Assembly: GCF_000014225.1 (NCBI RefSeq)
Contig: NC_008228.1
Coordinates: 682,001-746,000 of the forward strand
Direction of reading: 5' to 3'
From: Paraglaciecola sp. T6c
GTDB lineage: Bacteria > Pseudomonadota > Gammaproteobacteria > Enterobacterales > Alteromonadaceae
Length of the DNA stretch: 64,000 bases
The notes beneath the pieces are model-generated. The model saw only the letters and a list, made by a program, of their open reading frames with translations. It was not told the origin of the DNA and searched no databases. This document shows, in pieces, positions 1 through 64,000 of this stretch. Both the position numbers and the translations under genes were made by a program. Within the stretch, counting starts at the first letter, position 1. Every line of letters begins with the position of its first letter.

Positions 1-39
1 ACGCTTGAAGAAGCTGGCGCTGAAGTTGAGCTTAAGTAA
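1..39 (+). CDS. rplL: 50S ribosomal protein L7/L12, C-terminal end (partial)
   Basis: The first 12 codons read TLEEAGAEVELK and then a TAA stop. This is the typical end of L7/L12, the multicopy stalk protein that recruits translation factors to the ribosome. Its position directly upstream of rpoB matches the conserved rplKAJL-rpoBC cluster. The start of the gene lies outside the window, so nothing can be said about the rest of the protein. Confidence 0.9.
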   Translation, partial: TLEEAGAEVELK

Positions 40-75
40 TCTGTCTAACGACAGGTTACTAGCCTGAAAAGGCTT

Positions 76-107
76 AGGCTGGTGATTTTATAATCACCAG
101 CCTTTTT
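76..107 (+). terminator. Hairpin terminator/attenuator between rplL and rpoB
   Basis: A perfect 12-bp stem (AGGCTGGTGATT pairing with AATCACCAGCCT) has a 4-nt loop and is followed by five T. It lies 36 nt past the rplL stop. In E. coli a partial terminator sits at the same place and lowers rpoBC expression relative to the ribosomal proteins. The same role is inferred here; read-through cannot be judged from sequence. Confidence 0.85.
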
Positions 108-316
108 GCGCTGTAGGATAAAGTATTTTCATCCTTTAAAATTTATTCTATTTGTTAGCGCAAATTACATTTAAACCTAAATAAAACCAATAAGTTAAGT
201 AAGCCTCTTAATGACTTTGGTAAACGGTTAAAGTGTAAAATAAAGGGTGCTGGAAGTTTGCTTTATAGAAAATCTATTTAGCAAGTTGGGTCAAAAATCG
301 GCAGGCTGAGGAACCC

Positions 317-3300
317 ATGGTTTACTCTTATAGCGAAAAGAAACGTATCCGTAAGGATTTTGGCAAACGCCCACAGGTATTGGAAATACCGTATCTACTT
401 TCAATCCAGCTAGATTCTTTTAAAAAGTTTATTGACCTTGACGTCGATGGTCAGCATGGACTGGAAGCAGCATTTCGATCAGTTTTCCCAATAAAAAGTT
501 ACTCTGGTAACGCAGAATTACAGTACGTAAGTTACCGTTTAGGTGAGCCCGTATTTGACGTAAAAGAATGTCAAATCCGTGGTGTAACCTTTTCAGCGCC
601 TTTGCGTGTTAAATTACGTTTAGTGTTGTTCGATCGTGAAGCAGCACCAGGCACAGTAAAAGACATCAAAGAGCAAGAAGTTTACATGGGCGAAATTCCG
701 CTCATGACTGAAAATGGAACTTTCGTCATTAACGGTACTGAGCGAGTCATTGTATCTCAGTTACACCGTTCGCCAGGCGTATTCTTTGATCACGATAAAG
801 GTAAAACTCACTCATCAGGTAAAGTGTTATATAACGCGCGCGTTATACCTTACCGTGGTTCGTGGTTAGACTTTGAATTTGACCCTAAAGATAACCTTTA
901 TGTTCGTATCGATAGACGCCGCAAATTGCCTGCGACTATCATGCTACGTGCATTAGAAATTCCTACCGAAGAAATTCTTGGTATGTTCTTTGAGAAGAAC
1001 CAAGTACGTATCGACGGTAATCGTTTCATGTCTGATATCGTGCCAGATCGCCTTCGTGGTGAAACTGCACAATTCGATATTTTAGACTCGGATGGCAATG
1101 TGCTTGTAGAAGCAGGCCGTCGTATTTCAGCTCGTCATACCCGTGCGCTTGAAAAAGCCGGTATCGTTGAACTTGAGGTACCAGCTGAATACTTAGTTGG
1201 CCGTGTATTCGCGTGTGATTACGTGGATCAAGAAACCGGTGAACTTGTTGTTGCTGCAAACGATCTATTAACACTTGAAAATGTTCTGGCACTTAAAGAA
1301 GCCGGATATACAACGTTTGAAACTTTGTATATTAACGAACTTGATCACGGTGCTTATATCTCTGACACCTTGCGCATTGATAGCTCAACTAACCGCCTAG
1401 AAGCGTTGGTTGAAATTTATCGCATGATGCGCCCTGGTGAGCCACCAACGAAAGACGCAGCAGAAACGTTATTTACTAACCTGTTCTTCTCCGAGGATCG
1501 TTACGATTTATCGTCTGTTGGACGTATGAAGTTCAACCGTCGTTTAGGTCGTGAAACATCTATCGGTGCAGGCACATTAGACAAAGACGACATCGTTGAC
1601 GTAATGAAGCAACTGATCACTATTCGTGACGGTAAAGACGACGTTGATGATATCGATCACTTGGGTAACCGTCGTATTCGTTCTGTTGGCGAAATGGCCG
1701 AGAACCAATTCCGTGTTGGTCTAGTTCGTGTTGAACGTGCCGTTAAGGAACGTTTGAGCTTAGGTGATTTAGACGCTGTTATGCCTCAAGACCTTATTAA
1801 TGCGAAGCCTATTTCGGCTGCGGTTAAAGAGTTCTTTGGCTCAAGCCAGTTGTCTCAGTTTATGGATCAGAACAACCCGTTGTCTGAAGTAACCGATAAG
1901 CGTCGTATTTCAGCCTTAGGCCCGGGCGGTCTTACACGTGAGCGTGCAGGCTTCGAAGTACGAGATGTACACCCGACTCACTATGGTCGTGTATGTCCTA
2001 TCGAAACACCTGAGGGACCAAACATCGGTTTGATCAACTCGCTGGCGAGTTTCGCTCGTACCAATGATTTTGGTTTCCTAGAAACACCATATCGTAAGAT
2101 TGTTGACGGTGTAGTGACTGACGAAATCGATTACTTATCAGCAATCGAAGAAGGTCAATTCTCAATCGCACAGGCTAACGTTGTGCTTGATGAAACTGGC
2201 CGTCTTGCTGATGACTTGATCCCTTGTCGTCACCGCGGTGAAACAACATTGAAAGAAAGCTCTGAGATCACCTACATGGATGTATCTCCGCAGCAAATCG
2301 TTTCAATCGCAGCCAGTATCATCCCGTTCCTAGAACACGATGATGCTAACCGAGCCTTGATGGGTGCGAACATGCAACGTCAAGCGGTGCCAACGCTTAT
2401 TGCAGATAAGCCACTTGTTGGTACCGGTATGGAAAAAACAGTTGCAGTTGATTCTGGTGTAACAGTAGTAGCTAAACGCGGTGGTCGTGTCGACTACGTT
2501 GATGCAAGCCGTATTGTTATTAAAGTTAATGAAGAAGAAACGGTTGCCGGCGAAGCGGGCATCGATATCTACAACTTAACTAAGTACACCCGTTCTAACC
2601 AGAACACCTGTATCAATCAGCGTCCTACTTGTAATGTTGGTGAGCCAATTGTTGCGGGTGACGTATTAGCCGATGGTCCATCTACTGATTTAGGTGAATT
2701 AGCGCTAGGGCAAAACATGCGTATCGCATTCATGCCTTGGAACGGTTATAACTTCGAAGATTCAATCTTGATCTCTGAGCGCGTTGCTATGGAAGATCGT
2801 TTCACCACAATTCATATTCAAGAATTGAGCTGTGTGGCACGGGATACCAAGTTAGGGCCAGAGGAAATCAGTTCTGATATTCCAAATGTAGGTGAATCTG
2901 CGCTGGGTAAATTGGACGAGTCCGGTGTTGTGTACATCGGTGCTGAAGTTAAAGGTGGCGACATCTTAGTGGGTAAAGTTACCCCTAAAGGTGAAACACA
3001 GTTAACACCTGAAGAGAAACTTTTACGAGCTATCTTCGGTGAGAAAGCATCTGACGTTAAAGATACTTCATTGCGCGTGCCTAACAGCGTTCGTGGTACT
3101 GTCATTGATGTACAGGTATTTACTCGTGATGGCGTAGAAAAAGATAAGCGTGCACTTGAAATTGAAGGCATGCAGTTACGTCAAGTGAAGAAAGATTTAT
3201 CAGACGAATTCAATATTCTTGCTGATGGCATCTTCGCTCGTGCTAAAAACTTGTTGATTAAATCCGGTATCGAAGAGTCTCGTTTAGAGTCTGCTCAACG

Positions 3301-4345
3301 TGAAAAATGGTTCGACCTAACGCTAACAGATGAAGATGCGCAAACTGAGCTTGATCAAATTGCTGAGCAGTTTGTTGAAATCAAAGCTGATTTTGATAAG
3401 AAGTTCGAAATCAAGCGACGCAAGATCACTCAAGGTGATGATCTTCAACCAGGCGTTCTTAAAATCGTTAAGGTTTACTTGGCTGTTAAACGTCAAATTC
3501 AACCTGGTGATAAGATGGCTGGTCGTCACGGTAACAAGGGTGTTATTTCAACAATTAAACCAGTTGAAGACATGCCTTACGATGTTAACGGTACGCCGGT
3601 AGACATCGTATTGAACCCATTGGGTGTACCGTCACGTATGAACATCGGTCAGATCCTTGAGACTCACTTAGGTATGGCTGCTCATGGCATAGGCGTGAAA
3701 ATCGACCGCATGTTAAAAGAGCACGAAGAGATGGCCAAGTTACGTAGCTTCCTTAAAGAGGTTTACGGTGCTGGCACAACTCACCAAGAAGTGGATCTTG
3801 ATAACTTCAGTGATGACGAAATTACCCGTCTAGCAGATAACTTGCGTAAAGGTGTGCCTATGGCAACACCAGTGTTTGATGGTGCTACTGAGGCAGAAAT
3901 CAAGCATATGCTTACGCTTGCTGATCTTCCTGAAAGTGGACAAATCGCTTTGTTTGACGGTCGTACCGGACGTGAATTTGAACGTCCAGTAACAGTTGGC
4001 TACATGTACATGTTGAAACTTAACCACTTGGTTGATGACAAAATGCATGCTCGTTCAACTGGCTCATACAGCTTGGTTACACAGCAGCCGTTGGGTGGTA
4101 AAGCTCAATTCGGTGGTCAGCGCTTCGGAGAGATGGAAGTATGGGCACTGGAAGCATACGGTGCCGCTTACACCTTGCAAGAAATGTTGACAGTTAAATC
4201 TGATGATGTGAATGGTCGTACTAAGATGTATAAAAACATCGTTGATGGTGATCATCGCATGGAACCTGGTATGCCAGAATCTTTCAACGTATTGTTGAAA
4301 GAGATTCGCTCACTAGGTATCAACATCGAGCTGGAAGAGCAATAA
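317..4345 (+). CDS. rpoB: DNA-directed RNA polymerase subunit beta
   Basis: This is the beta subunit of RNA polymerase, which forms half of the catalytic cleft with beta prime. At 1342 aa it has the same length as the E. coli protein and matches it almost without gaps, starting [20 protein letters not shown]. The start is fixed by GAGGAA a few bases upstream and by that conserved N-terminus. The rifampicin-pocket region (about residues 508-535) is recognisable, with the residues matching E. coli Ser512, Gln513, Asp516, Arg529 and Ser531 present. The residue matching E. coli His526 is Asp527 (codon GAT at 1895-1897), a change known in resistant mutants. The [12 protein letters not shown] segment near the active site is intact. 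It is transcribed with rpoC 90 nt downstream. Confidence 0.99.
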
Positions 4346-4375
4346 GCCGCGTCTGCAGAGCTTATAGACAGGATA

Positions 4376-4410
4376 GTCTGATGGGTGTTAATCCATCCAT
4401 CAGGCTTTTT
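4376..4410 (+). terminator. Hairpin with T tract between rpoB and rpoC
   Basis: GTCTGATGG (4376-4384) pairs with CCATCAGGC (4397-4405), nine base pairs including one G-T, across a 12-nt loop. TTTTT follows at 4406-4410. It has the form of an intrinsic terminator but sits inside the rpoBC operon, so it is at most partial. It could also be an mRNA processing or stability element. Confidence 0.5.
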
Positions 4411-4435
4411 CAACTGACTCCGCTGGGAGAGTAAT

Positions 4436-7400
4436 GTGAAAGACTTATTAAAGTTTCTTAAACAACAACACAAGTCCGAAGAATTCGATAATATTCGAAT
4501 TGGTCTTGCGTCACCTGACATGATCCGTTCATGGTCTTTCGGTGAAGTTAAGAAGCCAGAAACCATTAACTACCGTACTTTCAAGCCTGAGCGTGATGGC
4601 TTGTTCTGTGCGCGTATTTTTGGACCGGTTAAAGACTACGAGTGTTTGTGTGGCAAATATAAGCGCCTTAAACACCGTGGTGTTATATGTGAAAAATGTG
4701 GCGTTGAAGTAACGTTAACCAAAGTACGCCGTGAGCGTATGGGCCACATTGAATTGGCAAGTCCAGTTGCACATATTTGGTTCCTTAAATCATTACCGTC
4801 ACGTATCGGTTTGATGCTTGATATGACACTTCGTGATATCGAACGTGTGCTTTATTTCGAATCATATGTTGTTGCCGAACCTGGCATGACAACGCTTGAG
4901 CGCAGCCAACTTCTTTCTGAAGAAGAATATCTTGATGCGCTAGAAGAGCACGGTGATGAGTTTGAAGCAAAAATGGGTGCCGAAGCGGTTTTCGAATTGC
5001 TTAAAGCCCTAGACGTTGATGCTGATGTTGCTGCTATGCGCGAAGAATTGCCTAGCATTAACTCTGAGACTCGTCGTAAGAAAATCACTAAGCGCTTGAA
5101 GCTACTTGAATCGTTCCAATTGTCTGGTAACAAGCCAGAGTGGATGATCCTTACTGTTCTTCCGGTATTACCACCTGACTTACGTCCTCTGGTACCGCTA
5201 GATGGTGGTCGTTTTGCAACATCTGATTTGAACGATCTGTATCGTCGAGTGATTAACCGTAACAACCGTTTGAAGCGTCTTCTAGACCTTGCTGCACCTG
5301 ACATTATCGTGCGCAACGAAAAACGTATGTTACAAGAAGCAGTTGATGCCTTGTTAGATAACGGCCGTCGTGGTCGTGCTATCACAGGCTCAAATAAGCG
5401 TCCTCTTAAATCTTTGGCCGACATGATCAAAGGTAAGCAAGGTCGTTTCCGTCAAAACTTATTGGGTAAACGTGTAGATTACTCTGGTCGTTCAGTTATC
5501 ACTGTTGGTCCTACTCTACGTTTACATCAGTGTGGTCTTCCTAAGAAGATGGCACTTGAGCTATTCAAACCGTTCATCTATGGAAAATTAGAAGGGCGTG
5601 GTTTAGCGACAACCATTAAAGCAGCCAAAAAATTAGTTGAACGTGAAGATCCGGAAGTATGGGACGTTCTAGACGAAGTTATTCGTGAACACCCAGTATT
5701 ACTTAACCGTGCGCCTACACTTCACCGATTGGGTATCCAGGCGTTTGAGCCAACCCTAATTGAAGGTAAAGCGATCCAATTGCACCCATTAGTATGTGCG
5801 GCGTATAACGCTGACTTCGATGGTGACCAAATGGCGGTTCACGTTCCGTTGACTATCGAAGCACAGCTAGAAGCACGTGCGTTAATGATGTCAACCAACA
5901 ACATTCTATCACCAGCCAATGGTGAGCCTATCATCGTTCCTTCACAGGATGTTGTAATGGGCTTGTACTATATGACACGTGACCGTGTTAATGGTTTAGG
6001 TGAAGGCATGATGTTCACTAGCCCAGACGAAGCTGAAAAAGCGTATCGTACGGGTAATGCGGAACTTCACGCTCGCGTTAAGGTACGTATCACTGAGTAT
6101 GACGTAGCAGAAGACGGTTCTAAGACAGAGAAAGTAACATTGACAGATACTACTGTTGGTCGTGCAATTTTGTCTTTGGTATTACCAAAAGGCTTGCCTT
6201 TTGAGTTAATCAACCAAGCCATGGGCAAGAAGATGATTTCTCGCCTACTGAACGCTTGTTACCGTACTCTAGGTCTGAAAGATACTGTTATCGCGGCTGA
6301 CCAAATTATGTATACCGGTTTCCACTACGCAATGATTGCGGGTGCGTCTGTTGGTATCGATGACATGGTTATCCCTGATGCGAAGAAAGACATCATTGAA
6401 GGTGCTGAAGCTGAAGTACGTGAAATCCAAGAGCAATTCCAGTCTGGTCTTGTTACTGCGGGTGAGCGTTACAACAAGGTTATCGATATCTGGTCTAACG
6501 CTAACGAAAAAGTAGCGAAAGCCATGATGGAAAATCTATCAATCGAAACGGTTAAGAACCGTGACGGTGAGATGGAAGACCAAGCATCATTCAACTCAGT
6601 ATTTATGATGGCCGACTCTGGTGCTCGTGGTAGTGCCGCACAGATTCGTCAGTTGGCGGGTATGCGTGGTCTGATGGCGAAACCAGATGGTTCAATCATC
6701 GAAACGCCAATCACCGCTAACTTCCGTGAAGGTCTAAACGTACTTCAGTACTTTATATCTACTCACGGTGCGCGTAAAGGTTTGGCCGATACGGCATTGA
6801 AAACAGCTAACTCAGGTTACTTGACTCGTCGTTTGGTTGATGTTGCACAAGATTTGGTTATCAATAACGAAGATTGTGGCACATTCGAAGGTGTGAAAAT
6901 GACACCGCTAATCGAAGGTGGTGACGTTGTTGAGCCGCTTCGTGAACGTGTACTAGGTCGTACCGTTGCCGAAGACGTGTTGAAGCCTGGTACTAATGAA
7001 ATTCTAGTAGAACGTAACGTGCTACTGGATGAAGCATTGGTTGATATGCTTGAGTCTAACTCGGTTGATCAAATCCAAGTTCGCTCGGTTATTACCTGTG
7101 AAAATGACTTTGGTGTATGTGCTAAGTGTTACGGTCGTGACCTTGCACGTGGTCACATGGTTGGTCACGGTGAAGCGGTTGGTGTTATTGCTGCACAATC
7201 AATCGGTGAGCCAGGTACACAGTTAACCATGCGTACGTTCCACATCGGTGGTGCGGCATCACGAGCGTCAGCTGAGAACAGCGTACAGGTCAAAACAACA
7301 GGTACACTGAAGCTACAAAATGCTAAGTTCGTTCGCAACACAGACGACAAAGTGGTTATCGTTTCTCGTTCAACTGAAATCACTATTATTGATGATCAAG

Positions 7401-8623
7401 GTCGTGAGAAAGAGCGTTATAAAGTGCCTTACGGTGCTATCTTAACCACAGATGACAATGCGACAGTCACTAGCGGTGAAGTCGTTGCTAACTGGGACCC
7501 GCATTCGCATCCAATCGTTACTGAGCGTCAAGCTAAGATCAGCTTTGCTGACATCGATGACAGTAACACCGAAATGCAGCAGGATGAGTTGACAGGTCTT
7601 ACACGTATCGTCGTAAATGATCTATCTAAGGCGAATGCTAAAGAGCCTAAGCTAATCCTTGAAAGTGATGAGCATGGCTTACAAGAAATTCGTTTGCCGA
7701 GTTTCACCACGATTGAAGCCACTGACGGTATGCAGGCTAAGCCTGGTGATGTGTTAGCGCGTATTCCTCAGGAAAGCTCGAAAACACGTGATATTACCGG
7801 TGGTCTTCCACGTGTTGCTGACTTGTTCGAAGCACGTAAACCTAAAGAGCCAGCTATTTTAGCCGAAGTCTCAGGTACCATTGGTTGGGGTAAAGAAACC
7901 AAAGGTAAGAAACGTCTTGTTATCACGCCGAAAGACGCTGATGCATACGAAGAGATGATCCCTAAATGGCGTCAACTTAACGTGTTCGAAGGTGAAAACG
8001 TTGAGAAAGGTGAAGTTATTGCGGATGGCCCAGAGTCACCTCATGACATCCTACGCTTACGTGGTATCAGTGCTGTTTCTAACTATATCGTTAATGAAGT
8101 ACAAGAAGTTTACCGCCTCCAAGGGGTAAAAATTAACGATAAGCACATCGAAGTGGTTATTCGTCAAATGCTACGTAAGTGTATGATCACTTATGCAGGC
8201 GACAGTAACTTCCTTGAAGGTGAGCAAGTAGAAGTATCTAACGTGAAAATCGCTAACCGTGAATTGGAAAAGCAAGGCAAAATCCCTGCTCAGTACGAAA
8301 CACAGTTATTGGGTATCACAAAAGCATCGTTGTCCACTGAGTCATTTATCTCAGCGGCATCTTTCCAAGAAACCACTCGTGTACTTACCGAAGCCGCTGT
8401 GCAAGGTAAAGAAGATGAGTTACGTGGCTTGAAAGAGAACGTTATTGTAGGTCGTTTGATACCAGCCGGTACCGGTTTTGCGTATCACCAGAAACGTACT
8501 GCAAGAAAACTAGCAGAGCGTCAGGCAGTTGAAGAACTATCTGTCTCTGCAGCAGATGCGGAGCAAGCCTTAACTGAAGCACTTAATGCTGAAGTCATGG
8601 ACACGCCATCATCTGATGAGTAA
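4436..8623 (+). CDS. rpoC: DNA-directed RNA polymerase subunit beta prime
   Basis: This is the largest RNA polymerase subunit and carries the catalytic magnesium. It is 1395 aa (1407 in E. coli). The start is GTG, as in E. coli, behind GGGAGAG, and the N-terminus MKDLLKFLK is conserved. Visible landmarks are the first zinc site (CLCGKYKR...GVICEKC, about residues 70-88), the active-site loop NADFDGDQ at residues 458-465 with the three aspartates at the E. coli positions 460, 462 and 464, and the second zinc site ([11 protein letters not shown]) in the last third. The final acidic tail MDTPSSDE is shorter than in some relatives. It forms an operon with rpoB. Confidence 0.99.
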
Positions 8624-8657
8624 AAAATAAGATCATTTGTTAACCCAGATGGTATGG

Positions 8658-8693
8658 ACGCCAATTTAGGCCTTAATCGGTCTTTATTGGCGT
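8658..8693 (+). terminator. Candidate terminator after rpoC
   Basis: ACGCCAAT (8658-8665) pairs with ATTGGCGT (8686-8693), with a partly paired interior (GGCC/GGTC). The following TCTCGCTT is only weakly T-rich, so termination may be incomplete. It lies 35 nt after the rpoC stop and just before the str operon promoter. Confidence 0.5.
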
Positions 8694-8699
8694 TCTCGC

Positions 8700-8728
8700 T
8701 TGACAGGTCAAACTTTGGTCATTAGACT
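8700..8728 (+). promoter_or_regulatory. Sigma-70-type promoter of the str operon
   Basis: A perfect -35 TTGACA (8700-8705), a 17-nt spacer and a -10 TAGACT (8723-8728, four of six consensus bases) lie 105 nt upstream of rpsL. The bases just after the -10 are GC-rich (TCCGCGACCCG), the kind of discriminator linked to stringent control of translation genes. The promoter is seen; the regulation is inferred. Confidence 0.7.
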
Positions 8729-8832
8729 TCCGCGACCCGAAATTTGGTAACAGATAACGGGCCGCGGATTTTTCGCGTTTTATATCCTATGTAAGGATAT
8801 TCTCAGTCGTAATTTTAACCAGGAGCTAGTTA

Positions 8833-9207
8833 ATGGCAACAGTTAACCAGTTAGTGCGCAAGCCACGCCAAAAGCCCGATGCGAAGAGCAACGTAGCGGC
8901 ATTGCAGGCCTGTCCACAACGCCGTGGTGTATGTACTCGTGTATATACCACCACTCCAAAGAAGCCAAACTCTGCATTGCGTAAAGTTTGTCGTGTTCGT
9001 TTAACCAACGGTTTTGAAGTTTCTTCATACATCGGTGGTGAAGGCCATAACCTACAAGAGCACAGTGTTGTTCTTATCCGTGGTGGTCGTGTTAAAGATT
9101 TACCAGGTGTTCGTTACCACACTGTTCGCGGTACATTAGACTGCGCAGGCGTAAGTTCACGTAAACAAGCCCGTTCTAAGTACGGTGCAAAAAGGCCTAA
9201 GTCTTAA
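8833..9207 (+). CDS. rpsL: 30S ribosomal protein S12
   Basis: S12 lies at the decoding centre of the 30S subunit and takes part in tRNA selection. It is 124 aa, the standard length, and nearly identical to the E. coli protein. AGGAG stands seven bases before the ATG. The two lysines altered in streptomycin-resistant strains, in TTTPKKPNS and in GGRVKDLPG, are both wild type, so no resistance is predicted from this gene. It is the first gene of the str operon rpsL-rpsG-fusA-tuf. Confidence 0.99.
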
Positions 9208-9283
9208 CGGTTCTCCGTTAGTAAGGCCAAACTAAAGTATTAATTGAGTTTTGGGATATTCCTGAATTCTACGGAGAATTAAG

Positions 9284-9754
9284 ATGCCAAGAAGAAGAGT
9301 TGTAGGTCAACGCAAAATCCTACCGGATCCTAAGTTCGGATCGCAGTTACTTGCAAAATTTATGAACGTTGTCATGTTAGATGGCAAAAAATCGACTGCT
9401 GAAAAAATCGTTTACGGTGCACTCGACATTGTTGCTGATAAAGCTGGCAAGTCTCACCTAGAAATTTTCGAAGACGCTTTGGACAACATCCGTCCTACGG
9501 TAGAAGTTAAATCTCGCCGTGTGGGTGGTTCTACGTACCAAGTACCAGTAGAAGTTCGTCCTGTTCGTCGTAATGCCCTAGGTATGCGCTGGTTAGTTGA
9601 CGCTGCTCGTAAACGTGGTGAAAAATCAATGGCTCAACGCCTTGCAGCTGAAATGCTCGACGCTGCTGAAAACAAAGGTTCTGCGGTTAAGAAACGTGAA
9701 GACGTTCACCGTATGGCTGAAGCCAACAAAGCATTCGCTCACTACCGTTGGTAA
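9284..9754 (+). CDS. rpsG: 30S ribosomal protein S7
   Basis: S7 starts assembly of the 3' domain of 16S rRNA and contacts the E-site tRNA. In E. coli it also represses its own operon by binding the rpsL-rpsG intergenic mRNA. The 156 aa product begins [20 protein letters not shown] and ends [10 protein letters not shown], both diagnostic. ACGGAGAA precedes the ATG. The 76-nt rpsL-rpsG gap is long enough for a translational operator, but I could not confirm the S7-binding fold by eye. fusA follows after 12 nt. Confidence 0.98.
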
Positions 9755-9766
9755 TAAGAGAAAGCT

Positions 9767-11872
9767 ATGGCTCGTAAAACGCCTATCAATCGCTACCGTA
9801 ACATCGGTATCGTGGCTCACGTCGATGCGGGTAAAACCACGACGACGGAACGTGTTCTTTTCTACACCGGTTTGTCGCATAAAATTGGTGAAGTCCATGA
9901 TGGCGCTGCCACCATGGACTGGATGGAACAGGAACAAGAGCGCGGTATCACTATTACCTCGGCGGCTACGACCTGCTTTTGGGCAGGTATGGATAAGCAA
10001 TACGACCAACATCGCATCAACATCATAGACACGCCTGGACACGTTGACTTCACGATTGAAGTTGAGCGGTCTTTGCGGGTCCTTGATGGTGCCGTTGTCG
10101 TATTTTGTGGTTCTTCCGGTGTAGAACCTCAATCAGAAACGGTCTGGCGTCAAGCTGACAAATATCACGTCCCCCGGGTCGTGTTTGTCAACAAGATGGA
10201 CAGAGCCGGTGCAGATTTTGAACGAGTGGTTGGGCAAATTCGCAAACGACTCGGTGCTACCTGTGTTCCTATTCACCTCAATATCGGTTCAGAAGAGAAC
10301 TTCAGAGGTGTTATCGATTTGATTAAGATGAAAGCCATCAATTGGAATGAATCTGATCAAGGCATGACATTTACTTATGAAGGTATCCCTGCTGAATTGC
10401 AAGACAGAGCAGAAGCGCTACGTACTGAACTTGTAGAAGCCGCCGCAGAAGCCAGTGACGAATTGATGGACAAGTATTTGGAAGGCGAAGAGCTAACCGA
10501 AGAAGAGATCAAACTCGCATTGCGCCAGCGTACAATTAATAATGAAATTGTACTCGCTACTTGTGGTTCTGCTTTCAAGAATAAAGGCGTACAAGCGGTT
10601 TTGGATGCAGTAATTGAATTCTTACCTGCACCCGCAGACGTACCAGCTATCACTGGTGTGTTAGATGATAAAGATGAAACTGAAGCGACTCGTCCAGCAG
10701 ATGACGAAGCTCCCTTTGCAGCTTTAGCATTTAAAATCGCTACTGACCCATTTGTGGGGACTTTAACATTTTTCCGTTGTTACTCTGGTGTGGTTAACAC
10801 TGGTGATAGCGTATATAACCCTGTTAAAGCTAAGCGCGAGCGATTTGGTCGTATAGTGCAAATGCACGCGAAAGATCGTGAGGAACTCAAAGAAGTTCGA
10901 GCAGGCGATATTGCTGCGGCAATAGGTCTCAAAGATGTGACGACAGGTGACACCTTGTGTGACCCTAACCATATCATTACGCTCGAGCGGATGGACTTCC
11001 CTGAGCCCGTTATTTCTATTGCAGTTGAGCCTCGCTCACAAGCCGATCAAGAAAAAATGGCCTTAGCGTTAGGTAAACTAGCGGCTGAAGATCCATCATT
11101 TAAAGTTAATACTGACGAAGAGTCAGGACAAACAATCATATCTGGGATGGGTGAACTTCATCTTGATATCATTGTAGATCGCATGAGGCGTGAATTTAGC
11201 GTCGAATGCAATGTAGGTAAACCTCAAGTTGCTTACCGCGAAACCATTCGTGGCAAAGTCGACGTTGAAGGTAAGTTTGTTCGTCAATCAGGTGGCCGTG
11301 GTCAATTTGGTCATGTTTGGCTGACAATCGAGCCTAATGAAGAAGGGGCTGGGTACGAATTTATTAACAATATAGTCGGTGGTGCAATTCCAAAAGAATT
11401 CATTCCTTCCGTTGATAAAGGTATCCACGAACAGATGCAAAATGGTGTGCTTGCAGGTTATCCGGTACTTGATGTAAAGGTAACTTTGTTCGACGGTTCA
11501 TATCATGATGTTGACTCTTCTGAAATGGCGTTTAAAATCGCTGGTTCAATGGGTTTTAGAAAGGGCGCTGCTGAGGCAAAACCTGTATTGCTTGAACCCA
11601 CAATGAAAGTTGAAGTTACCACCCCAGAAGACTGGATGGGTGATGTTGTTGGTGATTTGAATCGCCGACGCGGTGTGATAGAAGGCATGGAAGACGGTGT
11701 CGCTGGGATCAAGATTGTTCTTGCGAAAGTGCCATTATCAGAAATGTTTGGATATTCCACTGACTTGCGTTCAGCTACGCAAGGAAGAGCATCATATTCA
11801 ATGGAATTTTTTAATTATTCAGAAGCGCCTAATAATGTTGCGAAAGCCATTATTGACGCTCGTCAATCTTAA
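9767..11872 (+). CDS. fusA: Elongation factor G
   Basis: EF-G is the GTPase that drives ribosomal translocation and, with ribosome recycling factor, splits post-termination ribosomes. The product is 701 aa, close to the usual 700-704. The G domain shows the P-loop [12 protein letters not shown] near residue 20, the switch region [19 protein letters not shown] near residue 90 and [10 protein letters not shown] near residue 143. The C-terminal domains follow without interruption. It belongs to the str operon, 12 nt after rpsG and 63 nt before tuf. It looks like the canonical translational EF-G. Confidence 0.98.
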
Positions 11873-11884
11873 TAAAGGTCTGGT

Positions 11885-11916
11885 CCGGTCTACTACATTA
11901 GTAGGGCCGGGTTTTT
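11885..11916 (+). terminator. Terminator-like hairpin between fusA and tuf
   Basis: CCGGTCTACTA (11885-11895) pairs with TAGTAGGGCCGG (11899-11910) with one small bulge, and TTTTT follows at 11912-11916. It lies 12 nt after the fusA stop and 19 nt before the tuf start, inside the str operon. Partial termination here would separate tuf output from the upstream genes. Confidence 0.6.
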
Positions 11917-11935
11917 AACTTAGGAAATTTGTAAA

Positions 11936-13120
11936 ATGGCAAAAGCAAAGTTTGAACGCACTAAACCGCATGTAAACGTCGGTACAATCGGCCACGTTGA
12001 CCACGGTAAAACCACTCTAACAGCAGCAATTACTACTGTACTAGCAAAAACGTACGGTGGTGCAGCATCTGCATTCGATCAAATCGATAACGCTCCTGAA
12101 GAGCGCGAGCGTGGTATCACAATTTCAACGTCTCACGTTGAATACGATACGCCTACTCGTCACTACGCACACGTTGACTGTCCTGGACACGCCGATTATG
12201 TAAAAAACATGATCACTGGTGCTGCTCAAATGGATGGCGCGATTCTAGTAGTAGCAGCGACCGATGGTCCTATGCCACAAACACGTGAGCACATCTTGTT
12301 AGGCCGTCAGGTTGGCGTACCTTTCATGGTTGTTTTCATGAACAAATGTGACATGGTTGACGACGAAGAATTGTTAGAATTGGTAGAGATGGAAGTACGT
12401 GAATTGCTTTCAGAATATGAATTCCCTGGCGACGACTTACCAGTAATCCAAGGTTCAGCGCTTAAAGCCCTAGAAGGCGAAGAGCAATGGGAAGCAAAAA
12501 TCATTGAGCTTGCAGAAGCCCTTGATAGCTACATCCCAGAGCCAGAGCGTGACATCGACAAGCCTTTCCTACTTCCAATTGAAGATGTATTCTCAATTTC
12601 AGGTCGTGGTACGGTTGTAACAGGTCGTGTTGAGCGTGGTATCGTAAACACAGGTGATGCAGTAGAAATCGTTGGTATGAAAGATACAACGACTTCAACG
12701 GTAACTGGTGTTGAAATGTTCCGTAAATTGCTTGACGAAGGTCGTGCTGGTGAGAACATCGGTGCATTGCTTCGTGGTACTAAGCGTGAAGATGTTGAGC
12801 GTGGTCAAGTACTAGCTAAGCCTGGTTCAATCAACCCACACACTCAATTCGAAGCTGAAGTATACGTACTAAGCAAAGACGAAGGTGGCCGTCATACTCC
12901 ATTCTTCAAAGGTTACCGTCCACAGTTCTACTTCCGTACAACTGACGTAACAGGTGCTGTAGAGCTTCCTGAAGGCGTAGAAATGGTAATGCCTGGTGAC
13001 AACTTGAAATTCGTAGTTGAATTGATTGCTCCTATCGCGATGGACGAAGGTTTACGCTTCGCAATCCGTGAAGGTGGCCGCACAGTAGGTGCTGGCGTTG
13101 TTGCAAAAATCATTGCTTAA
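11936..13120 (+). CDS. tuf: Elongation factor Tu
   Basis: EF-Tu brings aminoacyl-tRNA to the ribosomal A site as a GTP complex. It is 394 aa, the usual length. The GTPase motifs are [10 protein letters not shown] (about 18-27), the effector segment [18 protein letters not shown] (about 81-89) and NKCDMVDD (about 136-143). The domain 2 and 3 sequences are typical, ending [15 protein letters not shown] precedes the ATG. Gammaproteobacteria usually have a second copy elsewhere; only this one is whole here. Its last 15 codons recur 330 bp downstream. Confidence 0.98.
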
Positions 13121-13143
13121 TTACTAGCAAATTGATTTGAAAG

Positions 13144-13169
13144 AAAGGTCACTTCGGTGGCCTTTTTTT
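13144..13169 (+). terminator. Intrinsic terminator of tuf (first copy)
   Basis: AAAGGTCAC (13144-13152) and GTGGCCTTT (13157-13165) form a nine-pair stem capped by a TTCG tetraloop, ending in a run of seven T (13163-13169). It lies 23 nt after the tuf stop. The same terminator occurs again 330 bp downstream. Confidence 0.93.
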
Positions 13170-13176
13170 ATGTCTA

Positions 13177-13281
13177 TACAAAATGGGGTTTAATCCGTCC
13201 ATGGTGATGCGGCCAGCCCGATATCCGTATCGGTCGTTCAACCGGCTGGCGCAGTGCGCCAGAAAGCCTCCGGTTTCACCC
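13177..13281 (+). repeat. Structured repeat unit A
   Basis: The order is: motif I (13177-13214, beginning TACAAAATGGGGTTTAATCC); hairpin 1, CCGATA/TATCGG with a TCCG loop (13218-13233); GTTCA; then hairpin 2. In hairpin 2 an outer stem AACCGG (13240-13245)/CCGGTT (13270-13275) encloses an inner stem CTGGCGC (13246-13252)/GCGCCAG (13256-13262). The unit ends TCACCC, followed here by six T. Unit B repeats the whole order and unit C the second half, with compensatory changes in the stems. The function is unknown; it could be a structured RNA or a REP/MITE-like DNA element. Confidence 0.75.
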
Positions 13282-13315
13282 TTTTTTGTGCCTGCACGTA
13301 TTGTGTGGCTTCAAG

Positions 13316-13395
13316 CGGATTATTCCGTGACAAAATCGTCGGGAACGATTTTGAACATGCGAAGCATGGCCCGTAGGGCGTAGGGCAGGATGCCC
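13316..13395. repeat. Cluster of five short hairpins
   Basis: Consecutive inverted repeats are CGGA/TCCG (13316-13327), AAAATCGT/ACGATTTT (13332-13352), CATGC/GCATG (13356-13368), GCCC/GGGC (13369-13379) and GGGC/GCCC (13383-13395), with loops of 3-5 nt and almost no spacers. No reading frame of interest covers them. They resemble REP/BIME-type palindromic DNA, but I cannot assign them to a named family. Confidence 0.65.
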
Positions 13396-13403
13396 GGAGT
13401 AAC

Positions 13404-13450
13404 GTGGCCGCACAGTAGGTGCAGGCGTTGTTGCAAAAATCATTGCTTAA
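13404..13450 (+). pseudogene. Duplicated 3' end of tuf (15-codon remnant)
   Basis: This stretch repeats the last 15 codons and stop of tuf (13074-13120) with one difference, GCT to GCA at 13423, which is synonymous for Ala. No other part of tuf is present upstream; the preceding bases are unrelated structured DNA. It cannot be expressed as EF-Tu. A silent-only difference suggests it came from a working gene, perhaps a second tuf copy, or arose by a recent tandem duplication. The identity continues through the terminator to about 13513. Confidence 0.85.
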
Positions 13451-13473
13451 TTACTAGCAAATTGATTTGAAAG

Positions 13474-13499
13474 AAAGGTCACTTCGGTGGCCTTTTTTT
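13474..13499 (+). terminator. Second copy of the tuf terminator
   Basis: This is an exact copy of the first tuf terminator, with the AAAGGTCAC stem, TTCG loop and seven T. It follows the orphan tuf tail. It would catch read-through from the first terminator. Confidence 0.85.
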
Positions 13500-13506
13500 A
13501 TGTCTA

Positions 13507-13544
13507 TACAAAACGGGGTTGAACCCGTCCCTGGTGACGCAACT
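13507..13544 (+). repeat. Motif I copy without the hairpins
   Basis: This is a second copy of the roughly 38-bp motif I that begins units A and B: TACAAAACGGGGTTGAACCC, then a GTCCCTGGTGACGC segment. It follows directly on the duplicated tuf terminator. It is not followed by the GTTCA and double-hairpin portion, so it looks like a truncated unit. Confidence 0.65.
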
Positions 13545-13557
13545 AGATGTCACTGTG

Positions 13558-13595
13558 CACAAAGCGGGGGTAATCCTTCCTCAGTGATGGGGCCC
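13558..13595 (+). repeat. Degenerate motif I copy
   Basis: CACAAAGCGGGGGTAATCC, followed by a segment containing CAGTGATGGGGCCC, aligns with the other motif I copies at most positions. It starts 51 bp after the previous copy and lacks the double hairpin. It is the most divergent of the four copies. Confidence 0.55.
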
Positions 13596-13628
13596 GCTTT
13601 TAGAGTGATGTAGCCATATGTAGCTGTG

Positions 13629-13735
13629 TACAAAATGCGGTTTAACCCTTCTCTGGCCACGCGGCCCAGTGCACACATTCATGTGTGCCCGTTCAGTCAG
13701 GCGGCGCAATACGCCTAAATAAACTGACTTCACCC
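13629..13735 (+). repeat. Structured repeat unit B
   Basis: It has the same order as unit A in nearly the same length (107 against 105 nt): motif I (13629-13666); hairpin 1, GCACACAT/ATGTGTGC (13671-13688); GTTCA; then hairpin 2 with outer stem AGTCAG (13695-13700)/CTGACT (13724-13729) and inner pairs GGCG/CGCC; then TCACCC. The stems of A and B differ in sequence on both sides yet still pair. That is the signature of selection on structure, or of insertion of different palindromes into one frame. Confidence 0.75.
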
Positions 13736-13737
13736 AT

Positions 13738-13790
13738 GCCAGTCGTTCAACCAGCTGGTGCGGTGCACCAGAAAGACTCCGGTTTCCTCC
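13738..13790 (+). repeat. Structured repeat unit C (5' truncated)
   Basis: Only the second half of the unit is present: GTTCA, then outer stem AACCAG (13749-13754)/CCGGTT (13779-13784) with one mismatch, and inner stem CTGGTGC (13755-13761)/GCACCAG (13765-13771). Relative to unit A, the inner stem changes C to T on one arm and G to A on the other, which keeps the pair. Confidence 0.72.
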
Positions 13791-13884
13791 TTTGTTAAGT
13801 CTGACAGAAAGCCTAATGTTGCTATCCGGTACGGTAAGTCAGTCTAAGCGCTTAAGCGGAAGCACTTCACTTTCGAAGTTATAG

Positions 13885-13912
13885 GGCTGGTAAAATTACT
13901 AGCCTTTATTTG
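13885..13912 (+). terminator. Terminator-like hairpin before the chemoreceptor gene
   Basis: GGCTGGTAA (13885-13893) pairs with TTACTAGCC (13896-13904), nine pairs with one G-T and closing pairs that must open into the loop. TTTATTTG follows. It ends the repeat region; whether a transcript reaches it is unknown. Confidence 0.4.
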
Positions 13913-14006
13913 TTTGTAGTTGTGTAGAATGGTGTTATGCAATGCGTATCGCTGCCGATACAAATATTAATTCCGCCACACTCTTCAACGTCCTAAAAGA
14001 GCACCG

Positions 14007-15932
14007 ATGAAACAGTTGTCCATAAAGCAAAAAATTATTTTCACTCTGAGTATCTTCGTATTGTTAACCTCTACATTAGTAGGCGGTATCAGCATGATGA
14101 CCGCTCGCACCACGATCGAGGATCGTGTACTTGGCACAGAGTTACCCAACATTGTTAAGCGGATCGCAAGTGAAATTGACGGCAAAATAACAGCCATGCA
14201 AATTATCGCTACTCAAATTGCGACAGATCCCTTTATTCTGCAATGGAACGAGCAAGGGCAATCAGCAGAAGGTGAGAAACTCCTTGTTCAGTTATTGCGA
14301 AATACCGTGAGTCAGCACAACTTGAGTGCTGCTTCGTTTGCGGACAAACAGACGAATCGTTACTGGAATCAAGAGGGTTTTCTGCGCACTTTAAAAGACG
14401 ATACGGCTGATGGTTGGTTTTTTAAATACATCCAAAGTAAACGAGCCGATATGGTCAGCGTTTATCGAGATCCAAATACGGGTAAAACAGATTTGTTCGT
14501 AAACTATCAGCAAGCCAATGGAAGGGGGTTATCTGGTACCGCTAAGTCCTTTAAAGACGTTGTCGATTTGCTCGCAAGTTTTAAGTTAGAAGCATCGGGT
14601 TTCGTTTATTTGGTTGATGATCAAGGGCTGGTTCGACTTCATACTGAAACAGGACTGATTAATAACGCCAACCTAGATGCCTTATATGGCAATGGGAATG
14701 GGACCAGCTTACTAGAAAAAAACGACTTTAATCTAGCCACTGTAAAGATGAAAAATACCAAAATGCTCGTCGTAAGCAGTTATATACCCAGCATGAATTG
14801 GTATGTCGTGGCCCAAGTACCGTACAACGAAATATTCGCTACCTTAGACAATGCAGTATGGAATATTACGCTCTGGTCAATTCTAATTGCAGCAATAGCC
14901 TGTTTGGCCGCGTGGTTCGTCGCTACCAGCATTACGCGGCCCATCAATGAACTTGCAGGCGTCTTTAAAAAATTAGGAACAGGGAACGCGGATCTTGCTT
15001 ATCGCTTACCTGAAACGGGTCAAAAGGAATTAGCAGATGTTGCAAAGGGCTACAACGATTTCGTTAATCAATTAGATATGACGTTTAGTGACGTAATGCG
15101 AAATAGTATAGCGCTTAAAGATGTCGCGCGTTCATTACAAAATATCGCCGGCCAAACCTTAGAAAGTGCGCAACAAAGCGATGAGCACACTCAAGATATA
15201 TCGATGAATCTAAGTCAGGTGAGCAGTGCAGTAAGTGAAGTGGCAAAAAGTGCTGAATCTGCAACGGTGGTGGCGGTGCAAATCAATTCTGAAGGAGATC
15301 AAATATCTCAGGTTATCACTAACACCCAGCAAGATATTAATGGATTAGTGACTAAGATAAACGATGTGGCCGAGGTCATTCGTTCACTGAGCAATAACAC
15401 GGACACCATTGCTAAAGTACTGGAGAATATTCAAGCTATTTCCGATCAAACGAATCTACTCGCGTTGAATGCCGCTATTGAGGCGGCGCGAGCGGGAGAG
15501 CAAGGTAGAGGCTTTGCTGTGGTAGCAGATGAAGTTCGCACGTTAGCGAAACGAACGGCAGACTCTACTCATGAAGTGCAAGCGATTATGCAAGAGCTCA
15601 AGGTGACCTCGGCATCAGCAACTAAAGAAATCACCTCGATAATTGAGCAATCTCAAGTTACTGCTAGCTCCATAGGAACCGCCCATCAGGTTCTAGAGGC
15701 AAATAGTTCACATTTTAATGACATAACTCAAGCCAATCGGTCTGTAGCTGCGGCGACAGAAGAGCAGTCCGTTAGTATCGAGTTGATAAATCGTAATATG
15801 CAAGACATCAGAAAGCGCTCTGGGGAGAATATGCAAAAGATTGCTCAGATGGCAGATGAGTCAGGTGGACTAAATGCATTGGCACAACAGTTGGACGCGT
15901 TAACGCATCAGTTCAGCAAAGGTAAACGCTAG
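14007..15932 (+). CDS. Methyl-accepting chemotaxis protein
   Basis: This is a membrane chemoreceptor that controls CheA through CheW. In the 641 aa product, a first membrane segment lies near residues 9-31 and a periplasmic sensor domain of the double Cache type follows ([18 protein letters not shown] is Cache-like). A second membrane segment lies near residues 288-310, followed by a HAMP linker beginning [16 protein letters not shown] and a long coiled-coil signalling domain. The hairpin tip with [16 protein letters not shown] and [16 protein letters not shown] lies at about residues 480-515. There is no C-terminal CheR-tethering pentapeptide. The ligand cannot be told from sequence. No other chemotaxis genes are nearby. 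Confidence 0.95.
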
Positions 15933-15953
15933 TTAAGCTAGCTGGTGTCTCAG

Positions 15954-16583
15954 TTATTCTTTGGGCTCTAGGTGACGTGCTCTGAGCTTTGTGTTCTCAA
16001 ACAAAGAGGCTTTTTTCAATAAGCTTGTAACCTGAATAGCCTCTATTGAAACCACGATAGAGGCTACTTCTGTAAACCTCGAAGACGTAATACAAAGGTC
16101 ATATTCACGCGTTAAATCGTCTATAACGCCCTGTAAGGCGTAATCGTATTCAATGGCAATATGAGCTGTTGCTACACGTGTTTTGGTGGTCAACAGCGAC
16201 AGAGCTTGTTTAACACCGCCGCCATAAGCTTTCACTAAGCCTCCTGTACCCAACTTCGTTCCACCAGAGTAACGGATCACCACTGCGGTTATCTCACCTA
16301 TATGGCTGCCCTGCAATTGAGCGAGTATCGGCTTACCAGCGGTGCCGCTTGGTTCACCATCATCACTAAAACCTAGCTGCATCGAGTCCGCGGGTGGGCC
16401 AGCCACAAAGCCCCAACAATGGTGCCCAGCTTGTGGGTGCGCGTTTTTTATTCGTTGGATAAACGCTTTGGCTTCTGCAGCGCTAGGTGTATGGGAGAGT
16501 AGGGTGATAAACCGGCTACGTTTTATTTCTTCTTCAAAGGTGACTGGTGCGCTGGGGATCAAATAAGGAGATGTTATTGCCAT
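15954..16583 (-). CDS. yigZ: YigZ/IMPACT family protein
   Basis: The 209 aa product belongs to the YigZ/IMPACT (UPF0029) family, about the size of E. coli YigZ (204 aa). The N-terminal domain has the family core H-C-W-G-F-V-A-G and SDDGEPSGTAGKPIL, then IRYSGGTKLGTGGLVKAYG. A smaller C-terminal domain of the kind seen in IMPACT proteins follows. The eukaryotic relative regulates the Gcn2 kinase; the bacterial role is not settled. The start MAITSPYLIPS fits the family. The gene is convergent with the chemoreceptor gene and lies downstream of ppc, separated from it by a strong terminator. Confidence 0.9.
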   Translation of the reverse strand: MAITSPYLIPSAPVTFEEEIKRSRFITLLSHTPSAAEAKAFIQRIKNAHPQAGHHCWGFVAGPPADSMQLGFSDDGEPSGTAGKPILAQLQGSHIGEITAVVIRYSGGTKLGTGGLVKAYGGGVKQALSLLTTKTRVATAHIAIEYDYALQGVIDDLTREYDLCITSSRFTEVASIVVSIEAIQVTSLLKKASLFENTKLRARHLEPKE

Positions 16584-16639
16584 AAGCTCAATCTGTGGGG
16601 CGTGTAAAGTGGAATGATAGGAATTATACGTAAAATGAA

Positions 16640-16675
16640 AAAAACTGTCTCAAGTGATTACCTGAGACAGTTTTT
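16640..16675 (-). terminator. Intrinsic terminator of ppc
   Basis: AAAAACTGTCTCA (16640-16652) pairs perfectly over 13 bp with TGAGACAGTTTTT (16663-16675). Read on the minus strand it ends in a T run, so it terminates ppc transcription before yigZ. It is symmetrical enough to work in both directions. Confidence 0.88.
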
Positions 16676-16755
16676 ATTGCATCAAACCAACGATTTAAGA
16701 AGGTGTTGCGTGTTCGTCCTTAAGCGCTACTTCGCAGAGTGCTACCCTGAAGACG

Positions 16756-16815
16756 CTACCCGGTAGAGTACTACCCGGTAGAGTACTACCCGGTAGAGTA
16801 CTACCCGGTAGAGTA
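16756..16815. repeat. Four perfect 15-bp tandem repeats abutting the ppc stop
   Basis: The unit CTACCCGGTAGAGTA occurs four times with no change (16756-16770, 16771-16785, 16786-16800, 16801-16815), with degenerate part-copies on the left side. Each unit contains an interrupted palindrome CTACC-C-GGTAG. The last unit touches the ppc stop codon (16816-16818), and the final ppc codons (ACG GGG TAG on the minus strand) resemble the unit. The array therefore probably grew by slippage from the gene end. Confidence 0.95.
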
Positions 16816-19434
16816 CTACCCCGTATTCCTCATACCTACTGCAATACCGGCGATGGTCACCATCATGGCGCGCTCTAACGTTGGGTCCGCTTCTTCACCT
16901 TTTGCACGAATACGCTCTAGCAATTCAATTTGTAAAAAATGCAATGGTTGTAAGTAACCTGCACGGATGTTCATAGATTCATTACCTTTCGGGTCTGACT
17001 CCATGACTTCTTTTTGTTGAAGCACATCGAGTAACAAGCTCATACTCATATTGAGTTCATCACGCAAGGCATCACCTAAATGCCGCAGTTCTTCAGGGAC
17101 CAAACGCTTGTCATATTCAGCGCTAATACGTGGGTCGGCTTTACCGAACACCATATCTAGCATGGAGAAGCGCGAGTGAAAGAACGGCCAGTTTTGAAGC
17201 ATATCGTCGATCAGTGGGCGATGACCTGCGTCAATAGCGGTTTGAACCGCTTTCATTGCACCTAACCACGACGGTAAAACCAAACGTGTTTGCGCCCATG
17301 CGAATATCCAAGGTATAGCACGTAGGCTTTCGATCCCGCCGCTAGGTTTACGCTTGGCTGGGCGGCTACCCAATGGCAATTTGCCTAGTTCTTGTTCCGG
17401 CGTGGCGACTCTGAAATAAGGCACGAAATTCTCATCGTGACGTACTGTATTGCGGTAGTTGTCGCGTGCGTTTGCAGCCACTTCGGTGATTAAATCACGC
17501 CATTCTTGTTTCGGCGCTGGCGGCGGCGAAATTAGGGCTTCTAATATCGCGCTGGCGTACAAAGCTAAACTGCGCTGAGCAAGTTGCGGCATGCCAAATT
17601 TATAACGAATGGTTTCACCTTGCTCGGTAACACGGAAACCGCCAGATAAAGAGCCTGGAGGCTGGGACAGGATCGCTGCATGAGCGGGTAAACCACCACG
17701 CCCAATTGTACCGCCGCGACCATGAAACAGCGTTAATTCAACGCCGTACTTTTCAGCAATCCCAACAAGGGCTTCTTGCGACTCGTACTGAGCCCAACCT
17801 GCAGCCATAGCGCCAGCGTCTTTCGCTGAGTCAGAATAACCTATCATTACGTACTGATGACCTTGAATGTAACCACGATACCAGTCGATGTTCATTAAGG
17901 CATCAATAACAGTGGCAGCAGCATTCAGATCGTCAAGCGTTTCGAATAATGGGGCAACAGGCATAGGCCATGTCACGCCGAATTCGCGCAACAATAGGTG
18001 CACGCTAAGCACGTCTGAAGGTAAACTCGCCATTGATATAATGTAAATACCGAAGCCTTCTTCACTGTGCTGTGCGACCACTTTACAAGTATCAATCACT
18101 TCTTGAACGTCGGCAGAGGGCTGCCATTTGGCTGGAAATAAAGGTCGCTTCGAGCTCAATTCTTTTAACAAGAATGCTTGCTTGTCTTCTTCGCTCCAAT
18201 TGCCGTAGTCGCCCATGCCCAAGTGGCGGGTAAGCTCACTGAATACGTCTGCGTGACGCTCAGAATCTTGGCGAATATCCAACTTAAGTAGATGCACTCC
18301 AAAACAATGTACTCGGCGAATGGTGTCTAACAAGCGCCCATCGGCAATGACGCTCATGCCGCAAGCTTGCAACGAGTTGTAACATAGCATTAGCGGAGTC
18401 AGCAGCTCATCCTTGCTGGCAATCCATTTACTGTCGTCTACTGACGCACCGCTTAGAAATTCAGCAATACCATTTTTGGTATTGGTTAGCGTGTCCAGCA
18501 AAGGACGTAATAGTGCACGATACGGTTCAAGTTCATCGCCTACCATTGAACGAATTGTGTCGTCACAATCACTCATCGACAGCTCTACTTGTAACATATC
18601 CACGTCTTGAGCGAACAGTTTCGCTGCGCGTTTACGGGCGAGTAACAGAACTTGCTGAGTCACCTTCGATGTTACGAATGGGTTACCGTCTCGGTCACCG
18701 CCCATCCACGAGCTTAATTTCACTGGGGCTGCATCTAGGGGGAGCGCAAGATTGTATTTCGCTTCAAATTTTGCGCTTAGCTCACGTACGAAATCGGGTA
18801 CTGCTTCCCACAACGAGTTTTCGATAACCGAAAAACCCCAACGAGCTTCATCTACAGGGGTAGGGCGTACGGTGCGAATTTCTTCTGTGTGCCATGCTTG
18901 TGCCACCAAATCCGCTATTCTGGTGCGAATTTTATCTCGTTCAATGTCAGATAAGCTCGTTTGATGTATTTGACGCAAACATTGTGCTAATTCGCTGTGT
19001 TTGTGGATCAATGTGCGACGAGTGACCTCAGTAGGATGTGCCGTTAATACCAATTCAATACTGAGTTGGTTTACCGCTTTTTCGAAGGTCTCTGCAGATA
19101 CGTTATCTTTGTCCAAATGATTGAACAATTCTTGAATAGAGTCTTGATCATGGTTGGCGCTGTTAAATTCTTGCTCGGCGATATTCGCTAAATTTAGAAA
19201 TTGAGAAAATGCACGACCTACGACTAACAGCTGCTCATCTTCGAGCTCACTAAATAGTGCTTTAAGTTTGTCAGAACATTCACTGTCGCCTTTATATGAT
19301 TCGCGACCATCTAGTCTGATGGTTTCTATTCGTTGCAGCCACTCATCCCCCAATTGGGCTCGGATCATGTCACCTAACGTTGAACCTAGATTACGTACGG
19401 TTTCTTTGAGTTGTGAGTCTAGAATTTTTGGCAC
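16816..19434 (-). CDS. ppc: Phosphoenolpyruvate carboxylase
   Basis: This enzyme makes oxaloacetate from phosphoenolpyruvate and bicarbonate to refill the TCA cycle. It is 872 aa (883 in E. coli). Catalytic segments are intact: LTAHPTEVTRRTL with the active His at residue 133, the phosphoenolpyruvate/bicarbonate loop FHGRGGTIGRGG near residue 570, GYSDSAKDAG, and the invariant C-terminal MRNTG needed for activity and aspartate inhibition. The gene stands alone, with a tandem-repeat array and terminator behind it. The start MPKILDSQLKETVRNLG matches the family. Confidence 0.97.
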   Translation of the reverse strand: MPKILDSQLKETVRNLGSTLGDMIRAQLGDEWLQRIETIRLDGRESYKGDSECSDKLKALFSELEDEQLLVVGRAFSQFLNLANIAEQEFNSANHDQDSIQELFNHLDKDNVSAETFEKAVNQLSIELVLTAHPTEVTRRTLIHKHSELAQCLRQIHQTSLSDIERDKIRTRIADLVAQAWHTEEIRTVRPTPVDEARWGFSVIENSLWEAVPDFVRELSAKFEAKYNLALPLDAAPVKLSSWMGGDRDGNPFVTSKVTQQVLLLARKRAAKLFAQDVDMLQVELSMSDCDDTIRSMVGDELEPYRALLRPLLDTLTNTKNGIAEFLSGASVDDSKWIASKDELLTPLMLCYNSLQACGMSVIADGRLLDTIRRVHCFGVHLLKLDIRQDSERHADVFSELTRHLGMGDYGNWSEEDKQAFLLKELSSKRPLFPAKWQPSADVQEVIDTCKVVAQHSEEGFGIYIISMASLPSDVLSVHLLLREFGVTWPMPVAPLFETLDDLNAAATVIDALMNIDWYRGYIQGHQYVMIGYSDSAKDAGAMAAGWAQYESQEALVGIAEKYGVELTLFHGRGGTIGRGGLPAHAAILSQPPGSLSGGFRVTEQGETIRYKFGMPQLAQRSLALYASAILEALISPPPAPKQEWRDLITEVAANARDNYRNTVRHDENFVPYFRVATPEQELGKLPLGSRPAKRKPSGGIESLRAIPWIFAWAQTRLVLPSWLGAMKAVQTAIDAGHRPLIDDMLQNWPFFHSRFSMLDMVFGKADPRISAEYDKRLVPEELRHLGDALRDELNMSMSLLLDVLQQKEVMESDPKGNESMNIRAGYLQPLHFLQIELLERIRAKGEEADPTLERAMMVTIAGIAVGMRNTG

Positions 19435-19737
19435 TGGTGCCTCCGCTGGAATAATAGAAGATTAAAGAATAATGCTAAAAACAGCCCGTTACCATACTGT
19501 TAAAATGGTGAATTGTCTAAAAACCAACTGTGGTTACTTAGCAACAAGATGCATACTTTTACCCTAAAGTTCGTAGCAGCGATAGATGTATTTAAATCTG
19601 AAAGCTTTCAACATTGGTTACTGATTAAGCGAAGGTGGACGCTTTTTTAAATCATCGAGCGCTTTGTGATACCCTATCGGCCATTTTTTATAAAGTGGCG
19701 TGATTTTACGCCCTTGTTCTAATTTCTAGGAGTGATT
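19435..19737. other. Divergent intergenic region between ppc and fklB
   Basis: This 303-bp gap lies between two divergently transcribed genes, so it must hold both promoters. I see no strong palindrome, repeat or RNA gene, and no clear -35/-10 pair that I would report. Confidence 0.5.
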
Positions 19738-20358
19738 GTGTCAGATAAATTTTCAACTATTGAGCTACAAGCAAGCTACGGTATCGGTCTTCAAATGGGT
19801 GAGCAATTGCGCGCTAACCCTTTCGACGGATTAGACATCTCTGCCGTGCAAGAAGGCCTAGCTGACGCGTTTAACTTGCAACCCGCGCAAGTGACTAACG
19901 ACGCGCTGCGTGAAGCATTCAATCAAATCCACGAGCGTATGCAAGCTGCTAAAAATGCTCAGTTTGCTGAAGCGCAAGAAGCAGGTGAAGCGTTCTTGTC
20001 AGACAATGCTAAGCGTGATGAAGTAACGGTAACTGAAAGCGGATTACAGTATGAAGTAGTGAATGCGGGTGACGGTGAAACACCTACTGCTGCATCTACC
20101 GTGCGTGTTCATTACCACGGTACCTTGCTAGATGGCACTGTGTTTGACAGCTCTTACGATCGTGGACAACCGGCTGAATTCCCTGTTGGCGGTGTGATCA
20201 AAGGGTGGACTGAAGCTCTTCAGCTTATGCAAGTTGGTGCTAAGTTACGTTTATTTGTTCCACACGATCTTGCTTATGGCGAGCAAGGCGCTGGCGGTGC
20301 AATCGCACCATTTAGCACACTTGTGTTTGATGTTGAGCTACTTGATATCATTGCGTAA
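19738..20358 (+). CDS. fklB: FKBP-type peptidyl-prolyl cis-trans isomerase (FklB type)
   Basis: This enzyme speeds cis-trans isomerisation of proline peptide bonds and acts as a dimeric folding catalyst. The reading frame opens with two GTG codons. The second (19738) is preferred because AGGAG (19728-19732) stands five bases before it, giving 206 aa, the same length as E. coli FklB. The N-terminal dimerisation region carries the family's ASYGIGLQMGEQL. The FKBP domain (about 110-206) has VRVHYHGTLLDGTVFDSSYDR, EFPVGGVIKGW and LAYGEQGAGGAIAPFSTLVF. No signal peptide is visible, so it is probably cytoplasmic. A terminator follows. Confidence 0.92.
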   Translation: MSDKFSTIELQASYGIGLQMGEQLRANPFDGLDISAVQEGLADAFNLQPAQVTNDALREAFNQIHERMQAAKNAQFAEAQEAGEAFLSDNAKRDEVTVTESGLQYEVVNAGDGETPTAASTVRVHYHGTLLDGTVFDSSYDRGQPAEFPVGGVIKGWTEALQLMQVGAKLRLFVPHDLAYGEQGAGGAIAPFSTLVFDVELLDIIA

Positions 20359-20375
20359 CACGCATTTTATGCTTT

Positions 20376-20400
20376 AAAAGCCGGTTCGCCGGCTTTTTTT
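20376..20400 (+). terminator. Intrinsic terminator of fklB
   Basis: AAAAGCCGG (20376-20384) and CCGGCTTTT (20389-20397) enclose a TTCG tetraloop, with a T run to 20400. It lies 17 nt after the stop codon. Confidence 0.93.
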
Positions 20401-20555
20401 ATGCCTGATGACCGCACAGCGATAGAAAGCGTGGCACAAGTGGCACAAAGGGCACGAAAAAATGAGTGTTTAACAAACTGTTAAAACACCTAGTTGGTTT
20501 TTGCTGGTAAAATAGCCGGATATTAAGGGTGTTCTTGGATAATAGAGGAAAATGA

Positions 20556-22121
20556 ATGATTGATATAACTGGCGATCGTGGCAGCAATGTCAAAAACGAT
20601 GTGCTGTCGGGTATCACGGTTGCATTAGCGCTAGTGCCAGAAGCGGTTGCGTTTGCATTCGTAGCAGGTGTTGAGCCAATGGTCGGCTTGTATGCTGCTT
20701 TTATGATGGGCTTGATTACGTCTGCAATTGGCGGGCGACCAGGTATGATTTCTGGTGCCACAGGCGCTATGGCTGTAGTCATGGTAGCGTTGGTTGCTCA
20801 GCATGGCGTGCAATATTTGTTTGCTGCTGTGTTATTGGCCGGCCTACTGCAAATCTTGGCCGGGGTGTTTAAACTGGGTAAGTTTATACGACTGGTCCCT
20901 TACCCCGTTATGCTCGGATTTGTAAATGGCTTGGCTATCGTGATTTTCTTGGCGCAGCTTGGTCAATTTAAGGTCACCAACGCATTGGGTGAATTGGAAT
21001 GGATGCAGGGTAGTGCGCTGTACTACATGCTGGGTCTAGTTGGCTTAACCATGGCAATTATTTTCCTGTTACCTAAGTTAACCAAAGCAGTTCCTGCATC
21101 TTTAGTCGCTATTGTCACCGTAACGCTTTTAGTGCATGGCTTAGATTTAGAAGCACGCACTGTTATCGATTTTGTGCGCGATATGTTGCCTGAAGAGCAA
21201 AAAGCCACCGCGACGTTAGCAGGTGAGCTACCTAGTTTTGCTATTCCTATGGTGCCGTTTAACCTTCAAACTTTATATATCATTTTACCTACATCCGTGA
21301 TTCTGGCGTTAGTTGGTTTGATTGAATCGTTGTTAACGTTGTCACTCATCGATGAAATGACCGATACCCGTGGAAGCGGCAATCGTGAATGTGTTGGCCA
21401 AGGTGTGGCAAACACAGTTAACGGTGTCTTCGGTGGTATGGGCGGGTGCGCCATGATTGGCCAAAGTATGATTAATATCAACTCTGGCGGTCGCGGTCGT
21501 TTATCTGGCATCACAGCGGCGTTAGTACTTCTTGGCTTCATTCTTTTCGCTGCTCCTTTGATTGAAATGATCCCGCTGGCAGCCCTTGTCGGTGTTATGT
21601 TTATCGTGGTTATCGGTACGTTTGAGTGGGCCTCTTTCCGTATTATTCGCGGTGTAAATAAAGAAGATGCATTTGTACTATTTCTGGTGACGGCAGTTAC
21701 TGTTATCGCTGATTTGGCTATTGCGGTAGTGGTTGGCGTAATAGTGTCGGCACTGGTGTTTGCATGGAAACACGCTAAGCACATTTCTGCCAAGACGCAT
21801 ACTGACGAAGATGGATGGAAAGTATATGAGCTACAAGGGCCGCTGTTCTTTGGCTCTGTTTCTTACTTTAAAGACTTGTTCGACCCACAAAATGACCCGC
21901 AAGATGTGGTGATTGATTTTAATGACTCTCGTGTTTGGGATTCGTCAGGAGTAGATGCAATTGACTCTTTGGCTGACAAATATCAGCTACAGGGTAAGAA
22001 GCTTCATATTAGGCACATCTCAGCAGAATGCCGCGCTTTAATGAGCAAGGCTCAAGGCTATGTTGAAATGAACCTGAATGAAGACCCACGTTATAAAATT
22101 GCTACTGACAAATTAGGTTAA
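20556..22121 (+). CDS. SulP family anion transporter with STAS domain
   Basis: This is an inner-membrane SulP (SLC26) transporter of 521 aa. About 400 residues of hydrophobic helices include [21 protein letters not shown] and [17 protein letters not shown], both typical of the family core. A C-terminal cytoplasmic STAS domain (about 410-515) contains [17 protein letters not shown]. SulP members carry sulfate, bicarbonate, dicarboxylates or other anions; the substrate cannot be told here. Bicarbonate is a fair guess because ppc is nearby, but that is weak evidence. AGAGGAA precedes the ATG at 20556. The gene has its own terminator. Confidence 0.9.
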
Positions 22122-22151
22122 TCCTAGTCAATATTTGCCAAGCGTAAAATT

Positions 22152-22189
22152 AAAAAAACCGCTGAAGGGTCACTTCAGCGGTTTTTTTT
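22152..22189. terminator. Bidirectional terminator
   Basis: AAAAAAACCGCTGAAG and CTTCAGCGGTTTTTTTT form a 16-bp perfect stem with a 5-nt loop. A and T runs on both sides let it end the SulP gene on the plus strand and the small DUF3545 gene on the minus strand. Confidence 0.93.
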
Positions 22190-22195
22190 AAGAGA

Positions 22196-22366
22196 TTAGA
22201 ACATCTCTAATTCGTCGGCTTGGGTCATACCTAGCTCACGCAATTCTTGCCGTAGTTTATAGCGGTCGTGAATTGCTTCAATCTCTCTCCACTTTCTTTT
22301 TGTTGTTTTCGTTTTATTCGGGCGGGATTCGGTATCAATTACAGTTAATAATTCAGATGTATCCAT
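22196..22366 (-). CDS. DUF3545 family small protein
   Basis: This is a small, highly charged protein of 56 aa with the segment RPNKTKTTKRKWREIEAIHD followed by KLRQELREL. The pattern matches the DUF3545 family found in Shewanella, Vibrio and relatives. The function is unknown. A longer in-frame start exists upstream, but the ATG at 22366 is preferred because GGAG (22373-22376 on the minus strand) is well placed before it. It is a single gene sharing a bidirectional terminator with the SulP gene. The family assignment comes from memory of its signature. Confidence 0.78.
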   Translation of the reverse strand: MDTSELLTVIDTESRPNKTKTTKRKWREIEAIHDRYKLRQELRELGMTQADELEMF

Positions 22367-22744
22367 TGAGATCTCCATTATTACATAATGTATAGCATTG
22401 AAATCTTTGAGCTTTCCATTCGAACTCAAATGAAAATTTCAAATAATATTTACCATAGGAGTGGGTAAAATAGAATACATTTCTTAACTTTATATTAACG
22501 TTTGGTGAAGTTTTTTTGACACTGATAGCCCTAAGAGCGAGCAAAGTGGCGGCGTTTAGGCTATTTCTGTCTATTTTTTAAGCGCGAGACGATAAATGCG
22601 CTAAAAACCAAGAATGCTCAATTTTCGACCTTATTGTGGCTTTTGTGCATTCTACGCGTACATTTTTTATCCTTACCTTCTTTGTTCTAAAGTAATTGCG
22701 TAATTAAGCGGACCTTACCTCTTGATTAATAATCCAAAGTTGCC
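22367..22744. other. Intergenic region between DUF3545 gene and KefB-like gene
   Basis: The gap is 378 bp of AT-rich DNA. It must hold the promoters of two divergent genes. I see no repeat, RNA gene or convincing operator. A lone TTGACA (about 22516) has no acceptable -10 at the right distance. Confidence 0.5.
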
Positions 22745-24373
22745 ATGCTACGGGCAAAAGAACCTATCGTAGTAGTGCATATGGAATTAATGTGGCTTTT
22801 GTTCGCCTTTGTCGGCGGTTTGAGTATGAAACAATTGGGCTTACCGCCATTGATTGGCTTTCTTAGCGCGGGTTTTTTGCTTAATTACTTTGGCTTCGAA
22901 AGCTCTGAAAATCTGCAGGCTTTGGCGGATTTAGGCATTACACTGATGTTGTTCACCATCGGTCTCAAATTAAATGTGCGCGATTTACTTAAACCCGAGG
23001 TATGGGTTGCCAGTGCCCAGCATATGGTGATTTGGGTACTATTGGTCACTGGTGTCATATATGGCGTGACATATTTAGGGTTATCGTATTTCGCTGACAT
23101 GACGCTCCAACAAGCGGCTCTTCTCGCTTTTGCCCTGAGCTTTTCAAGCACAGTTTGCGTGGTCAAAATTCTCGAAGAAAGCGGGGAAATAAAAACGCGT
23201 CACGGCAAAATCGCTATCGGTGTTTTGGTTATGCAAGACATCTTCGCTGTGCTGTTTTTGGTATTCGCAGCAGGAAAAGCACCAACACTGTGGGCGTTCG
23301 CGTTATTTGCTTTGTGGTTCGCTCGTCCTTTACTGTACCGCTTAATTAATAGCGCTGGGCATGGTGAATTACTCCCACTCACCGGTTTTCTGTTTGCACT
23401 TGGCGGCTATTACATATTCGATTTAGTCGGTGTGAAAGGGGATTTAGGAGCGTTGATTTTAGGCATGTTAATCGCTCCTCATGCAAAAGCGGCAGAATTA
23501 AATAAATCCCTACTCAGTTTTAAAGACTTGTTTCTTGTGGGATTTTTCTTATCTATAGGCTTGATAGCATTGCCCGATCTTGAAATGGTGATGATTGCAT
23601 TGCTTTTATGTGTGCTGGTGCCGCTTAAGTTTGTACTTTTCTTTGTGACATTTGTGCAATTCAAGTTACGTGCTCGCACGGCTTATCTGTCCGGTTTGGT
23701 GCTCAGTAACTTCAGCGAATTTGGCTTAATTGTAGCTGCGTTGGCCGTTAGTTCTGGTTGGCTTACTCCCCAGTGGTTAGTCATTGTGGCGCTTGCTGTA
23801 TCGTTCTCTTTCGTATTCACCAGCTTGCGTTATAAGTCTGCCCACAGTCAGTACCTAAAATTGAAAGATACCCTGCGCCAATACGAAAGTAACATTCGCC
23901 TGAGAGAAGATATTTATCAGCAACCTGAAGGTGCAAGCGTATTACTGATTGGTATGGGACGAGTAGGCAAAGGAGCGTATGGCGCTTTGCGGCCTTCATT
24001 GGGAGATGAGCTGTGCGGCGTAGATGCAGATCCACAGCGCGTACGAAAACTCCAAGAAGATGGTTTAAAAGTGATTGTAGGTGACGGCGAAGATGCCGAT
24101 ATGTGGGAGAACGTCGATACCACTGATATCAAACTTATTTTACTGGCATTACCGTCTGTTGATGACACCACTCATATCACGCAACAATTACGTGTGGCGA
24201 AGTACCAAGGGAAGATAGCTGCTATTGCCCGATACGACGATGAAGTAGAAAAACTGATGTCTACGGGAACGGATTATGTATTCAACATGTTTACCGAAGC
24301 TGGGGCTGGTTTAGCTGAAGAAAGCTTACGTATGCTAAGCGCTGAAGGTGAATATCAAATAGCCGAGACATAA
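22745..24373 (+). CDS. Monovalent cation:proton antiporter with TrkA-N domain (KefB/KefC-like)
   Basis: This membrane antiporter of the CPA2 family exchanges K+ or Na+ for H+. The 542 aa product has about 12 hydrophobic segments over the first 370 residues, including LADLGITLMLFTIGLKLN and ALSFSSTVCVVKILEE, both CPA2 hallmarks. A cytoplasmic RCK/TrkA-N Rossmann domain follows, with VLLIGMGRVGKGAYG near residue 398 and GDGEDADMWEN. It is shorter than E. coli KefB/KefC (about 600 aa) and lacks an obvious C-terminal extension. No partner gene (KefF/KefG) is adjacent. The start is uncertain: MELMWLLFAF at 22781 is equally plausible, and neither start has a clear ribosome site. Confidence 0.9.
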   Translation: MLRAKEPIVVVHMELMWLLFAFVGGLSMKQLGLPPLIGFLSAGFLLNYFGFESSENLQALADLGITLMLFTIGLKLNVRDLLKPEVWVASAQHMVIWVLLVTGVIYGVTYLGLSYFADMTLQQAALLAFALSFSSTVCVVKILEESGEIKTRHGKIAIGVLVMQDIFAVLFLVFAAGKAPTLWAFALFALWFARPLLYRLINSAGHGELLPLTGFLFALGGYYIFDLVGVKGDLGALILGMLIAPHAKAAELNKSLLSFKDLFLVGFFLSIGLIALPDLEMVMIALLLCVLVPLKFVLFFVTFVQFKLRARTAYLSGLVLSNFSEFGLIVAALAVSSGWLTPQWLVIVALAVSFSFVFTSLRYKSAHSQYLKLKDTLRQYESNIRLREDIYQQPEGASVLLIGMGRVGKGAYGALRPSLGDELCGVDADPQRVRKLQEDGLKVIVGDGEDADMWENVDTTDIKLILLALPSVDDTTHITQQLRVAKYQGKIAAIARYDDEVEKLMSTGTDYVFNMFTEAGAGLAEESLRMLSAEGEYQIAET

Positions 24374-24530
24374 GCCTAATATTACAGCGCAGTGAAGAGC
24401 TGCATTCGTGCAAGGGATGAAGATTAGCACAAATATGCATTCTATTTCGTGATTCAAAGGTAAGTGCGTACTTACTATTGCTAGCATTTTTTGCCTTTAA
24501 AATCGGCACAAAATAAAATGAGGAAGCTCA

Positions 24531-25571
24531 ATGAGATTACTAGGATTATTGATAGCGTTGGTTGTGACGTCTGTATCGGCAATGCCCTCTAATAGTGGCG
24601 CGGTGAAGCCAAGTGCCAATGGTGCTGATAAAACAGTGGATGTTGCTTCTTTGAAATACGACGCCACCTTAAGTGAGTTTCCTTACCCGTATGCCGTTAA
24701 GCACTTCGTGGTTGAGTCTCAAGGGCAATCGTTAGATATGGGCTACATGTATTTACCGAGTGCGGCAAATAAACCTGTGGTGGTATTGATGCATGGTAAA
24801 AATTTTAACGGCGCCTATTGGCAATCTACTGCGGACCATTTGCGCGCGCAAGGGTATGGCGTGTTGATTCCAGATCAAATAGGTTTTGGTAAATCTTCAA
24901 AGCCGGTCGATTATCAATATTCGTTTACGGTATTGGCTAGTCACACAAAAGCCCTAATGGCATCACTGAATATCGAAAAAGGCATCATTCTTGGTCATTC
25001 TATGGGCGGTATGTTGGCCAGCCGCTTCGCATTACTCTACCCAGAAAGCACCTCAAGGTTGCTGTTAGTCAATCCAATTGGATTAGAGAATTACTTGTTG
25101 TATAGCCAATACAAAGATGTCGACTTTTTCTATCAGCAAGAGCAAAAGAAAAGCGCTAACTCCATTCAGGCATACCAGCAGAAAAACTACTACGCGGGGC
25201 AGTGGGATCAGCAGTACGCCAACTTGACCCATTTTATGATTGGTCAAGTGCAAGGGCCTGATAGCGATAGCATTGCAAAGGTTAACGCACTAACCTACGA
25301 CATGATATTTACCCAGCCTGTCATCGAAGAGTTTAAATATATCTCAGTGCCTACTCGCTTGATTATTGGCACACGAGACAGAACGGCTCCCGGGCGAAAC
25401 TGGCAAAAAATAGGCAATACTCATGAGTTAGGGCGTTATGATTTGCTGGGTGAGCAGGTGATAAAGCAATTCAAAGACGCTAAGTTGTATGAGTTAGCTG
25501 ATTTGGGGCATTTGCCACAAATAGAAGATTTTTCGCGTTTTAAAATCGCACTGGATAAAGCGTTACACTAA
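24531..25571 (+). CDS. Secreted alpha/beta hydrolase
   Basis: This alpha/beta-hydrolase-fold enzyme of 346 aa has an N-terminal signal peptide (MRLLGLLIALVVTSVSAMP), so it is probably periplasmic or lipid-associated. The oxyanion segment VVLMHGKNFNG, nucleophile elbow GHSMGG with Ser157, acid region GTRDRTAPG and catalytic His in LGHLPQIEDF are all present in order. The substrate is not predictable; homologues are loosely annotated as haloalkane dehalogenase-like or proline iminopeptidase-like. It is a single gene on the plus strand, convergent with the marC-family gene. AGGAAG precedes the ATG. Confidence 0.88.
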   Translation: MRLLGLLIALVVTSVSAMPSNSGAVKPSANGADKTVDVASLKYDATLSEFPYPYAVKHFVVESQGQSLDMGYMYLPSAANKPVVVLMHGKNFNGAYWQSTADHLRAQGYGVLIPDQIGFGKSSKPVDYQYSFTVLASHTKALMASLNIEKGIILGHSMGGMLASRFALLYPESTSRLLLVNPIGLENYLLYSQYKDVDFFYQQEQKKSANSIQAYQQKNYYAGQWDQQYANLTHFMIGQVQGPDSDSIAKVNALTYDMIFTQPVIEEFKYISVPTRLIIGTRDRTAPGRNWQKIGNTHELGRYDLLGEQVIKQFKDAKLYELADLGHLPQIEDFSRFKIALDKALH

Positions 25572-25599
25572 TACCATTCTCGCTAATCACATCAACCCT

Positions 25600-25621
25600 A
25601 CTGGCTTTAACGTCAGCCAGT
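25600..25621. terminator. Hairpin between convergent genes
   Basis: ACTGGCT (25600-25606) and AGCCAGT (25615-25621) form a 7-bp stem with an 8-nt loop between two converging genes. There is no T run on either side, so termination would be weak. Confidence 0.4.
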
Positions 25622-25628
25622 GTCAAGG

Positions 25629-26255
25629 TCAGCCTGAGATAGCTGAAAACGTGATAGCTGCATTTAATCCTGCAACTAACATCTGTACACCAATTACCGC
25701 TAATATGAGCCCCATTAAACGAGTGATAATATCCACACCGCTTTCACCAACAGCATTGAGTATCTTTGAACTGTAAATAAAGCAAAAGAAGGTAATAAGA
25801 CTCAGTGCAGAAAAAGCGAGCAGGGTAATGATAATTTCCATCCATCCGCCTGCAGCAGAATAATTCATTGCAGTAGCAATAGTCCCCGGACCTGCTAGAA
25901 GTGGCACCGCAAGAGGCGACACGGTTATATCAGTATCGGTAGTTTCATCGGCAGTGTGTAATTTCGAATTAGATCCCTGAAGCATTTGATAGCCTATCAA
26001 AAACACCAGTATGCCCCCTGTAATGCGAAGTGCCGAAAGCGTAATACCGAATAAATGAAAAATAGATTTTCCTAACACGGCGAACATGACAATAACAAAA
26101 AAGGAGATGAGTAAGGATTTTGCGGCAATTCTGCTTTGTTCGACTTTGTTTTTGTCCCCGGCTAAGCCAAAGAACACCGCTGTGTTGGCGATTGGATTCA
26201 TAATGGCGAAAAAGGCCATAAAAACGGACAGCGCATGCTCTATTAATGGATTCAT
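25629..26255 (-). CDS. MarC family membrane protein
   Basis: This is an integral membrane protein of the MarC (UPF0056) family, 208 aa with six predicted helices. Recognisable pieces are FFAIMNPIANTAVFF near the start, the ITGGILVFLIGYQML segment and SPLAVPLLAGPGTIATAM in the middle. The E. coli relatives are MarC, YhgN and YchE. The transport function is unproven, and the old link to antibiotic resistance was not upheld. It is a single gene. Confidence 0.92.
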   Translation of the reverse strand: MNPLIEHALSVFMAFFAIMNPIANTAVFFGLAGDKNKVEQSRIAAKSLLISFFVIVMFAVLGKSIFHLFGITLSALRITGGILVFLIGYQMLQGSNSKLHTADETTDTDITVSPLAVPLLAGPGTIATAMNYSAAGGWMEIIITLLAFSALSLITFFCFIYSSKILNAVGESGVDIITRLMGLILAVIGVQMLVAGLNAAITFSAISG

Positions 26256-26403
26256 TGTGTCTTAATTGTCCTTAATTTTTAGTTCAGGGATTATATCTTT
26301 ATTCCATGAAAGACACTAATAATGGCCCCTTCGCCGTTGGTTGCGTTTATTCGTTGAGTGATTTAGCGAAACAAAATACAGGGCTAAGCTACCACGAGAA
26401 AAG

Positions 26404-26418
26404 TGGCGCATTGCGCCA
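26404..26418. other. Small GC-rich hairpin upstream of the UPF0149 gene
   Basis: TGGCGC (26404-26409) pairs with GCGCCA (26413-26418) around ATT. It closely resembles the inner stem of the repeat units downstream of tuf, but the rest of that unit is absent. It lies about 50 nt upstream of the next start codon. Confidence 0.4.
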
Positions 26419-26469
26419 GGTAAGCGAATTACGGATAATCCAATTAATTAATCAAGTGGCAGCGCAACC

Positions 26470-27135
26470 ATGACTATTACTTTTGTAAGAGAACAAGAAC
26501 TCAAAGCACTCTGTCAAGGCGATGCTTTATCGCATGCCTTGTTTTCAGTAGATTATTTAAATGGGCTAGTTTTTGCGGTGGCGTCAGCACCTGAAATCCC
26601 GATGCCAGAGGTGTGGTTACCGTGGATTTTCAAAGAGCATGGGCAATTGCCTGACACTGAAACGGCGGATAAATTGACTGATATCTTAATGGGTTTGCTA
26701 CAGCATCAATTGAGATTGATGCGTGATGATCAGGTGCGCTTAGACGACCAGTTTGAATTGCCACCAGGCGCGCAAAAAATTAACTCCGAGCAGCTGGCGT
26801 TATCTCGCTGGTGCAATGGGGTGCTAGCGGGTCACAGTCGACTTGAAAAAGTATGGAATAACGCATGGCAAAAAATGCACAACAAAAACCCCAATGCCAT
26901 GCCTTCAGCCACTAAGGATTTGTCTCATTGCTTAACCATGTTTAGCACCTTCGCTGATTTGCCTTTGGCGTTTGAACAAGCGAAGGTACGTAATAATGAC
27001 CAACAATTTGTTTCTCAACTACCGAGGCTATTTTTATCATTGCCCTCAGCGTTACAGACTTATGTGAAATTGTCAGGAACGCTGGTGGAATACCTACCTA
27101 ACCAGTTTGAAACCTTCAGCCCACCTAGCAACTAG
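26470..27135 (+). CDS. UPF0149 (YgfB/YecA) family protein
   Basis: The 221 aa cytoplasmic protein is related to the UPF0149/YecA-like family. The N-terminal helical region has HALFSVDYLNGLVFAVASAPEI with a later SRWCNGVLAGH, the typical family spacing. It lacks the C-terminal SEC-C zinc motif that some YecA proteins have. Function is unknown; the E. coli relative YgfB is poorly described. It is a single gene facing the DUF2750 gene, whose end is 10 nt away. Confidence 0.8.
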   Translation: MTITFVREQELKALCQGDALSHALFSVDYLNGLVFAVASAPEIPMPEVWLPWIFKEHGQLPDTETADKLTDILMGLLQHQLRLMRDDQVRLDDQFELPPGAQKINSEQLALSRWCNGVLAGHSRLEKVWNNAWQKMHNKNPNAMPSATKDLSHCLTMFSTFADLPLAFEQAKVRNNDQQFVSQLPRLFLSLPSALQTYVKLSGTLVEYLPNQFETFSPPSN

Positions 27136-27145
27136 CTTTGCTACT

Positions 27146-27532
27146 TTATTTTCTGGCCTGTTGCTTTAGTTCATAATCCAACTCTTGAGGTGAAATAATT
27201 AAACCTTCTTCATCTTGATTGGGAAACACCGCAATAAATACATCGTCTTCTTCTAAACCTGAGGTCCAACTGGCGTACCATTTTTCTAAGCTTATGGCTT
27301 TAGCTTCGCAGTCTTGCCATTCTCCAGTCGCCCAAGACTGAGCAAACTCTTTATTCGGCCACACAGGTGCACAGTCTTCATCTTCGGTGTTGAGCATGAC
27401 GCAACCATCTTCATCCGTGAGGATCCAAATCTGTTTTTGCTTTACGACTTCTTTTACCAAATACCTTAGGCGCTCCTCTGGCGTGAATCGTTCAATGCTG
27501 GCTATGCTGTCTTGGTCGAGGGCTTGAGTCAT
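27146..27532 (-). CDS. DUF2750 domain protein
   Basis: This is a small acidic protein of 128 aa. The core IWILTDEDGCVMLNTEDEDCAP, with VWPNKEFAQSWATGEW just after, is the pattern of DUF2750. The family has no established function and is common in gammaproteobacteria. No signal peptide or membrane segment is seen. It is transcribed alone toward the UPF0149 gene. Confidence 0.8.
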   Translation of the reverse strand: MTQALDQDSIASIERFTPEERLRYLVKEVVKQKQIWILTDEDGCVMLNTEDEDCAPVWPNKEFAQSWATGEWQDCEAKAISLEKWYASWTSGLEEDDVFIAVFPNQDEEGLIISPQELDYELKQQARK

Positions 27533-27634
27533 AAGGGGATACCTTTTTATTGAAAATAATGCGTGATCTTAACCGATGGCTAGCACGAGACCAAAGGCTT
27601 TCTAACACAAGTCGTTTTGGGGCCGTAATTCATA

Positions 27635-28612
27635 TTAGGAGGCAGCCAAACAACACAAATCCCGCCCTGCAGATTTAGCTTGGTACATAGCAGTATCTGC
27701 TCTGCCAAGCCATTCAAACTCTGTCTCATCAAACTGATACTCAGCAATACCGGTAGATACAGTAATGTGCAGGCCTTGTTCGAACGGAAAGTCATTGACG
27801 GCTTGACGGATACTTTCCCCAAGGGTAATGGCTTGCTCTAAGCTACCGTCAGTGAGTACGACGAACTCTTCGCCCCCGAAGCGGTACAAGTGCTGTTCGC
27901 TGGTGAGCATATGTTCTATCAGCGCTGATGTCTGTGCCAGCACCCCATCACCGCATGCATGGCCCAATTGATCATTTATTTTTTTAAACTCGTCTAAGTC
28001 GATTAATAGCAAACAGGCTTTAATCTTTTGGGGCTGCTGGCGTTGTTCTTTAACGATGTCAATTAGCTTCTCTTCCATTGCTCTACGGTTGCCTGCTCCT
28101 GTAAGGGGGTCCTTATAGGACAATATCTGTAATTGGGCTTGCTGAAAACGCATACGATCTGAAAAGGCATAGCTGAAGAAAAAGGTCACTAAGGTAGAAA
28201 AGTAATAGCGCACATTGTCTAGCAAGGTCATATCTGCGTGTAACAAATAGCCAATGAAGCCAACGTTTACCGCACACAAAACCGCTGCTAGTTGGGGGGG
28301 CAGAATAAAGAACAAGCAAATAATAGCGGGGTAAACCCAGACAATTTGCTCCGCACCTTTGAGCCAAATAGTACCCGAGGCGATCGCAAGGCAGATAATA
28401 GACAACACCCATCTAGCAAATAGTGTGCGCCGAGTAAAATACACATAAGCTAACAGTCCAGTCGTTGAGGCAACAGCTATAAAATCTAATAATGCAATGT
28501 ACCAATCTTGGTTGATAATACGAATAACGAGAAAGGGGAGAATACACAGCGCTGCAGCGGCACTAATTGACATGATAATCTGCTCTTCAAAGGAGCGCTT
28601 TTGGTATTTCAT
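27635..28612 (-). CDS. Membrane-bound diguanylate cyclase
   Basis: This predicted enzyme makes cyclic di-GMP from two GTP. In the 325 aa product, about six hydrophobic segments occupy residues 1-165, with no recognised soluble sensor. The GGDEF domain follows, starting at YKDPLTGAGNRRAME. The signature is GGEEF in RFGGEEFVVL, an active form. The five-residue-upstream RxxD inhibition site is absent (the sequence there is SEQHLYR), so product feedback of the usual kind is not expected. It is a single gene. Confidence 0.92.
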   Translation of the reverse strand: MKYQKRSFEEQIIMSISAAAALCILPFLVIRIINQDWYIALLDFIAVASTTGLLAYVYFTRRTLFARWVLSIICLAIASGTIWLKGAEQIVWVYPAIICLFFILPPQLAAVLCAVNVGFIGYLLHADMTLLDNVRYYFSTLVTFFFSYAFSDRMRFQQAQLQILSYKDPLTGAGNRRAMEEKLIDIVKEQRQQPQKIKACLLLIDLDEFKKINDQLGHACGDGVLAQTSALIEHMLTSEQHLYRFGGEEFVVLTDGSLEQAITLGESIRQAVNDFPFEQGLHITVSTGIAEYQFDETEFEWLGRADTAMYQAKSAGRDLCCLAAS

Positions 28613-28883
28613 TGCGTTCTAGACTTCCTTCAAAGCGATTTATTCAACGTAACGCTATAGACCTATACTAATGGCGTTCCTGTTTTTTACCACTAAAAGT
28701 GCGTTAATTTTCAATCGTTTCAGTACTGAGCGTGAGCGAAATATGGCTTATTTAACAATTTAGTAACGTTTTCGTGCCGTTTAGGCCTGCCTGTTGAAAT
28801 TATATTTGGTTTAATCGTTTTATTTTCGACTTAAATTTGGAGTATGATTTTTTTTTGAAATATAAACTGGCTAAGGCAATGTT

Positions 28884-30671
28884 ATGCAACGCACCCATAG
28901 TATCGAACATGCGAAACTTCTTTCTCCGAAACGTAATACCACTCAGGCCACGAGCATAGATGAGCTAACACAAGAGCAGTTAGCGCATTTTGGTATTGAT
29001 ATTGGAACTGACTATGGCCAAGCATTATTTCAGGCGGCGAGCCATTTATATCACGCCCAAGCCGATGTTAATCAATTATGGCAGGTCACTAGCGACACAC
29101 TGGCAGGATTGGAGCATAAAGACAAAGTCGCTTATTTTAATGCCAAAAAATTCCTTTCATTTCAGATAGCCAAAGTGCTGGATACCTTGCAAAACCCGTT
29201 TAGAGCGACCTATCAAAGCATGACAAATCAAGGTGGTGCTGGATTATCCAAACACCACTACCCGTTGTTCGATAATGTGACTGCGTTGTTTTCAGCTACG
29301 CCGGTGGTTGTGCGCACCGCCACCTATGTGTATGCCTGCACAGAATGGGTAGACGATGCCTTTCAAGGGAAGGAGTCAACTCATCAAATTTATTCACGCT
29401 TGTTAAACCCGACTAATATTTCCCTGGCTAACGCCATCGTTGATTTAGAAGCGGGTCCCTATGCACAAGACTACTTAGCGTGGAATTTTAACTCGGGGAT
29501 GGCCGCGATCGATGCATTGTTGTCTAACGTGTTGAGTCATGGTGATGTATTGATTGTGTCGCGCAATGTGTATGGCGGTGTGTACCAGTTATTACATGAC
29601 TTTTTTGCTCGTGAAAATCGCCTCAATATTCAGTTGGAGTGGTTTGATGGGTACTCAAGCGCAGAATTTTCCGCGTTTTTAGCTCACGTGAAAAACAAGC
29701 ATGCACAGCGCTTAGTTAACCAATCATTGCATGTGTATCTTGAGTCGCCCTGTAACCCCCATGGATATGTGCTCGACGTTGCCGCTATCAGCAAAATCAG
29801 TCACGGCGAAGGGCATTTGGTGATGCTTGATTCAACCCTGGCAACTCCGGTATTGCACCAACCGCTGCAGCGTGAAGACGAGCAAGAACGCCCAGATTAT
29901 GTGGTGCACAGCTACACCAAGGATATTTGCGGCAGCGGTGCTACAACGGCAGGTGTGGTAATAGGGCAAAGTTATCGTATGTTTCAAGCCAAAGGGGACA
30001 GTGTTAACGGTTACGATTGGTCTAAAACCATGTTTTGGGATGTGTATTATATCAAAGGCGCGTTTCTTGATTCTGAGAAGGCATTTGATGTGTTAACCGG
30101 CATGAAGACCCTCGAAATGCGAATGCTACAAAAGGTGATTAACACATCCGTGTTTAGTCACTTTATGGCATCTCACCTCGATGTAAACGTTAACTGTCAC
30201 GCGATAGAAGGTCACGCTAATAGTCAGCTAAGGGCAAATCAAATGCACAATGGCTGGTCTTGCCCATTATTTACCATGGATATGCAAAGGGCTGAAATAG
30301 ACCGAGATACGTTTGTGCGCTTTTTTGATGCGCTTGAACCGGCATTTAGTCATCAGGTCAGCATAGGCCAAAGCAACACCATTATACTGTGTCCAGCGTT
30401 AACCTCACATTCTGAGTTAGATACAGATACTCAACACAAAGGCGGGATTTATCTTACAACAATGCGCGTGGCTATGGGCACGGATAATGTGAAAGCATTG
30501 ATCGGACACTTAATAAACAGTGCTCGCTTACACATTGACCCAGCCTACCCAGGATTCAGCGAATGCTTTATGTCGCCAGAGCAAGTTGACAGCTTATACG
30601 CAGATGTGGCGACGCGCGTGATGCAACAGCAGCAAAGATCGTTAGGAGACACTCAAGACTGGATCGGCTAA
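28884..30671 (+). CDS. Long PLP-dependent enzyme related to cystathionine gamma-synthase
   Basis: This is a fold-type I pyridoxal-phosphate enzyme of the Cys/Met metabolism group, but 595 aa long where family members are about 400. Residues 1-140 are an extension without a recognised domain. The catalytic core then shows YSRLLNPTNISLANAIVDLE, the cofactor-binding segment LDSTLATPVL and the Schiff-base Lys346 in HSYTKDICGSGATTAG. The canonical TK(Y)xxGHxD is altered to TKDICGSGA. The reaction is unknown. It could be a lyase or transferase acting on sulfur amino acids, or a divergent relative. It is a single gene on the plus strand. Confidence 0.78.
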   Translation: MQRTHSIEHAKLLSPKRNTTQATSIDELTQEQLAHFGIDIGTDYGQALFQAASHLYHAQADVNQLWQVTSDTLAGLEHKDKVAYFNAKKFLSFQIAKVLDTLQNPFRATYQSMTNQGGAGLSKHHYPLFDNVTALFSATPVVVRTATYVYACTEWVDDAFQGKESTHQIYSRLLNPTNISLANAIVDLEAGPYAQDYLAWNFNSGMAAIDALLSNVLSHGDVLIVSRNVYGGVYQLLHDFFARENRLNIQLEWFDGYSSAEFSAFLAHVKNKHAQRLVNQSLHVYLESPCNPHGYVLDVAAISKISHGEGHLVMLDSTLATPVLHQPLQREDEQERPDYVVHSYTKDICGSGATTAGVVIGQSYRMFQAKGDSVNGYDWSKTMFWDVYYIKGAFLDSEKAFDVLTGMKTLEMRMLQKVINTSVFSHFMASHLDVNVNCHAIEGHANSQLRANQMHNGWSCPLFTMDMQRAEIDRDTFVRFFDALEPAFSHQVSIGQSNTIILCPALTSHSELDTDTQHKGGIYLTTMRVAMGTDNVKALIGHLINSARLHIDPAYPGFSECFMSPEQVDSLYADVATRVMQQQQRSLGDTQDWIG

Positions 30672-30877
30672 CACAACAGCGCTTTGCTTTTCAGCAAATG
30701 TAGGCTGAAATCTATCATAGCTTTGCCTATACTGAGCGACTACTGTCATTACCACATTGTCGCTCGTTTTCTTTTTCAACTCTCGGTGTAAGCTCGCTCT
30801 AACGCATTTCTAACGTCTAAGCCAGAGCATCAGTTACCCCATGCATGGAAGTTCTCGAAGGCTAAAAGGACCGCCCC

Positions 30878-32923
30878 ATGCAAAACACCACTGTCGATAT
30901 CGCTAATGATCAGGGGGCACAAAATGCCAGCCTGGCTAACACTTTTGGTTTTGATCAATTTCGTGGCGGCCAGCAGCAGGTTGTTAGTCAGCTACTTAAC
31001 GGCCAATCTTCCCTAGCTATTTTTCCCACAGGGTCGGGTAAATCTTTGTGCTATCAATTTTGTGCACTGCACCTACCCCATTTGACCCTAGTGGTATCAC
31101 CACTATTAGCGTTGATGAAAGACCAGTTAGCATTTTTACAATCCAAGGGCATTGCGGCAGGCAGCATTGATTCAACCTTGAGTCCTGATGAGCAGCGCAG
31201 CACTATGGAGCGCGTGCGAAGCGGCGAGATAAAAATATTGATGGTCTCAGTTGAGCGTTTTAAGAATGAGCGCTTTCGTCAGTTTATCGACAGTGTTGCT
31301 GTATCCATGCTGGTTGTTGATGAGGCTCACTGCATTTCTGAGTGGGGGCATAATTTTCGACCAGATTATCTGAAACTGCCGGATTATCGAGCCCAGTTAA
31401 ATATCCCTTTGGTATTACTGCTAACAGCAACGGCTACCAAAAAAGTCAAATTAGACATGGCCAAACGGTTTGCCATTGAGCCGCAGCACGTAGTGCAAAC
31501 CGGCTTCTACCGCAAAAACTTAGACCTGCACGTTAGCGCCACTCCTGAGCGAGAAAAAAATCAGACACTTATACAGATTATCCAAGCGCAACAAGGCTGC
31601 GGGATTGTGTATGTCACCTTGCAGCATAGCGCCGAACAAGTGGCGCAGCGTTTAGCGGCCGACGGGGTGTCCGCTAAAGCCTATCACGCTGGGTTAGGTG
31701 ATGAGGTTCGCCAGCGGGTACAGCAAGACTTTATGGAGGGGCGTATTCAAGTCGTTGTGGCCACCATTGCATTTGGCATGGGGATCGACAAGTCAGATAT
31801 TCGCTTTGTCGTGCATTACGATTTACCCAAGTCTATTGAGAATTACAGCCAGGAAATCGGCCGAGCAGGGCGCGACGGCCAACTTTCTCACTGTATTACA
31901 CTGGGAAATTTGGATGGTCTACACACAGTGGAAAATTTTGTTTATGGCGATACGCCTGAATTGCAGGGGATCCAAATTTTACTGGACGATATTCGTCAAG
32001 GGACACAAAATCACATTGCTAAACCCATAGGGCAACACGCGACTCAACACGAAAATAATGGGGCTACTGAATTTGCCCATGCTAGCCAGTGGGAGCTGCA
32101 AATAAACGGCCTTTCTACCCTTAGTAATATTCGCCAACTCCCATTAAAAACCCTACTGGTGCAGCTTGAACTGATGGGGATTGTGCGCCCGCAGTATGCA
32201 TATTTTGCCGACGTGCGTTTTAAATTTCTGCAGGACAAAGCAGATGTACTGGCGCGCTTTGACGAAAACCGCCAAGCTTTTTTAACCAGTGTGTTCGCCA
32301 ATACCGACTTTAAAAAGATATGGGGTAGTTTGAATTTTGATAGCTTATTTGAACAAACTGGGGCCGAGCGCGCTCGAGTCGTAGCTGCGTTGGAGTATTT
32401 AGCACAAAACCAACTCATTGAATTGCAAACTAAGCAAATCACTGAAGTGTTTCAGGTGGATACAGATAAGCTAAACCAGCCTGAATTAGCCCAAACATTG
32501 CACGCCTATTTTACTGATAAAGAACAGAAAGAGTTGCAACGTATTGCGATGCTGGTGCGCTTTTTTCAGTTAGATAAATGCCTTAGCCATAACTTGTCAC
32601 GTTACTTTGACGATCTCAATACCCCAGAAAAATGCGGTCATTGCAGTGTATGTCGTGGAGAAGTGGCTCACCTGCATGTCACCAGTGAAGTACCTGAGAT
32701 AGATGAACTTGCCGTGGCTGAAGCCATGCAGGCGTTGGCAAAGCACATAGAAGGAAAAGTGGAGTATCGCCTAAGTGAAGATACCTATTGCCGATTTTTA
32801 ACCGGTATGACGATGCCGTTATTTACCGGTTTAAAGATACGCCAAGTGCGGGGTTACGCTATCTGTGAAAAGAGTCGCTACCCAGCGATAAAAGAGGTCG
32901 TACGTCGCTTTATAGTAGAATAA
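30878..32923 (+). CDS. RecQ-family ATP-dependent DNA helicase
   Basis: This superfamily 2 DNA helicase is 681 aa. Walker A FPTGSGKSLCYQ lies near residues 49-60, VVDEAHCISEWGHNFRPDY near residue 145, then LTATAT, and motif VI in QEIGRAGRDGQ. The RecQ zinc ligands sit in KCLSHNLSRYFDD...EKCGHCSVC near residues 566-592, later than in classical RecQ (where they follow the helicase core directly). About 170 residues of winged-helix-like sequence come in between. No HRDC domain is visible at the C-terminus. It is probably a second RecQ-like helicase rather than RecQ itself. Single gene. Confidence 0.88.
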   Translation: MQNTTVDIANDQGAQNASLANTFGFDQFRGGQQQVVSQLLNGQSSLAIFPTGSGKSLCYQFCALHLPHLTLVVSPLLALMKDQLAFLQSKGIAAGSIDSTLSPDEQRSTMERVRSGEIKILMVSVERFKNERFRQFIDSVAVSMLVVDEAHCISEWGHNFRPDYLKLPDYRAQLNIPLVLLLTATATKKVKLDMAKRFAIEPQHVVQTGFYRKNLDLHVSATPEREKNQTLIQIIQAQQGCGIVYVTLQHSAEQVAQRLAADGVSAKAYHAGLGDEVRQRVQQDFMEGRIQVVVATIAFGMGIDKSDIRFVVHYDLPKSIENYSQEIGRAGRDGQLSHCITLGNLDGLHTVENFVYGDTPELQGIQILLDDIRQGTQNHIAKPIGQHATQHENNGATEFAHASQWELQINGLSTLSNIRQLPLKTLLVQLELMGIVRPQYAYFADVRFKFLQDKADVLARFDENRQAFLTSVFANTDFKKIWGSLNFDSLFEQTGAERARVVAALEYLAQNQLIELQTKQITEVFQVDTDKLNQPELAQTLHAYFTDKEQKELQRIAMLVRFFQLDKCLSHNLSRYFDDLNTPEKCGHCSVCRGEVAHLHVTSEVPEIDELAVAEAMQALAKHIEGKVEYRLSEDTYCRFLTGMTMPLFTGLKIRQVRGYAICEKSRYPAIKEVVRRFIVE

Positions 32924-33335
32924 TGTAAATAAATAAGTGTTCGCTACAGGGTAAAATATTGATGTGCAGTAACGAGAGCGCAACCACAGGTTTATTACAA
33001 AAAGCCATTCTAACAACCCGTTTTTAAAAGCTAATTGAAAGTACGGCACACCGCTTCTGACTAAAGGGTTGGCATCATGCTGTTTTTCAGGCTGTTTATC
33101 AGTGCTAGGGTAATGGCATTTCGTGGGAAATAATAATTTCGCCCTGTGATGAGAAAAATTCGTTATTGGTCGATAAATGTGATTAAAATCATTAAAAATA
33201 CATAACTTGTTACCGAATAATAGTTATTTGGTGATAATTTACACCTTAGTAACATTTAAACTGCTTCTTTAATCACGCCTTAGCAGTAAGCTTAATAAAA
33301 CACACAACTCAAGCGCTCGTCTTATAGGAAATTTC
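32924..33335. other. Intergenic region upstream of the RND operon
   Basis: In this 412-bp AT-rich gap the only clear structure is an inverted repeat at 33210-33234 (TTACCGAATAA, TAG, TTATTTGGTGA). I see no gene or RNA that I can support. The promoter of the efflux operon presumably lies near the inverted repeat. Confidence 0.5.
33210..33234. promoter_or_regulatory. Inverted repeat upstream of the RND operon (candidate operator)
   Basis: Two 11-nt arms, TTACCGAATAA and TTATTTGGTGA, are complementary apart from two G-T positions and are separated by TAG. It lies about 100 bp before the adaptor gene. Its size suits a dimeric repressor site, but no regulator gene is adjacent. Confidence 0.4.
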
Positions 33336-34499
33336 ATGTCAAAGTTGATGCACACCCTTCGTTTACAGCCTTATTGGATAGCGCTCGTTATTCTAATATT
33401 ACTTACGCTCTGGGTCGCATCCGGTATGTTATTCGCAGAACAAACCGACAATGCCCAAGCACGCAAAGAAGCAAAACACAGAGACGCCGGACTTGTTAGT
33501 GTTCGTGCTGAGCGAGTGCACGCCAAACCTATCACCCGAGAAATTAACTTATACGGTCGCACTGAACCTAATCGTAGGGTAACGCTGCGCAGTGAAGTCA
33601 ATGGTCTAGTAGTGAAAATCTATGTGACTGAAGGGCAAAGCGTGAAAGAAGGTGAACCTCTAATTGATATTGAAACCAGCGATCTGCTTAACCGCCTTAA
33701 ATCAGCAAAGTCGACGTTAGCGCAACGCAAAATCGAGTTAGAAGGTGCAGAGTCACTTGGCCAAAAAGGCTATCAATCCAAAGTAAACTTAGCGCAAGCG
33801 CAAGCAAACTTGGAAACAGCGGTGTCTGAGGTCAGTACGCTGGAATTGGCGTTATCCAAATCTACGTTGCGAGCCCCCTTTGACGGCATAGTCAACGAAC
33901 GTCACGTAGAGCTTGGTGATTTACTCAAGGATGGCGATGAAGTAGCCATGCTGGTGGATTTAGACCCACTGATTATCACAGCAGATGTCACAGAAAGTGA
34001 TGTGCAAGCTCTGACGTTGGGCCAGAAAGCCTCAGGCCGTATGATTTCAAATGACACCGTTACCGGCACTATCCGTTATATTTCAAGCGTGTCAGACATG
34101 GGAACCAATACGTTCAATGTCGAGGTTGCCATTGATAACCCTGAGACTAAATACCTAGCAGGTATGAGCACCGAGTTATCTGTTCCCCTGAAACCCACTT
34201 TGGCGGTGCGTATTACCCCTTCGGTAATGGCGTTAGACGAAGCGGGTAATTTAGGTGTAAAAACCGTGGTAAATGAACATGTAAAGTTTATCCCCATTGA
34301 TATTGTTAAAAGCGATAGCCAAGGGGTGTGGCTAGGCGGCATGGGCGAGATCACCGATGTTATCACCCTAGGTCATGGTTTTGTCCGAGACGGTGACAAA
34401 GTCAAGGTTACTTATGTTGAGGGCGATATGGGCCATCAGCAAGCCGCTGTTGGCACGTCAAATAACACACAACCAAACGCCGATCTGCAGGCTCAGTAA
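33336..34499 (+). CDS. RND efflux periplasmic adaptor (membrane fusion protein)
   Basis: This is the periplasmic adaptor of a tripartite RND pump, linking the inner-membrane pump to an outer-membrane channel. In the 387 aa product, an N-terminal membrane anchor (about 13-34) is followed by the split lipoyl domain (RSEVNGLVVKIYVTEGQSVKEG and STLRAPFDGIVNERHVELGD), a short helical hairpin between its halves, and beta-barrel and membrane-proximal domains. It is anchored by a helix instead of a lipid. The stop codon overlaps the start of the pump gene by one base (TAATG), so the two are translationally coupled. No outer-membrane channel gene is in the operon. Confidence 0.93.
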   Translation: MSKLMHTLRLQPYWIALVILILLTLWVASGMLFAEQTDNAQARKEAKHRDAGLVSVRAERVHAKPITREINLYGRTEPNRRVTLRSEVNGLVVKIYVTEGQSVKEGEPLIDIETSDLLNRLKSAKSTLAQRKIELEGAESLGQKGYQSKVNLAQAQANLETAVSEVSTLELALSKSTLRAPFDGIVNERHVELGDLLKDGDEVAMLVDLDPLIITADVTESDVQALTLGQKASGRMISNDTVTGTIRYISSVSDMGTNTFNVEVAIDNPETKYLAGMSTELSVPLKPTLAVRITPSVMALDEAGNLGVKTVVNEHVKFIPIDIVKSDSQGVWLGGMGEITDVITLGHGFVRDGDKVKVTYVEGDMGHQQAAVGTSNNTQPNADLQAQ

Positions 34500-37400
34500 T
34501 GAATAATCTTATTGCCGCGGCGCTTACCCATAGCCGTACTGTATTGATGATGTTTGTTTTGTTGATAGTGGCAGGCGCAGTGACATATGCCACCATTCCC
34601 AAAGAGGCAAATCCCGACGTTCCCATTCCGTTTATTTATGTATCAATTGTGCACGACGGTATATCCCCAGAAGATGCTGAGCGCATGTTGGTCAAGCCCA
34701 TGGAGCGAGAGCTGCGCTCTATTGATGGCGTCAAAGAAATGAAAGCCACCGCAGGTGAAGGTTTCGCCAATATCACCCTTGAGTTTATCGCAGGCCTAGA
34801 TTCAAAAGACGCCCTAGCCGATGTGCGTGACAAGGTCACCGTAGCGCGCGCCAAGTTGCCCTCAGAAACAGAAGAACCGACCATTCATGAAGTGACGATG
34901 GCGGGTCAACAAGCGGCGATAACTGTGGTGTTGTCTGGCCCTGTGGCCGAACGTGCTTTGGTCACCGTGGCCAGAGAGCTACAAAATCGCTTAGAAAGCC
35001 TCAGTGAAGTACTAGAAGTGGATATTGGCGGTGATCGAGAAGACATCGTTGAAATTGTCGTTGATCCCTTGTTGATGGAATCTTACGGGCTTGATCAAAA
35101 CGATATTCTCAACCTGCTATCGCGCAATAATCGCTTAGTTCCCGCAGGTACAATGGATAACGGAAAGGGTAGCTTTGCAGTAAAAGTGCCATCGGTATTC
35201 GAGTCCGTTAAAGATGTCATGGAGCAACCTGTAAAAGTGCAAGGTGAGCGCGTTATTACCTTTCAAGATGTTGCACAGGTTCGCCGCTCTTATAAAGACC
35301 CATCAAGTTTTGCGCGTCTAAATGGCGATAATTCTGTTTCCTTAGAAGTTAAAAAACGACCTGGAGAAAACCTGCTTGAAACCGTGGCTCATGTGAAAGA
35401 GCTGATAGAAGGCGCTCAACAAACTTCCATGTGGCCTAGCAGTGTGTATGTGAGCTACACGGGGGATCAAAGCGTTGATGTAAACATGATGCTTGGGGAT
35501 CTGCAAAATAACGTGTCGAGCGCCGTTATTCTCGTCGCCGTGGTGATTGTGGCTATCTTAGGCTTGCGAACCGCCATCTTAGTGGGGGTGTCGATACCGG
35601 GTTCGTTCCTCACCGGCATTCTTATCATCGCTATGTTCGGCTATACCCTAAATACGGTGGTCTTGTTCTCCCTGATTATGGCGGTAGGTATGCTGGTAGA
35701 TGGCGCTATAGTGGTCACCGAATATGCTGACAGGTGTATGGGTGAAGGAGCAACCAAGCAGCAAGCTTATCTAAAGGCAGCACAACGCATGGCTTGGCCG
35801 ATTATCGCATCCACCGCAACCACACTGGCCGCCTTTGCACCGCTGATGTTTTGGCCGGGCATGATGGGTGAGTTTATGAAGTACTTGCCGTTTACCTTGA
35901 TTGCCGTGCTATCCGCTTCTTTGCTTATGGCCTTGGTGTTCGTCCCCACGCTCGGGGCCGTGTTTGGTAAACCGCAAACCATCTCAGCCCAAGCTAAAGA
36001 ACAAATGTTGCTCGCAGAGAATGGCGATTTAACCAAATTAAGGGGGTTTACCGGCCGCTATGTGCGTTTATTAGCAAAAGCGATAAGCAATCCGTGGAAG
36101 GTACTAATGATTGCCTTCGTGGTGGCTGGATTGTCCTTCTTCGCGTATTTTTCATCGGGTCTTGGGCTGGAGTTCTTTCCTAAGGTCGACAGCAGTGGCA
36201 TTAATGTAACTGTGCGCTCTTCAGGTGAGATGTCCATTTACGAGAAAGACAGCATAGTGCAAGAGGTGGAAGAAAAACTCATTGATATGGACGCCATCGA
36301 GACCTTATATGCACGCACTGGTGGCCAAGATCAGATTGGATATTTACGTTTGAATTTGGTCGATTGGCACTTGCGACCTCATTCAGACGATGTTCTTAAG
36401 GAAACCCAAGAGCGCCTAGCAGATATGCCGGGTTTGGACATTGAAATTACCCCTGACCAGAACGGTCCTCAATCGGGTAAAGACTTGCAGATCCAGTTAT
36501 CGTCTCGCTTTCCTGAGCTTTTGAACGAAGCCGCATTAAAAGTGCGCCACGCATTAGATGAAAACGATAAATTTACCTCTATTAGTGATACCGCATCCCA
36601 GCCTGGTATTGAGTGGCAACTAAAGGTGAATCGCAGTGACGCTGCGCGCTTTGGTGCAGATGCCACATTAGTGGGCAGCACAGTACAATTCGTTACCAAT
36701 GGTTTGAAAATTGGTGAATATCGCCCTGATGATGTGGACGATGAGCTCGATATTCGTGTGCGCTATCCAATTGATTCGCGTTTTATCGGAAAGCTTGACG
36801 AACTGCGCATGAAAACCGCAACAGGTATGGTGCCCATCGGCAATTTTGTCGATCGCAAAGCGCAGCCCAAAACTGACTTAATTCGTCACGTTGATAGCGA
36901 GCGAGTGATTACCGTTGAAGCGAATATGTCCCCAGGAGAGTTGCTGAGTATTGAGCTGCCTAAACTGCAGGCGCAGTTACCTGAGCTGAACCTAGACCCA
37001 AGGGTAAGCTTGTCGGTTAAAGGACAAAATGAAGAGCAAGCCGAATCCCAAGGCTTCTTGATGAATGCGTTTTTGGTCGCCCTGTTTGTTATGGCGATTA
37101 TTCTGGTCACTCAATTTAATAGCTTCTATCAGGCCTTTTTAATTTTAAGCGCAGTGTTGTTTTCTACTGTTGGGGTCTTTTTAGGCCTCGCTATTTTTCA
37201 AAAGCCATTCGGCGTGGTCATGTCAGGCATAGGTGTCATCGCACTGGCGGGCATAGTGGTGAACAATAATATTGTGTTGATCGATACCTATAACATATTG
37301 CGCAAAGAAGGTTACAGCGCCACCGATGCCATTTTACGTACGGGCGCCCAACGCTTGCGCCCAGTCTTGATGACAACGGTGACGACTATACTCGGCCTGT

Positions 37401-37636
37401 TGCCTATGGTGGCTGAAATTAACATTGATTTTATTGGTCGCAATGTCGATATTGGCGGTCCGTCTACTCAGTGGTGGTCGCAATTAGCCACAGCGGTTGC
37501 CGGTGGCTTAGCATTTGCCACTTTACTGACCTTGGTTCTGACCCCCAGTTTGTTGGCGTTAAAGGCGGGCAGAGATCAGCGTAAAAGCGCTACTATGGCG
37601 CAATTGGCGGACGCGCCATTGCTAGCAGATAAGTAA
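34499..37636 (+). CDS. RND efflux pump permease
   Basis: This is a proton-driven RND permease of 1045 aa with 12 membrane segments and two large periplasmic loops. The N-terminus LTHSRTVLMMFVLLIVAGAV and the repeated halves are typical. In TM4 the motif is VGMLVDGAIVVTEYADR: only the first of the two Asp residues of AcrB (407 and 408) is kept. In TM10, AcrB Lys940 is replaced by Asn (GIVVNNNIVLIDTYN). Such variants form their own RND branch, and the substrate cannot be told. It is coupled to the adaptor gene, and a GC-rich hairpin follows. Confidence 0.93.
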   Translation: MNNLIAAALTHSRTVLMMFVLLIVAGAVTYATIPKEANPDVPIPFIYVSIVHDGISPEDAERMLVKPMERELRSIDGVKEMKATAGEGFANITLEFIAGLDSKDALADVRDKVTVARAKLPSETEEPTIHEVTMAGQQAAITVVLSGPVAERALVTVARELQNRLESLSEVLEVDIGGDREDIVEIVVDPLLMESYGLDQNDILNLLSRNNRLVPAGTMDNGKGSFAVKVPSVFESVKDVMEQPVKVQGERVITFQDVAQVRRSYKDPSSFARLNGDNSVSLEVKKRPGENLLETVAHVKELIEGAQQTSMWPSSVYVSYTGDQSVDVNMMLGDLQNNVSSAVILVAVVIVAILGLRTAILVGVSIPGSFLTGILIIAMFGYTLNTVVLFSLIMAVGMLVDGAIVVTEYADRCMGEGATKQQAYLKAAQRMAWPIIASTATTLAAFAPLMFWPGMMGEFMKYLPFTLIAVLSASLLMALVFVPTLGAVFGKPQTISAQAKEQMLLAENGDLTKLRGFTGRYVRLLAKAISNPWKVLMIAFVVAGLSFFAYFSSGLGLEFFPKVDSSGINVTVRSSGEMSIYEKDSIVQEVEEKLIDMDAIETLYARTGGQDQIGYLRLNLVDWHLRPHSDDVLKETQERLADMPGLDIEITPDQNGPQSGKDLQIQLSSRFPELLNEAALKVRHALDENDKFTSISDTASQPGIEWQLKVNRSDAARFGADATLVGSTVQFVTNGLKIGEYRPDDVDDELDIRVRYPIDSRFIGKLDELRMKTATGMVPIGNFVDRKAQPKTDLIRHVDSERVITVEANMSPGELLSIELPKLQAQLPELNLDPRVSLSVKGQNEEQAESQGFLMNAFLVALFVMAIILVTQFNSFYQAFLILSAVLFSTVGVFLGLAIFQKPFGVVMSGIGVIALAGIVVNNNIVLIDTYNILRKEGYSATDAILRTGAQRLRPVLMTTVTTILGLLPMVAEINIDFIGRNVDIGGPSTQWWSQLATAVAGGLAFATLLTLVLTPSLLALKAGRDQRKSATMAQLADAPLLADK

Positions 37637-37651
37637 TCATCTCCTCAATGT

Positions 37652-37684
37652 GCCCCCAAGAAAGCGCCGTCTTCTCTTGGGGGC
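37652..37684 (+). terminator. Hairpin after the RND operon
   Basis: GCCCCCAAGA (37652-37661) and TCTTGGGGGC (37675-37684) pair perfectly over 10 bp with a 13-nt loop. No immediate T tract follows (TCAGTGAACTTTTT), so it may be an inefficient or factor-assisted terminator. Confidence 0.55.
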
Positions 37685-37785
37685 TCAGTGAACTTTTTCA
37701 CTACGTATCAACCTAAAACGTGCATCATGCAACAGCTTTCGCTATTATTTTTCTTCGCCTCTACGTGTAATTTAAAGGATCGCAT

Positions 37786-38373
37786 ATGTACAAATTGTAT
37801 GGCTCTACGACTTCTCCTTATGTGCGCCGCTTGCGAATTTGGTTAGCCAATATAGAGCATGAGTTTATCAACATGCAGATATACGAAAAAGCGGGCCGTG
37901 AAATATTAATCACTAAAAACCCAGCCATGAAAGTGCCCGCACTGGAGCACGTGCAAGACGATAAAAGTCTGTTTATTTACGACTCTCGGGTGATATTTCG
38001 TTACTTGAGTGAACGCCATGGCTTTCCAGCCTTAAGCTGGCCACAAGAAAACCAGCTAACCTTAATCGACGCCGTTAACGATAGTCTGGTGCAAATGTTT
38101 CAATTGTCACAATCAGATGTGGTCGCCGATACCGATAAATTGTTTTTTAAATTGCAAAAAGAGCGAGTAAACAATGTGTTGGCTGAATTGGACGGCCAAG
38201 TGCAGGACGGCGAATTTGCTAACTGGAATTACCCCGCTATATGCTTGTTTAGCCTTATCGACTGGGTCGAGTTTAGAAGTTTGCATAATTTAAAAGGGTT
38301 AAATGCATTACTCGAATTTCACCAAGAAAATGCTCAGCGCATTGAAGTTACCGCAACTGACCCCAGAATGTAG
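37786..38373 (+). CDS. Glutathione S-transferase family protein
   Basis: The 195 aa cytoplasmic protein has a thioredoxin-like GST N-terminal domain (MYKLYGSTTSPYVRRLRIWL, then KNPAMKVPALE, then IYDSRVIFRYLSE). The NPAMKVPAL and DSRVI pieces correspond to the glutathione-binding loop. The Ser/Cys-Pro at the start (TTSPYVRR) matches the catalytic region. The C-terminal helical domain is short and weakly conserved. Whether it binds glutathione is uncertain. The DUF1244 gene follows after 32 nt, so they may be cotranscribed. Confidence 0.85.
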   Translation: MYKLYGSTTSPYVRRLRIWLANIEHEFINMQIYEKAGREILITKNPAMKVPALEHVQDDKSLFIYDSRVIFRYLSERHGFPALSWPQENQLTLIDAVNDSLVQMFQLSQSDVVADTDKLFFKLQKERVNNVLAELDGQVQDGEFANWNYPAICLFSLIDWVEFRSLHNLKGLNALLEFHQENAQRIEVTATDPRM

Positions 38374-38405
38374 TCTGAATTTAGGTAACGAACAAAGGGA
38401 AAATC

Positions 38406-38705
38406 ATGACCCCAGAACAACAAACTGAAGCCCAAGCGGCGGCATTTCGTCAGCTTGTTAAACATTTGGATGAAAACAAAGACGTGCAAAACATCGATTT
38501 GATGATTCTGGCTGATTTTTGCCGTAATTGTCTGTCTAAATGGTACATGGCGGGCGCTAAAGAGCAGGGCGTTGACATGGACTACGACCAAGCACGTGAA
38601 GCAATTTACGGTATGCCATTTGCCGACTGGAAGGCAAAATATCAGACGCCAGCCACACCAGAGCAGCTCGAGGCTTTTGAAAAGCGCCAAAACCCCTGCG
38701 GCTAA
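38406..38705 (+). CDS. DUF1244 family protein
   Basis: This small soluble protein of 99 aa has the signature VQNIDLMILADFCRNCLSKWY, and later REAIYGMPFADWKAKYQ. This matches DUF1244, a widespread proteobacterial family with no assigned function. Two cysteines in DFCRNC could bind metal or be redox active; that is an inference. It lies 32 nt behind the GST-like gene, probably in one transcript. Confidence 0.85.
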   Translation: MTPEQQTEAQAAAFRQLVKHLDENKDVQNIDLMILADFCRNCLSKWYMAGAKEQGVDMDYDQAREAIYGMPFADWKAKYQTPATPEQLEAFEKRQNPCG

Positions 38706-38734
38706 CTACCCAGAGTACGTGACTGCCATATAAC

Positions 38735-38761
38735 CACTCCCTAGGCTGCGCTTAGGGAGTG
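38735..38761 (+). terminator. Hairpin after the DUF1244 gene
   Basis: CACTCCCTA (38735-38743) and TAGGGAGTG (38753-38761) form a 9-bp perfect stem with a 9-nt loop, 30 nt after the stop. There is no T tract. Confidence 0.45.
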
Positions 38762-38876
38762 AATAACTGCTCACACGACAACGTTCTGTTATTACACAGG
38801 TTTCTCATCACGATGGTTAGCATGGCACTGCACGAGAATACCTTCATAGGCACTGTTAAAGCACAGCATTTTGTAG

Positions 38877-38927
38877 CTACAGCACTCTCACCACTGTAGC
38901 ACTTTCATCGCTGTAGCACTTTCATAG
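38877..38927. repeat. Three 17-bp tandem repeats
   Basis: The units are CTACAGCACTCTCACCA, CTGTAGCACTTTCATCG and CTGTAGCACTTTCATAG (38877, 38894, 38911). The last two differ only at the end. The array is non-coding, within the 321-bp gap between the DUF1244 gene and the DUF4442 gene, which otherwise holds the hairpin described above and presumably a promoter. Confidence 0.75.
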
Positions 38928-39026
38928 ACGCAGTGCTCATTTGGCGAATGCAATTATTAATTGTTTGTAACTGAGCGTTCTTGTTGGCACACTGGCATCT
39001 GGTCAAACCAGATGAAAGGTCACAGC

Positions 39027-39515
39027 ATGCCTGTTTCTAACCCCCTTAGAAAATTCGTAGATAAAGTTAATCAATACCCCGCGCCTATTAGTGCCTTTTT
39101 AATGACGAAGGTGTTTCGCCATAAGGTTAAATTGGCGGGTACCACTAGTATCGATGTTGTCGCTACAAATGGGCGTCAGGTGGAATATCGTATGAAAAAC
39201 CGTAAAAAGGTGCAGAACCACATTGGCAGTGTGCATGCCGCGGCCATGGCGTTGCTTGCAGAGTCGGCCACTGGTTTTATTGTGGGTATCAATTTACCTG
39301 GCGATAAGCTACCGCTGATTAAGTGCATGAACCTCAATTATGTCAAACGTGCGACAGGCGACATGAAAGCGATAGCGACTCTGACAGATGAGCAGATCGC
39401 CCTATTACAAGAGCGAGAGAAAGGTGAAATTAACGTACAAGTCAAAGTAACAGATGCAACAGGGATTGAGCCTGTTGAATGCGAAATGATATGGGCTTGG
39501 GTGCCTAAACGTTAA
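39027..39515 (+). CDS. DUF4442 hotdog-fold protein (thioesterase-like)
   Basis: The 162 aa protein resembles the DUF4442 group of hotdog-fold thioesterase-like proteins. The central part NHIGSVHAAAMALLAESATGF is the family's equivalent of the hotdog helix, followed by KCMNLNYVKRATGDMKAIATL. A longer frame opens at 38961, but the ATG at 39027 has AAAGG seven bases upstream and a better N-terminus (MPVSNPLRKFVDKVN). The substrate is unknown; acyl-CoA is likely for the fold. Single gene. Confidence 0.8.
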   Translation: MPVSNPLRKFVDKVNQYPAPISAFLMTKVFRHKVKLAGTTSIDVVATNGRQVEYRMKNRKKVQNHIGSVHAAAMALLAESATGFIVGINLPGDKLPLIKCMNLNYVKRATGDMKAIATLTDEQIALLQEREKGEINVQVKVTDATGIEPVECEMIWAWVPKR

Positions 39516-39718
39516 GAATTCTTCCCTCTTGAAATGAGCAGACGAACTGTCATAAAAATTCCATAGAAACGATAGTGCAAAAATCACTATTTATCGGAAA
39601 AAAATCGTATATAAAATGCCGTGAAAAATATTGACAGATTTCGGATTTAAATTATAAAGCAGGTTGGCAGTAGCCAAATTATAACGTCTTTCATTTAATT
39701 TAAATCGGGGATGCCATC

Positions 39719-40087
39719 ATGGCACAACTTTCTAGAGAATCATTGTTTCAACGTGTTTTTAGCGACCCTAAAAACTATCCTTATGGTTTTTCACGTTCAG
39801 GTGACTTTTCAATTTCTGAAAGCAAAGCACTGAGCCAATACGGTTGTTTAATTGCTGCCTTACTTGATGGCCGAATTGAACCGGAATGTGATGAAGATAA
39901 CTCACTGTTAGCTGTGGCTAAAGGTGAGAAAGACCCGAGTAATGTTGCTGAAAAAGCATGGTCTAAGTATGACAAACGTATACATCGACCTAAACTTGGC
40001 AATATTTACGGTAGTAGACCGTCATCTCAGAGCAATGATGATGACTTGACTGAAGATAGTGACTTAGAAATTGAGCTGGATGATTAA
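39719..40087 (+). CDS. maoP: Macrodomain Ori organisation protein MaoP (DUF413)
   Basis: The 122 aa product matches E. coli MaoP (YifE, 112 aa) at NYPYGFSRSGDFSISES, GEKDPSNVAEKAWSKYDKRI and the acidic C-terminal tail. In E. coli MaoP acts with the maoS site to organise the Ori macrodomain and relax constraint near the origin. A role here is inferred from the family. The tail (DDDLTEDSDLEIELDD) is strongly acidic. It is a single gene just upstream of ilvIH. Confidence 0.88.
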   Translation: MAQLSRESLFQRVFSDPKNYPYGFSRSGDFSISESKALSQYGCLIAALLDGRIEPECDEDNSLLAVAKGEKDPSNVAEKAWSKYDKRIHRPKLGNIYGSRPSSQSNDDDLTEDSDLEIELDD

Positions 40088-40151
40088 CCTTATTTTAGTT
40101 GTAAATTCGTAATATCATCCTATTAACGTGGTTGTAATCTTATGAATCGAA

Positions 40152-40191
40152 AGATATATCCTAATATATTGCTATATTGGGATATATATCT
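40152..40191. promoter_or_regulatory. Long AT-rich inverted repeat upstream of ilvI
   Basis: AGATATATCCTAATATA (40152-40168) and TATATTGGGATATATATCT (40173-40191) are complementary with one G-T position and a 2-nt insertion, around a TTGC loop. It lies 117 bp before ilvI. In E. coli ilvIH is controlled by Lrp binding upstream, so a regulatory role is likely. A hairpin in a leader RNA is the alternative. Confidence 0.5.
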
Positions 40192-40307
40192 CACTTTTAT
40201 CACATTTCCTGTTTAATCTTACTCTTCCCTCAAGTATAGTTTTCGTTCGTTTGGTAGCGATATTGTGCCGAAACCTTTTTTTTAACAACTTTTTAGGAGA
40301 GTAGCCG

Positions 40308-42026
40308 ATGGAAATGATGTCAGGCGCCGCAATGGTTGTGCGAACCCTAAAAGATCTTGGGGTTAAGCACGTATTCGGGTATCCCGGTGGAGCCGTATTA
40401 GATATATATGATGCATTGTACGCGCAAGAAGATGTAGAACACATTTTGGTTCGCCACGAGCAAGGTGCTGCGCACATGGCTGATGGTTATGCCCGTTCTA
40501 CTGGTATTACAGGAACCGTGCTGGTCACGTCTGGTCCTGGTGCCACAAATACCCTAACCGGTATTGCCACTGCTTATATGGATTCAATTCCAATGGTTAT
40601 CTTGTCTGGTCAAGTGCCTTCAATGCATATTGGTGAAGACGCTTTCCAAGAAACCGATATGGTCGGTTGTTCGCGCCCTGTGGTTAAACACAGTTTCCTC
40701 GTTAAGCGCGCTGTTGATATTCCTGAAGCTATCGCTAAAGCTTATTATATTGCCAACACTGGGCGTCCTGGTCCTGTGGTGGTCGATTTACCAAAAGACA
40801 TAGTTAACGTACTTGAAGAGCATCCGTATCAGTTCCCTGAAGATGTCACTATGCGCTCTTATAATCCAACACTTAAGGGACACAGCAAACAAATCAAAAA
40901 AGCATCGAAAGTGTTGCTTGAAGCGAAGCGTCCTATTTTATATGTGGGCGGTGGCGCGATTGCTGCAGAAGCAAGTGAGCTGGTGACTGAAATTGCAGAA
41001 AAACTAAACTTGCCTGTTACATCTACTTTGATGGGGCTGGGTGCATTTTCTGGCGTGCACGAGCAGAGCCTAGGTATGTTGGGTATGCATGGCACGTTAG
41101 AGTCAAACAAAGCAATGCACAATGCGGATTGTATATTGGCACTAGGTGCGCGTTTTGATGATCGCGTAACGAATAACGTTGAAAAATTCTGCCCCCACGC
41201 AACCATTATTCACGTAGATATCGACCCTGCTTCTATTTCTAAAACGGTTGCTGTGCACGTGCCGGTTGTAGGCAGTGTGGACCAAGTGGCAAAGCAGCTT
41301 CTAAGCCAAATGGGCGACATAGATACCACTAAGCAAAAGGCTAAGTTGGCTGATTGGTGGGAGCAAATTGAGCAGTGGCGCGGCCGTACCTGCTTGAGCT
41401 ACAAAAAAGATGATAACCTGATTAAACCGCAAGAAGTGATTCAGTCGGTGTATAAACATACAAATGGTGATGCCTATTTAAGTTCAGATGTAGGTCAGCA
41501 TCAAATGTTTGCAGCTCTGTATTACCCGTTTGCCAAACCTCGTCGCTGGATAAACTCTGGTGGTTTGGGCACCATGGGCTTTGGTTTGCCTGCTGCAATG
41601 GGCGTACAAAAGGCCCATCCTGATGCAACATCGGTGGTTATCACTGGTGATGGCAGTATTCAGATGAATATCCAAGAGTTGTCGACGTGTTTGCAATACA
41701 AGCTACCGATTAAAATCATTTCTTTGAATAACCGCGCCTTAGGTATGGTTCGTCAATGGCAAGATATGAACTACAAGAGCCGTTATTCAAGCTCTTATAT
41801 GGATTCTATGCCTGACTTCGTGAAGCTTGCCGAAGCCTATGGTCACATTGGTATTCGTGTTGAGCATCCAGACGATTTAGATGCCGCCATGGAGCGTTGT
41901 TTCGCAGAGAAGGAACGCTTGGTGTTTATGGACATCGCAATCGATCAAAACGAACACGTATACCCCATGCAGATTAAATTTGGCGCAATGGACGACATGA
42001 GATTAAGCAAAACGGAGCGCACATAA
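40308..42026 (+). CDS. ilvI: Acetolactate synthase III large subunit
   Basis: This thiamine-diphosphate enzyme condenses pyruvate with pyruvate or 2-ketobutyrate, the first common step of valine, leucine and isoleucine synthesis. It is 572 aa, as in E. coli IlvI (574). The catalytic Glu51 lies in [15 protein letters not shown]. The ThDP/magnesium motif runs from [15 protein letters not shown] (about 446) to LNNRALGM (about 471). AGGAG precedes the ATG. The stop overlaps the ilvH start by one base, so the subunits are translationally coupled. Confidence 0.97.
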
Positions 42027-42523
42027 TGAAACGTATTATTTCAGTTTTAATGGAAAACGCCCCAGGTGCTTTATCCCGTATCGTGGGTGTTTTTTCCCAG
42101 CGTGGCTATAACGTTGATTCTTTGTGTGTGGCAGCGACAGACGACAAAAGTTTGTCTCGTTTGACTATTACCACCCAAGCAGACGATAAGGTTATCGAGC
42201 AAATCACTAAGCAAGTTAATAAGCTGATTGACGTGCTTAAAGTGACCGACTTGACTAACGGCAGCCATGTTGAGCGTGAGCTTATGTTGATTAAAGTCGC
42301 TACGCGCAGTGAGCTAGTGCGTTCTGAGGTGAACCGAAATGTGGATATCTTCCGTGCACAAATCATCGATGTGGACTTGAACAACTATACTATTCAAGTC
42401 ACTGGCACGAGCGACAAACTAGATGCCTTTGCCAATGTACTGGCACAGAGCACTGAGATCATCGAAGCATCTCGCACCGGGATCTGTGGTTTGGCACGGG
42501 GTGACAAAGCACTGCGCCCATAA
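42026..42523 (+). CDS. ilvH: Acetolactate synthase III small (regulatory) subunit
   Basis: This is the regulatory subunit that activates IlvI and confers valine feedback inhibition. It is 165 aa (163 in E. coli). The N-terminal ACT domain begins [33 protein letters not shown]. The residues of the valine site cannot be fully judged by eye, but the region is conserved. A second domain covers about 80-165 and ends GICGLARGDKALRP. An intrinsic terminator follows. Confidence 0.97.
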   Translation: MKRIISVLMENAPGALSRIVGVFSQRGYNVDSLCVAATDDKSLSRLTITTQADDKVIEQITKQVNKLIDVLKVTDLTNGSHVERELMLIKVATRSELVRSEVNRNVDIFRAQIIDVDLNNYTIQVTGTSDKLDAFANVLAQSTEIIEASRTGICGLARGDKALRP

Positions 42524-42561
42524 GGGTTATGTTCGATATCTAAGATTCAAACCTAAAATCT

Positions 42562-42588
42562 AAAAAGGCTCAAATATGAGCCTTTTTT
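42562..42588. terminator. Bidirectional terminator between ilvH and tdk
   Basis: AAAAAGGCTCA (42562-42572) and TGAGCCTTTTT (42577-42587) form an 11-bp stem with a 4-nt loop. It serves ilvH on the plus strand and tdk on the minus strand. Confidence 0.92.
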
Positions 42589-42618
42589 GTTACTTGAATT
42601 TACTTTGATGACTAAAAG

Positions 42619-43203
42619 CTAAGCTTGATCCCACACCAGCTCTTTGAAGTGTTTACGACACATAGACTCGTATCTATCGTTGCCGCCGACTTCAACTTGC
42701 GCACCTTCTTTTGCCGCATTCCCATGCTCATCCAAGCGCACTACAAAGGTCGCTTTTCGCCCGCAATGGCAAATAGTTTTAAGCTCAATCAGCTTGTCAG
42801 CCCAAGCCATTAAATAGCGACTGCCTTCAAATGTTTCACCAACAAAGTCAGTTCTAAGCCCATAAGCGAGAACGGGAATGTCTAAGTCATCCACCACAGA
42901 TACGAGTTGTTGCACCTGTTGTTTATTTAAAAATTGGGCTTCATCGATAAATACGCAATCTAGCTTTTTATCGCTATTTAACTCTAATATTTGCTGATGT
43001 AAGTTGCTGGAGCCATTGAAAAGGTGTGCACTGGCTTCTAGGCCAATCCGCGATGCGACTTTACCAATACCAAAGCGGTCGTCCAAAGCGGCAGTAAATA
43101 TTTCGGCGCGCATGCCTCGCTCTTTGTAGTTATACGCAGATTGTAATAAAGATGTGGATTTCCCTGCATTCATTGCAGAGTAGTAAAAGTAAAGCTGGGC
43201 CAT
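42619..43203 (-). CDS. tdk: Thymidine kinase
   Basis: This type II thymidine kinase phosphorylates thymidine and deoxyuridine in nucleoside salvage. With the start at 43203 it is 194 aa and begins [20 protein letters not shown], like E. coli Tdk; the nine codons further upstream do not fit the family. The P-loop SAMNAGKS lies at residues 9-16, the DEAQF Walker B-like motif in the middle, and four zinc cysteines/histidines in [10 protein letters not shown] and ESMCRKHF. It is a single gene convergent with ilvH. Confidence 0.96.
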
Positions 43204-43313
43204 GAAAAGCGGGATCCTGAAGTGCACCAAAATAATTTGGCGTTCGTTATTATTTTCAAGGTATGTTAGCGGATATCGCCATCAAAGTAAGCTATTGAAA
43301 GGCTATTTTGTCG

Positions 43314-45344
43314 TTACTCGGTGACGGTTACATCCGTGACTGGGTTTTGCCATTCGATAAGCTGTTCATTAGGCATAGGTCTAGCAAAATAGTAGCCTTG
43401 TAAATAATCTACTCCCATGGCTTTCAGTGCTTTGGCCTGCTCTAGTGTTTCGACACCCTCAGCGACTGTTTTGCAGTTTAGCTCACTGGCGATAAATAAG
43501 GTCGCGCGAATAATGGCTTCGCCGTTGTTCTCCATGTTATCAACAAATGATTTATCAATTTTCACTTGGTTCACAGCCAAGGATTGTAGTTGTGATAATG
43601 AAGAATAGCCGGTCCCAAAATCATCAATTGACACCAGTACTTTGCGTTTTTGAATGGCTTCAAGCTGCTGCTTTATCTTCACTTTGTTATCCACAAATAC
43701 AGATTCTGTGATCTCTAAATGTAATCGTTCTGGGCTGAGTCCGCTACTACGCAGTGCGTTATCTAAAGCTCGGATAAAACTGTCATCCATGAGTTGAATA
43801 ACCGATACATTGACTGATACCGCAGCGTTGTGGGCATGCTGCCATTGACTGGCATCCATGCATGCTCTGTTGAGTACCCAAGCCCCGATCTCTTTAATTA
43901 ATCCTGACTTCTCAGCTAATGGGATAAATTCATCCGGCCCGATAAATCGACCAGCAAAATCCCACCTTAACAGAGCTTCAAATGAACAAAAGGTGCTGTC
44001 TTTTGCAGACATGATAGGTTGGTAGCACAAATACAGTTGGCGTCGCTCTGTGGCCTGTTGTAGGCCTTCTAGAATAACCTGTGTGTCGAGCACTTTTTGC
44101 TGAAGTTCATTGCTAAACAATGCGGGCGTGCGATTTGTACTGGCCTTTTGCTCACACATCACTAAATCTGCGAATTGGATAAGTTCAGCCGCCTCAGTGC
44201 TGTGCTCGGGGCACATGGCAATGCCCACAGTTGCTCCTAAATGCACGCTGTTATTGTTAACCGTAATCACCTGAGAAATACTGGTAATGATCGCGCTGGC
44301 GATGGCTTGTGCGGTTTGCGCATCACTATAAGGTAGTGCGACTAAAAACTCGTCGCCGTTCCAACGTCCGAGCTTATTTTGATCGGCAAATGCGCCTATC
44401 CGTTTTGTGACTTCCTGCAATACACTGTCACCCATTTGGTGACCCATGGTGTCGTTAATTTTTTTGAACCCATCAAGGTCAATAAACAACAAAGCCAACT
44501 CACTATTACTTTGCGATGCCCTAGCGGTTAATTTACTCAAAGTTTGGGTAAAGGATTTGCGGTTCATCAATTGCGTAAGTGGGTCGAGATAAGACAGCTG
44601 GGCGATTTTCTCGGTGCGCTTACTGACTTGCTCCTCTAGGGTACTATTTACAGCGTTAAGTTTATCGTAGGCTTCGCTGAGCTCACGGTTCACTTTGTCC
44701 AGTTGGTATTTTTCTTGGCGAAGTTGCTCACTCATCGCCATATTCATATTTTTAATATTGATGGAATCAAGGGTAAATTTTACAGCTTTAGTGTAGGAAA
44801 AAACTAAGCCGATGCTGAACGTTAATCCTAATGCGCCAAGAATGACGCGATAGTCTTGGTCTGAGATAACCCCAAGAATAGAAATAGGCACTAACAGTAT
44901 CAGTGCATAGGAAATAGAAATACGTGCATTAGCAGCTAATACGGATTGCCCACCGGCCGCCATGGAAGACAACACAATGATCATGGTCGCAAACTCAAGC
45001 AAATTAACCTGATCGAACGTTAATATTGGTAAGCAGGCCCATACGAATGCGGTGGCAATACAGCCAATGCCAAAACGCCGTTGCGCTGCTTCGCCATCAA
45101 AATCATTTCGTGGTTTGATTTTGCGTTGCCAGTAAATACCGTCAATCAAGCGCAGCGTTAACACCACTAACATGCATCCCCACCAAACTTGCTTGATTTC
45201 GCTCACTTCTGTGCCCAAAAAACCAAATGCAAGTACGCTACTGGCTGCAAAAGTGATGGAGCAGGCCGCCCCCGTATTGCTATACAGTAACTTGGCGGCA
45301 TCCTGACTATTTAGCGCATGTAATTCTGCAGATGTATTGCTCAC
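43314..45344 (-). CDS. GGDEF-EAL protein (cyclic di-GMP turnover)
   Basis: This is a membrane protein of about 676 aa. Several hydrophobic segments (the first ~200 residues) are followed by a coiled-coil linker, then GGDEF and EAL domains. The GGDEF signature is altered to NGDEF (RWNGDEFLVAL), so cyclase activity is doubtful. The EAL domain keeps EALLRW, EITESVF, DDFGTGYSSL and VAEGVET, so phosphodiesterase activity is likely. A GTG start (45344) with AGGA five bases upstream is preferred. In-frame ATGs at 45350 and 45419 are alternatives, and the upstream stretch looks unlike a native N-terminus. Single gene. Confidence 0.9.
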   Translation of the reverse strand: MSNTSAELHALNSQDAAKLLYSNTGAACSITFAASSVLAFGFLGTEVSEIKQVWWGCMLVVLTLRLIDGIYWQRKIKPRNDFDGEAAQRRFGIGCIATAFVWACLPILTFDQVNLLEFATMIIVLSSMAAGGQSVLAANARISISYALILLVPISILGVISDQDYRVILGALGLTFSIGLVFSYTKAVKFTLDSINIKNMNMAMSEQLRQEKYQLDKVNRELSEAYDKLNAVNSTLEEQVSKRTEKIAQLSYLDPLTQLMNRKSFTQTLSKLTARASQSNSELALLFIDLDGFKKINDTMGHQMGDSVLQEVTKRIGAFADQNKLGRWNGDEFLVALPYSDAQTAQAIASAIITSISQVITVNNNSVHLGATVGIAMCPEHSTEAAELIQFADLVMCEQKASTNRTPALFSNELQQKVLDTQVILEGLQQATERRQLYLCYQPIMSAKDSTFCSFEALLRWDFAGRFIGPDEFIPLAEKSGLIKEIGAWVLNRACMDASQWQHAHNAAVSVNVSVIQLMDDSFIRALDNALRSSGLSPERLHLEITESVFVDNKVKIKQQLEAIQKRKVLVSIDDFGTGYSSLSQLQSLAVNQVKIDKSFVDNMENNGEAIIRATLFIASELNCKTVAEGVETLEQAKALKAMGVDYLQGYYFARPMPNEQLIEWQNPVTDVTVTE

Positions 45345-45477
45345 TCTCATCCTAAGTATGTTGGCTAGTATTGAAGATATAGAGTGCACAGCGTAGATTA
45401 ACCGGAAGCTGCCATGCACGTGTGCTGCTTTTAGGCTAATAATCTACCGTAATTTTATTGAAATAGTAACAATTACG

Positions 45478-46119
45478 TCACGGCCTCGTAGATAAGTACT
45501 GGACTAATTTTTCACCGGCACTACGAATATGCTCCTTAAGAATTGTATCGGCCATTTCGTACTGTTTTTCACTAATCGCATTTAGTAACGACTCGTGTTC
45601 TTGTTGACTATGGGAAAAATGATCCAGCGTGGTTTCTTGAAAGCCAATGTATCTGGCACATAGCAAGTGCATTTGTGCCACCGTATCAAACAGCACAGGG
45701 CGACTAGCAGGTAAATACAAACAGCGATGGAACTGCCAGTTTAACTCTCCGTTTAACAATATATCGTCGGGGGAGGTCATTTGTAGTTGCTGCAATATAT
45801 CCCGCGCTTTACCCAGCGTTTCGAAGTTAATATTCATGAGAGCGTGGGCGAATAACATCGGTTCGAGCTGCAAACGCATTAGATACAAATCCTCTGCGTC
45901 GTGGGCGTTAAGCGGTCGCAACATCACACTGGACTTGCCATGTGCCACTAACCAACCTTCATTTTTCAAGCGTTGCAGTGCATCACGTATGGGAATACGA
46001 CTCACCCCATATTGCTCAGCAAGCTTGACCTGCTTAAGCGCGGTTTTTTCAGGCAACTTGCCGCAAACAATATCCTGCTTCAACTGCTGATATAGATTTT
46101 GTGTCTTTACGTTATGCAT
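45478..46119 (-). CDS. GntR family transcriptional regulator (FadR/FCD type)
   Basis: This DNA-binding regulator is 213 aa. The N-terminal winged helix (about 5-70) carries the GntR signature EQYGVSRIPIRDALQRLKNEGW. The C-terminal FCD ligand domain (about 78-205) carries the usual metal-site histidines in NWQFHRCLYLPA, then EHESLLNAI and KEHIRSAG. It lies nine bases behind the benE-like gene, so they form an operon and it probably controls it. A perfect palindrome of the type bound by this subfamily lies in the operon promoter. The effector is unknown; an aromatic or organic acid is plausible. Confidence 0.92.
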   Translation of the reverse strand: MHNVKTQNLYQQLKQDIVCGKLPEKTALKQVKLAEQYGVSRIPIRDALQRLKNEGWLVAHGKSSVMLRPLNAHDAEDLYLMRLQLEPMLFAHALMNINFETLGKARDILQQLQMTSPDDILLNGELNWQFHRCLYLPASRPVLFDTVAQMHLLCARYIGFQETTLDHFSHSQQEHESLLNAISEKQYEMADTILKEHIRSAGEKLVQYLSTRP

Positions 46120-46128
46120 AAGTACTCA

Positions 46129-47325
46129 TTATTTTTGCTGCTTAGCGTGTGTGTCAGATTTAGTTTTTACGCTAAAGAGCAATGTCAGCATACCCACCAC
46201 TAGTCCCCAAAATGCAGATGCGATATCGAAAAATGATACGCCCGAAGCGGTCACCAAAAAGGTCAATACGGCCGCGTCGCGATACTTAGGATCGTATACT
46301 GAGTTAACGAGGCTTGCGCCTATTGTACCCAGCAAAGCAAGGCCGGCTAAGGTTGATATTAGCGCAACTGGAAATGCCGCAAATAAACTGACCACCACGG
46401 TGGCACCTAATCCTGCAACTATATTGAAGACCCCTGCCGATATACCTGCAATGTAGCGCTTGGCAGGATCGGCATGGGCTTCCTCACTGGTACAAATAGC
46501 GGCGGTAATTGCCGCTAGGTTAAAGCTGAAACCACCAAAGGGGGCTAGTACTAAATTAAGCGCCCCGCTGGTGGTGATAATAGGGGATATTGGTTGCTCG
46601 GTGTAGCCACTGCCTTTTAAAACGGCCATGCCGGGCAAATTTTGCGAGGTCATAGTGACAATAAACAAGGGCAAGCCCACGCCGATCAAGAGTGATAAAT
46701 CGAATGTTGGCGATACCCAAACAGGCCTGGCTGCGGATACATCTATCGCACTCATATCAAACATATCAGCGTATTGGGCATACAACACGCCAGTGACTAA
46801 AACCAGCAAAATACTAAAACGAGGGGCCACTCTTTTAGCCATAAAGTAACTGAGTATCATAAGGCCAACGAGCATAGGCTCGAGAGTAAAAGAGCTAAAA
46901 ATGGCGAGGCCAAATTGCAATAGAATACCCGCTAACATAGCGCTGGCTAACGGCATCGGAATGCGTTTCGTCAGATTGTCGAACCATCCTGAAATACCCG
47001 TTACTAAGGTTAAAAGCGCGACAAAAAGAAAGATCCCAATGGCATTTTCGATACTCACTCCTGCAAGGCTCGTCGCCAGCAATGCAGCGCCAGGTGTCGA
47101 CCACACTATTATGATCGGCCGACGGTAATACCATGATAACCCCAAGCAGCCAACGCCCATACCTACACCTAGCGCCCACACCCAACTCACTATCATGTTG
47201 TGAGAGGCGCCAGCGGCTTGGGCGGCCTGAAACACTATGGCCACAGCACTGGCAAATCCCACTAACACGGCAATAAAGCCAGCGCTAATGGCGGAAAAAC
47301 TCAGATCGCGAAATAAATCTTTCAT
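46129..47325 (-). CDS. BenE-family transporter (benzoate/H+ symporter-like)
   Basis: This inner-membrane transporter of the BenE (benzoate:H+ symporter) family has about 12 helices over 398 aa. Family segments include SWVWALGVGMGVGCLGLSWYYRRPI, the TPGAALLAT motif and MTSQNLPGMAVLKGSGYT. The ATG at 47325 is preferred; the longer frame would run through the palindromic operator. The actual substrate is not proven, and no aromatic-degradation genes are in the window. It is cotranscribed with the GntR regulator. Confidence 0.88.
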   Translation of the reverse strand: MKDLFRDLSFSAISAGFIAVLVGFASAVAIVFQAAQAAGASHNMIVSWVWALGVGMGVGCLGLSWYYRRPIIIVWSTPGAALLATSLAGVSIENAIGIFLFVALLTLVTGISGWFDNLTKRIPMPLASAMLAGILLQFGLAIFSSFTLEPMLVGLMILSYFMAKRVAPRFSILLVLVTGVLYAQYADMFDMSAIDVSAARPVWVSPTFDLSLLIGVGLPLFIVTMTSQNLPGMAVLKGSGYTEQPISPIITTSGALNLVLAPFGGFSFNLAAITAAICTSEEAHADPAKRYIAGISAGVFNIVAGLGATVVVSLFAAFPVALISTLAGLALLGTIGASLVNSVYDPKYRDAAVLTFLVTASGVSFFDIASAFWGLVVGMLTLLFSVKTKSDTHAKQQK

Positions 47326-47358
47326 TTTGTATACTTTAATAAATTTGTATACAAATTT
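47326..47358. promoter_or_regulatory. Palindromic operator of the benE-gntR operon
   Basis: An 18-bp perfect palindrome AAATTTGTATACAAATTT lies at 47341-47358. A second related site, TTTGTATACTTT, lies at 47326-47337, touching the start codon, with centres 18 bp apart. TTGTATACAA-like sites are typical for GntR regulators of the FadR/FCD group, and one is encoded in the same operon, so autoregulation is likely. Confidence 0.7.
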
Positions 47359-47430
47359 AGCATGAGTGAAATACAAAAGAATAGAAAAATTTCTACCAGA
47401 TCGTAAATAAGCGCAGCGCCTAACGCACCG

Positions 47431-48285
47431 TTAGCGGTATTTCTTAGCCAACAGAACCAGTAAAAATGCTCCGATATACATAGTCACGCCATATACCCCA
47501 GGGGCAACAGCATAATCAGCTCGTTGCAAAAAAGTAATCGCGATAAGGATTGCCATGGCCGAATTTTGCACGCCCACTTCAATACCCAGCGTGATGCTAT
47601 CTTTAGGTGTAAATTTGAACAATAAACCTAAACCGATGCCCGTCATGATTGCCAGCAGGTTTAAGGTCAGTGCACTTGAAAATACCGCTGCGAAAGAAGA
47701 GGTCAGGGTATCTCTTTCTTGAATAACAATGGCAACAATCATGAGGAGCAAAAAGGCACTGGCCAAGTGACGAAAGAACGGCTCGCAACGAAGGGCTTTT
47801 TGAGCAAAATAATGACGAATAATAATACCGATGAACACGGGTAATAAGGTAATCAATATTAGCCCTAGAGTGGTAGTAAGAAGAGAGAAAGATTGTTCTT
47901 CTTGCTGGCCAAATTGCACAACAGCGAATTGGATAATAAGCGGGGTAGTGAGCACGCATATGAGTGAGCTAATGGCCGTCAGGCTAACCGACAACGCTAG
48001 GTTTGCTCTGGCCAGCTGACTAATTATATTTGAACTCGTGCCGCCTGGACAGGCAGCTAGGATCATAATGCCAATGGCTAAATTAGGGGCCAAATCAAAC
48101 GTGATTGCCAGTGCATAAGCCAGTGCGGGTAACAGCATCATTTGGCCGAACAAGCCAACCACTATCGGCAACGGAGCGCGCCATAACTGCTGAAAGTCAT
48201 TTCTAGTTAAGCTTAGCCCCATGCCAAACATGATAAACGCCAAAACAAGGGGAGCTATGTATTGTGTTAAGTAGGATTCAGTCAT
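47431..48285 (-). CDS. Bile acid:sodium symporter (BASS) family transporter
   Basis: The 284 aa membrane protein has about nine helices. It carries the BASS features AFIMFGMGLSLTRNDFQQLWR near the start and ILAACPGGTSSNIISQLARANLALSVSL in the middle, which form the crossover and sodium-binding region. Bacterial members transport organic anions such as pantoate or pyruvate-like acids; the substrate here is unknown. It lies 100 bp downstream of the benE-gntR region on the same strand but has no visible TTGTATACAA site, so shared control is not supported. Confidence 0.88.
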   Translation of the reverse strand: MTESYLTQYIAPLVLAFIMFGMGLSLTRNDFQQLWRAPLPIVVGLFGQMMLLPALAYALAITFDLAPNLAIGIMILAACPGGTSSNIISQLARANLALSVSLTAISSLICVLTTPLIIQFAVVQFGQQEEQSFSLLTTTLGLILITLLPVFIGIIIRHYFAQKALRCEPFFRHLASAFLLLMIVAIVIQERDTLTSSFAAVFSSALTLNLLAIMTGIGLGLLFKFTPKDSITLGIEVGVQNSAMAILIAITFLQRADYAVAPGVYGVTMYIGAFLLVLLAKKYR

Positions 48286-48409
48286 TATTTATGTATTTCG
48301 CTATTTTAATTAGACTTTACGTATCAATGCTATTTATGCATCGACGAGAATTAGAGGTCAGTGGTAACGCTTGAGCGTAAATGGCTGGGTCTTTGTTATT
48401 CAGGGCTCC

Positions 48410-49153
48410 CTATAGCTGATATTCAATACGAAGCCGTGTCATCAGCGCTTGGATTGACGCAATAAAGGCATTTAACTGCTCAATAACGTCTCGCCGCTCG
48501 ATGGTAGACAAATGAAAGGTTACTGGGCCATGGGGCAAGTTTTTGGCAAGTTTTGCCTTGTTCTGTTGCCCAGACTGGGTCAGTAAATAGCGGGCAACAT
48601 GATATTCGATATCCGCGCCGTCTACTCGGTCTTTGAGCACTAAATTGAGTGCTGCAATTGGTGTATCAACTTCTAATAAATTTAAGCGCTTTTGAGCTAT
48701 GACTTCAAGCCAGTGCTCAGGTGTAAACCCATGGGGGACTGCGAGTGAGCTGAATTTTTCGATTGGGTTAAACTCGCGCTTTTCTAGCACGATAGTACCG
48801 CTGCTTGCGGCTATTAATGGCTCGCTTAATAGCTTATGAGAGTCAATCTTTTGGTGCAAAGATTGCCAACCGGCGTTATCAGGATAGACGAATGCTATAT
48901 TTCCATCTGCAAGTTCACGCTGCAAACGTTTAATGGGATAAGCGCGATACTCAAATTGATGGCCGCTGCTTTTAGAGAAGGCTTCTAAAACAGCCCATGC
49001 GTAGCCTTTGTCATCCGCTAAGTTAAAATTATAACGTGGATAATAGTCGATATCTTGGCAACCGACTATTAAGGTTTCTTGCTCTGAAGCGTGACTGAAA
49101 CCAATCCAAAAAAGGCAGAGTAACATCCAAGGGCTTTTGGTGTTTGGCATCAT
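48410..49153 (-). CDS. Periplasmic solute-binding protein (family 3-like)
   Basis: The 247 aa product begins with a signal peptide (SPWMLLCLFWIGFSHASE), followed by a domain resembling the family 3 substrate-binding fold: LIVGCQDIDYYPRYNF, KGYAWAVLEAFSKSSGHQFEY, LADGNIAFVYPD. Such lone proteins in Alteromonadales often have no ABC transporter beside them, and none is present here. The ligand is unknown. The start at 49153 is preferred over 49183 because of the GGGG eight bases upstream. Single gene. Confidence 0.75.
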   Translation of the reverse strand: MMPNTKSPWMLLCLFWIGFSHASEQETLIVGCQDIDYYPRYNFNLADDKGYAWAVLEAFSKSSGHQFEYRAYPIKRLQRELADGNIAFVYPDNAGWQSLHQKIDSHKLLSEPLIAASSGTIVLEKREFNPIEKFSSLAVPHGFTPEHWLEVIAQKRLNLLEVDTPIAALNLVLKDRVDGADIEYHVARYLLTQSGQQNKAKLAKNLPHGPVTFHLSTIERRDVIEQLNAFIASIQALMTRLRIEYQL

Positions 49154-49252
49154 GCGTATCACCCCATTACTACACAACAGCACGCTTTTAGCATAGTAGA
49201 AAAAAGCGATAGTACGGGCGAAAACTAACGTTTACTAAATGTGGCACCTGTT

Positions 49253-50002
49253 CTAACTCATTTTTGCCAATACGCTGAGCGGTGCAATACGAGCAATGTA
49301 GCGAAATAGTGCCCAAGGCCACGTTGGCACAAAGCTGCTATCGACTTCTTTTTCAATGGCCTTAACCATGGCTTTACAGCCGGTCTCAGTATCGACGATA
49401 AACGGCACCGTTTTCACTTTCTCGTTTATCTCACTTTGAATAAACCCAGGGTGAATTGTCGTGACTTTAATGGGGGTGTTCATAACATCGATGCGAATAC
49501 CTTCGGTCATGGAGGTAAGCGCGGCTTTAGTCGCCGCGTACACCGTCATCGCTCGGCGCGCACCGCGAACGGCACTGACCGATGAAATGGTAACTAAGTG
49601 ACCCGCATTTTGTTCACGGAAAATCTCCATGCTGACTTCGCACTGTGCCAGTGCGGAAACAAAGTTAGTTACCGCGGTTTGTTTATTGGCATGAAAATAC
49701 CCCGTACCTACCGAGGCACCTTTGCCCATGCCAGCGTTAACTATTACTCTGTCTAAGGAGCCCATATCTGCGGCAAACCCTTTAATGACTTCAAACACTT
49801 GTGCATGATCGTCCACGTCTAAAGGGCGAATGAAGACATTGATATCAGGGTTAATCGCCAGTAATTCGGTTTTTAGTTCGTCTAGACGTTCTACGCGGCG
49901 GGCACACAGACCTAAGTTTCGGCCCATTTTAGCAAATTCAATGGCCATGCCTTTTCCTAGGCCAGAACTAGCACCGGTAATAACGATATTCTTTCTTGTC
50001 AT
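49253..50002 (-). CDS. Short-chain dehydrogenase/reductase
   Basis: This classical SDR enzyme is 249 aa. The cofactor motif VITGASSGLGKGMA lies at residues 7-20, VNAG in the middle, and the catalytic Ser in TISSVSAVRG with YAATKAAL (Tyr-x-x-x-Lys). The pattern fits an NADP(H)-preferring oxidoreductase, but the substrate is unknown. It is the last gene of a minus-strand cluster (acyl-CoA dehydrogenase, phosphotransferase, histidine phosphatase, SDR), separated from the phosphatase gene by 77 bp of repetitive AT-rich DNA. It may act in the same lipid pathway. Confidence 0.9.
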   Translation of the reverse strand: MTRKNIVITGASSGLGKGMAIEFAKMGRNLGLCARRVERLDELKTELLAINPDINVFIRPLDVDDHAQVFEVIKGFAADMGSLDRVIVNAGMGKGASVGTGYFHANKQTAVTNFVSALAQCEVSMEIFREQNAGHLVTISSVSAVRGARRAMTVYAATKAALTSMTEGIRIDVMNTPIKVTTIHPGFIQSEINEKVKTVPFIVDTETGCKAMVKAIEKEVDSSFVPTWPWALFRYIARIAPLSVLAKMS

Positions 50003-50079
50003 GTTGAATCTATCTCTTCTTAGTTTTTGTTAGCTGTTATTGGTTATCGCTAGTAATTGTTAGTAATCGCTATTAATCG

Positions 50080-50784
50080 TTATTTGTACGTGATGAGATG
50101 GCGGTTGTGGCCCTCAAACGCGGAATGATCATTTAAACTTGATAATACCAGCCCATGCTTGCTGGCAATGATTTTAGTGACCCCCGCATTGACCAATGTC
50201 CAGTTCAAGCCCATCAAATTATTTGCAGGCACCTTGAGGAGCATTTGGCTTAAAAATGCAATGGGGCCGCCTGAGCTGAATACGGCAATGTGTTTCGAAT
50301 CTTGGGCTTGTGCAACTGTACTTTGCAAGGCTTGCTGAATACGTTTCTGATAAGCGGGCCATGACTCAGTATATTGCTCGGCAAAATCATTACTTATCCA
50401 TCTGGAAAACGCGTTATTAACGAGGCTTTGCAATGCGTGGTTAGGCTTTTCCTGTTGAGACAGATAGCGCTTTACACCATTTGGCGTAGCAAAGTCTGGA
50501 TCCAGTTGCGCCAAGATATCTTGGTGATCATATTCGTTCCAGTCTGAATTAACTGTCATATTCGCGACAATTGGCGCCGGCGCGTGCATGGCGTGCAAAC
50601 AGGCTTCAGCCGTTTGTTGATGGCGCAACATGTCGCCACGAAAGACGTTATCGAAAGAGATACCTTTTCGGGCTAAATCCGCCCCCAAATGAGTCGCTTG
50701 TTGATGACCAACGTCAGATAAACAATCGTAGTCATCTTTGCCAAATGAGGCTTGCCCATGACGGATCAAATAAATACTGGCCAT
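50080..50784 (-). CDS. Histidine phosphatase family protein
   Basis: This phosphoglycerate-mutase-like phosphatase is 234 aa. The signature LIRHGQASFG near the start gives the catalytic His. Other family residues are RGDMLRHQQTAEAC and the second His region IAVFSSGGPIAFLS, where the usual VSHG histidine is replaced by SSGG. That change could lower or alter the activity. The gene starts exactly at the stop of the phosphotransferase-like gene, so they are one operon. The substrate is unknown. Confidence 0.85.
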   Translation of the reverse strand: MASIYLIRHGQASFGKDDYDCLSDVGHQQATHLGADLARKGISFDNVFRGDMLRHQQTAEACLHAMHAPAPIVANMTVNSDWNEYDHQDILAQLDPDFATPNGVKRYLSQQEKPNHALQSLVNNAFSRWISNDFAEQYTESWPAYQKRIQQALQSTVAQAQDSKHIAVFSSGGPIAFLSQMLLKVPANNLMGLNWTLVNAGVTKIIASKHGLVLSSLNDHSAFEGHNRHLITYK

Positions 50785-51897
50785 CTAACGTTTTCCCTTT
50801 ATCGCTTTGCGGCATTGCCACATCAAATAATGTACAAAAATCCATATGTTTTTAAAGGCTGGATTATTGGTTTGTTTGTGATGGTAACGATAATAAATTT
50901 GCTGGGCGATGGCGGCCAATCTAAACAATCCGTATACCTCATAAAATGCGAAGTTATCAGCCTTCAAACCGGTTTTATCTAAATAGTACTCGATGACTTC
51001 TTGGCGAGAATACATACCGGGCAGGTGAGTAGGTTGACGGCGGGTTGATTTGGCGAGTTTGTCATCATCTGTTTGTACCCAATAGGCTAAACTGTTGCCC
51101 AAATCCATCAGAGGGTCACCCAGGGTGGCGAGTTCCCAATCGAGTACACCAATAATACGTGTGGGCTCTTGTGCGTCGAGTACTAAGTTGTCGAAGCGAA
51201 AGTCATTATGGGTCAGGCATATATGCTCGTCATTAGGGATGTTTGCCTTTAGCCAATCACAGATATAGTTCGCTTTAGGGACGTTCCACGTGCGCGCTTT
51301 TTGGTAACGGCCAATCCAGCCATCAATTTGGCGTTGGGTATAACCTTCGCCCTTCGCAATATGGCTTAGCTCTGCCGCCTTATAATCAACCTGATGCAAT
51401 TCAATTAGGCTGTCTAAGGCATTTTCGCATAACTTTCGCGTGTCGCTGGCGGATAGGTGTAAATTTTTAGGCATATTTTTGCGCGGAATGATGCCGTTAA
51501 GCTTTTCCATTACATAAAATTCAGCTCCTATGATGGATTCATCTGCACAGTGAGCGAGCATTTCTGGCACATATTGGTACACCGGTTTTAAGGCGGCTTG
51601 CAGTTTGTGTTCGCGGCCCATATCGTGAGCACCTTTAGCTTTGGTGCCGGCAGGGCCACGGCGCAAGATAACTTCTGTGTCCACGCCTGCTGGATTGCTA
51701 TAGGCCAAGCAGTATGTCCAGTTCGATGCACCACCTGCATACTGAGTTACCTTTGGCACGCCATTTAGCCCTACAATTTGCTTGGCAATCCAAGGGGAGA
51801 GGGACTCAAGATTGAGCTCCTCGCCTTGGCGCACTGTGCCTGCTTGATCATTTTGAGGCTGGGCATTAGCGACGTTGGTGCTTGTTATATCGCTCAT
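50785..51897 (-). CDS. Phosphotransferase family protein (ACAD10/11 kinase-like)
   Basis: The 370 aa protein has the aminoglycoside-phosphotransferase/choline-kinase fold. ILRRGPAG is near the nucleotide-binding lysine region, CLTHNDFRFDNLVLD is the catalytic loop, and ILDWELATLGDPLMDLG is the DFG-like metal loop. It resembles the kinase domain of eukaryotic ACAD10/11, which phosphorylates 4-hydroxyacyl-CoA. It lies one base from the acyl-CoA dehydrogenase gene, the same pair as in ACAD11. A role in hydroxy-fatty acid breakdown is therefore a good inference. Confidence 0.88.
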   Translation of the reverse strand: MSDITSTNVANAQPQNDQAGTVRQGEELNLESLSPWIAKQIVGLNGVPKVTQYAGGASNWTYCLAYSNPAGVDTEVILRRGPAGTKAKGAHDMGREHKLQAALKPVYQYVPEMLAHCADESIIGAEFYVMEKLNGIIPRKNMPKNLHLSASDTRKLCENALDSLIELHQVDYKAAELSHIAKGEGYTQRQIDGWIGRYQKARTWNVPKANYICDWLKANIPNDEHICLTHNDFRFDNLVLDAQEPTRIIGVLDWELATLGDPLMDLGNSLAYWVQTDDDKLAKSTRRQPTHLPGMYSRQEVIEYYLDKTGLKADNFAFYEVYGLFRLAAIAQQIYYRYHHKQTNNPAFKNIWIFVHYLMWQCRKAIKGKR

Positions 51898-51898
51898 A

Positions 51899-53119
51899 CT
51901 AGGTGTATTTCTTCAGTTCTAAGCGAGTTACCATGCCCATATGCACTTCATCAGGACCATCGGCTAAACGCAGTGCTCGGGCGCCTGCTGCAAAACGAGC
52001 CAGTGGGAAATCACTGCTCATGCCTGCACCGCCGTGCAGTTGTACTGACATATCAACCACGTCCTGCAACATTTTAGGCACAGCCACTTTAATTGCAGAA
52101 ATCTCAGTCATGGCATTTTTAACGCCGACTTCGTCGATTTTCCATGCGGCATGCAGTGTCATTAAGCGCGCTTGATGAATAGCGATACGGGCTTGAGCGA
52201 TACGTTCGCCGTTACCACCAAGTTTAAGTAGAGGCTTACCAAATGCACTGCGGCTCATACTGCGTTTCATAGCAAGTTCTAACGCTTTTTCAGCCGCGCC
52301 GATGGAACGCATACAATGGTGAATACGGCCCGGTCCTAGGCGGCCCTGTGCGATTGCAAAACCTTGACCTAACCCCACCAGTAAGTTTTCTTTTGGTACG
52401 CGTACGTTGGTAAAGTGCATTTCACCGTGACCTGAAGGCGCATCAAAATCACCATAGGCACTGAGCATGCGTTTAATTTCAATACCTGGGGTATCAAGCG
52501 GCACAATCACCATACTGTGTTGGCTGTGCTTGTTATTCTCTGGGTTTGATAACGCCATAAAAATAGTCACTTTGGCATTCGGGTGACCTAAACCTGTTGA
52601 CCACCACTTTTTACCGTTTAGTACCAATTCATCGCCATCCACTTCTACTGTGGCTTGCATGTTCGTGGCATCTGATGAAGCAACATCTGGCTCAGTCATA
52701 CCAAACACTGAGCGAATTTCGCCTGCCAGTAATGGCTTAAGCCATTGGTCTTTTTGCTGCTCGTTGCCAAAATGGTAAAGCACTTCCATATTGCCGGTAT
52801 CAGGGGCATTACAGTTAAATATTTCAGAGGCGAATAACACGCGGCCCATTTCTTCAGCTAACGGTGCGTATTCTAAGGTAGTCAGGCCTTGGCCTAACTC
52901 ATCGTCTGGTAAAAAAAGATTCCACAAACCGGCTTGTTGCGCTTTCTTTTTAAGTGGTTCGATAAAAGGATGCATCTGCCACTTCGTCCAGTCGCCTGTG
53001 GGGTTTAATTCTTCCGTTTCACGATAAATCTGCTCTTCTACTGGGTAAACATGTTGATCCATAAATGCTTTTACGCGGGCAATATAATCTTGAGTTTTTT
53101 CACTATGAGCAAAATCCAT
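51899..53119 (-). CDS. Acyl-CoA dehydrogenase family protein
   Basis: This flavoenzyme of 406 aa belongs to the acyl-CoA dehydrogenase family. Seen are FGMTEPDVASSDATNM (substrate/FAD motif), NGKKWWSTGLGHPNAK, RMLSAYGDFDAPSGHGEMHF and the C-terminal VQLHGGAGMSSDFPLAR. Together with the following kinase-like gene it matches the ACAD10/11 arrangement used for 4-hydroxy fatty acids. It is first in its operon and diverges from a lysR gene. A perfect 15-bp palindrome lies between them. Confidence 0.92.
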   Translation of the reverse strand: MDFAHSEKTQDYIARVKAFMDQHVYPVEEQIYRETEELNPTGDWTKWQMHPFIEPLKKKAQQAGLWNLFLPDDELGQGLTTLEYAPLAEEMGRVLFASEIFNCNAPDTGNMEVLYHFGNEQQKDQWLKPLLAGEIRSVFGMTEPDVASSDATNMQATVEVDGDELVLNGKKWWSTGLGHPNAKVTIFMALSNPENNKHSQHSMVIVPLDTPGIEIKRMLSAYGDFDAPSGHGEMHFTNVRVPKENLLVGLGQGFAIAQGRLGPGRIHHCMRSIGAAEKALELAMKRSMSRSAFGKPLLKLGGNGERIAQARIAIHQARLMTLHAAWKIDEVGVKNAMTEISAIKVAVPKMLQDVVDMSVQLHGGAGMSSDFPLARFAAGARALRLADGPDEVHMGMVTRLELKKYT

Positions 53120-53215
53120 GATTTATCCTTACTGTTCGTTAATGGCTTACATTGTATGAAGGGAGCATAACGGTATTTTCAAATTGAATGAAATGAAAAA
53201 TAGTACAGGTATACT

Positions 53216-53230
53216 ATGAATATTATTCAT
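53216..53230. promoter_or_regulatory. Palindromic T-N11-A site between lysR and the acyl-CoA dehydrogenase operon
   Basis: ATGAATATTATTCAT is a perfect 15-bp palindrome. Its inner 13 bp has the T-N11-A form of LysR boxes. It lies 18 bp before the lysR start and 97 bp before the divergent dehydrogenase start, the normal place for control of both. Confidence 0.6.
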
Positions 53231-53247
53231 TATGTATTGGTGCGATT

Positions 53248-54156
53248 ATGGCTGACATTCACGCTCTTAAAAAACTCGATTTGAACTTGTTAAAAGTTTT
53301 TGAAAGTTTGTATGTAGAACAGAATATGACCCGTACCGCAGACGCTTTGCACATTACGCCCTCTGCGGTGAGCCACTCCATTAAGCGTTTACGCGAATGT
53401 CTAGGAGACCCGCTATTTCAGCGGAGTAACAATCGTATGCTGCCCACGCCAGCCTGCCAACGAATGGCTCCGCTGATCATCGATAACCTGACCCGATTAC
53501 GCCAAATAATGCAGCACTGGGGAGAGTTTCAGCCGTTAACCAGTGAGCACCATTTTAGAATTGGTATGCATTACGCGTTAGAGCCTAGCATCTTGCCAGC
53601 ACTGACTGAGCGACTCGCTTTGCTGGCACCGAAAGTGACGTTTTCTAGCGTCAGGGTCGATCGCATTACCTTAACGCGGGATCTGGGCGCTGGCCATATC
53701 GATTTAGCATTAGACGTTGCTTTGCCGATAAAGTCCCCTGTATTGCACCAAAAACTGATAGACGATGAATTTTGTGTCTTAGTGCGTAAAGACCATCCCT
53801 TAAGAGATCGCTTAACCAAGGACGCTTACTTTAATGCCGAACACATAGGGGTATCGAATCGTTCAAGTGGCGCATCAGTTGAAGATTTACTCTTTCAACA
53901 ACAAGGCTTGTCACGCAAAGTCGTGATCCGCTGTCAGAACTATTTTTCTGCGAAGGGCATGGTCGCCTGCTCTAATCATTTACTGACGGTACCGCGCAGA
54001 ATTGCTGAGCATCTTAAGCAAGATGATGTGCAACTGGTCAGTTTGCCCGTCAACATAGCTGATATTTCCACGCACCTTTACTGGCATAAAAACACTGAGC
54101 AGGATTCTGCTCTCTCATGGCTAAGAGCATTATTTGACGGAATTTTTATAAATTAG
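53248..54156 (+). CDS. LysR family transcriptional regulator
   Basis: This LysR-type regulator is 302 aa. The N-terminal helix-turn-helix (about 10-68) contains MTRTADALHITPSAVSHSIKRLRE, and the effector-binding domain (about 95-300) is of the periplasmic-binding-protein type. It diverges from the acyl-CoA dehydrogenase cluster with 128 bp between, holding a T-N11-A palindrome, so it likely controls that operon and itself. The inducer is not known. Confidence 0.93.
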   Translation: MADIHALKKLDLNLLKVFESLYVEQNMTRTADALHITPSAVSHSIKRLRECLGDPLFQRSNNRMLPTPACQRMAPLIIDNLTRLRQIMQHWGEFQPLTSEHHFRIGMHYALEPSILPALTERLALLAPKVTFSSVRVDRITLTRDLGAGHIDLALDVALPIKSPVLHQKLIDDEFCVLVRKDHPLRDRLTKDAYFNAEHIGVSNRSSGASVEDLLFQQQGLSRKVVIRCQNYFSAKGMVACSNHLLTVPRRIAEHLKQDDVQLVSLPVNIADISTHLYWHKNTEQDSALSWLRALFDGIFIN

Positions 54157-54170
54157 CTGGGGTAAATAAG

Positions 54171-54191
54171 CCGCCGCTATTGCAGCGGCGG
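54171..54191 (-). terminator. GC-rich hairpin between lysR and amt
   Basis: CCGCCGCT (54171-54178) and AGCGGCGG (54184-54191) pair perfectly with a 5-nt loop between two converging genes. On the minus strand a short CTTATTT follows, so it probably ends the ammonium-channel transcript; no T run follows on the plus strand. Confidence 0.65.
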
Positions 54192-54214
54192 GTAGGTTAA
54201 ATTCAATAAAGTAG

Positions 54215-55423
54215 TTAGTCGTCGTTGGTTGAGCCAATACGGTGAATGGTTAAATCGGCGCCGTTGTACTCTTCTTCTTCTGTTAAACGCAGCCCTGTGA
54301 TGGCGTTAATTAAGCCGTAAACAATCACCCCGCCTATGAGGGCGACAAGAATCCCCCCTATAGTGCCCATCGCTTGAGCCGCTATACTAACGCCGCCTAA
54401 TCCGCCTAGACTTTCGCTGCCAAAAATCCCAGCTGCGATACCGCCCCATGCACCACACAGACCGTGTAATGGCCAAACACCCAGCACATCATCTAATTTC
54501 TTACTTTTTTGTATAAAGGTAAACAAGGTAACAAATAGCCATCCTGCTACTACACCAATGGCCAGTGCACCAATCGGATGCACAATATCCGAGCCCGCGC
54601 AGATAGCCACTAGGCCAGCAAGGGGGCCATTGTGAACAAAACCAGGATCATTTTTGCCAAATAACCAAGCGGCAATAATACCACCGGCCATGGCCATAAG
54701 AGAGTTCATGGCCACTAAGCCGCTGATGCCATCAAGGGTTTGTGCTGACATGACGTTAAAGCCAAACCAACCAATACATAAAATCCATGTTCCGAGGGCT
54801 AGAAAAGGAATGTTAGACGGGGCAAAAGCGATAAGCTTTTTGTCTTTAACACGTCCATTACGCAAACCTAAGAAGAATACCGCCACCAGGGCTAACCAAC
54901 CGCCGATACCATGCACAACCACTGAGCCTGCAAAGTCATGGAATTGGGCGCCGGTTGTTTGCTCTATCCAATCTTGCACGCCGTAATTGCCGTTCCACAC
55001 TATGCCTTCAAAGAAGGGATACACTAAGGCAACGATGACCGCAGATGCCAGTAAGAATGGGTTAAACTTGGCACGCTCAGCAATACCGCCTGAAATAATG
55101 GCCGGAATGGCAGCGGCAAACGTCATCAAGAAGAAAAACTTAACGAGGTCGTAACCGTTGTTGGTGGTTAGCTCGCTCGCGCTGCTGTAAAAAGTGGTGT
55201 CGTAAGCGACCCAATAACCAATGAAAAAATAAGCAACACAAGACACACCAAAATCCGTGATGATCTTAACTAATGCATTGACCTGATTTTTATGACGTAC
55301 GGTACCCACTTCTAAAAAAGCAAAGCCCGCGTGCATGGCAAAAACCATGATAGCGCCTATGAGTAAAAAGTAAGTATTAGAACTTTGCACCAATAACTCA
55401 GTGGCGCTTGTGACATCTTGCAT
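54215..55423 (-). CDS. amt: Ammonium transporter (Amt family)
   Basis: This trimeric inner-membrane ammonium channel is 402 aa with 11 helices and no cleaved signal. The family signature DFAGSVVVHGIGGW carries the first pore histidine, and WPLHGLCGAWGG carries the second. FLEVGTVRHKNQVNAL and PFFEGIVWNG also fit. Unlike in E. coli, no glnK (PII) gene stands next to it. I found no sigma-54 site of the normal spacing upstream. A GC-rich hairpin lies at its 3' end. Confidence 0.95.
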   Translation of the reverse strand: MQDVTSATELLVQSSNTYFLLIGAIMVFAMHAGFAFLEVGTVRHKNQVNALVKIITDFGVSCVAYFFIGYWVAYDTTFYSSASELTTNNGYDLVKFFFLMTFAAAIPAIISGGIAERAKFNPFLLASAVIVALVYPFFEGIVWNGNYGVQDWIEQTTGAQFHDFAGSVVVHGIGGWLALVAVFFLGLRNGRVKDKKLIAFAPSNIPFLALGTWILCIGWFGFNVMSAQTLDGISGLVAMNSLMAMAGGIIAAWLFGKNDPGFVHNGPLAGLVAICAGSDIVHPIGALAIGVVAGWLFVTLFTFIQKSKKLDDVLGVWPLHGLCGAWGGIAAGIFGSESLGGLGGVSIAAQAMGTIGGILVALIGGVIVYGLINAITGLRLTEEEEYNGADLTIHRIGSTNDD

Positions 55424-55822
55424 GTGATATATCTCTGTGTGTCGAATAAATGTTACAGCGAGGTAAATTGCGAGCTCTACCTAGTGTTTGCAACGGCTAT
55501 TTTTTATGTGTTTGTGGTTGCCAAGCTTAGCCTTTATATCCATTTAGGCCTTGCTGTGGCAGAATCATACCTTGCGTAACCTAAAGTTTGCATTCGCTAT
55601 ATAGAATTAAAGTACATAGCTCATGAAAATTTAACATTGTGTTTAAAACTAAAGGCTAGTTGTTATTCAAAGCGACTATGTATTACTTGGTTACATACGA
55701 AATTATGTTTCGAACCGCTTTGAAAGGAGGGTATTCGATAGCCTGAATTTCGATACCTTACTTCCGGAACTTAACAACACTTATAGAGTAAGATAAGTGT
55801 TTACTGCTTTGCGAGAGAAATC
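55424..55822. other. Intergenic region between amt and the subtilase gene
   Basis: This 399-bp gap between divergent genes carries both promoters. The only clear structure is the inverted repeat at 55776-55801. I searched for a GG-N10-GC sigma-54 core for amt and did not find one. Confidence 0.5.
55776..55801. promoter_or_regulatory. Inverted repeat just upstream of the subtilase gene
   Basis: AACACTTAT (55776-55784) and ATAAGTGTT (55793-55801) are perfectly complementary with an 8-nt spacer, 22 bp before the start codon. It could be an operator or a 5' leader hairpin near the ribosome site. Confidence 0.5.
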
Positions 55823-58459
55823 ATGAAAAATGATCTTTTAGACCGATTCACAGGCTACTTTGTGGGTTGTTTGTGTGTTTTTTTGGCTGCAAACAGCGCG
55901 GCAATCGAGCTGACAGAAGTTGAGGCCCAGCCTAATGTTCTAAACGCTAAGCAACATGAATTGCTTGTTACCCAGCTACAAAAAGAGGACACGATTCGGG
56001 TAATAGTCGAACTTAATCTAGAGACCAACAACGCAGCATCGGCGCTACAATCAGATTCACAACAGACTATCACAGAACAGTCCACCACAGAAAAGTCCGC
56101 TGAGGCGCAAGAGCAGGCGAGTGAGCAATTTGCCTTGCAAGCGATTGCCAGCGCACAAGCGAGCTTGCAAGCGACGCTTAGTCAGTCAGGGGCGGTACTC
56201 AAACATAGTTTTACTCACATGCCTTTGGTTGTGTATGACATAGATACCAAAGCCCTGAGCGCATTAGAGAAATCATCTCAAGTTAAAAGTATTCAAATAG
56301 ATCAAATTCGTCAGCCTTCGTTGGCACAAAGCACCGCTATAATCGGCACTGAAAACGCTTATGAAATAGGGGCAACTGGAGCGGGGAAGACGGTGGCTGT
56401 GCTAGATTCAGGTGTTGAATCTGATCACCCTTTTTTAAGCGCTAAAGTCGTGTCAGAAGCGTGCTTTTCTACTCATCGCAGTTCGGGCTTTTCTGATTCA
56501 ATTTGCCCAAGCGGTAATAATGACGAAATTGCCCAAGGCGCAGCACAGGCTTGTGATTTCAGTGGTTGTTATCACGGGACTCACGTGGCTGGTATTGTTG
56601 CAGGCGGCAGCGAAAACCTGCATGGGGTGGCAAAAGACGCTGACATTATAGCTATTCAGGTGTTCTCGAAAATCTTAGACAACGATTATTGTAGCGGTAG
56701 CCCGCCTTGTTTAGGCGCTTATGACTCCGACGTTATTCAAGGACTAGAGCGCGTTTACGCCCTGCGCAATACTTATTCTATCCCTGCCGTGAACATTAGC
56801 CTTGGCGCTGGTGGATATTTATCGCAAAGTGCATGTGACTCAGCCAATCGCAGTTATGCTAGCGCGGTCAGTAAGTTGAATGATGCGGGGATCGCTGTTG
56901 TTATCGCCTCAGGTAATAACGGTTACAGCAATAAAATCAGTGCGCCAGGTTGTGTGAGTAATGCTGTTAGCGTCGGTGCCACAACTGACAGTGATGGTAT
57001 GGCTTGGTTTACCAATAAAGCTGACTTTCTTACTCTACTTGCACCAGGCACCAGTATTCAATCATCTGTTCCAGGGGGCAAATATTCTTCTGCTCAAGGG
57101 ACCTCGATGGCAGCTCCCCATGTCGCGGGTGCCTTTGCAGCGCTGGCCTCTTTAGAAAATACACCAGATAAAACGCAAATTTTAAGTGCTTTATTGAACA
57201 CAGCAAAAGCAGTCGACTCCGGTTCACTGACGTTTGGGCGTATCGCTATTGGGGCGGCGGCCGAAAACTTAATGCCAAAGCCTGAAATAGACCAGCAGCT
57301 CAGCATTCGAATCAGTGTGGATAACTCAGAAGAGCTATATTTTAATGGTGTGTTGTTAGGTGGGTCCAGCGATTGGAAAACCAGTAAGTTATATAACGTC
57401 AATGTGACTCAGGTGGATAACGTTTTAGCGGTCAAAGCAATGGACGTTGATGGCTTGGCCGCATTAATAGCCCAGTTAGATCTTGATGGACAACCATTTT
57501 ACAGCGATGAAAATTGGAAAGTGTCTACCGAATTTGTTGAAGGATGGCAGCAAACTGATTTCGATGACAGTCAGTGGCAAGCGGCCAGTACCTATGGCTA
57601 TTACGGTGTATGGCCATGGTATAAAAAAGTAAAGTGGTGGCCAAGCAGCAGCCAAGCACAGTGGCTCTGGTCAGATGCGCGTTATGACGACAACACTGTG
57701 TACTTTCGCTATCACATCGCGGCAAGCGAAGAACCCGCGCCTGAGCCAGTCGTTATCAACACCCAAGCGTTAGTTGAAGGTCAGGTGGGGGAAACCTATT
57801 CCGTGACATTAAGCGCCAGCGGTGGCAGCGAATCATTCTTATGGTCTGTGGTTAGTGGGGACTTACCCAGCGGGTTGTCGCTAGACGCGCAAAGTGGTGA
57901 GTTAGCAGGTACACCTGATGCGCCAGGCGAGTTTGTATTCACGGTTGAGGTAACTGATACCACCGGAGAACAAGCTCAGCTAGAACTGAGTTTGTCTATT
58001 GCTGGAGCGCCTATAACCTCTGAAATGGCGACGATTACTATTTCGGTCGATAATTTCGAGGATACCTATTTTAACGGAGTGTTCTTAGGCTCATCTACCA
58101 ACTGGATGTACGCTAAAAGTTATACCGTAGAACTTGTTTCTGGTCGCAATGTACTGGCTGTTAAAGCACAAGATGTTGACGGCATTGCAGCGCTTATTGC
58201 CAAAATAGAGACTGAGCAAGGGGTTATTGTTAGTGACAGTGATTGGAAAATCTCTACTCAAACGTTTGATGATTGGAATACTCAGGCTTTTGATGACAGC
58301 AGTTGGGGCAATGCCAGAGCGTATGGCTCGTATGGGGTGAACCCTTGGCGCTCACGAGTAAGCCGCTTGAATGGCTCCGCTGGTGCCAAGTGGATTTGGT
58401 CAGCAGATAATGACCTAGATAATTTGGTGTATTTCAGACTGGTCATTGAGCGCCCGTAA
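55823..58459 (+). CDS. Secreted subtilisin-like protease with duplicated C-terminal domain
   Basis: This S8 serine protease is 878 aa with an N-terminal signal segment and a propeptide-like region (about 30-165). The catalytic residues are Asp195 (VLDSGVESDHP), His254 (GCYHGTHVAG), the oxyanion Asn in IASGNNGYS, and Ser428 (GTSMAAPHVAG). Behind it come three modules: a domain at about 492-632 beginning IRISVDNSEELYFNG, a putative Ig-like domain at about 646-730 (LPSGLSLDAQSGELAGTP), and a second copy of the first domain at about 736-878. Both copies carry FDDSQW/FDDSSW motifs as in jelly-roll sugar-binding folds. It is probably exported to act on extracellular protein. Confidence 0.92.
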   Translation: MKNDLLDRFTGYFVGCLCVFLAANSAAIELTEVEAQPNVLNAKQHELLVTQLQKEDTIRVIVELNLETNNAASALQSDSQQTITEQSTTEKSAEAQEQASEQFALQAIASAQASLQATLSQSGAVLKHSFTHMPLVVYDIDTKALSALEKSSQVKSIQIDQIRQPSLAQSTAIIGTENAYEIGATGAGKTVAVLDSGVESDHPFLSAKVVSEACFSTHRSSGFSDSICPSGNNDEIAQGAAQACDFSGCYHGTHVAGIVAGGSENLHGVAKDADIIAIQVFSKILDNDYCSGSPPCLGAYDSDVIQGLERVYALRNTYSIPAVNISLGAGGYLSQSACDSANRSYASAVSKLNDAGIAVVIASGNNGYSNKISAPGCVSNAVSVGATTDSDGMAWFTNKADFLTLLAPGTSIQSSVPGGKYSSAQGTSMAAPHVAGAFAALASLENTPDKTQILSALLNTAKAVDSGSLTFGRIAIGAAAENLMPKPEIDQQLSIRISVDNSEELYFNGVLLGGSSDWKTSKLYNVNVTQVDNVLAVKAMDVDGLAALIAQLDLDGQPFYSDENWKVSTEFVEGWQQTDFDDSQWQAASTYGYYGVWPWYKKVKWWPSSSQAQWLWSDARYDDNTVYFRYHIAASEEPAPEPVVINTQALVEGQVGETYSVTLSASGGSESFLWSVVSGDLPSGLSLDAQSGELAGTPDAPGEFVFTVEVTDTTGEQAQLELSLSIAGAPITSEMATITISVDNFEDTYFNGVFLGSSTNWMYAKSYTVELVSGRNVLAVKAQDVDGIAALIAKIETEQGVIVSDSDWKISTQTFDDWNTQAFDDSSWGNARAYGSYGVNPWRSRVSRLNGSAGAKWIWSADNDLDNLVYFRLVIERP

Positions 58460-58536
58460 ATTAGCGCGCTTATGGGACTGCATTAACGGACTATATTAAC
58501 AAGCTATTTTAAACAAGCTACATTAGTAAAGCGTAT

Positions 58537-58571
58537 AAAGCCGAACTGAATGAAAACGAGTTCGGCTTTTT
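58537..58571 (+). terminator. Intrinsic terminator of the subtilase gene
   Basis: AAAGCCGAACT (58537-58547) and AGTTCGGCTTT (58559-58569) form an 11-bp stem with an 11-nt loop, followed by a T tract. Confidence 0.88.
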
Positions 58572-58579
58572 CTTTGTTT

Positions 58580-58607
58580 AGGTGTAACAGCTCAGGTGTA
58601 ACAGCTC
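58580..58607. repeat. Two 14-bp tandem repeats
   Basis: AGGTGTAACAGCTC occurs twice without change (58580-58593, 58594-58607), followed by the start of a third (AGG). The repeat is non-coding. Confidence 0.8.
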
Positions 58608-58719
58608 AGGTTTGACTTGTTCACGCGTTCGAATCTTCACACCTTGCATCGTCGCACTTTCATAGATTTACACATTGCCTTCTTGTCATTGTTCCCACCT
58701 TCATTACTTGATCTTCATC

Positions 58720-58764
58720 TTCATCCCTTCATCCCTTCATCCCTTCATTACTTCATCCCTTCAG
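58720..58764. repeat. TTCATCCC tandem repeats
   Basis: The octamer TTCATCCC is repeated three times in a row (58720-58743), then once more after an interruption (about 58752-58759), within a pyrimidine-rich stretch. This is a simple-sequence array with no coding role that I can see. Confidence 0.85.
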
Positions 58765-58950
58765 ACTTTTTGGCTTACTCACTGCCTCAGTCAGAAAAAT
58801 GACACATGCAATTAAACGAGACTATTTTCCCGTCAATGAGAATTTAACTGTATGAATATAAAGGAAATTATAGCGTTGGCATAATCTCTGCTGAGTTGCG
58901 GTATCTGATTCATTGTTAACTGCGCCGCTAGGCTAGCACTAGGTTTTTTT

Positions 58951-59589
58951 ATGATAGGTTCTACCCATATACAACTTGCCCAAAATAGCCGACAACGCGT
59001 TGCGCACACCCCTAAGCCAAAAATCGGCTCAGCTCCTATATTGCAGCAATTGCTACCTCAATTATGCATAACAGATGTTCCCGTGCGATACCAAGCCATC
59101 ACGGGTCTTGATTACTATATGCGTGAAGAGACTGAGCGCCTACTAGAGCGAATCGAAACTCACTGTGAGATGTTGCAAGATACAGGAATGACGCACGCTC
59201 CAGTGACAACGAATGAAGGGTCAGTTATAACGAAGAAAGGGTCAGTTATAACAAATACCAATACCGAGCATCAGCTTCAGTTCACTCTTAAGTTTGTGGG
59301 TAATAAATGTCAACTTGACGGGCAATACCCAAACGATTTGCAGAACAAGCTTAACCAAGATGCATGGCTACTTGATGCATTTAGCTGGCTAATGCCAAAC
59401 TATTTGGCATTAGTGCATTCATTAGAGTTGGTTAAATTTTCGTATGCTTATCAACGCAATTGTTCAAAAGCGGCGAACGCGTACGCGCACTTTAATGACG
59501 AAAACAACGGCTTGCACATAGAAGTGAAAGTCGATGCTGGCAAAGCTCAGTGGTACGTTTTATCTTCGCTGCATACGTTTCATCTGTAA
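58951..59589 (+). CDS. Hypothetical protein with in-frame 21-bp repeats
   Basis: I do not recognise this 212 aa protein. No signal peptide or membrane segment is seen. A linker at about residues 83-103 is made of three 7-residue units (APVTTNE, GSVITKK, GSVITNT) coded by 21-bp repeats. The C-terminal half, with DAWLLDAFSWLMPNYLALVHSL, looks folded and the rest is polar. There is no clear ribosome site at the ATG, but the frame is long and uninterrupted and the codon use looks normal. It stands alone beside the FTR1-like operon, on the opposite strand. Confidence 0.6.
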   Translation: MIGSTHIQLAQNSRQRVAHTPKPKIGSAPILQQLLPQLCITDVPVRYQAITGLDYYMREETERLLERIETHCEMLQDTGMTHAPVTTNEGSVITKKGSVITNTNTEHQLQFTLKFVGNKCQLDGQYPNDLQNKLNQDAWLLDAFSWLMPNYLALVHSLELVKFSYAYQRNCSKAANAYAHFNDENNGLHIEVKVDAGKAQWYVLSSLHTFHL

Positions 59590-59637
59590 GCGGCTGCAGC
59601 CCAAAAATGTCTGAGGCTGCTGGTTATATAAGAAATA

Positions 59638-60354
59638 CTAAAATTCAAATTCTAGTGAAGCGCGCAAGGTGTGGTCTTTGCTATCGCCATTCAAACCTGC
59701 GATAAAACCTAATTCCCATTTAATCTGCTTTTGCGCTTCGAAACGATGGATCCCCATAAATGAGGGGCCAAGTCCAACAAAATCCTCGGCAGTGTATAAC
59801 TCAATCGCAGGCTGAATTTCAGGGATAAATCGATAGCGATACTGCAGCCTAAACTCTGAATGAAACGAGTTGTCTACTATATTGCCAAACTTATACACCA
59901 TCAGGTAGTTACTGGTAACGCTTGAGCGGCCGAACTCCTTTTCTACCAATATACCTGTAGTAAATTCCCAGCTGTCTTCTTGATGTGCTTTTTCTATCTC
60001 GAATAAAGCCCCCCAGTCAGCGAAGTACTTACCTTGTTCGGTCAGCATCCATCTGGCTTCTAATTCGTATGCGACCAATCCGAAATCGTCTGTTTCGTCA
60101 CGATCACCTACAAGGTAGGCTTGCAGCGTAAGGCGGTTGTCAATCGAATGACCGAATGACACACGCTGCACCAACGCGTTGCCCTCATCGTTTTGCCGAG
60201 ACATGATTCGCCACTCAAATTCTTGCTCTAAGGGCAGCACATAAGGGTGATAAATCTTATCTACTACGTTGTTTGATTGGCGCTCTTGAGCTGCGGCTAT
60301 GCTTGAAATCAGCGTAGTGACAACGAAAATGAGTAAAGACAGACGGGAGATCAT
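59638..60354 (-). CDS. Outer-membrane-type beta-barrel protein in the FTR1-like operon
   Basis: The 238 aa protein has a signal peptide (MISRLSLLIFVVTTLISSIAAAQ), then alternating polar/aromatic strands and a final strand ending in Phe (LRASLEFEF), the normal end of an outer-membrane barrel. I do not recognise a named family. The start ATG overlaps the stop of the FTR1-like gene (ATGA), so the two are translationally coupled. A role in metal passage or sensing at the outer membrane is an inference from position only. Confidence 0.7.
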   Translation of the reverse strand: MISRLSLLIFVVTTLISSIAAAQERQSNNVVDKIYHPYVLPLEQEFEWRIMSRQNDEGNALVQRVSFGHSIDNRLTLQAYLVGDRDETDDFGLVAYELEARWMLTEQGKYFADWGALFEIEKAHQEDSWEFTTGILVEKEFGRSSVTSNYLMVYKFGNIVDNSFHSEFRLQYRYRFIPEIQPAIELYTAEDFVGLGPSFMGIHRFEAQKQIKWELGFIAGLNGDSKDHTLRASLEFEF

Positions 60355-61115
60355 GTATGGTTCTCCAAATTTGAAACCTTATGGCGCTTAAAAGTGAGTC
60401 GAATCGCCCGGATCGCAAAGGGAAGCAATAACGCAAAACACAAGGTGGATAAGTAGTAGCTGCTCGGTGCCGCCTCGTAACCGATTAGCACTTTCAATAA
60501 ATGCCCATATTCGCTTTCATCAGAAATAAATGCGCTCATATTCCATAGTGGGCCTGGGTCAGTCAACCAATCAATTTGCTGTAATAGCAACACCACGTTG
60601 GCCACTTGTCCGGCAATAAATAACGAAAATGTGAATTGCACTAAGTACCGTCTTTTTACACTGCCTAAGATGACGTCTAATAAGATAGCCACACTGATGC
60701 AAATCCCTAGGCCTAGTGTTGTGCCAAGTACGATAGGTACTAATGCGTCTTTTTGAAGCCAAAACCCCACCACATAGATAGAAAACTCAGCACTTCTTGG
60801 CACAACAAATACCGCTACTACGGCACCTGCGAGCCAAAATACGCTGTTGCGATTATTAATGATTAACCAGGCTGACATTAAATAGGCACAGATAAGCGTC
60901 AAACTCTTTAGCAATTCATAGCCCGCTCCAAAAGACCATTGACTGATGATGTGTTGATTCAACACCACTACAGCAGCCAATAAAATACCTGTTGCGAAAC
61001 CGAGAGATAATTGTTTCCAAGGTGTTCCCACATAAACCCGCAACAAGCTTAATAAAACAAAAATGGGCAAGGCATCTCGTAGAAAAAGGATGACAGTATT
61101 AATGAGCATTTGCAT
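60351..61115 (-). CDS. FTR1-like iron permease homologue
   Basis: This inner-membrane protein of 254 aa has about seven helices, resembling the FTR1/EfeU iron permeases by its first helix (NTVILFLRDALPIFVLLSLL) and a repeated second motif (LQKDALVPIVLGTTLG). The iron-binding REGLE motifs of FTR1 are changed to RDALP and KDALV, so Asp replaces the first Glu and the second Glu is missing. Activity toward iron is therefore uncertain. It follows a cupredoxin gene, the order seen in FtrB-FtrC systems, and overlaps it by 17 bp. The start could be either of the first two ATGs. Confidence 0.68.
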   Translation of the reverse strand: MQMLINTVILFLRDALPIFVLLSLLRVYVGTPWKQLSLGFATGILLAAVVVLNQHIISQWSFGAGYELLKSLTLICAYLMSAWLIINNRNSVFWLAGAVVAVFVVPRSAEFSIYVVGFWLQKDALVPIVLGTTLGLGICISVAILLDVILGSVKRRYLVQFTFSLFIAGQVANVVLLLQQIDWLTDPGPLWNMSAFISDESEYGHLLKVLIGYEAAPSSYYLSTLCFALLLPFAIRAIRLTFKRHKVSNLENHT

Positions 61116-61452
61116 ACGCCTCTGGCGATATCACTATGACCTTGCCCACCGCGCTTGCAGGATGGAATTCCCCGAAAAATTGGTATTCCCCTTCTTCTAA
61201 AGGACCTATGTAAACATTGGCCTTGGCATTACCAAAAACGACTTTTTCACGGTTCAGCTCGAAGCTGTCTATTTCTTCTGGAGTGGGATCGTGATTAATA
61301 AACACTAACTTTACCTTTTGACCGGAAGGGACAAGCACTTCGGATGGATAAAATAAATGATCCCGAATGGTGATGGTCATCTCAGGCAGGGCAAAAACAA
61401 AAGCTGAATGGACGAACAGTATGATGGTTAAGCAATATCTATACTTTTGCAC
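61099..61452 (-). CDS. Periplasmic cupredoxin-like protein (FtrB-like)
   Basis: The 117 aa product has a signal peptide (MQKYRYCLTIILFVHSAFVFA) and a cupredoxin-like fold. TITIRDHLFYPSEVLVPSGQ and VKLVFINHDPTPEEIDSFEL, followed by NREKVVFG and FFGEFHPASAVGKV, closely fit the cupredoxin domain proteins found next to FTR1-type permeases (FtrB of Bordetella-like FtrABCD). Those are thought to oxidise ferrous iron before uptake. The copper ligands cannot be fully assigned; there is no Cys ligand and one clear His. The operon lacks FtrA (P19-like) and FtrD (ferredoxin-like) partners. Confidence 0.75.
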   Translation of the reverse strand: MQKYRYCLTIILFVHSAFVFALPEMTITIRDHLFYPSEVLVPSGQKVKLVFINHDPTPEEIDSFELNREKVVFGNAKANVYIGPLEEGEYQFFGEFHPASAVGKVIVISPEAYANAH

Positions 61453-62773
61453 TGCTTACCTCTTCTCTTCGCGTTTTAGGCAGATGAACTTGCACCGACA
61501 AGCCACCTAACTCTGAACGCTGCAAATGCACAAAGCCATGATGCAAATCAACGATCTGTTTTACTATCGCTAAGCCTAACCCAATACCCGGCGCTTTTTG
61601 CGTCATATGTTTGCTAGAACGATAAAAGCGCTCCAGCACTTTTGTATATTCATCATCGTTAAGCCCACTGCCGGAATCGTCAACTTGTATCAGAACATCA
61701 TGTTCATCTTGTTGCACGATGACCTGAATTACCCCTTTAACGGGGGCATACTTATGGGCATTACCAATCAGATTTTGCATCAGTGTCAGCAGGGCAAACT
61801 CGCTACTTAATATAATTTGGGTACTACCAATCAACTCAATGGTTTGATGTTTGTTGTCAATGCTGGTGTACATTTCTGAAATAACACTTTGTGCAATGTG
61901 ATAAGCATCTACCTGTGTACTGTTCGCTTCAAAATACTCAGGGTTGGTCCGACTTAGCAAGAGTATTTGGTTGATCGCATGGATCATGCGATCCGTATCT
62001 TGGTGGAGTTTGTCTATACGTTGAACATAGCTGTCGCTGGTGGCTTCTTTGCGCAAATTATGTAAATTAATTTTCAGCACACTTAAAGGTGTGCGCAGCT
62101 CGTGAGCGGCATTAGACGCAAACTGCTGCTCTCGCTCAAAGGCTGCTTGCAGTCGGCTTAACAATGAATTGAGTGTATTGACCATGGGTACCAATTCAAT
62201 TGCTGGCTCTTGCAAAACCAAAGGTGAAAAATTTCGAGGAGAGCGGCGCTGTAGAGCATCAGATAGGCTGCGCAATGGCCTAAGCCCTCTATTTACAGCG
62301 AAATAGATAATGATCGCCAGCAACGGGATCGTCATGATAATAGGCGCCATCGCGGAAATGATCATTTTGTCAGCCAGTTCAAAGCGGTTCTGCAACGGCT
62401 GAGCTACCATGACCCAGGTGTGCTTATCATCGAATGTGTGTGAATAGACACGCCAGCGCTTGCCTGAAAAATTCTTATCGCTAAAGCCTGACTTAAACCT
62501 GCCAATGTTATGTTGTGGGGTATTTGTTGACCGTTTAATCAGGTGCTTTTCTTGCCACAATTGCACGGCAATTTGCTCACCTGCATCAAATGTTTCATTG
62601 CGCTGTATTGCGAATACACGCGTAAAGCTCTTGGCTAACGCCATTAACTCGGCATCAAATAGCTCAGAGGATTTATGCATGCTCGAACGATATCCTTGCA
62701 ATGCGGCGCTGAAGCTAATTAATATCAATAAGGCGATGAGTAAGAGCGTGAGTTGGCGGCGAATGGAGCGCAT
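61439..62773 (-). CDS. Two-component sensor histidine kinase
   Basis: This membrane kinase is 444 aa in the QseC/PmrB-like group. A first helix lies at about 9-28, a periplasmic sensor of about 120 residues follows, and a second helix sits near 145-163. A HAMP segment (NRGLRPLRSLSDALQRR) precedes the kinase core. The phosphorylated His is in NAAHELRTPLSVLKI near residue 222, the N box in NLIGNAHKYAP, and the G boxes in DDSGSGLNDDEY and GIGLGLAIVKQIV. It lies five bases after the response regulator gene and overlaps the cupredoxin gene by 14 bp. The signal is unknown; metal is likely by context. Confidence 0.93.
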   Translation of the reverse strand: MRSIRRQLTLLLIALLILISFSAALQGYRSSMHKSSELFDAELMALAKSFTRVFAIQRNETFDAGEQIAVQLWQEKHLIKRSTNTPQHNIGRFKSGFSDKNFSGKRWRVYSHTFDDKHTWVMVAQPLQNRFELADKMIISAMAPIIMTIPLLAIIIYFAVNRGLRPLRSLSDALQRRSPRNFSPLVLQEPAIELVPMVNTLNSLLSRLQAAFEREQQFASNAAHELRTPLSVLKINLHNLRKEATSDSYVQRIDKLHQDTDRMIHAINQILLLSRTNPEYFEANSTQVDAYHIAQSVISEMYTSIDNKHQTIELIGSTQIILSSEFALLTLMQNLIGNAHKYAPVKGVIQVIVQQDEHDVLIQVDDSGSGLNDDEYTKVLERFYRSSKHMTQKAPGIGLGLAIVKQIVDLHHGFVHLQRSELGGLSVQVHLPKTRREEVSSAKV

Positions 62774-62778
62774 GAAGA

Positions 62779-63447
62779 TTAGGCGCTCACGCGGTTTGTC
62801 ACGCTGTAACCTACGCCGCGAATGGTTTTAATGAAATCCTTAGGCAGCTTTTTACGCAAATTGTGTATGTGAACTTCTATTGCATTGCTCGATAGCTCAT
62901 CACCCCACTCATACAGTTTTGTTTCAAGCTGGCTCTTAGATTGAATACGTCCGGCATTTTCCATTAAAGCCTTAAGTAGCATGAATTCTCGGCGTGAGAG
63001 CTCTTTCTCATTGTTGTCTGCTGTGACTTGATGCGTCGCCAAATCAAGCACGACATTGCCTATGTTAATGAGCGAACTTGTAGCGGTACCTAATCGTCGT
63101 TCCATGACTCGCAAACGTGCCAGTAGCTCCTGCATATCAAACGGTTTAGCAAGGTAATCATCGGCACCAGAATCTAGGCCTGTGATTTTATCTGTCATGC
63201 TGTCTCTGGCTGTGAGAATGAGCGTAGGTACGCTGTGTTTGTTGCGATGGGCTTGGCGTAGCACTTCAAGGCCATCCATGTCTGGTAAGCCTAAGTCTAG
63301 GATCATTATGGTGAACTCCCCTGTAGCCAACGCTGATAACGCTTGAGCTGCTGTGCAGGCACCATTGACAGCGTAGCCTTCGCTGCGAAGAGATTGACTT
63401 AGGGCATCGCTCAAAGAGCGATCATCTTCAACCAGTAAAATTCGCAT
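62779..63447 (-). CDS. OmpR-family response regulator
   Basis: This DNA-binding response regulator of 222 aa pairs with the downstream kinase. The receiver domain has the acidic pair in LLVEDDRS, the phosphorylated Asp in IMILDLGLPDMDG (about residue 51) and the conserved Lys in YLAKPFDMQELL. The winged-helix output domain starts near residue 130 and ends KTIRGVGYSVTN. The ATG at 63447 is preferred: AGGG stands eight bases upstream, and the product begins MRILLVEDD as usual. A GTG at 63456 is an alternative. It is first in a five-gene operon and so probably autoregulates it. Confidence 0.95.
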   Translation of the reverse strand: MRILLVEDDRSLSDALSQSLRSEGYAVNGACTAAQALSALATGEFTIMILDLGLPDMDGLEVLRQAHRNKHSVPTLILTARDSMTDKITGLDSGADDYLAKPFDMQELLARLRVMERRLGTATSSLINIGNVVLDLATHQVTADNNEKELSRREFMLLKALMENAGRIQSKSQLETKLYEWGDELSSNAIEVHIHNLRKKLPKDFIKTIRGVGYSVTNRVSA

Positions 63448-63645
63448 TGTCATCACCCTATAATCAAAGTCTCAGCATAACGCCGTTAGCTTAAGCCAAC
63501 ATTAAGCGTCAAAACGCTGTTTTGAGTTAAGCGCTATTAAATCACAAAAAAGGACAATTTTAATACTGCTATCACAACGAGCATCCTTTAGAATATAGGC
63601 CACAAATCAAGATGTTAAGCCCACGTTTTCTAGGTAAATAATTTT

Positions 63646-64000
63646 ATGCCTGATTCTCAAGAAGCAAAAAAACTTAGCAATCAAATCGAAGAGATTAACG
63701 AGGCCTTAAACGATGGCATGATAGTGCAAGTGCGCGAAGTACTGAGCACTATGCCACCCTGTGATGTGGCGCTGCTGCTCGAGTCTAGCCGTAGTCGCAC
63801 ACGCTCAGAAATCTGGCAGTTAATCGAACCCGATCAATACAGTGACGTACTAGAGGATCTCTCTGAGGACGTACGAAACGGTATTATTCGCCAAATGGTG
63901 CCTGAAATTCTGGCTGATGCGCTAGAAGAGATGGACACAGATGATTTGGTGGAAACCCTATCTGGCCTGCCTGAAGCAGTGTCGCAAGATGCACTTAGCT
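63646..64000 (+). CDS. mgtE: Magnesium transporter MgtE, N-terminal part (partial)
   Basis: The first 118 residues of a gene that runs off the window are seen. They match the cytoplasmic N domain of MgtE magnesium channels: helical repeats with MPPCDVALLLESS, DVLEDLSEDVRNGII and LEEMDTDDLVETLSGLPE. The CBS and membrane parts are outside the window. The product gates magnesium flow in response to cytoplasmic magnesium. It diverges from the two-component operon. Confidence 0.88.
   Translation, partial: MPDSQEAKKLSNQIEEINEALNDGMIVQVREVLSTMPPCDVALLLESSRSRTRSEIWQLIEPDQYSDVLEDLSEDVRNGIIRQMVPEILADALEEMDTDDLVETLSGLPEAVSQDALS

Follow-up and report, generated by a model that had tools for sequence, protein, structure and literature searches.

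What are the hairpin-bearing repeats that follow the tuf gene of Paraglaciecola sp. T6c, and how did they come to lie there? The window, i.e., the whole 64,000-nucleotide stretch of DNA that was analysed, is C1:682001-746000 within the 5.19-Mb, one-contig genome of this organism. The tuf gene (elongation factor Tu; an ORF of 394 aa, product read from sequence) occupies window positions 11936-13120 on the + strand, as do all features listed here. It is followed at 13147-13169 by a terminator hairpin, GGTCAC-TTCG-GTGGCC with a T tract, which is visible by eye though absent from the computed scan output. The first repeat, unit A, spans 13170-13281 (left end estimated), with a covariance-model core at 13192-13281 (101.9 bits) and a right junction at 13281|13282, at CC|TTTTTT. 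At 13318-13405 lies a second structured element, F2, which resembles the tRNA-linked repeats (TLRs) of Escherichia coli and whose 3' end, GGAGTAAC, abuts a copy of the tuf 3' end. This copy, at 13401-13540, is a 140-nt direct repeat (95% identity) of 13071-13210 and comprises the 3' end of tuf, its terminator and the start of a unit; it is absent from the earlier note on this locus. A 5' remnant consisting of motif I only is found at 13507-13544 (79% identical to unit A over 38 nt), and a further lone motif-I piece at 13557-13594 (66% identity). Unit B lies at 13629-13735 (model core 13644-13735, 77.5 bits), and directly behind its TTCACCC end starts unit C at 13738-13790, the 3' half of one unit (core 13743-13784, model positions 43-84 only, 35.1 bits). 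The order of B and half-C is also present in two related genomes, G006 and G007, and a clean duplication is not seen at this step in the window. Elsewhere in the window, positions 47-103 match the Rfam P26 sRNA above its gathering score.

We refer to the family that includes units A, B and C as F1. Its core is ~90 nt long with three hairpins, or ~115 to 130 nt including a 5' leader. Hairpin 0 (TGG..CCA) comes first, followed by hairpin 1, whose loop is of the ATCCnTG type and whose stem changes freely; the fixed unpaired motif CGTTCA then precedes hairpin 2, built of two stems, outer and inner, with a bulge on the 3' side, and the unit closes with TTCACCC, exact in 143 of 227 copies. The stems that the earlier note had named are present on re-reading the sequence: outer AACCGG/CCGGTT, inner CTGGCGC/GCGCCAG and hairpin 1 CCGATA/TATCGG in unit A; outer AGTCAG/CTGACT and hairpin 1 GCACACAT/ATGTGTGC in unit B; and inner CTGGTGC/GCACCAG in unit C. 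Its claim that the stem differences are compensatory also holds, and such changes are numerous. In a MAFFT alignment of 20 copies, made without use of structure, the three-hairpin structure pairs 89.9% of cells and shows double changes in 15 of 25 pairs. Covariation is 0.428. The shuffles give 0.148 ± 0.014 (0 of 500 as high), a level that kinship among the F1 sequences can by itself beat, and sliding the partners yields no more than 0.155, a comparison that favours the structure because it was drawn by inspecting the same 20 copies. Of five measures, that of further pair types does not exceed the shuffles, 213 of 500 of which are as high. On 133 model matches the covariation is 0.534 compared to 0.157, values that are model-fitted and include the seed copies, and single-copy folding in eight copies is mildly better than shuffles (z of -1.1 to -2.4). 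Hairpin 0 is the weakest, with 79.8% of cells paired and a double change in one of five pairs. The three hairpins are thus shown to be maintained by compensatory change, hairpin 0 least.

Some copies depart from this plan. Chimeric copies at L013:148-235 and L027:1906-1995 carry the 5' half of one subtype and the 3' half of another, joined close to ATCCATG or CGTTCA; hairpin 1 is broken in the L013 copy. A nested insert, made up of a hairpin xxAAC..GTTxx and an ATCC-loop hairpin, sits within ATCC-type loops, namely in the hairpin 1 loop at L008, L009, L015 and L020, and upstream of F1 at L087 and L095; its stem varies between copies, with ATAAC/GTTAT in some and GCAAC/GTTGC in one other.

Further copies in related genomes had been set beforehand as a test of the claim of structure, and they were found in all 22 genomes of the genus, with 1 to 39 copies each. 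Searches with a covariance model (R1) found 133 matches among 70 of 181 sources and a further 94 among another 60, overlapping loci being excluded. F1 is present in 33 of 60 genomes of a sample of relatives, the T6c genome included, and across the order in 20 of 295 genomes (E≤1e-4), a search whose stricter filters may miss weak copies. A strict pattern scan of named species genomes returned 21 stretches, 15 of them in Alteromonadaceae, including Paraglaciecola, Aliiglaciecola and Bowmanella; the six single matches in unrelated groups are taken as chance. The T6c genome itself has 32 matches (E≤1): 12 at rrn operons, 5 at the two tuf genes, 6 at tRNA genes (tRNA-Ser, tRNA-Leu and tRNA-Phe) and 9 elsewhere. 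Three of the rrn placements (C1 positions 41559, 41877 and 1207767) rest on flanks resembling 5S and on an ORF that runs antisense to 23S; contexts were read for all of the matches but C1:384829, which is counted with the last class. The repeats are therefore not specific to tuf, where 5 of the 32 matches lie; F1 is a fast-evolving interspersed family of Paraglaciecola and other Alteromonadaceae.

A family scattered in this manner can be examined for traces of insertion. For each of the 227 F1 copies we asked whether the DNA on its 3' side recurs within the 350 nt upstream (score of at least 12); 219 had enough flank, 8 being dropped, and 130 are array-terminal. A re-copied flank is found in 32 of the 130 terminal copies, compared to 7 of 650 pairings with the upstream DNA of other loci. 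The last copies of arrays contribute 21 of 50 (control pairings, 13 of 500) and single copies 11 of 80 (14 of 800). Since tandem duplication could mimic re-copies at array ends, it is the single copies that carry the argument. A clear re-copy is absent in 98 of the 130 terminal copies and in 69 of the 80 single ones, which may be explained by the age of the copies.

The junctions share a common form. The 3' end of F1 is fixed (ACC|C), mostly as TTCACCC, and at least CC is common to both sides in 10 of 11 single copies and 28 of 32 overall. Most re-copies start at CC, often in a stem-loop gene, which for tRNAs means the T-arm in the sense orientation and the D-arm or acceptor in antisense, and their length ranges from ~11 to >118 nt: ~11 to 14 nt at tRNA-Ser, ~65 at tRNA-Leu, 78 at 5S and >118 elsewhere. 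A target duplication of fixed length, by which a MITE would be recognised, was not found among these copies; the lengths vary. Of 205 copies, 17 are truncated 5' and 9 are truncated 3', a mild bias that is indecisive as a signature of retroposition.

By our own grouping there are ~11 distinct targets, to which related species contribute related loci. Sense tRNA targets are the T-arms of tRNA-Arg and tRNA-Leu(UAA) and the T-stem of tRNA-Leu(CAA); opposite-strand targets are the D-arms of tRNA-Phe and tRNA-Ser and the 5' side of tRNA-Ser(GGA). The remaining targets in this grouping are 5S at two points, the tuf terminator, a CRISPR repeat and a CGTC-type REP, the tuf and CRISPR targets having been recognised by eye, outside the scored list. 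Other F1 copies were targets as well. Some re-copied pieces come from the antisense strand or from sequence of other kinds. At L099 (G204:C12:87406-88163), an F1 array ends a CRISPR array, and its units contain part of the CRISPR repeat, which we take to be type I-F-like. The REP target is presumably of the CGTC class (PMC3733652).

Comparison of related loci reveals filled and empty sites. At tRNA-Ser(GGA), G012 is filled and G015 is without an element, and the DNA downstream agrees at 148 of 150 nt; on the other side identity is confined to the tRNA (~100 nt), past which the DNA is unrelated. The G012 site has ~114 nt added plus an 11- to 14-nt repeat, consisting of the tRNA end plus AAA, with two mismatches, and part of hairpin 1 and CGTTCA are missing from its F1 copy through an internal deletion. 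Inspected by eye, 10 of 17 tRNA-Ser(GGA) loci have no element within 190 nt and 7 have one, from 23 loci fetched, 6 of which were off the anchor pattern. At tRNA-Leu(CAA) (9 fetched, 3 off pattern), elements are found in G017, G001, G019 and one G016 copy; the second G016 copy is element-free and followed by other gene-like DNA. G014 was rejected as an empty tRNA-Leu site, as it holds the 5' piece of an element. The duplication of ~65 nt at G017 tRNA-Leu(CAA) ends just beyond the terminator T tract, and that of 78 nt at 5S likewise ends shortly past a T tract. In the window, unit A lies between the terminator stem and TTTTTTGTGC, at a site where G006 and G007 read GCAGCC|TTTTTTGTGC, with GCAGCC|TTTTTT at the position of the tuf terminator. 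After this junction G007 has an ungapped identity of 77/100 to the window, as low as this because it diverges after ~70 nt.

These sequence comparisons suggest that F1 is probably a short non-coding mobile repeat with a TLR-like insertion footprint, a reading to which we give a probability of about 0.68. In such an insertion, a nick or break at a target CC would receive the 3' end of F1, while the variable 5' end would be joined further downstream, and the stretch between the two sites would be duplicated as a result. If F1 encodes nothing, trans factors would have to carry out the insertion. Recognition of folded single-stranded DNA, or of RNA that is copied into DNA, during mobilisation would account for the retention of the hairpins. 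Arrays may grow through repeated insertion or tandem duplication, and gene conversion may keep the copies alike between the two tuf genes and among several rrn operons; transcripts of the tuf and rrn copies, if any, would be a read-through by-product. A fixed 3' end combined with a variable duplication length is the trace that target-primed copying would leave.

Template switching during replication is the main alternative to target-primed copying. It would dispense with dedicated mobility: template switching at hairpins, together with unequal crossing-over and gene conversion among multicopy loci, would generate the whole pattern. The targets can form hairpins, 10 of 11 single-copy junctions have CC in common, and the chimeric F1 copies switch at ATCC or CGTTCA. 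The F1 arrays at tRNA-Ser have an exact 138-nt period, array ends account for 21 of the 32 re-copies, and near-identical units are found at both tuf genes and likewise at three rrn operons, all of which fit this explanation. Chance microhomology is, however, not expected to produce one fixed 3' end at unrelated targets, and single elements occur at targets that are element-free in relatives. We consider this explanation rather unlikely.

Insertion of a mobile repeat also has to be weighed against a role as RNA. F1 could be a regulatory sRNA that arises when rrn, tuf and tRNA transcription reads through, with the re-copied gene end kept as a processing site. Its structure is conserved, and F1, flanked on both sides by a copy of the 5S or tuf terminator, is placed as described for RrA, RrB and RrF of E. 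coli (PMC8144298). However, several insertions are antisense to tRNA (Ser and Phe), and some F1 copies are opposite in strand to genes read as nusG and rplK. The strand itself can be questioned, since G-U is expected to be commoner than A-C among mismatched cells if a given strand is selected as RNA. Over distinct helix patterns the ratio of G-U to A-C in F1 is 93:82. By helix it is 20:16, 22:11, 21:39 and 30:16, hairpin 1 and the inner stem, each alone, leaning to G-U; after removal of one badly aligned inner pair it is 70:79, and in the 90 best-scoring rows 24:32. A tRNA control taken from the fetched loci gives 15:0, a fixed-position count over the acceptor and T stems of 24 distinct CCA-ending tRNAs from 44 found, several of which are one tRNA in different species and one of which is from E. 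coli. Because G-U is not favoured over A-C, selection on a sense RNA is not shown, and we see it as not visibly favoured; a DNA role is not proven by the same ratio, as decay of dead copies would likewise drive it to 1. The structure conserved in F1, which the earlier note took to be that of RNA or DNA, is thus not necessarily one of RNA.

The RrA, RrB and RrF RNAs bind Hfq and CsrA in vitro (PMC8144298). GGA motifs are scarce in the sense cores of F1, with a mean of 0.56 (n=184) compared to 3.0 on the antisense strand, which also speaks against the sRNA explanation, and a CsrA sponge on the sense strand was rejected on this ground. A promoter scan of F1 found 0 where 1.1 were expected, too few to inform. 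All told, an sRNA as the explanation of F1 appears unlikely.

A REP-like or MITE-like nature of F1, with movement by a resident transposase, e.g., RAYT, is improbable: it is short, palindromic and multicopy, with CGTTCA fixed and unpaired ahead of hairpin 2, but G000 (the T6c genome), G002 and G006 have no match to Y1_Tnp (Y1 transposase) despite 31, 36 and 31 F1 copies, respectively, the core is ~90 nt rather than 20 to 40, the duplication length is variable, and inverted-repeat pairs of at least 12 nt, the lengths that the scan covered, shorter pairs lying outside it, are absent at 12800-14400 of the window. A RAYT-mobilised REP was rejected for the T6c genome, which has no Y1_Tnp; across the 25 genomes searched, 14 have such a match. 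We know of no standard bacterial transposase that a variable duplication length fits.

Nor does a search for reverse transcriptases single out a partner for the mobile repeat. No retromobility reverse transcriptase was found in G000, and the sole PF00078 match there is a defence protein, the DRT2 antiviral reverse transcriptase at locus L188 (G000:C1:2076616). The other PF00078 matches are a DRT1a in G002 and group II intron reverse transcriptases in G006 and G007. A dedicated reverse transcriptase for F1 was rejected, there being no type common to the four genomes examined.

How does F1 relate to named repeat families? In Rfam 15 no match to F1 reaches the gathering threshold, either in the window or in five loci of the T6c genome searched at E≤5; the best overlapping match in those five loci is DnaX, with 21.4 bits compared to a threshold of 35. 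A literature search in a library of PMC papers found no report of the family. REPs are, like F1, short palindromic multicopy repeats often located 3' of genes; those of the GTAG and CGTC superfamilies are 20 to 40 bp long with a GTAG or CGTC tag (PMC3733652). F1 differs in its ~90 nt and three hairpins, and in a T6c genome without RAYT.

The closest known counterparts of F1 in layout are the E. coli TLRs, with no detectable homology. They were described in 1978, include RtT/rttR and RrA/RrB/RrF, and are still without known function according to a 2021 paper. Like F1, they are structured units 3' of tRNA or 5S genes, with the 3' end joined to a copy of the gene 3' end, and they form tandem arrays. 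The copy at MG1655 tyrT begins in the T-arm, GAGTAAT|CCTTCCCCCACCACCA, with its join at TAAT|CC; F1 is joined to tRNA-Arg of G050 at that position, GAAT|CCTTCCAC. Of the 32 F1 matches in the T6c genome, 18 lie at tRNA genes or rRNA operons, where TLRs are found, and 14 at tuf or elsewhere. The TLR gene-end copies are 18 to 19 bp (PMC8144298), whereas those of F1 are ~11 to >118 nt, and F1 is found also at tuf, in a CRISPR array, at REPs and in antisense tRNA arms. No match of RtT to F1 was found at E≤5 in five T6c loci. An HMM of TLRs, built from five MG1655 tyrT segments that all have tRNA ends and one of which is the tyrV tRNA gene itself, revealed no homology to F1; its best E was 0.092, to a tRNA. 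The statement that no named family has such a layout is thus correct as far as Rfam goes for sequence and fold, but not for layout, which is that of the TLRs.

The second element of the window, F2 (13318-13405), may be nearer to the TLRs than F1 is. By eye it resembles the E. coli TLR 3' region: a hairpin, CCCGnAGGGCG, a hairpin and GAGTAA. F2-like sequences are present in many loci, including L002, L007, L056, L095, L140, L145 and L215. F2 abuts DNA like the tuf 3' end in the window, L002, L007 and L145, and DNA like a tRNA end in L056; the G050 example ends GTAAT|CC and is followed by tRNA-end-like DNA. As the TLR HMM did not detect F2, this link is only a lead.

SINEs, the eukaryotic target-primed retroelements, are non-coding, with a fixed 3' end, a variable 5' end and a target duplication of variable length, and target duplications >60 nt are unusual among them. 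F1 resembles them in all four of the former properties and differs in its long duplications and in that the search turned up no partner reverse transcriptase. It is conceivable, if doubtful, that F1 and the TLRs are two branches of one general and undescribed bacterial insertion process akin to SINE retroposition. A structured element would be copied and its 3' end fixed onto a CC nick in a folded target, such as a tRNA, 5S, terminator, REP or CRISPR repeat, with a variable stretch of the target duplicated. One search of the PMC library found no precedent for a SINE-like element in bacteria. If true, such a process would explain the gene-end repeats of the TLRs.

Even apart from this wider process, F1 bears on how repeat families of this kind are read. 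Covariation in such families can stem from selection for mobility and not for a cellular RNA. F1 combines duplicated target DNA with several unrelated targets and a site at which a relative lacks the element, so that the TLR layout is explainable as an insertion footprint and hence testable; F1 further suggests a link between structure and insertion at tRNA, 5S and CRISPR loci.
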